Shown: piece after piece, positions 1-64,000 of the stretch
Layout: every line of letters starts with the position of its first letter
How positions within the stretch are numbered: the stretch's first letter is position 1
Source of the DNA: Phoebastria nigripes
Lineage: Eukaryota; Chordata; Aves; Procellariiformes; Diomedeidae
Direction: 5' to 3'
Length of the DNA: 64,000 nucleotides
Assembly: GCA_035582835.1 (NCBI GenBank)
Contig: JAYKAV010000433.1
Location: 790,732-854,731, forward strand
Notes under the pieces: generated by a model
What the model saw: the letters and a program-made list of their open reading frames with translations, nothing else
Database searches by the model: none
What the model was told of the DNA's origin: nothing
Position numbers and translations under genes: made by a program

Positions 1-70
1 CTCTACAGACATCTGCTAACAAGCCTGAAATACTTGATCACAAAGGCACAGGATTCATTCCCCAGCAAGC

Positions 71-131
71 AAGAAGCTGCAGCAGTCTTTCTGTCGCAAC
101 AAAGAAGCTGCAGCAGTCTTTCTGTCACTAC
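71..131. repeat. 31-bp tandem duplication
   Basis: AGAAGCTGCAGCAGTCTTTC followed by TGTC occurs twice, 31 bp apart, the second copy diverging at its 3' end. Confidence 0.85.
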
Positions 132-174
132 AGAACACTTGTGTCAGGTCTGGAAAGGCCACATGAAGACAGAA

Positions 175-250
175 GAAAAAAAAAAAAAAAAAAAAAAAGG
201 CAAAAGAAAAGAAAAGGCAAAAAAAAAGGCAAAAAAAAAAAAAAAAAAGA
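175..250. repeat. A-rich low-complexity tract
   Basis: Runs of A broken by GGC and GAAAAG blocks. Lysine-rich open frames across it are artefacts. Confidence 0.85.
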
Positions 251-330
251 GAGTGCAGCAGGGGAGCTGGTCTCTCACGAATGCACATCATACCCACAGG
301 AGACTGATGTGATTTGATTTGGGAGGCAGG

Positions 331-402
331 GCTCTGTGCTCCAACTGTTAAACACTCGGTCCCCTGGCTCTGTGCTCCAACTGTTAAACACTCGGTCCCC
401 TC
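331..402. repeat. 36-bp perfect tandem duplication
   Basis: The unit beginning GCTCTGTGCTCCAACTG and ending CGGTCCCCT is present twice head to tail with no differences across about 35 bases. Confidence 0.9.
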
Positions 403-608
403 CTCTGACAGAGGTGTGGTGACAGTGCTGGTTGTGGAGATGACAACACCTCGGAACGACTGCTACAGCCCCTTGCAATAGCCAGGATATTGTGTTTGGG
501 CTTCCAATAAACACCTACTGATGCTGCTAAATCTGCTGGCTCATAGAACAAGGCTTTCTTTCTCTTTGCGGGGGGGGGGGGGAAGCACTTAGGGCTGTGA
601 GCAAGTCA

Positions 609-16273
<15,665 letters not shown>

Positions 16274-16449
16274 GGCTGCCCCGGGCCAGCCCCGGCGCGC
16301 AGGCGCGGCCCTGCCCCGGGGGAGCGCCCCGCCCCGCCGCCCGCCTCTCCGGTGGGGCCCCGGCAAGAGGAGGGAGGCAGAGGTCAGCGGCAGCAGCAGG
16401 CAGCGCTGCCTGGGGAAGTAACAGCGCGTGTCCACGTCCTTCCGGTACA

Positions 16450-16455
16450 TTTAAT
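16450..16455 (-). terminator. KNSTRN: Candidate KNSTRN polyadenylation signal (ATTAAA)
   Basis: ATTAAA on the minus strand about 330 bp after the KNSTRN stop and about 180 bp before the IVD start. No AATAAA was seen in the interval. Confidence 0.4.
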
Positions 16456-16780
16456 GGGTTAAAAACACTAATAGTTACAACACACGGACAGATTGAAACG
16501 GATGAGCCGTTCACCGGCAAGGCGTGCCGTGGGAGAGGCCAGGCAAGGCCCCGGCAGACACGGGAAGACCAGCAGGAGCTACGAGCGCTCAACGCACAGG
16601 CAGNCAGCCGTCACCGCTCCTACCCCCACAGGTGCTATCCCACCAGAGAGCAGCAACCCGCTCACCATTTTAGACCACTAAACATCAGAACTAGGTTTGC
16701 AAAGCAGAGACGATTGAACTAGGAGTAAAACATCAAAAAGAAAAAAAAAAAAAGAGGGCAATACAGTCCATCTTCATGCC

Positions 16781-16909
16781 TCACATAGCCAGGAGCTCCA
16801 ACTCATCAAGTATTGCTGAACATTCCTCAGTCACTGCTTGAAAGGAGAAATGCCTCTCCAGGGACTGGTGCCTCCCTTCTTCTGCTGACGTCCACTTAGC
16901 CATCGCCGT
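16781..16909 (-). CDS. KNSTRN: KNSTRN exon 8 (stop)
   Basis: 129 nt, TAMAKWTSAEEGRHQSLERH through ELELLAM and TGA. Acceptor CTACGCAG. The C-terminal sequence is diverged from human but of similar length. Confidence 0.85.
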   Translation of the reverse strand, partial: TAMAKWTSAEEGRHQSLERHFSFQAVTEECSAILDELELLAM

Positions 16910-19900
16910 CTGCGTAGAGAAGTCAGTGTACGCTACATTTTACTAACACAAGAGTACTGAATAGCAAAGCCAAGTTCTAAAGCAGCTCCAACTAAAGCAT
17001 TCGAACTCTTCAGCAGGGTCGTACCTGCTAAACCAAGATTAGTCTGGCCTGACTGAGATGTCTTTTACCTTTGTTCCTTGAGAAAAATGGCAATTTATCT
17101 GTGACCAAAGTTTAGGAAGTCTTATATAATAGCAATTTCATTAATTAGCTCCTAAACTTCTTACCAAGAATTACAGAGCTATAACTTAATGACTATTTTG
17201 GTCAGTATATAGACAAAGTAATATTATTGAAGCTGCTTGTGTTTGCATACTTTCTGGTTCCCAGAGAGACTACCTGAGGTCACTGGTCTGCAGTACTCTC
17301 CAAGTCAGATCAAGTGTTCTGAATTCCAGCGTAACAGCCAGACCAGTGGTTCAGTGTTCTGCCGGCGGTGCTTACAACCACCTGCAACACAGTCTTGAAA
17401 ACCCTCTCTTGAGAGGAGCTGGTCTAAGCAGAGACAGCTCCATTTCCAGTACTGACATCCGTCTTTACTTTGGAACTGATTCAGTCTAACTTGAAAGCTA
17501 TCAGTCATTAATATCACTATCATCTTTGACCTTGTTTCAAGTTCAATTGTATACGATTCAACTTGAAATGATTGAGATGAGAATTAACGTTGCCCCACCA
17601 TAAACTTTGCTTTAAGCCCTCTATTTAGAAGGGGAGTAACATACAGTTTCCTTAATGCACGTATAACAAAAGATGAGTAATACTGCAGGCTTTCACTGTA
17701 GTTCATCTGGAGAGTAGAGCAGCACTGGGAGGAGCAAAATAACCTTCAGAATCTCACTCAGCACCAAGTGCTCATTACCTGGCTGAGTCTGAAAAAGTCA
17801 GTCTTACCTGAAGCACCTCCTTTTCTTTTGTGGCTGTTTGATTAAATAGCCTCAATTCTTCTATGAGCTTCTCAGTTAACAGCTGAAGAACCAAAAGGAA
17901 AACAGTTTAATATAATGCAAATAAATGCAAGTCTCAGCAGCTGTTTCCACAACATTAGTAGAAAAGGGCAGTAGCACACAGACTTCTCAAAGCCCATTTA
18001 ACTCCTGTTGCTACTTCAAAATTTTCTTACCATCGTCTGCTTCTGGCATTCCTGTGTCTTTTCTTCCTCCTCCAAAATGTTGCTGCCTGTAACTAATTTA
18101 TGAGATTGTTGTGGTTTAACCCGGCAGGCAGCCAAACGCCACACAGCCACTTGCTTACTCCCCACCCCACAGGGGGATGGGGGAAAGAATTGGGAAAAAA
18201 AAAAAAAAATTTGTGGATTGAGATAAAGACAGTTTAATAGAGCAGAAAAGGAAGGAAAAATAATAATAATAAAAAAATATACAAAATGAGTGATGCACAA
18301 TGCAATTGCTCACCACCCGCCAACCAACGCCCAGCCAGTCCCCGAGCAGCNATCACTGCCCCCCGGGCCAACTCTCCCCAGTTTATATACTGAGCATGAC
18401 ATCACATGGTATGGAATACCCCATTGGCCGGTTTGGGTCAGCTGTCCTGGCTGTGCCCCCTTCCAGCTTCTTGTGCACCTGGCAGAGCATGGGAAGCTGG
18501 AAAGTCCTTGACTAGTGTAAACACTGCTTAGCAACAACTAAAACATCAGTGTGTTATCAACATTATTCTCATGCTAAATCCAAACCACAGCACTATACCA
18601 GCTACTAGGAAGAAAATCAACTCTGTCCTGGTTTCGGCTGGGATAGAGTTACATTAGTGAACCTCTAATATACAGATAACTTTGCTTGTAAGAACTAACA
18701 GCTTTTCAAAGTAAATTTCTACAAGAAAGACTAAATTATTTTCAAAGTTTATCCAGGGCAGGGCCTCCTACAGGAAGCAGCTCTTTCTCTTAAGCTAGAA
18801 AAAAAAAAAATCCCCTGGAGTTACAGCAGTATTTCCTTTGCAAGGAAGCAGAGTCCAAATGTCTTATGAACAGTCACAACAGGTTAAAAAAAAGTGTTCT
18901 GAAGAATGAGTACCAGAATGGTATTGAAATGCATAGTCCTTACCAGGATCAATGTTTCTGCTTTCCAAAATCACCATGCAAGTCTCCTGAAATTTCTTGA
19001 GCTTCTCAACTTCTTGTACCAGGCCTTCATTCTCCTCCTTTAACTCCTTTATAGTGCCCTATCATTAACACAGGTTGTAAGTGAATCAACTTTCCAAGAT
19101 TTCCTTCTCATTAGTCAGTAATACTGAGTGTGATGCTAATGGCTTAACAAGTGCTCCACTAGCACCAAGAATCAGATTTTCCCTTTCTGACTCTACCACC
19201 ACAACAAATTAGTCTGTTGCAGACCTTTACTCCTGCTTCTTGACAGGATTAATACATTTATCACATCCACATGTCATAGCAAGTGCTAGAAAAATTTGAT
19301 CCTAGAGATAAATTCCTTTTAGGTAATCCTAGTATATCTTTTCTTGTTTTCCCTCTCATATCTATAAATAATTCAAGAGTTTGATGCATAGAAGAGCATA
19401 TAAACATTGGGAAGAAAAGGGCATCTTAGAATCTTTAAGCCACAGCATTATTCCCTACACAGTTCAGATATTACCAGGCAATCGGATAAGCTGATCAACC
19501 TCACAAGTTGAAGGCAATTCTCCAAGAGAATCAATAAGCATGTGGATTAGGGTGATCCAGCTGATAGTGTCAGAAGCTTTTTGAACATTTCATAGGAGGT
19601 CTCAAAGGCTCTTAAAGAAATCAAGCTGCGAGATAAGAGGAATGATCATCTCACAGATTAGTAACTGGTTGAGAACTAGGAAATAAAGTGAGCTTTTACA
19701 ACTGAAGGTTACCAGCAGGGCCTCTTGCACATGACAGAAACTGTGCTAAGTGTGTCCTAGAGTNATCTGCAAGAGGTGGTGAATAATGAGGTGCCAATTC
19801 TCATTCTAAACTTCATTCAAGAAAGTCAAATCTGTTTGAAACAGAATCCACTGAACAGTCCCAGCTCTCTCAGCCTTTCCTCCAGTCCCTTAATCATCTT

Positions 19901-22633
19901 AGTGGCCCTTTGCTGGACTCTCTCCAGTATGTCCANGTCTCTCTTGTACCAGGAGCCCAGAACCAGACACAATACTCCAGGTTTGGCCTCACCAGTGCTA
20001 AGCAGATGGGAAAAAACTTGCAGAAGAATACAAAGACACTAAAAGATTAGGGAACAATATGACACAATAGCGCATGAAGAAACATAAGGTTATATAAACT
20101 GAGTTCTGTGTTAAATACTCAGAAGAGAACGAGGTCACTGTCCCTCAAACTTAGTGCACAGCAGCGACCAAAATCCAAGTAGGATGTTCTTCGTTACTAA
20201 AATGAGACCATACACATTCCTGAACCCACATCTTCAATACTGTATGCACTTTCACACCACACTACGTGATGGGTTAACAAAGCTAGGAGAGATTGGGCAA
20301 AAGGAACAAGGAAATTGAATAGCTTATCTACCATATGTTAGGAGCTACGGAAGAAAATGAATTAATAGATCTCAAACCATCAGTGGCAAGTGATTATTTG
20401 CAGTTTCTCTTGATGTAGCTAGGAAGCATCTGGCAATATGGAGGCTGTTTTAATAAAATTTCATGCGAGTGTATAGTTGTGAACTTGGAATATTCTCCTA
20501 CAATGAGTTTAAAATGGAATTAAAGCTCTGATGCTATTTAACAGCAATCTAGATGCATTATCCATGCAAATACATCTGCAGCTCTACTGATTTCCAGGTT
20601 CTAGCAGATCTCACGGGTGTCAGAGAAAACCCAGCCCACCCAAACTCTACTGACTTCTGATGGAGACAGGAAAATGAGCAAGACAATCCTTTGATCTGAC
20701 CCCGTAGGGATCAGAATATAAGAATTACTCAATGATTTATTTCCTCCCCTTTTCCTTACCTGTGCTCCTGTTAGTCTGGAGTGTAGCTGTTGTTTGGCTG
20801 TTTCTAACAGCTGATTCTTGGTCTTCAGCTCTGCTTCTAGTTTGTATCTGTTGAGAGGTCTGTAGAGTCAAACATCAAAGACTTAGGGGCAAAAATATCA
20901 GTATTACACACCTTCTCTTTTACTTCCACAAACATGCCCCTTTTTGAAGCATTGGCTCTTGTTTCTGACCAAGAGCTTTAATCAGCAAACTTGGCAAGAA
21001 AGCTGTACATGGGTGAGAGCTCATCATAACCCTCCAAGAGGGAACATTACTGCATGAGGGCAACTCAATAGAAATTTGAGGAAACATACCCTCTTGTAGC
21101 TGTCTTCTTTGAAAGCGGTTCCACTTTCTTGGTAGATTTAGGCAACCTTAAAAGATGGATAAAATACAATTACCAGAAGACCATTCTTGCAGATTACCAA
21201 GTCTGTTAGTTTGAAAAAATCTGCAAAATGCTAAGCCATCTTTAGGACATTTGCCAAGCAATAAATCCATGAATACTTTACTTTCATTTACCCTTGGTTT
21301 GTAGCTTTGAAGACACCATCTGCTGGAATGTTTGAGCTAAAGTTAAAATTGGGATCTTTGTTGAACTCTAGATCTGCTGTTTTGCTGATGCATTGTTTCT
21401 TTGAAGGAAAATCCATTTGCATTTCTGCAATAAAAAGATAACAATGAAAACACTACAGTCTACAGGAGATCACCATAATATGCAGAACTATTGGATCTCT
21501 TAAGCCTTCAATTTGAGGTAAATCACAATTATATCTGGCTAGAATGGAGACTTTAAGGTAGCGACAACTAAGGGCAGTCTTCAAACTTAACCCAGGATTA
21601 AGGGTCCAGAACAAGCCACAGATAGCTCAGATGGTAGACAGTGTTAAAACATAGTTACCAGGCTAGCACTAGTGAGAGAAAGTTTGAAAGTGATAATACA
21701 GGCATGATAATAAAGGAGGTTTCAACACCAAGCAGACAGCATGCCACAGGGCTCCAAGCAAGGTTGTTCAGTACTGGAAGCAAAACAAACACAGCCCACC
21801 TGAAACTTTCAGTTAAGAGAACATCATATTTCAATTCACTATGAGTAGATACACTTCTAAAACAACACTATAGAGAACTAGCTTTCTATGTAAAGTTTAT
21901 TTGGCTTTAACCCACAGCTGTTTGAGTACATAAAGCTTTGTTCACATAGTGGGTTTAGTAAGCATTCCCCCCCCCCCCCAAGTTAAGTATTTTTCAAGTG
22001 ACATACCCATAAGCACATTTATACTAGAGTAACACGGGAGTTTCCACTGATACAGACTAGCTGCAATGTTTTTAACGTTAAGCCTGGGTGCCTCACATTT
22101 CTAAAATGCTGTAAGCAGTATCAAAAGACTTATAGAAATAAGAGCCTCTGAAGGAAAGGATCTTTAACCTCAGTGGGCCGCTGCGTTCAGTAAGCAGGAG
22201 ATACACGCTCTTCAGGCCCAGCACTGGAGCACGTCTCAACGGCCTGAGCTGTGATGCAGCGAGCAACAGCCCGCCCTGCTCAGCGGTGCACGTTTAGCAA
22301 AAAAAGCGTTAACCGAAGTCTTAAATAGAGACAAAACACTTATATAAAGCCTGTAATTAGACTTCGCAACGGCCACCGCAGACCAAGGCAGCGCTGGAGC
22401 TCCCTAACAGACGCCGCTCCCCTCCCACCCCCTCTCCCTCCCGCGTCGGCCTAACCCAGACACCAGCCCTCCGGACCTCGCTGCCCCACGGCGGAGCAGG
22501 GCAGGACCCCTCCCCTCTCCCTCTCCCTCTCCCTCTCCCTCTCTCTCTCTCTCTCCCTCTCTCTCTCCCTCTCCCTCTCTCTCTCCCTCTCTCTCTCCCT
22601 CTCCCTCTCTCTCTCTCCCCCCCTCTCTCTCTC

Positions 22634-22677
<44 letters not shown>

Positions 22678-22769
22678 CTCCCTCCCTCCCGGAGCGGGTA
22701 CGCACCTGCGGGCGGGCCGGCGCGATGGAGCGCGCTGTAGACGGGGATGCGAGAGGACTCCCCCTCCAT
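16781..22769 (-). CDS. KNSTRN: Kinetochore-localized astrin (SPAG5)-binding protein (small kinetochore-associated protein)
   Basis: Mitotic protein that forms the astrin-SKAP complex at bioriented kinetochores and on spindle microtubules. Eight coding exons: 22769-22706, 21424-21292, 21146-21090, 20859-20760, 19058-18944, 18086-18031, 17882-17808, 16909-16781. They give 242 residues with phase kept at every GT-AG junction. The N-terminus has an SxIP-like SRIP (residues 6-9), the class of motif that binds EB proteins. A basic segment (residues 67-84) precedes a long coiled coil (about 88-200) with TKNQLLETAKQQLHSRLTGA, VEKLKKFQETCMVILESRN and EELRLFNQTATKEKE, which align with human KNSTRN. The C-terminus is ELLAM where human has QLLEM. 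Human protein is 316 aa; the avian frame begins near the short mitotic human isoform. Identification rests on the coiled coil plus synteny. Confidence 0.93.
16910..17807 (-). other. KNSTRN: KNSTRN intron 7
   Basis: 898 bp of unique sequence, nothing else recognised. Confidence 0.8.
17808..17882 (-). CDS. KNSTRN: KNSTRN exon 7
   Basis: 75 nt, LLTEKLIEELRLFNQTATKE then KEVLQ. Acceptor GGTTCTTCAG, donor CAG|GTAAGA. Confidence 0.92.
18031..18086 (-). CDS. KNSTRN: KNSTRN exon 6
   Basis: 56 nt, GSNILEEEEKTQECQKQTM, acceptor AGTTACAG with almost no pyrimidine tract, donor ATG|GTAAGA. An LTR ends 20 bp from the acceptor. Confidence 0.88.
18107..18650 (-). mobile_element. Solo LTR of an avian endogenous retrovirus, in KNSTRN intron 5
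   Basis: On the minus strand the 3' boundary is ACAACA at 18107. Inside are TTTGGATTTAGCATGAGAAT, a TATATAAA box (TATAAA = 18382-18387) and ATTAAA (18233-18238), in the U3-R-U5 order of an LTR with the same sense as KNSTRN. No gag, pol or env sequence is attached. The sense 5' end (18619-18650) is inverted relative to the form common in birds. No clear target-site duplication was found. A (AAT)n and A-rich tract lies at 18196-18286. N at 18352. Confidence 0.85.
18651..18943 (-). other. KNSTRN: KNSTRN intron 5, part beyond the LTR
   Basis: 293 bp of unique AT-rich sequence. Confidence 0.75.
18944..19058 (-). CDS. KNSTRN: KNSTRN exon 5
   Basis: 115 nt, GTIKELKEENEGLVQEVEKL then KKFQETCMVILESRNIDP. 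This is the most conserved block. Donor CTG|GTAAGG. Confidence 0.93.
19059..20759 (-). other. KNSTRN: KNSTRN intron 4
   Basis: 1.7 kb; apart from the CR1 fragment at 19851-19999 no feature recognised. Confidence 0.75.
19851..19999 (-). mobile_element. CR1 LINE fragment, sense on minus strand
   Basis: On the minus strand it reads GGTGAGGCCAAACCTGGAGT, then GGACATACTGGAGAGAGTCC, then GATGATTAAGGGACTGGAGG, then GCTGAGAGAGCTGGGACTG. This is the CR1 region just before the 3' UTR, with a small internal deletion after the GGGACTGGAG block. It lies in KNSTRN intron 4 in the gene's orientation. Confidence 0.92.
20760..20859 (-). CDS. KNSTRN: KNSTRN exon 4
   Basis: 100 nt, GPLNRYKLEAELKTKNQLLE onwards, start of the coiled coil. 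Acceptor CTCTACAG, donor ACAG|GTAAGG. Confidence 0.92.
21090..21146 (-). CDS. KNSTRN: KNSTRN exon 3
   Basis: 57 nt, GLPKSTKKVEPLSKKTATR. The basic TATR is shared with human KNSTRN. Acceptor TTTTAAG, donor GAGG|GTATGT. Confidence 0.87.
21292..21424 (-). CDS. KNSTRN: KNSTRN exon 2
   Basis: 133 nt encoding EMQMDFPSKKQCISKTADLE onwards. A poorly conserved linker rich in Asn and Lys. Acceptor TTATTGCAG, donor AAGG|GTAAAT. Confidence 0.85.
21425..22505 (-). other. KNSTRN: KNSTRN intron 1, distal part
   Basis: Unique sequence with a C run at about 21968-21979, becoming GC-rich above 22160. No exon seen. Confidence 0.75.
22506..22687. repeat. CT/CCCTCT polypyrimidine (GA/GAGAGG polypurine) satellite tract
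   Basis: About 180 bp of nearly pure pyrimidine on the plus strand, made of CCCTCT and CT units, so pure purine on the KNSTRN sense strand. It begins about 20 bp into KNSTRN intron 1. Long Arg-Glu-repeat open frames here are artefacts. Confidence 0.97.
22706..22769 (-). CDS. KNSTRN: KNSTRN exon 1
   Basis: 64 nt, MEGESSRIPVYSALHRAGPP onwards, donor GCAG|GTGCGT. The ATG is in good context (GCCGCCATGG) and there is no upstream in-frame ATG near it. Confidence 0.88.
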
Positions 22770-22797
22770 GGCGGCCACGCTTCCCCCTCAGCCGCCG

Positions 22798-22803
22798 TTT
22801 GAA
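22798..22803 (+). promoter_or_regulatory. KNSTRN: Candidate CHR (cell-cycle homology region) element
   Basis: TTTGAA about 29 bp upstream of the KNSTRN ATG. CHR elements bind DREAM/MMB and drive G2/M genes. A six-base match can occur by chance. Confidence 0.3.
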
Positions 22804-22834
22804 TCGAACCCGCCGCCAAACGGTCGCGTGGCCC

Positions 22835-22846
22835 CGCGCATGCGCA
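22835..22846. promoter_or_regulatory. KNSTRN: NRF1-type site
   Basis: CGCGCATGCGCA matches the NRF1 consensus palindrome, about 66 bp upstream of the KNSTRN start codon. Confidence 0.5.
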
Positions 22847-23320
22847 GAAGCGCCCCGCCGGCTGCCCGCTGGCCCCGCCCCAGCGAGCAGGGCGCGCAGG
22901 CGCAGTGCGCGTGGGGGTGGGTGTGTGTTGCGGTGGAGGGGGCGCGTTGCGGTGGGGGGGGCGCGCGCCGTTTCTCTCCCTCGCCTCCTTCCTTCAGAGA
23001 AGGCGCTGTGGGGATGGCGGTTCCCCAGGCTGGTGTGACACGGTTTCACTTCGCAGCTGCCCTCAGGGGAGCCGGCCGGCGGTGGGGAGGGCCTTCCCTG
23101 CCTCCCGCTGCCTCGCCCTGTGGTTTGGGCACTCGAGGCCCGGAGCCCTCAAGGCCTCTGTGGCCTTCTGGGGGGACTCTGCACCGTGGAGTCCTCCATC
23201 AGGGTGCCGGTGCTGCTGCCTGCGCTTGAGGCGGTTAAAATTGCCTGCCCACGCTGTGAGGAGAAAGGAGGCATCTGTACAAAATGTTTCCCGACTTTCT
23301 TAGATGTTTTCACAGTGTTT

Positions 23321-23390
23321 TAGAATCGTAGAATCATAGAACAGTTTGGCTTGGAAGGGACCTTTAAAGGTCATCTAGTCCAACCCCCAG
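23321..23390 (-). mobile_element. CR1 LINE 3' terminal fragment
   Basis: About 70 bp: on the minus strand GGGGGTTGGACTAGATGACC, then TTTAAAGGTCCCTTCCAAGC, ending TTCTATGATTCTACGATTCT. Intergenic between KNSTRN and DISP2. Confidence 0.93.
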
Positions 23391-24765
23391 CTTTCAAAAT
23401 GGATGAGAAGTCCCTCCAAATAGTAATGGAAAAAGGCTCCTGTGTGGAGAGGGTTTCAGTCAGCGTTTGCTCGCAGCCCAAGGGCAGCTCCGGTTGCCAA
23501 AACACCCACCTGAACACCCAGTATGAGAATTGCACTATGAAAATGCAAAACGTGTATTTCAAGCATTGTTACTAGCTTTCAAAGAGCATATTCCTAATCG
23601 ACATCAGGCAGTTGTGGCCCGTCTCCCCCAGAGCAGGGAAAACTACTTGTGGGTGTCAGAAGGAGCGAATCTTTTTAAGATGTATACTTCCCTTTTGCTG
23701 GTTGTACTGGAAAAGGTATTAGGCACTTAAAAGATGAAGAAAATGAGCCACTGTTCTTGGTGAAAATGAAGCATCACTCAGATTTAGGAAAGTTTGTCAT
23801 AAGCATTTATTTTACGTCAACTTGTATAGAGAATGTTTTCTCTTTTTCAACAGATAAAGGCAAGGAAGTGTTTGTTTTCCTGTTTGTTTCTGGTAGAGAA
23901 AAAAAAAAATAAAATGCAACATTCACCAGATAGGCAAATTTTAAAAAGTTACGTGTTTGTAGGGAATGTCTTGAGTGGAAACAAGCTATGAAGACAACAC
24001 ACAAAGCACCCGAGTCACTGAGGGGACGAGGACACTTCTCTCAAAGGGGACATCTCACACTGAAAATCTTTGGCAGTACTACAATTTCTTCTGATAAAAC
24101 AAACTGCAAATGTTACTGAAAATAGATTTGGGCTGGATTCTGCAGCCTCCTCCATGATCAGTAAGAGACTGTATCAACTCAAAAGTCTTGATGAGATTTT
24201 TTTATAGTATCTGAACTATTTTGATGAGATCTGTGAACCTGGACATCACATGAAGCAGTTTCTGATTCAGTAGAAAATGAAAGACTTTTTTTTTTTTATT
24301 AACAATACACTCTTCGCTTGATATCTAGATTTTCAATAGTTAAGGGTTTGGGTTTGGGATTTTTTTTTTTTTTTTTTACATGAGCTCTCTTTCTCTGTTG
24401 TTAAATATATGGGGAGATTCACCTCATTATTTGTCTCCTGTGTGACCTTGACAAGAAAACAAAATCTAATCACCTTGTACGAAATGACAAAACAGGTTTA
24501 CTCGATAAGTTTTGCAGTACAGCTGTGAATATGGCACCAGACACTGGAAGGTCAAAGGCCTTGTACGCCATCAAGATTGATCTCACATCCTCTCACTAGT
24601 ATCAGATTTGCTGGTTCTGTGAAAACACAGGTATTTGCACAGCTGAAATACTAAGAAATAGTCTCAGCTCTAGGAGAGGTGGGAGGAAAAAACTGATATT
24701 TACAGTTCCAAGGAGACTTCGACTTCCCCTTTCCCTAGCAGTACAGTTCTGTTTTCTGCAAGGTT
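23391..24765 (-). other. KNSTRN-DISP2 intergenic / DISP2 3' UTR
   Basis: No coding exon recognised. Probably contains the DISP2 3' UTR, running down to a polyadenylation signal near 23806. Two poly-T tracts occur near 24285 and 24360. Confidence 0.6.
23806..23811 (-). terminator. DISP2: Candidate DISP2 polyadenylation signal (AATAAA)
   Basis: AATAAA on the minus strand about 955 bp after the DISP2 stop codon. It is the clearest signal seen in the interval. Confidence 0.4.
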
Positions 24766-27700
24766 TCAACTGTTGTAACCAGAACTTTGTGCGCTAGATC
24801 GTTTGATCCAAACATCAGGCATGTCTGGTTGGCTGTTGGGTAACACAACCGGACCTTCGCTCCCTAATCCAAATCGATTTTTCCATGAAGAGCTGTTCTG
24901 CTGCGATGCTGCTGGAGAGAGATCAAAGACAGTCTCCCTCAGGTCCAGCCGCAGGGTATCTCTCTTCCCGTTCAAGTAACCTCTCTCTGTTTGACTATAC
25001 GAATCAGACAGCTCTAAGACATCCGGACAAGAACTGGCTGATTCAGCAAGCTTTAGGCCTTGCTCAAAATCACTAATCGACGTCTCACTGGAGATGTTGA
25101 GCATGTCAAAAGAGCTGCCAAGAGAACAAAGGCATCTGTGAATTTTGTAGATGTCAGCAGCAGGGAGATGGCTGTTGTCTGAGGTATAATCCGACTGCTG
25201 CTTGGCAGTGTCACTAGAGCACTGTGATTTATTGAGCTGCCCTTCTTCTTTCATGCCAGCTGGCTGGATATGGTCCAGCCCAGACCCATCCCAAGCTTTT
25301 GGACCGTACTTTCGACATCGACAATCTCGGCAGAGTCTCTCCCTGTGAATTTCTGCTCCTGAGCTGCTGTGCTTGTATGGAGAGGAAGTTTGCAAGGCAG
25401 GACACTGGCACAGATCAACCTGCTGGTCTCCAAGGGTCTCCTGCAGATTCTCTCTCTCTCTTTCAAGGGAAGGGTGCATTCCTATTCTGGGGCATCTGCT
25501 GTCTTCAACTTGTGTGTCTTCAGAGAGCACTGACGGCCGGTTGGACAGCTTGCTTGTGGAAGTGCTGTTGTCAAAACTGTCGCTGAGTTTTCTGGACAAG
25601 GGCTGGAGCTCATATTGCTCGTTTGCAGTGTTGGACTCCTGGACCTTCCGCAATCGGTTTTGCTTTTCGCTCCCCCCACAGGCAAAGCTTCCGTTCAGCC
25701 CAGAGTCATCAGAATAGTCTTTCATGGTGTGGGCACAAGGCCAAAGGATCTGCCCACAGTTCTTCTCTGGGCCGAAGAAGCAGCACAGTGACTGGAAGAA
25801 GAAGCTGGCAAACCCACAGCTGATACACTTGATCATCATGATGAATATCCCCAACTTCCTATACGCCAGGACCGTCGCAGGCAACATAATGACCCCTGCA
25901 GAGAAGAGAGCAGAAGCTGCCATGGCTGTGGCACAGCTCATCTGCTTCAGGGAAAAGGCCACTCGGCTCAGGCGGTCAGAATGGGGGCACAGATGATAGG
26001 AGATGCAGTAGTTGACGGTAAAGTCAACGGAGAGACCTACTGCAGCTGAAATGAAGAGAGACTCCACTGCGTTGAGCTGCCACTCCAAGAGGACCAAAAG
26101 GCCAACGGTTACCAGGACAGTACCTGCGATGGCAGTAACAGAGAAAATGCTAAGGAGAACGTTCCAGGTAGTGAGCAGCAGCACCACGAAGGAAATGGCT
26201 ATGGAGAGCCCCATGACCACCATCGTTTCTGTGCTGAGACTGTGCTGGAGGTTGTATAGCTCTAGTTTACTGGTAAACCATCCATTCTGAAGCCCCACAG
26301 GGGCAGTTTTCATTTCCTCTGTTACCCAGAGGTTGATTTCCTCGTAGAATTGTTTGGCTTTGCTGTAGTTGAAGCTATAGTGATAAATAGTGTGAAACTG
26401 CAGCACTAAGGCAGCGAGATTTCCCTCCCCGTCAAACCTGAGGCCCAGATCATACGTTTCTGCCTCTTCCCTGCCTTGTTCCAGGAGCATCATTTTGATG
26501 CAGTGTAGGAAGACTTCGCTTCCGTAAGGGAAGGAGAACTGGTTACAGCAAAGGTTGAAGCTGTGGTCTCGCTGGGAGCACTGGCGACTGTCCATCCACC
26601 TGAGGAACTCCTCCATGAAGCACACAGTAGATTTCTGCTCTGTGTCAGGGTAATAGAAAGTTTTGTTCTTCACTTTTTGGCAGAATTCAAGGAGCCACTT
26701 CTGGGCATCAGGGTTTTGGATTGTGAAGGTGACGTCTGTCACTAGGGTGCCATTGCTTTTTGGATTGAAATGGTCCCCATTATCCATGGGCAGAATGCCC
26801 CAGACTATCGTGACAGGCATACGCTGCCCTTCTCCATGCTCCAGCCTCTCAAACATGAACTGGTGGCAGTACTCAGAATCGTACCTCTCAAAGGGGTGGC
26901 TCAGTCTAAACACCTGGAGAGACGACGTCTCGAGAGTCGGGAGTTTGAGTTTGGGGTTGGAACAGGAAATGTAGGCACCTCCTATGGCTAAGGCAGCAAA
27001 CCAGCAGATCCAGATGTACCGAAACTTGATGACCCCACAAGGCAGAAGCTTTTCAAATAGCAGCTTGGAGGTTTCAGACAGCGTGTTCTGGAGACCCCTG
27101 AGAATGTAATGGAGGGAGAGAGCGACTCTCTTATGGCCGGTGTTGTTCCAGTAGTCTTCTGGCTTGTAAATGCAGGTCGTTGCTATGTAGCGCTCATACA
27201 GCACAGCCGAAGAAGGAAGCCAAGTCATCATGAATACCAGATTCACCAGCACGGAGGTGCCCATGTAAATAGCAAAGCAGCGGATGGCTATTATATTGCT
27301 AATGTAGCTGGCATAGAAGGCAGCACCCGTTGTGAAGCAAGATGCCAGCGTGAGATATGCAAAATGGTGCATGGTTTGACTCACCCACTGAGAAAGCCCA
27401 GCGGAAGGGTTCTGGTTCTTGCTGAGGTTCCAGAGGTCGAAGAAGACAAAGGTGTGGTTGGCACAAATGCTGCTGAGAATGACGACTGCTGTCAGGTTTA
27501 CAAAAGGGAAATAGGTGAATCTGAAGGCCACCTTGTACAAGAAGTAGGAGATCATTAAAGAACTGACAACAGCGAGCAGGACCATCAAGGTAATAAAGAC
27601 GGAGCGTAAATAAAAAGAAATGCTTAGAAAAATAGCTAATATTGCCAGGACTGGATACTTAGTATCCAGTAAAAGATAGTGCTGGAATAGTTTCTGTTTA

Positions 27701-28185
27701 AGGCCCAGGTCCATTCCAGTGATAGATGTATAGTTATCAAACAGATCCCAGGATTCAAGATTGTCTAAGTAGATCCCCATCATAGATGCACCTTTCCTTG
27801 TAGGCAAAAACAGCAGGCTGTATTTGAGAGATGGGACTTGGTACTCCATTGTCTGGGGACTAAGAAAGTCTCTGTCGACCAAGAAGTGAAGAAGCTGGTA
27901 AATGGCATTGAAGCGGGTACATTTTTCTGGGACTTTGGCACACTGAGAGTGTTTCTGTCTCACAGTCTCAGGACCTATGCAAGACGGAGTGAGGATGCCT
28001 TTGTGGTAGTCTGGAGCACAGGCACGAAGGAGGGCCAGAGTATGGGAGATGTCTCCTTGGGTTATCTCCAAACACGAAGACCTGTTGTACAGGACAGCAA
28101 TGTAGTTCCCCAGAGACCAGCTTGGGCAGCATTCGTTGGCTTCAGTACGTTGGCAGAGGTCTCTAAAATGAACGTGCGAGCGTAT
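24766..28185 (-). CDS. DISP2: DISP2 exon 8 (large terminal exon)
   Basis: 3420 nt, 1139 residues plus TGA, beginning IRSHVHFRDLCQRTEANECC. Acceptor ATCTGTTTTTCAG is strong. It holds TM2-TM12, the second extracellular domain and the whole cytoplasmic tail, as in mammals. Confidence 0.97.
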   Translation of the reverse strand: MRSHVHFRDLCQRTEANECCPSWSLGNYIAVLYNRSSCLEITQGDISHTLALLRACAPDYHKGILTPSCIGPETVRQKHSQCAKVPEKCTRFNAIYQLLHFLVDRDFLSPQTMEYQVPSLKYSLLFLPTRKGASMMGIYLDNLESWDLFDNYTSITGMDLGLKQKLFQHYLLLDTKYPVLAILAIFLSISFYLRSVFITLMVLLAVVSSLMISYFLYKVAFRFTYFPFVNLTAVVILSSICANHTFVFFDLWNLSKNQNPSAGLSQWVSQTMHHFAYLTLASCFTTGAAFYASYISNIIAIRCFAIYMGTSVLVNLVFMMTWLPSSAVLYERYIATTCIYKPEDYWNNTGHKRVALSLHYILRGLQNTLSETSKLLFEKLLPCGVIKFRYIWICWFAALAIGGAYISCSNPKLKLPTLETSSLQVFRLSHPFERYDSEYCHQFMFERLEHGEGQRMPVTIVWGILPMDNGDHFNPKSNGTLVTDVTFTIQNPDAQKWLLEFCQKVKNKTFYYPDTEQKSTVCFMEEFLRWMDSRQCSQRDHSFNLCCNQFSFPYGSEVFLHCIKMMLLEQGREEAETYDLGLRFDGEGNLAALVLQFHTIYHYSFNYSKAKQFYEEINLWVTEEMKTAPVGLQNGWFTSKLELYNLQHSLSTETMVVMGLSIAISFVVLLLTTWNVLLSIFSVTAIAGTVLVTVGLLVLLEWQLNAVESLFISAAVGLSVDFTVNYCISYHLCPHSDRLSRVAFSLKQMSCATAMAASALFSAGVIMLPATVLAYRKLGIFIMMIKCISCGFASFFFQSLCCFFGPEKNCGQILWPCAHTMKDYSDDSGLNGSFACGGSEKQNRLRKVQESNTANEQYELQPLSRKLSDSFDNSTSTSKLSNRPSVLSEDTQVEDSRCPRIGMHPSLERERENLQETLGDQQVDLCQCPALQTSSPYKHSSSGAEIHRERLCRDCRCRKYGPKAWDGSGLDHIQPAGMKEEGQLNKSQCSSDTAKQQSDYTSDNSHLPAADIYKIHRCLCSLGSSFDMLNISSETSISDFEQGLKLAESASSCPDVLELSDSYSQTERGYLNGKRDTLRLDLRETVFDLSPAASQQNSSSWKNRFGLGSEGPVVLPNSQPDMPDVWIKRSSAQSSGYNS

Positions 28186-31100
28186 CTGAAAAACAGATGA
28201 GGGAGCATCATGTCAGACCCTTTCTGCACACTTCATCTTGCAGCCCCATAGTGTTCCTCACTCCTTGCAATAATCCTCCCCTCCAGGTGTACCAGCCATG
28301 GCTTGCCATCCTCCCAATGACAAATTGCAAATACTAAAGCTATTGAAACATGCTAGCCTTTTGCAAAAATTAAACCCTGTCCATTATTTGTATTTTATAA
28401 CCTCTGATTTGAAAATTTGGATCCTATGGCAAAGACAGCTAATCCAATTAAACTTCCCACTTGCAAAATTTGCTGTCACAGTCTCCGAGATGATAGCTCC
28501 ATTTCGGTAATTAGGTTCTGCTGCCCAAAATTCTCAGCAGCTTCTGATGGACACCTTTGGCTCCTGGACCAAGGTCTTGTTCAGTGTCCATTTATTCTTG
28601 TTTAATGGCAGCTGCCTCTTTGCAGCTGGACTTCAGTGACAGGTGGAATCATCCGTGTATTGCTAAGTAGGTAAAATGCTTTGGAGTCCTGTAGGCTGAA
28701 ACCTGTTCTGTAGCTTACGTTATTTTTGTCTGGCTTCCTTTCAGCTAGAGATTAAAGATTACAGCAGTCAGAAAAGAGGCAGTGTGTATATATGTTCTTC
28801 CTGACATTACTAACCTTGTCTTGTTCAATTTGACACATGGACTGAATAGCTTGCAAGTTCCATAAGCTCCCAGCAGTTGTGGACATAAATACCAGCTGGG
28901 AATAGCTCTTTTCTGAAATAAAGAAGAAGAAAAAAAAATTTTAAAAAGGATTAGGTAATGAAGATGAATCAGCCAGGCTGTTTGGAGTAGACCCTCGGTG
29001 CATAGAAAAAAAACCCCATATATATCGCTGTCTATATGACTGCTATGGAGGACACCCTGAAGGGAAGCAGGTCACAAAGATAGTAGCTTGTAGTGAGTGG
29101 TAGCATCTGCCTGGTGTGATCTGACCTCTGCTCCTCGCCCATCTGTCAGCAGCAGGAGAGCAGCGTTGGGGCATTTTCAAAATACACTTTCCGTGCTGTC
29201 AGCATGCTTTTAGTGAGCGTTGGCATCTGGTTCTGCACCCCTGTTACAAAGTGAGGGGCTCAAGTTCAGCCAGAAACTCCCAAGGACCTGACAGTTTGGT
29301 GTTTGACTGGCTTCAGAGGTGGAGTAGAGGCAGGGAAGGGAGTAAAAATATCTGCATGCTGTTCCTCTTTCTTCTACTTAACTAGTGTCCATTTTGGGAC
29401 AAATTTTGGGTGTCTTGGAGTTTTCCTCTTTTTTCTCTCCAGTTTTTACTTCCACTTACATTTTTCAAGAAGAAAAGAAGGAACAGAGAGGGAGTGGGAA
29501 CAGAGAGGGAGTGGGGCGTACGCCATTTTTTCAGAGTATTCGCTTTTGATATGGGTAAATGGTGAAAACATTTGTCCTCTTACTGGTGCTTGTAAGGCGT
29601 ATTTATAAAAGGGAGAAAGAAATATGGCAAAAAGTTAAGGAGAAACAGCTCTTCTCCAGAATTTCAGAACAAGCTTTTCCTAACCACTCAGTTATGAAGT
29701 GCTGGAAGATCACTATCCAAAAGGTGGCTTAGGTTTCACAGGGTGGTGTTGTACACACAGCTTTCTTAGGGCACTTTCAGAACATTTCCCTGTGTTCTAA
29801 ACCACTTTGACAATTCTGTATGCGGTTGAGTTCTGGGTGTGTAATACTTACTACCCCATCAAGATTTACTTACCTGGGGGACCACAAAAGAAACCATCTG
29901 CTCCATAGATTTGTTCCACCATTCTCCGTGTCCTCGCTTCTTGTTCTCCCTGAGCAGCCTTCTGTCCTCTGCTAATGCCAATGTCATCATAGCTAGCAAG
30001 AGATCAGATTATTTGTATAACTGGAGATCATCTGGCTATGAGTTATGTTCACTGACAAGGCTCTGGTGCCACACATAACACTGCTGCAGCAATAAGAGTC
30101 GTCATAGTCTTCAAAGAGCATTGCTTGAATGGGAGCTTTTTGATATTGGGTTGACTGTGCCCCTTTATAGGGAACTGCATGAGACTAAGTGAGAAACTGC
30201 ATCCCCTTGTGCAGACATGCTGAGTCGCCTCTGCAGTCTCTTAAAAGAAAACAGTGAAGTAAACGCATGGAGAGTTTAGAGCCTAATTCCTGGTTTCCAG
30301 AATAGGGAGCCCAAGTCCACTGCAGGCAAACAGACTAAACTCTCCAGTGCCTTGGTCGCTTTTAAGCATAGCATATATGTTGTGATTCACATAGATATCT
30401 TGGAACATTGAATCTATAACTTCACAGCCAACATCTTCCTCAAACCCCCCAAACCAAACTCAAATACCTTTTCTTCTCGGCATAGGGAGAAAGGGAAAAG
30501 GTCTTCTTGTAGCCTGTATGGCTCTCTACATTCCTCCACACAACGAGCTTTCTGCCAATGTCAGTATCTCGTGGCTCGAAACCCTGCAGCCAAGCAAAAG
30601 GGTTTTGTCATCAGCTTGCGTTTTAGTTTAGCTTAGCTTTCCTTAATTCTCCTCCTAGACACAGAAACTATATGAGATTATTACTGCATCTTGGAGAGAT
30701 ACACAAATTGAATTTTCCCTGAAAACGCTGCATCCCAGAGCTGACCAAAAGAAATATTTCTCCTTTCCTTTCCTTTTTAGGCAAGGATGGCTACAATCCT
30801 CTCTCCCTGATCTCATAAGACTCTTCTGCTCCTCTTCAAGTAAAATAGTCACTTACAGAAATGGGAGTAACTTTCCTCTTCCTGGACAAACTCTATTCTT
30901 ATTTTCTCAGGATTCTTCCATTAACGAGAGACAGGGATGACTTTAGAAAATGTGGGATCCTGCATGGAAAACAGGACCCTGTGCAGCAGTGCTCAGAACA
31001 GGGCAGTCTCTCCATTTCAAGAGCCTCACACACAGGCTGTAGGAGCCGAAGCCAGATCCTCCATCCAATCTCCACCCAGCCTAGCTAGTCCTTTTGGGCA

Positions 31101-33457
31101 ACCCCAGCCTTCCAGCAGTGGAAGGGGAGCAAAAGGAGCAATCCCGGTTTGTGCTGGCAGTGTCTCCACGCCAGGGTGAGGGCACTAGTGCAAGCCCACA
31201 GCATTGCTGAGAGATGGGCTGGTGGCTGCCACTGGCATAGGCTGTGCTCTTTCTGTGGTGTCAAAGAAACAGCAAATCCGGTGCATTACTCTGACACAGT
31301 ATGTCCATTCTGAAGGAATCTTGCTTTGGTCGCACGCTGTGAAGATGTGCGTTAAGGACAGCAGATCACTGATAAACATGGTCATTTTTTCTAGTGGCTT
31401 TAATGTCCTCCTTAATTTACTGTCCTGCCTCGCTGCCTCTATCTGCAGAGAAGGAAGGAAGTAAAGGCTCATTTTGTATGGCAGAAAGAATATATCACTG
31501 GTTGGCCTGTGGATTTTCCTTATGTTCACGTTGACGTATCATCTGTAGGGACTTACCATTAAGGGTTCTGAAAAGTCAGGCAAATTTCCAACAAGCAGGC
31601 CAGCTAAAGTGCAAACCACAGCCGTCACTGAACACAGCACCAGGACAGCTATGGGCCACTCCGCAATCATTTGAGAATAACTGGAATCAACAGGAGAAGA
31701 AAAAAACGCAGCTGTTAAGGCGCTTCTGCTATTAGCACTGTTGAACCAATGTAGTGTTAGTAAAAGGAAGTAAAAGAATTAGGGCTTTCTGGTTTGAGCA
31801 TTTATTTATTGAAAAGCTTAGAGGCTCTAGTACAGCTATTAATGAACATATTATACCTCCAACTGGATGTTTGCAGGCAATTCTAATTAACTCGGGTAAT
31901 TACATTTTGCCTCCCTACATTTTCCTGCTTTTTCAATCAGAAATAATAAAAACCAGACTCTTCCATCCTAGGGCAAAATGGAGCTTTAAATGTTTAACTT
32001 AAAAGATTGCATTTAAAAAGAGCTTCTTCCTTTTTTTTTTCCCCATTGTGCAATCTAAGCTAGTAGCTGCCTAACAGTTTGGCCTGCAGATTTTCAACCT
32101 GTGGACCCTGAGAAGTCTTTGGGCTATTCTGAAGGGTCCCCTAAAGATAACTAACTCAAGCAAGTCCACTGTCATTGGTCTAAATTCACTCACTATATAG
32201 GGGCCTGCCTTACTGTTACGAAATGTATGGACATCTGCACAGCAAAAAAGGATGGAAACCACCGATCTGATGTGTAACTGATGTTAGGATTGCCAGCAGC
32301 ATTCACGGAGTGGGCAAGTGGCTTCTGTATCCGCAGGATGAGTGAATCTCACCCTGATATCAGCCTCAAAACCAAATGCTGAACCTACAGCAAGAGCATC
32401 TACAAATGCAGCAGACCAGTTTTCCTTCAGGGTTTGGAGAACACATACAAGCCCGTAGGCTATGCCTGGAATACATATCAGTGTGGTATGGTGGCACACA
32501 CATTTTTAATGACATTTCTGTACAAACAAAACCTTTCTAGAGAAGCCGTTTACTCTAGCCAAAACTCTTGCCAGTTACTTTTGTTCTTAAGAGCTGGTCT
32601 AAAATTTTCCATCCAAGGTCTATTTTTCTTTTGGGACAAACTGTGTCTCCTATAGGATGATCTATCAAAGTCACTATCCCACAATTTTTTACCAGTGCAG
32701 GTTTTGCTGCCTCAAGATTTTTGTCTTCCTCAAAAATATTTTAATGTTTAGATATAAGATGTCAGAATGGGTTCCTGCTCTGGTTTGGCAGGTTCTAGGT
32801 ATTTCTTCTGTATTCTGATGTATTTCTGAAATATAAGAAATTCTTTGTTCAAAAATAGTTGACAAATATTTAAGCTTCATGGGGAAATGAAATATTTATG
32901 AACTTTAGAGTGGCTGTGCCAGTGCATATCAACCTCGAGGTGTAATGTTCCTGCTTGCCTGCTCTTTTGCTCCTCTTGCCTCCAACTTTACTGAGTCAAG
33001 TAATGCAGCTATTTCTCATAATTAGAAATCATCACAAGCCCTTCAAAGAGCTTGTCACGTGACTTTTGGTCAGGCCCGGTATTTTTTTCAATTGAAGACT
33101 GCCTTATCAAGTTTGTTTTCACAGGTGAAGTCTTTGCTATGAAAATGAACAAAAATTGCCCTTTACGCATTAGAGTACCTAATTTCTGGAGGCTGTTTTG
33201 GGTGATTCCATGTCCAATTACCAGAAAAAAAAAAAAGAAAAAAAAGAATCAGCTGCAGTATCTGATGATGGAAGATACTTACTCAAACCTTCCAGAAAAA
33301 ATAGTTTACAAAAATCAGTAAACAGAAGTTGAAAGCAATCCAATTATTTTAATTTTGAGAAATGTATTAAAAATCCTGTCTTTTGAAAAGGTGAACTTAT
33401 TTCATGGATGGGCTATCCTCCTGATTGCTCATCTGGTGGGCCAAGCTGGATTAATCC

Positions 33458-33489
<32 letters not shown>

Positions 33490-36400
33490 GAGAGAGGATT
33501 ATTTTATATATATATATATAAAAAACTATTGTATGGATTAGAGCCAGGCACCTGCCCCAAGAACAGCTATCAAGACAGTGTTGCTATTCATTAATACAGG
33601 TTAAATTGATCTCGCAAGCACATTGAGATTTTTCCCAGTGGATGGGAAGCCTTGAGCAGACTGACCTTGCCTCTGAAGCTGGGCCTGCCAGGGATGTCAC
33701 CAGCAATAATACTCTGCATTTCCTAATAGCAGGGTAGGAGAGCAATGATAATGGGGTAGAAGGACAGGAAGCTTTTGATATTAAACATACCTTTTTGGCA
33801 TCCTGAAAGCTTTGTCATGTCTGCAGACAGAAAAAAAAAAAGATGCGTTCATTTATTATTTTCCTACAAAGCAGAGTGCTGGGCTGTTGATGAGCGAGGT
33901 AACCCTTTCAGGGGCTGTAAAGCACCAAGCTGAGCCATTGCTGCAAGAGTACTGGCACTACATGAATTAGTTTAATGAATAACAGAGTCTTTTCCTCTCC
34001 GTTGGCATTTTAACCAAACAGGATGGGAAGACATGTAGTCACTCCTCATTTTTGCCCCTCTAAGAAAACCCTGTAGACAGTAACGGACATGAGCAATGTA
34101 ATTCCATAGAAATTGCACCGCAACTCTATCCATGAAAATCTATCTGGTTTAAGTGCTTTCCTACTGAATTTTTAAATTCTTTCTTGACAAGAGCATACCT
34201 CTTTATTAAATTTCATCAGTTGGGCTAGCAATGCCTATAGATAGTTTTTATTTCCTGTTCAGCTCAGCAAGGATTTTCCAAAAAGGTGGCTCTCATTTGT
34301 TTCCTGGGCACTTCCAAAGACAGTGTTTGTCAAGTCTAGAGGAGCAGAAGGCCAGTGGAGCTGCTCAAAACATTTTTCCGGGGTTTCCTGCAGAGAGGAG
34401 CATTTGTCATTCCTACTTGTAGGGCTCTGAGGAATGAAATAAAGAAGCCATCCCCAGGGAATCCAAGGTTACGTTTGTTAATGAATCCCTGAGGGCAAGC
34501 TTTCCACTGACATCTTAACAGAAAAGCTGCACCTCAGTGGGTCACTGTAATTGAAGGATCTTTGATTCTGCTCTCCGTTTCCACTGAAATGTCCCCTTGA
34601 AATATGCCCCAGCCCGGCATGGCCTTGGGTTACAGTGCAGCTTCCAGTGAACTGCTCCCAGCTGTGGCTTCCTCCTCTCTCCGGAGCCATGCCAAGCTCA
34701 GCTCAGTGAGTGCTCCCTCCTCCCTTCACCCTCCTCCTATGCTCTTGGCTTGAACTGGGAGAAGGTCCTGCTGCACTCCGATATCCGCGTGGGGCAGATG
34801 GCCCCAGGTCCCTGCTCCATCCCGGGTGGCCGACTGGTGACCCTGTGGCAGCTCATCCTTCCTGGTAGGTTGTTATGTATGGAAGAAATGAAAAAGCAAC
34901 AGAGGAGAGTTCCCCATGGAAGAGCCACTCTCAGTGGCACGTGTAATAAATTATATTGTGTTTTCCTCATCACACTAGTGCTCTGTAGGTTTGAGAGAGA
35001 GAGGAGCAAAGAAAAATCCTCACCAGACTATTAAAGAGAGGTCTCTTTCTGGCAGCACACTGCCCATCCTGTGCTAATTCTCTCACAATAGCTTCTCAAG
35101 CAGATTTGCTTGGATTAAAAACCCCATTCTAGCATTATTATGTTATCACTTTTCTGTCTGCTAGTGCTGCACATTCTGCCAGGGATTTGCAATCCAGCTG
35201 CGTTTCCTACTTAAATAACCTGTTACAGAGAATGTAGTTGACAATTTTGTTGATGGCGTACGAGCTAAAAAGGATCCAGGCTCCACTCCTCTGGCTGCAA
35301 TTGCTCTACACTGCAAACACAAGCAAATTAAATCCTCTGTTAATGGCTAGATAATGAGACCATAAAGGGCTTTTGTGCCTAACCCTGCACCGCTGTACAA
35401 AGGCAAGGAAGGAATCCTGTGCCATCTTTTATCGGACTTTGGTGGCTACTGCTGTGGTAGCAAAGGGATCACGGTCTTTAGTGCCAACAGTGGACTCCAA
35501 AAGGCACACGCAGCAAGGACGGATGCTGGCTGGAAGGGGCAGAGATTGTAGCTCAGGCTGTTGAGGAAGCCCATCCCGTATGCACCATTACAGCGCTGCC
35601 CAAGAAACAACCACCACCCAAGCAAGTCACTGGGGTGCTCTGCATACAAATGGAGTTTGCCCGATTCTGTCACGGACAATACAGAATTTACACCCTTGTT
35701 GCTGCCCAACCCGGAAAACCAAATAATCTTCACCACTTCTGTATTTCTCACTGCTCAGCTGTAGCCAGTGCTTACCCTCTGCTGCCTCTCCCTTCCAGCA
35801 CAGGCAGCAGCTTCGGTGGGGGCAGAAAAAGAAGTTAACTCTGCTCTTATCACTGAGAAACTCTGTCAAGATAAAGGATTAGCCAGCTGGATGTCTTGCA
35901 GTGCAAAAGGAGAAAATACAAAGATCACAGAAGATGGGCATAAGCAGAGCTGCATGATCTAGGAGCAACTGAGTGACTTTGGCTTTATCCAATGAGTCGC
36001 CTTGAGAAGCAAATCCTGCCTCTCCCTGGTGTGGGAATGGCAGCGCTCTGTACACTTTCCACAGAGATGGAGAGAGCAGACTGGATCCCTCCGTGCATTT
36101 TGGGGCAGCTGCTGTCCCAAACTGAAGAGCAAAGCCATGTTTCGTGCATCCCCACTCAGACCCTTCTCATCCCTTCCCACTTCCCACCTCAAAGTTCAGG
36201 AGATGCTTTTTGAAAGCCCCTGAGCCGTTCTCCATGTGCCTCTTACCTGACTGTTACAATGTGATGCTGCATGGGCCGTCGCTGCCCAGGGGACCACTGT
36301 TTCCAGGGGGGTTCCGAGGCCTCGTGGTGGGAAGCTGACGCGGGATCACCGCTGGAAAGGTGGGAACACAACATGGGCCTCTCGCCGTGCCCAGGGAGCG

Positions 36401-39400
36401 GGGGCAGGCCATAGCTGCCTCGGGGCTCCTGCTGGTTGCAGGGGTAATACAGGTGATGCTGCTGCAAGTCCTGGGAGCTTGATGGCACCTGGCCATTGGA
36501 CTGGGTGGAGACTGGCCCAAGCATGTGGCTGGAGGAGGGCAGGTGGTCTCCCCCNAGCCTGGGGGATGCAGGAATGGGGCAGTGATGGACCGGGCAGATT
36601 CTTTCCCAGGAAGTGCCACTGTAGCTGGGCTCGGTGTTCCCAATCTCTGGCATGGCAAGACAGGTCTGGCAAGGTCCTGCATTTTGTTTTTCTCTGAGAG
36701 AGAAAATAAAGGTATGGTAAAACAGCAGAGCAGTAGAAAGGCTATGCAGGGGAATCGCATCCTGCAAACTGGAGACTCTCACAGGCCTCCCACATAACAC
36801 AAGATGTAAAACCTCACCCACTCTTTGCTGTATCAAGAGCCAGTCTCAGGGCTGAGCTGGATTATGCTTTTTATAAAGACATCCATGACTCACTCAGGGA
36901 TTTCAACTGATGGAGAATCCATGACATCTTTGTGCATGTTGCTCCAAAATTTTGAAAAATTGGGTAACATCCCCTCAAACAATTCTCCAAGATATTTCAC
37001 TGTGGAGGGTGCAGAACACACTGGCTGGTGATAACGGCAGGGTCCTAACTCAGCACCACAGGGTGACTATGAAGATCTGGGGAAACGGAAACCAAAGGAG
37101 ACTGCATGTGAAGAAGACACTCAATTATCTGTGCTTCTTGGGAAGATGAATTTGTTTGATTGCTCTGCAGAAGGACTGGCTCTGCTCCACGTTGGGATAG
37201 TAGGAGAGTGAATCATCCCTGGCACTAAAAAAACTGAACAGTGAACCTGATGGCTACGACGGTGTAAAAGGGGCTTCAGCCTCCAGCTTGGCACATGCCC
37301 TAACGGCTCTTGTGTCCTGCAGACTCTCCACTGGGCTCTTCAGGATCATTTTAGACATACATCTCCTAAGGATGTCGGCAACAGATATTATTGGTCTTGG
37401 TATGCAGGAAGGGGATGGACTAGGATCTCTCAAGATCTCTTAAAGCTCGACTTTCACTTTGAGGGACTGCTTAGTCTGTGTGACACCAAAAAACCCTTCA
37501 CACACAACAGACTGAGGTCACACTGACCCCAAAAATGCCTTAGGAATTGCTGTCTCAAGAGGTGCAGCTGGTCAAGGTGTCGGAGTTTCAGCAGTACTGT
37601 GCAATCTGGAGCTCAAAAAGAAAGCACAATATGGAGACACCAGTAGTCTCTGGTCCTTGTTCAGAGCACATGCCATGGTGTCTACAGCTGACTTATGTGT
37701 CTTACCCTAGTGTCTGGCATCAAGGATTAAGTATGACGAATGATTCGGGCCAGCTAGAATCACAAAGTGTCTCAAGTCATCAAAGAATTATGAGTGCTGG
37801 AGCAAGACTACAGTGAGATGAACTTTAGCCTGAGGTACCTGATGCGATGTGGGAAAAAATGAAGGCAAAATGTTTGAGAAGGGAATATTTTTGAAAATTT
37901 GCAGAGTCCCTCTCATTTCTTTTTCAGACAGCCATGGAAAAACACAGAATTGTAGCAGTTACAAGTCTCTGGAATTGCACCTAAAGTTAAATGGCATGAT
38001 AATATCAATGACAAAAGAGATTTGAAGAATACTATTAGCTCAGTATTGCTTGAAAATTGATATTTTTTCCAGAAAGAAGGACATATTGGCCTTGGCAGCT
38101 TGTGCTATGTACTTTCCAACATCAATTGAGTTTATCAACACTGAGAAACTATATTTCATGATTGTACAAAGTGGTCTTATTTCATTAAAATCATTACAAC
38201 AGAGTAATGTTTGTGGTAGCAGTTATACCAGTGCTGGTGTGGAGACTCATGGCACAGACATCGCACTCAGCTTTACTTGCACAGTGTACCAGTCCAGGGA
38301 CTAGTAACAAAGAAATCTCAACTGATTAGACACCATCCAATGCTAATTTTAGTTTTTAAGACAGAAGACAGCTGCAGCATAGTTACAGACACAGATGGCA
38401 TGTTCATGGGTCCTCATTACAATGACACTGACTTCAGAAGCAGTAACTGACGTTCAAATGCAGATTTTCTGAAGCTCAGGCCATGCAGGAGGGAGGAACT
38501 ACATGGGGGATTTTATTTTGGGTCATCAAATTCCTTTGCTGAATATTTTTTGGTAGTGGCCAAGGAAGGAGAGAAGAAATGGCAAAATGATATTAAAATA
38601 GTCTGCAAATACCAAGGTCTGTGTAAGCGACCTTCTTTGCATCCTCGGAAGAGGCCATACACCCAAAGAGAGCAACATCAGACAGCATTTGCGAGACCGT
38701 TAACATTTCCTATGACAATAGATATACAAAGTGGCTGAAAGAAGTCAAAGTTTGCACTGAAGCAGGTGCCAGAAAACCAACAGACAGATGTGTGCACACC
38801 TCATTGAGATAAGCTCCCAACAGTTCCAGCGCTCGGTTATCTCTGCTCTACAACCCAAAGTACTACTAAGACTTGAGCTAGTTCAACGTAGCAAGAGGGA
38901 GTGCTGTTGGCCAAAGCAGGAGCTCCTGAACAGATTGTGACAATGATATCCCATTCACCCACAGAATTTTTCAAAAGAAATAGTATCAACCACATTGCAT
39001 GAAGTCCTTGCTGTCCTGTCACAGATGGATTAGTGGCAGGATTACCCAGACTTTGAAGCGCGTGATTTGTGTTACACCTCTATATAAAGGTAGTTTACAA
39101 CAGAAGACTACAAATTTGTCATTGGTGTATATGAGTGCAATACATGAGATTATAAATCAAATGCCAGCGAAGCTGTTCATGAGATGTAATCTAAGGTCTT
39201 GTCTGGACTTGTTACAGCCTCATCAGAGTCATCCCTGCACTGGAAGGGATTCAGGTTCAGTTGTACTGCTGCAGCACAGGGCGGGTGCACTGCAGACAGA
39301 TGAAAGAAAGATTACGGTCTGTGGTAGTCAACATATAAAATGACATCTTTAATTAGTCATTGCCCATCTGTACTAATTATAGAACCAACCTGACTGGGAG

Positions 39401-42400
39401 ATGCTAGCCACCACATCCCCTACAGCTCTGACGAGCTGCAGGGGCAGAGTTTGTTTGGGAGAGCTGACCTGGAGAGTCCCTCAATCCACTCTCTCAAGCT
39501 TAACGTGTAATTCATCTCACTCTTCCCAGGTGTCCAGTGACTGAAGTGCAGGTGCATCTTATTTGGGGTTTGTAGTTTCGTACTAGCAGTTCTGGGTCAG
39601 GGAGTTTTCATCAGAGAGCTGGGATTGTGGTAGTGTTATGCTTTGGCAAGGTCTAGACCTTTTCTCACTTCCCTTTTGATGCCTCTCAGTTACTGTTTTC
39701 CCTCTACCTTGATCCTGTTGTTTCTCCTAATTTTTGTACACTTTAAATAGGTGATGGTTTCCTACAATGCATAATTCTTCACAGAGACACTGCTGCACTG
39801 ACGACTTGTGCTTTTAGTATTCCTGCACATGTACAATATTTGTGTTCTTTTTTTTCAAAGCAAAAACAAAATTATTTTTCGTTTAAACTGCTGGATCTGC
39901 ATAGGAGATTGGGACCAGAGGCTTTTCATAACTAAATTAGTCTGATGGCTGTACCACCACATCTGCCTCATCTGATGGTGAATATGTAACACTGGACAGA
40001 AAAGAAGACTTTCACAAAATACACTTTGAAGATGGTCAGGGAGGTGCAGGAAACATGCAATGAAAAATTCCTCCTCCAAAAACTCCTCAGCTACAAAACC
40101 TCCTGGTGGGGAAGGCAGATGACAAACCCTTGGATATCGCAGATTGCCTCCAGTTTTTATGCACATATGTTAATATATTTGATTCTAATATTTCACATGA
40201 AAGCCCATTCTTCTTGTTTACCATCTTTGCTGCAAAATACTGTCAAGTTCTGTTCTTCCCCTGCATGTTGTCTCTTAACTCAATCCCCTGNCTGCTCAGT
40301 GACTTCATATTTTACAATAGCTTTGGCTAGTTCAAATCATTCACTCGTGACTCTTCTTCATTATCTCCTTTTCAGAATAAACAATTACAGTTCTGTCAGT
40401 CACCTTCTGGATATGAGTTGCCTTATGCTCGTCTCTCTCCAACTCTATGACAATGTGACCTTGGTTATCCAAAATCTCCAGGGAAACCTGGAGCTCGCAA
40501 ATAATGATCGGTTTGGAAAATCACTGCTGGCAGTTCTGCAGAATTCGAGTCTTCACTTGCTACACTCCCAATTAGCCATAGTGCTGGCGGGCTTAACGTT
40601 TGATATGCTGAGGTCTGCACCAGAGATGTAGGCTGGTCCTTGTTTGCCTGCAGCCATGTCACTATTACTTTTCTGGGCCCGCAGGACCCTGAACTATGCT
40701 AGAAAAATGGTTGTGGAGGAGTTTCTGATATCTCTTTACTGTCAGGCAGGAGAAGAGGTGGGCAGAGCACCGCACTGGGCTTTGCTTGCCACGCTGACAC
40801 TAACGAAGACTAACATCAGGGGAAGAGAAACATTTTTTTTTAACGTTTGTTCCCAGTCTGGGCCATGTCAGATATTTGACATCTTTGGGATTGAGTGGGC
40901 AGAAATGGTCTCTCAGCCACAGAAAAGCCTACAGAGGCAGCCTGACAGCCTCCATTTTCTTCTTCAAGCTCAGCTGGATGCAACCGAAGAGATGCTGGGA
41001 AAAGAGAGGACAAGGAGGTGTAGGGCAAGGGACAGACTGGAGTTAACTGCTCCTGTTACCCACGGCAATGAGTTGCATTTCTCACGCTATTTGCTTCCCC
41101 ATCTCTTCCCTTGAGATGTCTAGACAGTATAATAATCCAATTTATGAAACTGCCCGAGTCACTTTGAGTGCAGCAGTGCTTTTCTGAGACGAGTACCAGG
41201 GCATAGGCAGCCTACTTCATGTGGGATGTACAGCAAAAGGACAGAAGCTTCTTCCCACAAGAAAACAGGGAAGATAAGGTCAAGATTTCTAAGGAGATGG
41301 CTTTATGCCATTCCATCTCTGCTGGGATGCAGAGCAGTGGTAGGCACTGCAGAGTCTGTGGCAGGAGCCAAGGTCTGAATGCTATGAGTGGGCTACCTCC
41401 CTTCCCCCAGAGACCAGCGTCCTGCTATGAAGCTCAGACACTGCCCTGCAGAAGGTGTCAGCAGGACATGGCTTTAGCTGCCCACCTCCCCACCAGCCTG
41501 AGCATCAAAGCCTCAGCAAGAGGGTTTGCTGGAAGCATGCCGTGTTGGCTGCCTGCCCCCAACTCCTTCCCCCTCAGGACGGCTTCACTCTGCCAGCACA
41601 CAGAGCTGAGCTCTGGTGGAGGAAGGTTTGNGGGGCAGGGAAATGACAGCATACAGTCACCTTCTCTTTCCTCAGCCACTCCATCTCTTTGGCACGTCTC
41701 TGGTCTTGCTTCTGTCTGAGCTACGCAGCGGGAGAGCACGTGCGTCTCTGAGAGAGGAAAAATGGGCCAAAAATATTCAGCGTTTTGAAGGAATGGCTTC
41801 TTTATTGGTCTGCCTAATTCCCCCCTCATCCCCAAGACCATTTCTATAAGCACTTCTTTTTTTTTAATTGAAAGATTATCTCACCCTTTGCATACTAAGG
41901 AGAGGATCAGGAAAGAAGCACTTTGCATATGAAAGATGGGAAACACCTACCAAGTGAATGGAGCTGTCTGATGCCTGAGTCAAACTACAACTTCTGTTGA
42001 CAGAAGAATCTCAAGGGGGAATAAAAACAAGCAAGAGAAAGGGCAAGAGTCTGTATCTTGACTACAACCAGAGCCCTTTTTCCCCAGGAACCTTTGCTCA
42101 GTTAGACATTAAGCACTGCAAAATTTCTTTCATAAAAAAAGAAGCTAGTTTTATTTTCTTTCCCTTTTTTTCTTACTTTAGCAACGTTTTGCTTGTATAT
42201 CAGCTGTACAAGCTTTCCCAAATGAAAAAAAAATGAAAACCATGAATTAAAACCATGTGCTATAGGTCAGTTTCCATGTAGATTAATGGCTTTTTCTTTG
42301 AGAGCTGTAAATGACTCTTTAAGAATGGGTTTTTATAATGGAATTTAAATAAAGGTTTTCTCTTTGAACATACCACCAGCAAAACAGCAGTGGAGCTCTT

Positions 42401-44629
42401 GAGAAAAAAGAGCTTCTTTGCTTGTGTTTTCTAAGGAGGTAAGAGTGCCCTTTTCCAGAGATTAGGGAAGGGTTCATTGCGTTTCACTCTCACCTCGTTT
42501 TCTAGCTCCCCTGTCTAGCTGACAGGGAAAGACAGGCACCTCCTGAGCATTTCATCTCCTCCTTAGGCTGGGTCAAATTCTCCTGCACTGAAGAATTTCT
42601 GTGTAGTTGCTATTTGTTTTGCTTTTTACGCTTAGTGCGTATTCTTGAGAAGTTCTACAATCTTTTTCTTAATGAGACTCCTGGGTATGTTAAATCATCA
42701 TGAAAAATTAATGAGACTGCAAAACTCTGCTTCCCACATAGTCTGCCAAGAAAAGTTTAGTTTTATAATCCTTTCCATTGACTCGTCTGAACAGCCTTAC
42801 CTTTACCCCAGGCAGCTACTGCTGCTGTGGGTACAGGTATGTGTGATGGGATACAACCAGACACAAAGGGCTCAAGATCCCCACCCAGTCTTCAGTGCCA
42901 GAATAGGACTGGATGCAGTTTGCTCTATCTGCACTGGCAGTGTAAAATGTGCTGGTAAAATCATGTTTGCTAAGCCTTGTTTTGAAGAAAAAAGAAACAA
43001 AATGAAATGAAAAGAAAAGGGAAAGGAAAAGAAAACACCACCTTGCTATCCCAGCCTGGAAGAGGCCAGAAGAAGGTAGTGTTTTCAAACATCTGTATTT
43101 TTCTGATGATGAGTTGAGCATTGATGATAAGAGCATTGGCTAGGAGCAGAGGATGGGGACTACAGAGCTAACCCTTTAGCGGCTATATGAAGAGCCTTGC
43201 ATAAAGAAGCATTTATGTATATGCATGCTTAGGAGTGAGAGCGCTATCTTCTTGTACTTTATTGCCATAAATTTTAGTTCCTGAGTGAGCAGCATGAGTG
43301 AAATTCAAAATACACCTGTTTCAGATGTCTTAACTCATCTGTATAACTTAAGTCTTACAGGCTGCAGCGTTCATTTCAAAAGACCTGTTGGAATGAGCAA
43401 GGATTACTCAGGCAAGCAAAGCTAACAGGGCTTCAGTGATAGCTCTGACCCCATCGAATGCCCAAGATTTAAAACAGTGCTGGGTTGTGTAACAGTCACT
43501 CAGCGAGCACCGAGACCCAAAAGCACACCAGCCTCTGGCTGAGATCTTCAGAGCTGTCTAAAGAGAGGTGACTGCCCGGTTGGTTCCCCCAGGCAGGTGG
43601 GGATGTCTCAGCACGAATATCCTGTATCAGACAGAAGTGAAACTCTTTGGCTTTCAGAAGGAATTTGTGTGCTGTTGACCTCGGGGTGTGCTCTGGTCAA
43701 ACAGAATCTGAAGAGCTCAGAAGATCCGTTGCCTCTGGTCTAACAAATGGCAATGTGCTTGCAAATTTGGGGATGGCTCCTTGCCCATGATTATGGGCTT
43801 GTTGACGTTTCCAGAAAATGACAATGACTGTGGCTGGTTTAAGACACCAGGTAAGGNAGCATATGGCACAGGGGGGAGAAGATGATGGCTGCAGGGTTTT
43901 GTAGAAGAGATCTTTGGAGTGAAAACCGTGCTTGCCCATAGCCTGGCGCAATGAGGACTCTGTCTGAAACATGCTGAGCTTCACCAACAATAGCTCACCC
44001 GTTGCTGCAGAAGGGAGAGCTCACCATGTTGCAGGATAAAAACCTGCCAGGGAGGCCAAGCCAGGCAGTCACCCACCGACACGGTTGGCTCCGCAGGGTG
44101 TGCCTGACCCCATGCAGGAACAACCAGGGCACCGGCCGGGCAGCACGGATCGCCCAACCCCAAAACCGAGGGGTGGGCAGTTCGGCAGGCAGACAGAGAG
44201 GGGCTTTGCCTGCTCTCTCGGTGGGAGGACGGGACACACCTCCGGGGGGCCGTGCCCAGCTCCGCACCCCCAGCCCCAGGAAAACCCCGGCGGCACCGGC
44301 CACCTCCGCACCCACAGAGCCGGGGGTGGCGGCAGGGCGGGAGCTCCCACCCGCCGGGGCACCGGCTCCGCAGCGCCGGCTCGGCCCCGCCGCACCGGGC
44401 ACAGCCCGGCCCCGCCGTCTGCCCCGCCGCACCGGGCACAGCGGCACTGCCGGCTGCCCCGCCCGCGAGGGAAGGGAAGCCCCCGCGCCCCCGCCACCGG
44501 CCCCGGCCTCCCGTCCCCCGCAGCGCCGCGCCGGGACCCGCGCTCCTACCTGGGCGAGGCGGTGCCGCGGCCGCGGCGCGTCCCCTCGGGCCGCTGCTCC
44601 CGGCGCGGCGAGCCCGGCGCGGCCTCCAT
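24766..44629 (-). CDS. DISP2: Dispatched RND transporter family member 2
   Basis: Polytopic membrane protein of the Dispatched/Patched RND family. DISP1 releases lipid-modified Hedgehog; the role of DISP2 is less clear. Coding exons: 44629-44550, 36693-36247, 33820-33791, 31680-31557, 30583-30468, 29992-29874, 28912-28815, 28185-24766. All GT-AG, all in phase, giving 1477 residues against about 1400 in human. Layout: disordered N-terminus (1-190); TM1 at about 194-217; first extracellular domain; sterol-sensing-domain-like TM block (about 515-672); TM7 at about 730-744; second extracellular domain; second TM block (about 993-1141) with VGLSVDFTVNY; cytoplasmic tail ending NSQPDMPDVWIKRSSAQSSG followed by YNS. 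Conserved tail blocks LNGKRDTL and VVLPNSQPD match human DISP2 rather than DISP1. The TM4 motif is CANHTF instead of the acidic pair found in DISP1. The start is the only good ATG in the CpG-island first exon. Confidence 0.96.
28186..28814 (-). other. DISP2: DISP2 intron 7
   Basis: 629 bp of unique sequence, nothing else recognised. Confidence 0.8.
28815..28912 (-). CDS. DISP2: DISP2 exon 7
   Basis: 98 nt, completing Glu then KSYSQLVFMSTTAGSLWNLQ and AIQSMCQIEQDK. Acceptor CTTTATTTCAG, donor AAG|GTTAGT. Confidence 0.95.
28913..29873 (-). other. DISP2: DISP2 intron 6
   Basis: 961 bp. Contains a short tandem duplication of GGAACAGAGAGGGAGTG around 29482-29516; otherwise unique. Confidence 0.8.
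29874..29992 (-). CDS. DISP2: DISP2 exon 6
   Basis: 119 nt, YDDIGISRGQKAAQGEQEAR through ADGFFCGPP. The FFCGPPEKSY junction matches human. Acceptor CTTGCTAG, donor CAG|GTAAGT. Confidence 0.94.
29993..30467 (-). other. DISP2: DISP2 intron 5
   Basis: 475 bp of unique sequence, nothing else recognised. Confidence 0.8.
30468..30583 (-). CDS. DISP2: DISP2 exon 5
   Basis: 116 nt, GFEPRDTDIGRKLVVWRNVE onwards, a block strongly conserved across Dispatched proteins. Acceptor TGGCTGCAG, donor AAG|GTATTT. Confidence 0.96.
31185..31442 (-). other. Exon-like open frame in DISP2 intron 4
   Basis: 86 codons including a stop, starting directly after a strong acceptor (CTTCCTTCTCTGCAG), in the phase left by DISP2 exon 4. 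The reading begins IEAARQDSKLRRTLKPLEKM. No family recognised, and no AATAAA close downstream. It could be an alternative last exon or a chance frame. Confidence 0.25.
31557..31680 (-). CDS. DISP2: DISP2 exon 4 (first membrane segment)
   Basis: 124 nt, YSQMIAEWPIAVLVLCSVTA then VVCTLAGLLVGNLPDFSEPL and M. TM1 of the protein. Acceptor GATTCCAG, donor ATG|GTAAGT, phase 0 out. Confidence 0.96.
31681..33790 (-). other. DISP2: DISP2 intron 3
   Basis: 2.1 kb of unique sequence apart from the TA/CA microsatellite near 33458-33522 and A-rich tracts near 33225. Confidence 0.8.
33458..33522. repeat. Compound (TA)n(CA)n ... (TA)n microsatellite
   Basis: TA repeats, then about ten CA repeats, a GAGAGAGGATTATTTT spacer, then more TA repeats. 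Confidence 0.95.
33791..33820 (-). CDS. DISP2: DISP2 exon 3 (micro-exon)
   Basis: 30 nt encoding HDKAFRMPK between split codons. Acceptor CTGTCTGCAG, donor AAAAG|GTATGT. Needed to keep phase, and matches the human motif preceding SYSQLIAEWP. Confidence 0.93.
33821..36246 (-). other. DISP2: DISP2 intron 2
   Basis: 2.4 kb of unique sequence. Several short open frames on both strands show no family resemblance. Confidence 0.75.
36247..36693 (-). CDS. DISP2: DISP2 exon 2
   Basis: 447 nt encoding a disordered N-terminal region: EKQNAGPCQTCLAMPEIGNT, later QDLQQHHLYYPC, GERPMLCSHLSSGD and PMQHHIVTVR, with counterparts in human DISP2. Acceptor TTCTCTCTCAG; donor TCAG|GTAAGA. N near 36555 leaves one residue undetermined. 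Confidence 0.93.
36694..44549 (-). other. DISP2: DISP2 intron 1
   Basis: 7.9 kb, the largest intron. No recognised transposon or exon. A 201-codon plus-strand frame at 40026-40631 contains an N codon and resembles no known family. GC content rises toward exon 1 from about 44100. Confidence 0.7.
44550..44629 (-). CDS. DISP2: DISP2 exon 1 (start codon)
   Basis: 80 nt, MEAAPGSPRREQRPEGTRRG then RGTASP plus two bases, donor CCAG|GTAGGA. The EQRPEG string also occurs in the human N-terminus, and the phase matches exon 2 exactly. It lies in a CpG island with a (GCC)n leader. Confidence 0.85.
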
Positions 44630-44774
44630 GGCCGGCGGCGGCGGCGGCAGCGGGGCGCTGTCCGCAGCCCGCGGTGCTGAACGCTCCCGGAGCGGCGGCG
44701 GCGGCGGCGGCAGCGCCCCGGCGCGGCTCCGCGCGGCGCTTGCGCGGCCGCGGAGGCGGGCCCGGTGCGGGCGG

Positions 44775-44779
44775 CCAAT
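44775..44779 (+). promoter_or_regulatory. DISP2: CCAAT box
   Basis: GCGGCCAATAGC about 145 bp upstream of the DISP2 ATG, inside the CpG island; an NF-Y-type site in inverted orientation relative to the gene. Confidence 0.45.
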
Positions 44780-45516
44780 AGCCGCGGGGCGGGCGCGGGG
44801 GCGCTGCCGCCTGCCCCGGGGAGCGCGGCGGGCACTGCGAGGCGGGCGGGTGAGCACCGAGCCGGGGCCGCCCGGCTCCTCCCTCCGCCCCCGGGGCCAG
44901 CCCGGCTCTTCGGGACGGGGTTGAGCGAGCAGGGTCCAGGGCAGGAGCTCCGGGGCGCGTGGCGGTGCAAGGAAGCAGGGTCTTCTCCAAGCCTGGAGAT
45001 GGACCAAACTGCCTCGCCTAGCCCCAAAATCCCCTTCCCGTCCTCACCCCGAGCAGCGCACAGTTCCTGACGAAAGACGTCTTGTGGGGCTGCAGGTTCA
45101 AACAGTGCACAGATCCCTTTGGGTGGCAGGTAGAGTTGTGCTTCTGCTTTGGCCCAAGGTGGGAAAGCTCCCAGAAGCACTCCCAGACCTGCGTGGCAGG
45201 TGCAGAGCAGCATTTTGAAGTGTGTGGGTTCACCCTCTGGATTTTAGCAGCATTCAATAAGTAAACAATTTGTTGAAATAGGTGGTAGTTTTGAAACAAC
45301 TGGGTTGAAAGCACGGAGAACACAAGGAGGTCAGACACGTTCCCCTCCTTGCAGGATCCTGCTATCATTGACTATTGATACCATGAAATTGCACAGAGTT
45401 GTGTGGTAGCCACGCATGTCCCCTTGTGCCATGGGGAGAGCGTCCCATGGAGCTTGTGGAAGGTGGCTGCTCTTTCTGCAACCTCTCCCATGCCAATGAC
45501 CGTGACATTACTTGCG

Positions 45517-45711
45517 CTAGGAAGGGCCTGGGCCTTTCTCATGACCGTGTGTATGGCCATGGGAGTGGCAGTGACCTTCTCCCTTCTTATCATCCGGTGT
45601 GTGGGCATGGTGATGGCTGTGACCTTCTCCTTTCTCATAGCCATGCCTGTGGTTCTCACTGTGGCAGTGACCTTCTTTCTCATGAGGGTGGCATCCTTTT
45701 TGCTTCACATG
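45517..45711 (-). CDS. PHGR1: PHGR1-like histidine-rich small protein, 3' coding exon
   Basis: Terminal exon of 64 codons plus TAG after a strong acceptor (TTCAGCTTTTCTGTAG). The reading starts HVKQKGCHPHEKEGHCHSEN and ends GHTHGHEKGPGPS. Composition: 18 His, 11 Gly, 7 Lys, 7 Glu, 3 Cys in 64 residues. It consists of three imperfect 15-17 residue repeats of the form EKGEGHCHSH.H.H. Mammalian PHGR1 is a short His/Gly/Pro-rich gut epithelial protein next to and upstream of DISP2 on the same strand; this exon has exactly that place and orientation. The avian version has Lys/Glu where mammals have Pro. The symbol rests on synteny and composition. There is no ATG in this exon's frame, so a 5' exon is required. 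No AATAAA was seen downstream. The clustered His and Cys suggest metal binding, which is inference. Confidence 0.6.
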   Translation of the reverse strand, partial: HVKQKGCHPHEKEGHCHSENHRHGYEKGEGHSHHHAHTPDDKKGEGHCHSHGHTHGHEKGPGPS

Positions 45712-47427
45712 CTACAGAAAAGCTGAAGCAAGAAGGGAGAGTGTTAGACCGGAGAGTATCCTATAACCCCCACTAATCCTCTAGCTGCTTAGAATAAGCC
45801 CTCCCTGCCTTAATGACTTAAACGCCTGAGACAGTTTAAAGAACAAAAAGCTTTTCCTAATGCCAGGGTGGGTGACTCTCTCCGACTGTAGGCTGACGCC
45901 TCTCCAAACCCACCAGGAGGGAATTTCCAAGGACAGGCTGCAGGCAGCGCCGGTGTGCCAGCGCGATGATCCCTGCTGGGCTGGGCTGTAGGGTGCTGCC
46001 CGCACCCAGGGGATCCCAGCGTGATGATCCCTGCTGGGCCAGGCTGTAGGGTGCTGCCTGCACCCAGGGGACCAGCCTGCTTTTCTGAGCCTTAGCCACA
46101 GAAATGTTGCTTGCCTGGTAGGATCAGATATGCTGCAAGGAGCAGCTACAGAGTAGCTTGTATTATGTGGCCCAGCAGGAAAGACTGAAACCTGGTATCT
46201 GCTGAAAAGATTGGCTGGCATTAATGTGATGACAAGGACATGGGTGCTATTTCCTTTTCTTTCTTACCGATGCTAAATAATAATACTTGCAACAGTAATG
46301 ATAATAGTAAAGCCATGGGAGCTGAAAGGATGGTGGGAATAGGCTGAATTGCAAACATCCCACTGCTTCTGACAGACAGCCGCATCTTACAGCTTTTAGT
46401 TTGGCTCAGCCCGATGTGTGAACTCCTTGTCTGTGAAGTGGGGGTGATCACACTTCCTCACTCCCACAGCTTGGCAGGTTTCCTCTGTGGCCTGCAAAGT
46501 ATTCGACACGTGGATTAATTTTTTTTTAATTGCCCTTATCCAGGGCCTACAGCAGGGCTCATGCTCCCAGCTAGCAGCAAAGCACTGCGTGAGGCAGACA
46601 GTGGGGCTGCCCGTGTCCCTCTTGGGGCTGTTGTTACACGGCCGGGGCTGGAGCGGTTGGTCGGTACTCTTCGGCAGCGCGGGAGCTGGCTCTTTGCCAT
46701 GGCAATCCACATCCGAGACCTGCGAGCATCAGNTGGGTCCAGCTGGTCCCCGGTGTCCCTCTGACATGAAGGAGGGGGAGCGAGAGGGACAGAGAGAGAG
46801 ATGACAAAAAAAAAGTAGAAGCAAAGAGAAAAATAGCAAAAAATGGAGGTGTAGGGTCAGGAATATTAAAAAAGCCGACAGTAATGGATACATGTGGAAA
46901 AGAGAAAAAAGCTGGTGAGCAGAGAAAGGGGGAGAGGGGGAAAGGAGAGGGAAAATGTATGAACAGGTGAATGGACAAAGATGCACTGGGGGTGATGTAA
47001 GAGGTGGCTGGGGGTGAGGCAGGTTTATGAAGCTGCTATGCTGCAAAAAACTCTCTGTCATCTGAGACAGCAATTTTCTGCTGCTGACCCTGAGAAACTT
47101 AGGGGATCCCTCAACTACTCCTCATTTCATGAAAAGTATCCAAGAGCAGAAAGCCTGCTGGCTCAGGGCTTGAGCTCCCCAAGCAGGGCTCGAAACCTCT
47201 GCTAGTAAAAGGCTTAGGTATTCACACATGGAAAAAAAGGTTAGAAAGCACTGCTCCCGGGAGAGCCAGGGCAAACATCTCCTCTCCACCTCATACCCGT
47301 TGTCTCCACAGGAGGCAGGGTGAGGTAGGAAGGCTGCCAAGGGGACTGCGTAACAGAGCCCCGGGAGGAGAGTTGGGTATTTTTGACACTAATTGGTATT
47401 TGTGGCAATTGAAGACAGATTTCTTAC
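45712..47427 (-). other. Putative PHGR1-like intron
   Basis: Holds a 58-bp tandem duplication (45958-46073) and purine-rich sequence near 46765-46960. No exon recognised with confidence. Confidence 0.4.
45958..46073. repeat. 58-bp tandem duplication
   Basis: Two copies of a unit starting CCAGCG and containing GATGATCCCTGCTGGGC and GCTGTAGGGTGCTGCC, with four to five differences between copies. Confidence 0.9.
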
Positions 47428-47445
47428 CTCTTCTGCTTGACCCAT
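47428..47445 (-). CDS. PHGR1: Candidate 5' coding exon of the PHGR1-like gene
   Basis: ATG GGT CAA GCA GAA GAG then donor GTAAGA, phase 0, which joins in frame to the histidine-rich exon (MGQAEE-HVKQKG). A six-codon first coding exon would fit the short start of mammalian PHGR1. The start context is weak at -3 and the 5' UTR boundary is unresolved. Confidence 0.35.
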
Positions 47446-50400
47446 GAAAGAGATAAGAGAAAAAAACTTCACATTTGAGCTTTGATACATTTTTTACTTG
47501 AATCATCTCTTTTGTTCCTTTTGTATAGCTTATTACTTTGCCTAGCCCTTCTGCTCACCATCCACTTGAATTTCTTTCACAAACAAAAAGCAAAACATTG
47601 TCTCTGCAGCTCTCCTCTGTCTTGAGAGAAGTCTGAGTCAGAAGCGAACACTACACTTCACTTGCTGTGTGTGTGCAAAGTCCCCCCAGTTTGGAGGTTC
47701 CTCCCTCTCCCACCAAAGTCAGTAACAAGGCTCCCTTTATCTTTAGGAGTACAAGCCAAGCTTTAGGAGTACAAGCCAGGCACATCCTTAGAGAATTCTA
47801 AGGAGGCAGAATAAGGCTTTAACTTGATGGGCTGGCAGACTTGACCACGAGCATTTCCCAATGGATTTGCTTTGCACTGCAGTCACAGTTCAGCATGGCT
47901 CATTTCACAGTGCCCTATCTTAGCATGATTACTTTCAGCGCAGTTCATTTTCCTTCACTGTAAATCAACATTTCCCCAAGCAGAATTTAGCTCGATTCAC
48001 GATGTCCTGGCCTCCGTTAGCAGAGCTCAGCATTTCACACACCAGTCGTGGCTGGCTCAGCGAAGCCCACGCAGCACCCAGGCAGGGCAGGGNGCTGGAG
48101 CGTGGCGATCCCGGGCTCGCACTGTTTTGCAGTCTCTTGGCTGATTGCTAACATTTGCCATCAGCTATTTTGGCTTGGATCACTTCGGTTCACCTCCACT
48201 GACGCTATCACAAGACAATCCCCCCTGTGCTCTGCCCTTTCTGCTTTTGCTCCTGTTTTTCTTCAGATCGTCAGGAACAGGCAGCGACACGTCCACGCAT
48301 ATCACGGGATATCAGCTCCTGATAGCCCACTTTTGCTACTTATGCAGTGCTAGCATCGCCCTCTGAGATAATTGTATCTGTAGGACTGATATCGTGGGTC
48401 CCTGAGCTTCCCGAATCCCTCTTGCTACACTGCAGCAAATATATTCATTTAATATAAGGCCTTGACCTCTTTTTAGCAAGGTGGACCTACCACCTACTGT
48501 TGAGTCTTGGGCATTGGTTTTGGCATCTCTTTCTCCCTCTTGCTGCCCCAGGAGATGTTTTGGGGTTTCACCCCTTTGGAAGTGCAGGCCAGGCTATTTT
48601 GTGGTTCTAAACTATGTAACTACTTGTTAAAGAAACTACACTGGCTGGCATCCCTGGGATGGCACAGTGAGCAAAGATGATACCTGCCCCTGGGGCTACA
48701 TGTGCTCTTCTTCCCATGGCTGCCAGTCATTTTTAGTCCCTATCTGACATTTGGCTCCCTCAGAGTAGGAGAGAAATTAAAATTCAGTGTCAGCAGCAGC
48801 CTGCAAAAGAAAGCCAAGTCTTGGGCAAAACCTGAGAGCATCTCAGTAACAGCCAAAGGACCCCTTACCTGAATCCGTAATGGGTTGTTCAATACAGGAG
48901 GTGACCAATGAAGAGAAATAAGAATAGGGCAAAGGGAATAAAAAATGAAGCTGCTTTTATTGCACTTTCTCAGCCCCTATGTGTGCATGTGACTAACACC
49001 AAATGCTCTATGCCAAGGCAGGTCCTGTATGCAAAGAGGCTCCCGTTCACAAAAACATCATCGAGCTGTGCACGAGCACGTGGCTGGACTTTAAAACCAG
49101 AGAGAGCTGTGATGGTCATCTTGCTCCTCTACAACACAGACCATCATATTTCCGTCAGTCGCTATGTCGGCAAACCTGGGAGCTGCTGCACTGGAGACAG
49201 ACATGGGTGCTGCCCAGCTCCGAGTGGAGCATCTCCCATCACCCATCAGTTGCATGAGCTGCAAGACAGGCAAAAGCTCTGCTGCTCAGCAAGTGGTGCT
49301 CTCCTGGCACCCAATCCACTTAGGGCCCTGGGGCTTTAAAATAGCCATTTCAGTGGTTTGATGGATACCCCCAGTACCTGGAGCAGGAAAATGAGATGGA
49401 AATATTACCTGCACACTGGTACTTCTTCCAGTTAGGGCAAATCATCAGGGTTTCGCTTCCTTGATTGAAGCAATTCACAGCAAGCAGCACAAGTGTGTAC
49501 ACACCACATGGTTATCCCCCAGCTGAGGCATTTCCACCAGCTGGTGCAGCCATGTTGCACAGTAATGCTCCAAAACAAGCCCCTGCCTTTCTGGCCAGAC
49601 ACCCGCGTTCTGCTGCTTCCCCGCTCTGCTGTGTGTGTCTGGCTTTGCAAGCAGCCAGCGCCAGCACAGAGAAAGAAACAGCAAGTCCTGCAGTCCTTCT
49701 GGCAACTGATACGAACAGACTGCTGCAAATACGGCTACGTTCATGCCACGCCATCCACATCCAAGGAGGGGGCTGGCATGGAGCAGGAGCTCCTCCTAGA
49801 CCTTTGCCTGGACCTGCTGCTTGGGCTCGCACCCACCTGCAGTCAGTGCTGGGAGGGAGTGGCTGTGGTGGCCGAACTCCTGGAAGCCAGGAGTCCCTTT
49901 CCTCAAAATCTGCTTGGCTCTTGCCCCTGCACTGCAGCAGTGGAGGAACTGCCTATGCCCATCAGCACACACCATTGGCCAGAAGCTGCTGTTGTCCCCA
50001 GTGCCTGTTGCCATTTAGAATATTGCCACTCTGTGGCCTCTCTCTGGCCAGTTTGAGACTGGTAGAGCAGATCTCAGTGCCATTCTAGGGGAGGCATGTG
50101 CTGATCCCAGGATTTCATCCCCTTACAGAAAAAACCCAAGAGTGAGCAGGAAGGATGAGCAAATGGGGCTCCCAAACTCTTTTAGGAACATAAATGATGC
50201 CCACAAGACAATTTCTCCAAGCTGAGACCATCCTTCTTGCCTACACAACATTCATCCAGAGGAATGTTTTCTTCCACAGTGCCTGGTGAACCATGATGGG
50301 TGAGTTAGCAGGATGGAGGCAGAGTGGTCTGGATCAGTCTCTTTGGATGAGGATGCATCCCTGCCTCTCTTGCTGTAGGCAGTGCTACCCTCGGTCTCAG

Positions 50401-53400
50401 GAAAACCACGCTCAAAGCTGACTGCTTGCAATGGTGACACCACTACAATGTTTTGGACAGTGCAAAGTCATTCATGTTATGAGTTTNGTGGACAGCCAAG
50501 CCTTTGGAGTCACCGTGGTCAAGGCAAGGCTGGAGATCACTGCGAAGCCCTGCTCTATGGCTGCACACACTGCTTAGGTTTGCAGCAGGCTGTCCGTTTC
50601 CAAGCAATGTGCAATGTCTCGCAGATCTGCAGCCAACTGCGTTCGAACCCTGGCCTGTCACTGCTCACTGGAGCAATAAAATAGCAAGGGTATTTTTGCT
50701 CCTCAAAGCCAGTGACAGCGTGCCAGATACCTCCCGTGCTGGAAGATTTCCATGGGTACAGCAGCAGCAGTCCTGGCCTCTTCTGCTTCATAAACCTCCT
50801 GTTGTCTCAGCCCGTGAAATTGCTTCCTCAGCCAGAGTACAGGTCCATGGCGGGGCTGGTGCTGTGTTAGCAAATCGAGCCCCACTCACCTTCACTGTAC
50901 AGAGCTTATTTTATGGGTTAATGTAGCTGCCCACCTTCTACAACTTCAGGAGGGTTTAATTTAGAGATAGAAATGCGCTTTAGTCATGGTTTGAATGCCA
51001 AGACCTGAGTCAGATCCGTTTATCCAAACAGCCACTTACATCTAGGCTGACACATGCCAAAAATGTCAGTGCTGGGTGCCTAAAGAGAAAGACCTCGATG
51101 CATGTTTGGTCTCCGTTATAGAACCGGTTCGATTTGCTGCTGATCTGTTGCGCTGGCAGCACAGCACAAGCAATGCCGTTGCGCAAAGAAGGACATATGT
51201 CTCTGCAGACATTTGCACTCAACAGATCCCATCTTTTTCCTCCCTGCAACTCCATTTATGTGAGTCAGATGAACTGGTCCGCGGTTGCCTTTTTCTGGCT
51301 TGTAGGTGCACTGATGCTGTGAAGTAGAAATTTCTTAGAAATATAACTACTGAAAAAATAAGATTTAGTGCTTATTTATTCAAAGCCATTTGTGATCACT
51401 CTGTCCTGGGATGGGCTTGGAGGAGTTGTCATCTTCCAAAATTTGCGAAAAGTTGTCTGTGCTGATAGGAAGCGTCCTTCACAACGTATGCATCAGTATA
51501 AGGTGCAAGATTTCAGAGGGACTGAGGAATCAGGCTCACAGGGCAATTTTAATGGCCAGTTATTATTTCTGTCCATCACGTGTGCCCAGGGTGTGTGCTA
51601 GAGCATGGCCCACACGCAGCACAGGAAGGAGAGGTCCATGCAGAGCCTTTCTCTGCTTCTCAGGGTGACTGCGAGGTTCCTGCAGTGCTGGAAACCTTTG
51701 AGTGGCTGTTGACACAATACCATCGGCTGAGAAGATACCAGGCATATGGCAATTATGTTTCTGGGCACAAGTACATTGCAAACTGAAGCAAATAAGAGAT
51801 GTGGTGAGTTTGCTGTGTGTTTGAAGGGGCAGAAGGCCCATGGAGACCCAATTCAGCATTGTCTTGGCAGGGAAAATCTCACTATAGATATATTGTACCA
51901 TTTTCTGCGGTACCTTGTGCTGGGAGCACAGCCACATTTGCTCTGAAGCAGCCCATATGCTCGCACCATTTCCCAGCGTGATTGACAGTGAGCCAGTTCC
52001 CTCAGAGCATCCTGAGATATCCCAGACCGATTCATCCTTTGCACATAAATATTCTTCTTATGAGGATTTGAGACATAAGTTCTCAGCCTGGGGAAGGCCA
52101 GAGAAGACATTGGGATATATCAACATACCTTGACTAACTGTGTCTGTTACAATACCTTGTTTAGCTTCAAAAAGGTTTGAAAATCATGGCTGACTTTTAG
52201 TGGAACTGAGGATCTTGCAAACAGCCTGCATAGCATGGTCCTGCCAGGACTCAGCCTAATACTTGTATGAGATCAAACACTTCGAAACCAGCCATCCCCT
52301 TTCCCAGGCTCCTGCAGTTCACATGAGACCCAAATTTCAAGCCTGATGCTGCAAAATATGCTATACCCAAGTGTCTCACAGCACACTAAAGCCTAGTATT
52401 GAAATACCCATGTCTCTGGAGTATAGGAAAGCAGATCTGGCCATGAATGTGCTGCATAGGGCAAACACCCTCTTTTTAAACCTAAGAATAAATACAGGTG
52501 TGGGACCACGTATCTGGAAGGGGTTGAGTCTTCAGGAAAGCCCTGGCATGGTGTTAGTCACACTCTCTACATCCTGTGCCCATCCCAGAAACAGGAGTTT
52601 TTCCCGTGTGCTGTCAGTCATGATTCACAGCACATACGAGGTCTGCTAAAGGTGGAGAGGATGCTGCGTGCAATGTATGACCCATATGGCTAACGCAGCC
52701 TTCGATTCAGCTCAAGGCAAGAGCAGCAAGCTAGACATAGCCTCTATAGAGACCACAAAGGAGAATATGAAGACCCTATGGAGTTTTTGAAGTAAACCCC
52801 AGCGGATCCAAGAGACCTGAACTCTCAAAGAGAATAAATGTTCACAACCCTCTTGGTATGAAGATGTGGGAGGAAGCAGGACATGGCTGAGACTCATCAT
52901 GCCTCCATCCATCCTGGTAGAGAATGGAGCAAGCCACAAATTTTCTGCTGTATCTATTGCATCTCTGCACACCCTGCTTTTCTCAGATTGTATCTGCTCC
53001 TGGCTCAATGCAGGTAGATTGTTGCTGAAAAGGGAGTATTGCAGGTCAGTGAGTCTCAGGCATCAAGTTTTCATTCCAGAAGGACAGGTTGTTAATAAAC
53101 GTGACAAGGAGTACACCGGGAGGCACCATTTGCTGGCAATACCTTGGGTCTCTAAGCTGTGCAGTGGCACAGCTTTGCACAAAAGGGGGATTTTGTCTGA
53201 TGCTGAGGAACACACAGGTGAGACATGAGCACATTTCTGCTGTCTGTGGGTCTGGGCACTTTGTTTTGGAAACACAAAAAGGGCCACAGCTCCGAGATTT
53301 CAGAATACTAATTTTTTTGAAACAGGAGATTTGCTGGCACAGGGCTTTTCATGTGAAAAAAGTCTCTTTTCCTGAACTGACATTTCCCCAATAGGGAAAA

Positions 53401-56400
53401 AAAAAACTTATAAAAAACCCTTCAACTACCTGAAGTATTGTTAGATGGAGATAGATACGCCCTTGGAGACTTAGATCCCCTGCTTTGCATAGAGCCCTTC
53501 TGTGTCAGCAGATAAAAGTGTTTGCATTTAAAATATTTCCGCAGAGCCTCCTCCAAAGGCAGCCATGCGATGCTCTCCGGTGCACACAGCTCTGGTGTCT
53601 CCCTCTCGACCTGGACATCTCTCCTCCCCTGAGCTCACTTGCTTCGTTAGCGGCATTGCTTGCAGGAGGTAACAAGCGCTGCTGGCTCCCGTGGTTTTGT
53701 CTGGTGGCTTTGCAGGCTGATATGACCTGTGTTATCACCACTCAGCAAACACAGCCGAGGTATCAGGAGATAGATAGGAGACTCTCAGCTTTGCTAATCT
53801 AATTTTTCAGTAGGGAAGTTTGCCTGAGAGCTCCAGGGAGTATTTAACGGTCTGCCCTCCTGCTCCAGCCCTGTAAAGAGGGGACTGTGTTGCTCTTTCT
53901 GTTGTGGCAAGGCTTATTTAAGGGGTTCCTGCTCTCTCCTTCCTCATTTGGGTGTGTTAAGGCAGTGCTAACAGATTTAAGGATGCGATAAAGTCTCAGC
54001 CTGTATGAGTCCGTCCATGCCGAGGAAAAGAAAATCAAATGAATGACCAGTGGTGTCAGCTAGGAACTTTTAACATGGGGAGAGCTTTTTATTTTACAAC
54101 CTTATTGTGTCATTCTTTATCTTGGTGAATCTAAGCTTTGCCATAATGCCTTCAAAATAGGAATATTACAGTCTTGCCAAGGACGAGTTTAAATTCCAAC
54201 TATAAAAGGTATTTGGGAAAAACTAGTGCTAGCAGGGGTGGTTTCCTTAAGATCAGGTTTCTGGACTGTTGTGAAGGTGATGATCAGAGCTGCAGTTGGG
54301 AATAGGACCAGGTATAATGAAGGACAGAAGAACTACTCTGAAACCCTAATCCTGGCTGTTGAACGTAGCACTAACGAGGTCTTCCTCTCTGCCAGGAGAA
54401 ACTCCTTCTGCCTGCGCAGGGCTGGCAGATCCCAACAAAAGATCGAGACATCCCATCCTTGCGTGGCTGAGCTGCCAGCCCCCTTCCTGATCATTGTTTT
54501 AATTGCTGATCAGAGCTGAGCTACTGTTAACTTTCCTCCTGTAAGCTACTTAGTGCTGCTGGCACAAGCAATTTCCTTAGCCCTCTGAGCCTTCATTGAT
54601 ATAAAAGGGGCAGCAGCTGATGCCAGCCCAGACCCAATCCATTGCATGCCCAGGGCCATCGCAACCAGAGAATTAACCATGAACCAATCCCTCAACCTGT
54701 ATTCAGCTGTGAATTTGCCCTTTTTACTTCATAATAACAACCCTAACCGTACTCATACCACAAATACTAGCTTTACAGCTGGATCCTGCAAGATTACCGC
54801 TGGTCTGGCTCCTGCACGGTCCCCTGCAATGGGAAGAAAACTTGAGCAGGCAGAGCTGGCTGTAAACTGCTGATCCCTGCCTGTGCCAGTCTCATCTTAG
54901 CCCCGCAGGACTTGCAGGATTCAGCAAGAACCAAGCTCTTCTGTCTCAATGGCATCAGTGCCAGTGAGTCAGTGTCATCCAGGGATGACCCAGTTGACAT
55001 TTTGGAGAGGAAATTGGCTGAAATGGCCCATTTCAGGAGGATCAGAGCCATGGGGGAATGAAAAGCAGTTGTTTTGGCTCAAGAACAAGTAGGAGAGTGG
55101 AGGGGGAAGGTTCCATCTCTCAAATTGTTGAAATGTTTCTGCTTTTTTTGGTTAGAAACTGAGCTTCAGAAATGCTCAAAATATTTCAGCTGATGCTTCC
55201 AGAAAAAGGCATCTTTAAATGTTTGTTCCAAACCTTTTTCAACAAAAGGTTTAAATAACAACAGGTCAAAAGAAGGGTGTTATTTAACCAGTTCCTTCTG
55301 AAGGTACTGAAGGAAACACAGTATTCCAGGGAGAAAGGAAATGGAATTTTTCCTTTTTACAAACCCAATTCTAAACCCTGTATTTTAGCCCACCCTAATC
55401 CCGTGTGTTTGGGCTGCACAGTGCCCCCAGCCCATGCTCAGCCATGCTGCAGGGACCAAGTCAGAAGGACCAACAAAATGTCCACATTCCCAATGGAGGG
55501 CCACCTCGCTCAGGAGCTCACACAGAGACCTGAAATGGATGCCCAGAGAAAAGTAAGAACAGGGCAAGCACATATGATGGCTCCCCAAGTGTTTTGCAGG
55601 GGATTTTCTGAGTGGGATGTGATGTGTCCAGTTAGGAAACCTCCCAGGAGTAATTGTGTGGTCTCCTCCTGGACCTCAGTAAATGTGATATAAATTTATC
55701 ACATGCTGAGCCTCCTCAGCTTGTGCAAGGGTTGAAATAAGGCAAACGTGGCTCAAATTCTCACCATAGCTGGGAGAAGGGCCAGTGTCTCCAGCTGGGT
55801 TTTAATTCACCCTCTTGAATCACGATTTCCATCCTGCTGGAGCATGGATTATTTGCAATTTCAAGAGTTTTCTGCCACTTCAGTGAAGTACTCAGCCAGC
55901 CAGGCATAGTGCAGCAAGTGTCTGCAAGCGCTTCATGCACTTCCACCCTTTCTCTCCACCCAAGTATTAATTAGTCTTGAACTGGTCCTTTAATATTTAA
56001 TTGCCACCTTGACTCCCCTTTTCATCTCCCTTCTCAGGCGTCTCTGTGCAAGCTGTGCAGGCTGGCCTTTGCACTTCCCCTGGGCTTGTTCTCCAAATCA
56101 GCTCTGCACTTTAACCCCACGCAAGAAAAGCCTGTCTCCCTGCGAGCTGAGCCCAAACCGAACCCATGCANCATCAGTGCGATGTGACACCGCTGGAGTC
56201 CATGAAGAGTCTTCAGTCCGGTTCAGACCCTGGAGCCAAGGTTGGTCTCTGGAGTTTGCTTTTGAGTTCTGCTGGCAAAGGGAAGTGAAATGGTTTGTTA
56301 GGTTTTAATTGAGCTTGGCTGGGGTGAGAGGCACTCATGGGCCTGGAGAACAGCCGCTGAATTTGCCACTTCTTTCTTCTTGCATCAGACTGAAAGTGGG

Positions 56401-59400
56401 TCATGTTGCCACTGGTGTAGCCCCAAAGCAGCCATGTGTTGAATAATTTTGACTTTTTGTAGTTCACAAAGGGCACATGACTATGTCAAGAGCCAGCTGG
56501 CTCTTGGAATGCTCATTTGCAGCTTGCGAACTCTAAGTTATAGGCCATTGGGCTGCCCACGTCCTCCTAGATCTGGGCTGCAGCCATGGGCTGGAATGGG
56601 GAACCTCCCTTGGCCCCTGCTGATGACAGCTTTCACCCAGGGCAAACCAGTTGCTGTCTGCAGCTCTCCGTGCTTTCCCCAAGGACTACATTTCCATAAA
56701 AGATGAAAAGAACCTGCCTGACTGGCTATCCCGGCCACTTTCCACAGCCTGGCACCCTTCCCAAGGCTGGTTCGTGTGTCCTACATCTGAAGGCTGGGGT
56801 AGCAAATGGGGTCAGCAAACCTGCGTTTGGCCCTGCTGTGCATGTCTGGAAGTGGGAAGAACTAAGAGGACAGATCCTCTTATCGTTCGCTCAGCCTATA
56901 ACTACTTCAGAGGCCCTTCACTAGAATTACAAGTTTTTCAGGAGCAGAAAATGTCAGGTGAGGTGATGAGATCATGAGTTATTCAAGGTGGCATCAAATG
57001 CGGGTAGGCACAGATCTTACCCACAGGACTTGAGGCAAGGACCTGCAGGCTGGGATGATGTGCAGGGAGGGGGAAAAGAGGGGACAAACTTGTCCTCCAA
57101 TGGGAACAGGGCTGCTCTGCACGTCCTGAGAGGTTTCTGTGCTGGTGCTATGATTGGTATCGCTATGGGAAGTACCAACAGGCAGCTATGATCTTCACTG
57201 ATTTTAAGCAGGACCAAGCTGCCATTATATCCTTTAACTAGCTTTGGTAGTTTTCATTTTAATTGTATATTGATATATTTAAAAATGAGTCCTTTGATCC
57301 CTATGAGTCTCTCCAGCTAAAGCCCGTTTAAGGTTTCTGACTGGTCCCTCCTCCCAGTCTAGGGAATATGCTGACCTTTCTCCTGGCTGGCTGGAGGAAA
57401 CGCCTCAAATGCCTTTTTATCCTGCAGTTGCAGCTGGCCGAAGGATCAGAGCAGGGGGTAAGCAAGGGAGGCAAAGGAGGAGTTGGCTTATTGCGGGGAA
57501 GTTTGCTCTGTGGTTGATATGAAAGATGCCTCCAGGCCGCCGGGAAACTCTTCTTTGATATACTGCATGTTCCCGTCCCTCCCTCTATCCGACAGGCCTG
57601 GAGAGGGGTTGGTAGTTCTGCTCAGGAGACTCGGGCAGCGTGATCTGTGAGTTCATTGCTGCATACAGCAGTATGCAGGAGTGCCTCTGAAACTCGGCCA
57701 TGCAGCTTATCTGCAGTCCCGATACACGATATAAAAGCAGCCTCCCCAAACAGCCAGACTTCAAGCTTCTTCTACAGTGGGCTTTTTGGCAGCTGGCTCC
57801 CAGCTTCTCCCAGCAGTTACCGAGTGCCATCTGTTGACTAAATAGTGGTCATGCAAAAAATGGAGAGAAGCCAGGATGAAGATGGGTGAAGTGCACTTGG
57901 GAAAAGTGGTAGCATGGGACTGAGTGGCTTTGGAGGAGTTTCACAGAGCGCAAAGGGAAAAGGAAGGNGAGTTTCAAGCCAAGGCAGTTCCTGCTGGTGG
58001 AAGGGATGCCAGGAATGCTTCTCAGGGCATTCAGGTTTGGGTTTATTGAGGGATCAGATTCTTTCCTTCAGCCTTTGTGTAAGGCAGAGAGACAGAGAAG
58101 AAACATATAGTCTCGCTGTCAAAATGTGGGGCAATACTTTCCGCAAGCTGCTGAATGCTGTTCTGGAGCGGGGAGATTGTAGACTCCTATCAGAGGTGGT
58201 TCTTTGTGCTGAAACTGGTCAGGGAGAGGCTTTGCAGCACACAGCTAAAGAAAGGGACTATTTCACCGAGCACAAAATGAACACGTCATTGCTCTGATTT
58301 CCTTCCTTTGCCCCAGCAAAATCTCCAGCAAACTTTGCCCTGAGTGGAGAGCAGGGGCTCCAAGTAGTCAGCTGGAGTCTGTGCTTAAGGGAGATCAGCC
58401 GAACCTCTGTGTAGCTCATCCCCAGCAGGGCAATGCTGCAAAAATCCACTTATGTCCTCTTGATTCCTCCAGCTTTCAGGCTTTCCTGAAGGCAAGCTGC
58501 TGTCCACTCCAGGGACTGCTCCTTCAGGAGCTGCCAATAGTTAGCAAGAGCTGATACATCCCCTTTCTGTGAAGTGGAAACTGCAGAGCCAACCTGGGGT
58601 ATCTACGCTGGGTATGCCCCACGGCTTCTGCACTGAGTAGGCTTCAGAGATGGCACAAGCCAGTCCACAGCAGCCAGAGCACAATAAAGAGCCCAGAATC
58701 AGGCCATCCTGCCTATTAAAGGTCATTTGGCAATTTTAGAAGAATAAAGGGATTAACTCAGGGGGTGGTGGACAAATTCCTGGGTGAGTAATTAAGCTGG
58801 TTTCTCTAAATGTCCTTCCTGTTGCACAGGGATGTAATATACACTCGCTGTCTGAAGTACTCTGTCAGGTTGCTGCATGCTGGGAAATAGCTGCCACCAA
58901 CTGCCTGAGAGAGTAGTATTGATGCGCTTCAGCCACCGAGGTGGGGGTGCTCATGTGAAAAGGATTCAGTGTGTCCTGAGGTCCTGCAGGACCCCCGAAA
59001 TGTCATACAGCCAACATGCCCTTCTCACTGGAGCAGGAGACTGGGGACCATCTTGGCTCCTCTCCTTCCCAAGTGGCAGACCTCTGGGTATTGGTGCTTC
59101 CTGGTGCCAGGATGATGGTCCTGGTGGGTCCTTACCCTGAGGTAGGCACGGACCCCATGGGAAGGCAGTGCTAATCTTGGGAATGACACTGCAGTTAAGA
59201 GCAAATCAGAGTTTTTGACAGTTCAGAGCAAGCCCTCAAGTTGAGGACAGCCTTGGTGTTATTGCAACTTTTTCTGGCCATGACATCAGGTATAAGCAAA
59301 CATATGTGCATGTATATAAGCCCATAAATCTCAGCATATTTATAAGATTCTGCTCTCTACATCTTGTGAGAGTCCCAAAAGCACAAACAGGTCCCCAGAC

Positions 59401-62400
59401 CAACCTGTTCTGCCCCACTGCTGAAGCTGCAGATGCTGCTCCCTTGACTGGGCCCTTTTGCCGCCNGGTTTCTGTGTCCGCAGTGTTAACCGAGCATTCA
59501 TCTTCTCATTGGTCTCAGATGACGATGCAGAAGTAGATGCTTGTCATTTATGTGACTCAGATATGGTAAAGGACAGCTGAGAAATGTCAGCTGTTTGTGT
59601 TGAGGGCAGTGGAGTAGCCAACGCTGCCCTGGAGGGAACTGCAGCTCTCCAGAGACATTAGCAAAGGCAAAGGTTTTTTGGGGCTCTTCATGCCTGCTCA
59701 TGGCATTGCTCATTGCTGGAAGAGCTTGGCCACACCATCGATAACAGCAGAGACCTAGGATGCCACGGCTATGAGGTCTGTAGAAACTTCTTGTGAGCAC
59801 TTAGCTTAAGCCTTGACAACTTGGGCATGACATGGTCCCTTAGCTACTGTGATCCATGGGTAGCACAATGGACTCCGCTGCACATGGTGTTTACCCTGCA
59901 CTCTGCAAAGAACCTGGCCTTGGTATTTGCGATAACGGTGTGGGTCTCTGTGTTAACCTGGACCTGGGNGTTAGCAGCGTGTGCAGACTTCTCAAGCCCA
60001 GGAACATGGCCACCGTACAAACAGGATAATGCACTGTCACTGGAAAAAGTGTTTGCATGAACTGACTCCCTGACTCAGCCCAGCAGCATCTGCTAGGGCT
60101 GACTTTGTCCCTCCAGCCACCAGCCCAACCAAAAATGGGCCATCACTCCACCCTCACAAGGGACTGCGCCAGCTTGGAAGCCCAAGGCAGCACCATCCTC
60201 CCAGCTCCCCCGTATTCCCAGGGCAAGGAAAAGCCCCACATGGCTCTGCNCCTCCTGCACAGGCTTGTCCATCACAAACCTCTTGCCAAGCACTTGGGCT
60301 CTAGCAAAGCTCTTCTGTCTTTTTCCCAATTTTCCATCCACAGCAGAGTCTTCATTTCCTCTGTCAAGCCTGAATCCAGAGGCACTGCCTGGGAAATGGT
60401 TTCAATTTCCTTTCATCATTTGAGTAGCTACTAATTAATATGGGTCAGTCCTTCCCTCTAAGTGCTTTTACTAAGCCATGCTTCCAGCTCCTTTAGTGCC
60501 TTAGACCTGATCTCCAATAGCTAGAGTTATATGCAGAGGAGGGGCCAAATTCAGAGTTCTTCAAAGTCTTTTGAAGGCTTCCCTTGAACCATGCTGGATT
60601 TCGGGTTGAACTTCTTGGGTTTTGTGAATGGTTGACCTGCTCAAAGGTCTTGGCNGGGATAGGTACCAGCAGCAGACCTGCTCCTTTTTCAATGCTACAA
60701 CGTACGAACATAGCAGAGCCCCCATTAACGTTGGGGTGTGCATCAGTCCTTGGGCAACAAAATATTCCCCTGTGTGCTTCCATCTCCTGTTTGCCTCTTG
60801 GCTGATCTGTGTCCCTCGGAGGTTGAGGGAAAGGGCAGCCAGTCTGCATTGAGGACATAGCACACAGCTGGGACGTGGTGCTGATATAAGGGTTCAAGTG
60901 TGGCAACCTGAGACCGCAGCAGAAAAATGCTGCCTGCTTTCTCAAAGCCCCGCTATTTGTGACTCTTCTGGGGGTCATTTTGGCAGCTTTCAGATGGGGG
61001 CTTACTGGGGGGCCCTCTCCTTTGACTATGTGCTTTCTGCTAGTTATGGTGCCGGCTGGTAATGCCCATCCCACAACATCACTTCTGCTCTCTCCCTGAA
61101 AGAAAGGCACGTTTTAAAAGTGGCGAAATCATTCCCAGAGAACACTGGAATTAGACAGAAAAAGGCAAATCCGGCACTTGTTTTCCCATGAAGGCTCATG
61201 CACATACTCGCACTGACAAGACATTCAGGACCCCAGATATTTTCCCGATCCCCCGCCAGGCGTGCAACTAGCCATGCATAACAAATAACACGACCCCATG
61301 AATGGCCACAAAGTGAAGTCAAGCTGTTTGCCTGATCCATTTTTCATTGTTCGCTCGGCTTTCCCCACTTTGAACGAGGGCTTGTGGCATCAGGAAGTTA
61401 AAAGGAGTCAGGAGGGGGAAAAGGGGGAGTGTTTCTTTTAAAAAGAGAGTGAGATTGGAGAGGAGGACACAGGCACTCAAAACCCTGTCTGTGCTTGGTA
61501 TATTAGGCAGCCAGTGCTCTTGGCTGGGAGCCCAGACGAGGCTTTTGTAATCAAAACATGATCTTGTATGCTGTGCAACCAGTGCTGAGAAAGGCCGTCT
61601 GATGGCTCTCCTCTTTTAGCTCTGCTCTGGAATCTGCCGGGCTTTGCCGCCGATGTCCAACATGCACCGAGCTGTGAGTGCTGCCTTTGTGGGGCCTGGG
61701 AGGGGCACGGGGCGGTGGGGTCCCTCACCCAAAAAGGCCACGAAATGACTTGCACTCGCTTCCTTCAGGGTGGCCTTTTGGTGGTTGTTGCTTTGTGTTT
61801 TTTTTTCCTCGCCTGGCTGCCAGCAGGCACGGGGAGAAACAAGCCGTGCCGCATCGAGGGGGGGGTGCCGGGGGGGTGGATTTTGGGTGCCGGGGTTTGC
61901 ATGTCCATCGCCGGGGCAGGTTGCAGTGGCTGGCTCAGGACAACGTGCCTCCCGGGAGGGTGGGAGATCAGGGTAGATAACAAACAGAAACGCAGGCAGT
62001 GCTGGATGTTACCTATCCCGGCAAGGGTTTCAGCTGCAGCTGTCAAGCCAGAGGATATTTCTTAAAAAGAGCGGATGCATTTGCTTACGCAGAAGAGTGT
62101 TAGCTAAGGGCCCCGCTCCTCTCTCCTCTTCCCTCCCCCCCACCTTCTGTCTTTCTCGCTTTTCCAACCCTGCTGCCTCCGAGGTCTCTCGCTGTAGAAG
62201 CAGGCGATAGTAGAAGTATGCGGGAAAGCACTGCACGCAGAGACAGTCTGGAGCAAGGCGTCCCTCCAGCCCCCGATGAGCTGCGTAGCAAGTGTGTGCC
62301 ACTTAGGAGTGGGGGGTATGACAGAATGAGATGTTGTCATTTAATTGAAGCACAAAGCTGCTTGCTTTCCATTTCTCCTTTTGTGACATTTTTATTTGCG

Positions 62401-63394
62401 ATAGAATGAGGCCTCCCATTCTGCAGCTTCATTGCTCTGCCTTGCTATCTAGGAGGCATCGGGCTTGGCTGCTTTGTGATTCAAAGCCACTGCACGTTTG
62501 TTCTGCCAAAGCCATTTATAACTCTCCCGTTGCTGTGACATACGGGCACCTTGGCTCCCCGGAAGAGCTTTACTCTGGGGAGGGCACGGTGTAGCCACTT
62601 TTCATCCAGCATTAGCTTCAGCATGGGTCAGGGCAGCGGATTAGTTCCAGAAGCGGAGGAGAGGGCACATCCCCCTGTTATCGGCTGGCTCAGAGCGGTG
62701 GCTGACGAGCAAATGCTGACTGGGCTTAACCGTACAATGGGTGAGCCCCTGCGAGCCGGTGCGTGGGCTCGAAACGCTGCTCGGTGCTTCTGTGCGCAGC
62801 GGGGCTGCTCCGTGCCCTGGGGTGTGCGGGCAAGGGACCACCTCTCCTCCACAGCTCCCCAGCACTTGCGGAAACAGATTGTGCAGAGAGAAATATGTTA
62901 ATGGCTTCATTAATAAAGGGGAGGAGAAGTGCTGAATACCAGCAAAACTTTCCTTCCAGTGACTTGTTTCCAGCTGGAAATGGAAAGACCCCCCTCCCCC
63001 CGCACTAGCTGTGTTGCAATGTAGACAAAATGCTGACAAATGTGCAGTCTCACGCGGAGAGGGAGAACGGCCTGACAGGTCTTTTCCATCTTTTGCCTTT
63101 GAAAGGAGAAGAGCACAAATACAATCTCTGCAGGAATTTTTAAATTCTTCCTGAGCCGGCAGCTCTGTCAGTCCTCCTTCAAAGGAATTTGAAGATGAAA
63201 GGGGTGTGTTTGAGGGCATGCACGACTTTGATCCCACCCTCAAGCAGCCAACACCCCAGCACTCGGCAAACAGCGAACCTGCCAATTTAGTGCTCAAAGA
63301 ATAGCTTCTGTTCAGGTAAACGCTGAATTCAGCTTTAATCAGCCTTGCAAAATGGCCATGAAAGTGTATCCACCCACATATACAATATACTCAC
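47446..63394. other. Intergenic region without recognised genes
   Basis: About 16 kb of mostly unique sequence with single N bases. No CR1, LTR or coding exon of a known family was recognised. By human synteny CCDC9B would be expected on the plus strand to the right of PHGR1; I could not recognise it. Isolated donor-like sites on the minus strand (near 48865, 50892, 59134) have no convincing exon attached. Confidence 0.5.
47740..47779. repeat. 20-bp tandem duplication
   Basis: CTTTAGGAGTACAAGCCAAG repeated once with one change at the end of the second copy. Confidence 0.85.
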
Positions 63395-63519
63395 CTGTCG
63401 CGTACCCAGATGATTGATGGCAATGGAAAAGTGTGTTTCGTCTCCCACAGACCTTGACAAAATCCCATTGTCCAGCAGGAGAATGTGTGGAGGTGGTTTA
63501 AATGTCCCTGTTGTTCCAC
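63395..63519 (-). CDS. Unidentified internal coding exon
   Basis: 125 nt, two bases of a split codon then 41 codons, bounded by acceptor TTTGTGTTCAG and donor CAG|GTGAGT. The reading contains TFKPPPHILLLDNGILSRSV then GDETHFSIAINHLGTRQ. Composition and both splice sites look like a true exon of an extracellular or beta-rich protein. I do not recognise the family. Neighbouring exons were not found in the remaining 480 bp to the right or convincingly to the left. Confidence 0.5.
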
Positions 63520-64000
63520 CTGAACACAAATGCGTGCCTGTGTCCTGGCAGAGCGGCCCTCAGCAAGGGCTGTTAAATCAGCACTGATAAAATACCCCTC
63601 TGTGGGGATATAAGTGAAGATGCGCTTGTGCGGGATCTGAGGTCTACTTTAGCAAACCGGTTCTCCTGCCTTTCCCCTCTCTGGTTTCTGACATCCAGCA
63701 TACCTCCTCTGTGATGGTATCATGTTTTCAACCTTTAGTCCCTTTTCTCCAAAGAACACTACCTAGGCAGACTTCTCCCCCCATTTGTAGCCCTATTCTT
63801 TGCAGATTAACCACAGATCTGCTTGATCAGAGCTGAAATGTAGTTAGCTTTGGGGTTTTTTCATGTAAAGCCCTTGAAAGGAAGACCTAGCATTGCAGGG
63901 ATGTGTGGTGATTCAGCAGCTGGATCCCGTCCTTTGAAGGCGAGTGCTGGCCATGCACACAGCAGATTTGCAGCCCTGGTTCCCAGAAGGCCCATGACAC
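63520..64000. other. Right edge, no recognised feature
   Basis: 481 bp. A donor-like GAG|GTATGC on the minus strand near 63702 has no clear exon attached. Confidence 0.5.

What the first reader, a model, noticed from the sequence alone, without database searches (positions are those of the whole stretch)
45517..45711. Candidate avian PHGR1: histidine-rich exon with Lys/Glu repeats in place of mammalian Pro-rich repeats
A short minus-strand exon with a strong acceptor encodes 64 residues, 18 of them His, as three repeats of EKGEGHCHSH-type units. It sits immediately upstream of DISP2 on the same strand, the exact position and orientation of PHGR1 in human. Low-complexity proteins like this are easily missed by homology annotation. 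If real, the family keeps His/Gly richness while the spacer residues have changed completely, which suggests selection on metal or pH-dependent behaviour rather than on exact sequence.
Basis: partly seen in the sequence, partly recalled or inferred. Interest (0 to 1): 0.75.

Follow-up and report, generated by a model that had tools for sequence, protein, structure and literature searches.

The report
Histidine-rich reading frame upstream of DISP2
A bird genome carries a short histidine-rich reading frame where mammals keep the gut gene PHGR1, but it has no start codon of its own and is frame-shifted in the one relative found, so it may be a bird version of that gene, its remains, or a coincidence.

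Summary
The open stretch is real: 64 codons, 18 His, three 48-nt units, on the DISP2 strand and 888 nt before the DISP2 ATG. No other site in the 94 kb scanned is comparably His-rich. It exceeds shuffled sequence (maximum 10 of 60), but a minisatellite elsewhere on the contig also reaches 18 of 60.

Against a simple exon: a TAG directly precedes the frame and there is no in-frame ATG. The better acceptor, 11 nt upstream, keeps that TAG in the exon, so a weaker AG and a separate start exon are needed. None of 14 polyadenylation hexamers occurs before DISP2. The one relative found (predicted protein P0122, organism not given) keeps repeats 1-2 (32 of 39 residues), but repeat 3 lies in another frame there, which counts against the reading.

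For it: CDX2- and HNF4-like sites precede the best donor of the interval. P0122 has fewer detectable changes in the frame than after its stop (ratio 0.45, p 0.036), though the contrast does not follow the stop codon closely.

Similarity to PHGR1 is not significant (279 of 2000 shuffles). I favour a PHGR1-position gene, translated or decaying, over chance, with modest confidence.

The parts
45517..45711 (-). His-rich open frame, 64 codons plus TAG stop, no ATG
45533..45676 (-). three direct 48-nt units (16 codons each); two are 73-75% identical to the reference copy
   Evidence: no tandem array reported by TRF at 45300-45900 even at score 30
45712..45731 (-). acceptor that fits the frame (TAG|CATG), score 5.28, top 2% of AGs on this strand
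   Evidence: recalled matrix
45723..45742 (-). better acceptor (CAG|CTTTTC), score 7.15, top 0.8%; its use leaves an in-frame TAG before the His frame
47428..47445 (-). best candidate start exon: ATG GGT CAA GCA GAA GAG | GTAAGA, phase 0 (a further in-frame ATG lies at 47490)
   Evidence: from the rank I estimate that about one donor this good is expected by chance in this interval
48869..48930 (-). possible non-coding first exon ending in the best donor of 45.2-49.6 kb (CAG|GTAAGG, top 0.2% of GTs); its 5' end is a guess
48956..48963 (-). CDX2-like site GCAATAAA (10 such matches in 64 kb, both strands)
   Evidence: motif recalled
49085..49092 (-). HNF4-like core AAAGTCCA (3 matches in 64 kb, both strands; 22 matches to CAAAGTCCA with up to one mismatch)
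   Evidence: motif recalled
24766..28212 (-). large exon of DISP2, the neighbour that defines the locus
44627..44629 (-). DISP2 start codon (MEAAPGS..., compare MEAAPAS... in Anas acuta)

Best explanation
The stretch is the last coding exon of a small gene standing where PHGR1 stands in mammals. Transcription would start near 48.9 kb from a CDX2/HNF4-type promoter. A short upstream exon supplies the ATG (best candidate 47445-47428), and the second AG at 45712-45713 is used as acceptor. The product is a disordered peptide of about 70 residues whose GHCHSH-type units hold transition metal ions or protons in mature gut epithelium. Shown here: the open frame, its repeats, its place, and a detectable relative. 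Inferred: promoter, splicing, start codon, translation, tissue and metal binding.
For: Densest His stretch by far (13 in 40 codons, next 7) in the 94 kb from the window's start to beyond the CCDC9-type domain; same strand as DISP2, 888 nt from its ATG. His density is above all 60 shuffles, and TRF does not see the array, so it is not a young minisatellite. The strongest donor in 45.2-49.6 kb lies about 90-220 bp downstream of a CDX2-like and an HNF4-like site. Relative P0122 keeps 10 of 11 His in the 39 comparable codons, against 22 of 28 other residues. It shows 10 detectable changes in 59 codons inside the frame against 23 in 61 after the stop (ratio 0.45, two-sided p 0.036).
Against: No in-frame ATG, and a TAG right before the frame; the better AG excludes the frame. 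No acceptor scoring 3.5 or more between 47445 and 47797 for the candidate start exon. None of 14 polyadenylation hexamers between the stop and 44651. No strict TATAWAWR or HNF1 site in 44.6-49.6 kb. Repeat 3 is in another frame in P0122. Among the three units, only 8 of 19 variable columns are third positions (p 0.28). Repeats 1-2 alone against the flank: 8 in 39 against 23 in 61, p 0.14; against the 18 codons just after the stop (4 changes): ratio 0.92; the sharper break lies further out (14 in 77 against 19 in 43, p 0.011) and so does not mark the frame's end. No protein of 35-112 aa shares three 5-residue words, though I do not know how common words are treated there.
Confidence: 0.33

Rival explanations
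1. Relic: the locus descends from a PHGR1-position gene, but in birds the frame is decaying. The window copy has no start and the relative has lost the register of repeat 3, so no protein is made.
For: No ATG, TAG at the frame's edge, weaker fitting acceptor; shifted frame in P0122; none of 14 polyadenylation hexamers; place and His content still fit.
Against: The 64-codon frame is free of stops in the window, and changes in P0122 are fewer inside the frame than after it (p 0.036). The P0122 shift is read from a protein prediction alone and could be an assembly fault.
Confidence: 0.27
2. Coincidence: an old, diverged 48-nt tandem repeat upstream of the DISP2 promoter that happens to be open and His-rich in one frame and was never a gene.
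For: Another 18-of-60 His window occurs in 294 kb of the same genome. Two further frames over the same repeats are also open: the +1 frame and an antisense frame of 129 codons. The codon-position test is null and similarity to PHGR1 is not significant.
Against: The other example is a TRF-visible minisatellite, this one is not. From that single base-rate case, a hit within 5 kb of the expected place on the right strand would be about a 1% event (my rough estimate). Some conservation in P0122.
Confidence: 0.3
3. A different, unrelated bird gene: a small secreted His-rich peptide, histatin-like in composition. The in-frame ATG at 47490 gives MYQSSNVKFFSLISFMGQAEE before the exon, with a short hydrophobic run.
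For: Open frame from 47490 to the donor at 47428 in phase 0.
Against: The hydrophobic run is very short, no signal peptide was tested, nothing supports the exon beyond its donor, and the histatin resemblance is recalled and compositional only.
Confidence: 0.1

Closest known systems
PHGR1 (proline-, histidine-, glycine-rich 1) of mammals
   Same: Small His-rich repeat protein; place and strand beside DISP2 (the human position is recalled, not looked up); three cysteines.
   Different: Human PHGR1 is 29% Pro, 18% His, 31% Gly with a single Lys and repeats of about 11 aa (PMC5803922). Here it is 6% Pro, 28% His, 17% Gly, 11% Lys, 11% Glu, with 16-codon units and no start codon in the exon.
Histatins of primates (recalled)
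   Same: Short, His-rich with Lys and Glu, HEK and HGY words.
   Different: Secreted salivary peptides of another locus; no signal peptide shown here; no homology tested.
His-rich minisatellite reading frames, e.g. L026 on the same contig
   Same: 18 His per 60 codons, open by repetition.
   Different: L026 has an 18/36-nt array recognised by TRF; the window array is not recognised.

Membership tests
PHGR1 | Between DISP2 and CCDC9B, on the DISP2 strand | tested here: met
   DISP2; PF15266 match on the + strand at G000:C425:882580, about window 91849. That this is CCDC9B is inferred; the mammalian gene order is recalled.
PHGR1 | High proline and glycine (29% and 31% in human) | tested here: not met
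   6% and 17%; human values from PMC5803922
PHGR1 | High histidine (18% in human) | tested here: met
   28%
PHGR1 | Single lysine near the N-terminus and three conserved cysteines | tested here: inconclusive
   Three Cys but seven Lys; human features from PMC5803922
PHGR1 | Repeats of about 11 residues | tested here: not met
   48-nt units, 16 codons
PHGR1 | Sequence similarity beyond composition | tested here: not met
   279 of 2000 shuffles reach the score against a recalled, incomplete human sequence of 71 aa; searched against the own genome, that sequence gave 3 matches at E <= 10, none in the window, best E 1.16
PHGR1 | Complete coding frame with start codon | tested here: inconclusive
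   None in the exon; only an upstream candidate without further support
PHGR1 | Expression in mature gut epithelium | not testable with these tools
   No RNA data; only CDX2/HNF4-like motifs

The most novel reading that the evidence does not exclude
Birds keep an unannotated PHGR1 counterpart in which the Pro/Gly spacers have been replaced by Lys/Glu while the His/Cys pattern stays, so that what is conserved in this gut protein is its His chemistry and not its sequence.
Probability: 0.2. Interest if true: 0.65.

Novelty: new variant of a known kind. Interest (0 to 1): 0.36.

Why it matters
PHGR1 is a gut-epithelium gene whose function is not established; the one paper on it that I read (PMC5803922) deals with mammals. 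A non-mammalian counterpart with other spacer residues would show which property is kept and would give a comparative handle on function. If it is a relic, it would date the loss of a gut gene in birds. If it is a coincidence, it warns that open, His-rich frames arise from old tandem repeats.

Tried and rejected
Homologue search with the 64-residue frame: no candidate sharing three words. By the tool's stated length limit (35-112 aa) the 125-residue relative was not a candidate there, so this silence is weak. The mixed profile A1 found only P0122 among 789 candidates and listed no mammalian PHGR1, so it does not test that family. The frame matched no Pfam family at E <= 1 and no PDB sequence at E <= 10; the window matched no Rfam family at gathering score and no tRNA. 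Phage records, prokaryote genomes and viral contigs gave no relative. Selection test from the repeats themselves: null. Other frames over the same DNA: +1 and antisense frames are open as well and have no better support. A better PHGR1 candidate nearby: none seen in 94 kb. Literature: PHGR1 with chicken gave 2 papers whose listings do not concern a bird PHGR1; PHGR1 alone gave 77 papers, of which 40 were listed, none listed as on birds. Searches did not require the word PHGR1 and none of the papers that they listed (10 and 8) contained it; (His-rich, zinc, enterocyte) listed 5 papers and gave nothing that I used. So absence from print is not shown. Of papers I opened PMC5803922 only: outline with abstract, found passages, sections 22, 12 and 30.

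Full report
What is there. On the minus strand, 45711 to 45517 reads HVKQKGCHPHEKEGHCHSENHRHGYEKGEGHSHHHAHTPDDKKGEGHCHSHGHTHGHEKGPGPS and a stop: 18 His in 64 codons, three Cys, seven Lys, seven Glu. Three 48-nt direct copies lie at 45533-45676, two of them 73-75% identical to the reference copy; Tandem Repeats Finder reports no array there even at score 30. Both the frame as protein and the surrounding 901 bases find one place only in the 1.2-Gb genome (that search scores only its best candidates).

Is it more than chance? In 60 dinucleotide shuffles of the window, the most His in an open 60-codon stretch was 10, against 18 here. A fairer control is real DNA of the same genome. In 294 kb (the window, 30 kb beside it, 200 kb elsewhere on the same contig), one other open stretch also reaches 18 of 60 (L026). 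It lies in a tandem array that TRF recognises. So His density alone is not proof of coding. From that single case I estimate, very roughly, a 1% chance that such a stretch falls within 5 kb of the place where PHGR1 is expected on the right strand.

The neighbourhood. The large exon at 24766-28212 is DISP2: 576 proteins match at E <= 0.001, and the best listed are bird DISP2 proteins. Its ATG reads at 44629, with an N-terminus like that of Anas acuta, 888 nt past the last base of the His frame's stop. A CCDC9-family domain lies on the opposite strand about 46 kb further up. That agrees with the mammalian order CCDC9B - PHGR1 - DISP2, which I recall and did not look up. In the 94 kb from the window's start to beyond that domain, the next best place has 7 His in an open 40-codon stretch, against 13 here (which lists one row per neighbourhood; the antisense strand of the same repeats has 9 in 60).

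Problems with the exon. The His frame has no ATG. The triplet just before it is TAG. For the frame to be translated, the exon must begin exactly at 45711, using TAG|CATG (score 5.28). An AG 11 nt upstream scores better (7.15) and, if used, keeps the TAG in the exon. The scores come from a matrix recalled from textbooks. The only donor of score 6 or more in reach with an ATG in phase is ATGGGTCAAGCAGAAGAG|GTAAGA (47445-47428; a further in-frame ATG at 47490). Only two donors in 45.2-49.6 kb reach 6; from the rank of this one I estimate that about one is expected by chance, so it is a candidate and no more. The nearest upstream acceptor scoring 3.5 or more is at 47797. None of 14 polyadenylation hexamers occurs between the stop and 44651.

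A hint of a promoter. The best donor of the interval (48869, CAG|GTAAGG, top 0.2% of GTs on the strand) follows a CDX2-like site (48963, one of 10 in 64 kb) and an HNF4-like core (49092, one of 3 in 64 kb), both on the same strand. This is the kind of pair expected of a gut promoter. But the motifs were chosen after looking, their names are recalled, the looser HNF4 motif has 22 matches in 64 kb, and there is no strict TATA or HNF1 site in 44.6-49.6 kb.

The one relative. The third protein search found a single relative, P0122: 125 residues, predicted on a 2,026-base contig, source 'lgn', organism not given. It matches from MKQKGCHPHEKEGHCHSKGHRHGHEEGEGRSHHHSHTQDD, then corresponds to the +1 frame over the window's third repeat (VTATPMAIYTLMRKAQALPS...), and still later to the window's frame 0 beyond its stop. 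So the third His unit is not read in P0122. The units suggest that the shift arose there by loss of 7 of 14 bases of a short doubled word; this is inferred from protein letters alone. If the prediction was made with bacterial start codons, as I assume, the M of P0122 may be the GTG of the window.

Constraint. Counting the fewest base changes that explain the residue differences: 8 in 39 codons for repeats 1-2, 2 in 20 codons for the rest of the window's frame (read in +1), 4 in 18 and 19 in 43 after the stop. Inside against after: ratio 0.45, two-sided p 0.036. Repeats 1-2 alone against after: ratio 0.54, p 0.14. His is kept in 10 of 11 positions, other residues in 22 of 28. Against this reading: the 18 codons just after the stop are as conserved as repeats 1-2 (ratio 0.92), and the sharpest break lies beyond them (14 in 77 against 19 in 43, p 0.011), so the conserved block does not end where the frame ends. 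Between the three units of the window, 8 of 19 variable columns are third positions (p 0.28). Together this is weak evidence of constraint, and it does not single out this frame.

Is it PHGR1? Human PHGR1 is 82 residues with 29% Pro, 18% His, 31% Gly, one lysine, three conserved cysteines and repeats of about 11 residues, expressed in mature gut epithelium (PMC5803922; abstract, passages and sections read). The bird frame shares the His content and, perhaps by accident, three Cys; it does not share Pro, Gly, the single Lys or the repeat length. A local alignment to a recalled human sequence pairs KGEGHCHSHGHTHGH with KGHCHCGGHGHPPGH, but 279 of 2000 shuffles of the bird frame score as well. 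By these tests it cannot be filed as PHGR1; position is the one strong link.

Verdict. I rank: a PHGR1-position gene still used (0.33), chance repeat (0.30), relic of such a gene (0.27), another small gene (0.10). The mechanism of the first, metal or proton holding by GHCHSH units in gut cells, is inference from composition.

Noticed in passing
window 45387-45776 (+): The antisense strand of the same repeats is open for 129 codons stop to stop, and the +1 sense frame is also open for about 100 codons after its first stop: a caution about openness as evidence.
   Followed up: partly
L026, about 9114-9356: Minisatellite (18/36 nt) whose minus strand reads 18 His in 60 codons, on the same contig C425.
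   Followed up: partly
window 45958-46071: Two 58-bp tandem copies, 92% matches, just upstream of the His frame.
   Followed up: no
window 15989-16450 (-): GC-rich stretch reading ...TVNGLSEEQRQ..., which looks like the start of IVD (recalled), in the order expected after DISP2.
   Followed up: no
window 47490-47428 (-): Open stretch MYQSSNVKFFSLISFMGQAEE ending in a good donor, in phase with the His frame.
   Followed up: partly
G000:C425:882580-882747 (+): CCDC9-family domain (PF15266, 93.8 bits), the only match reported in this genome.
   Followed up: no
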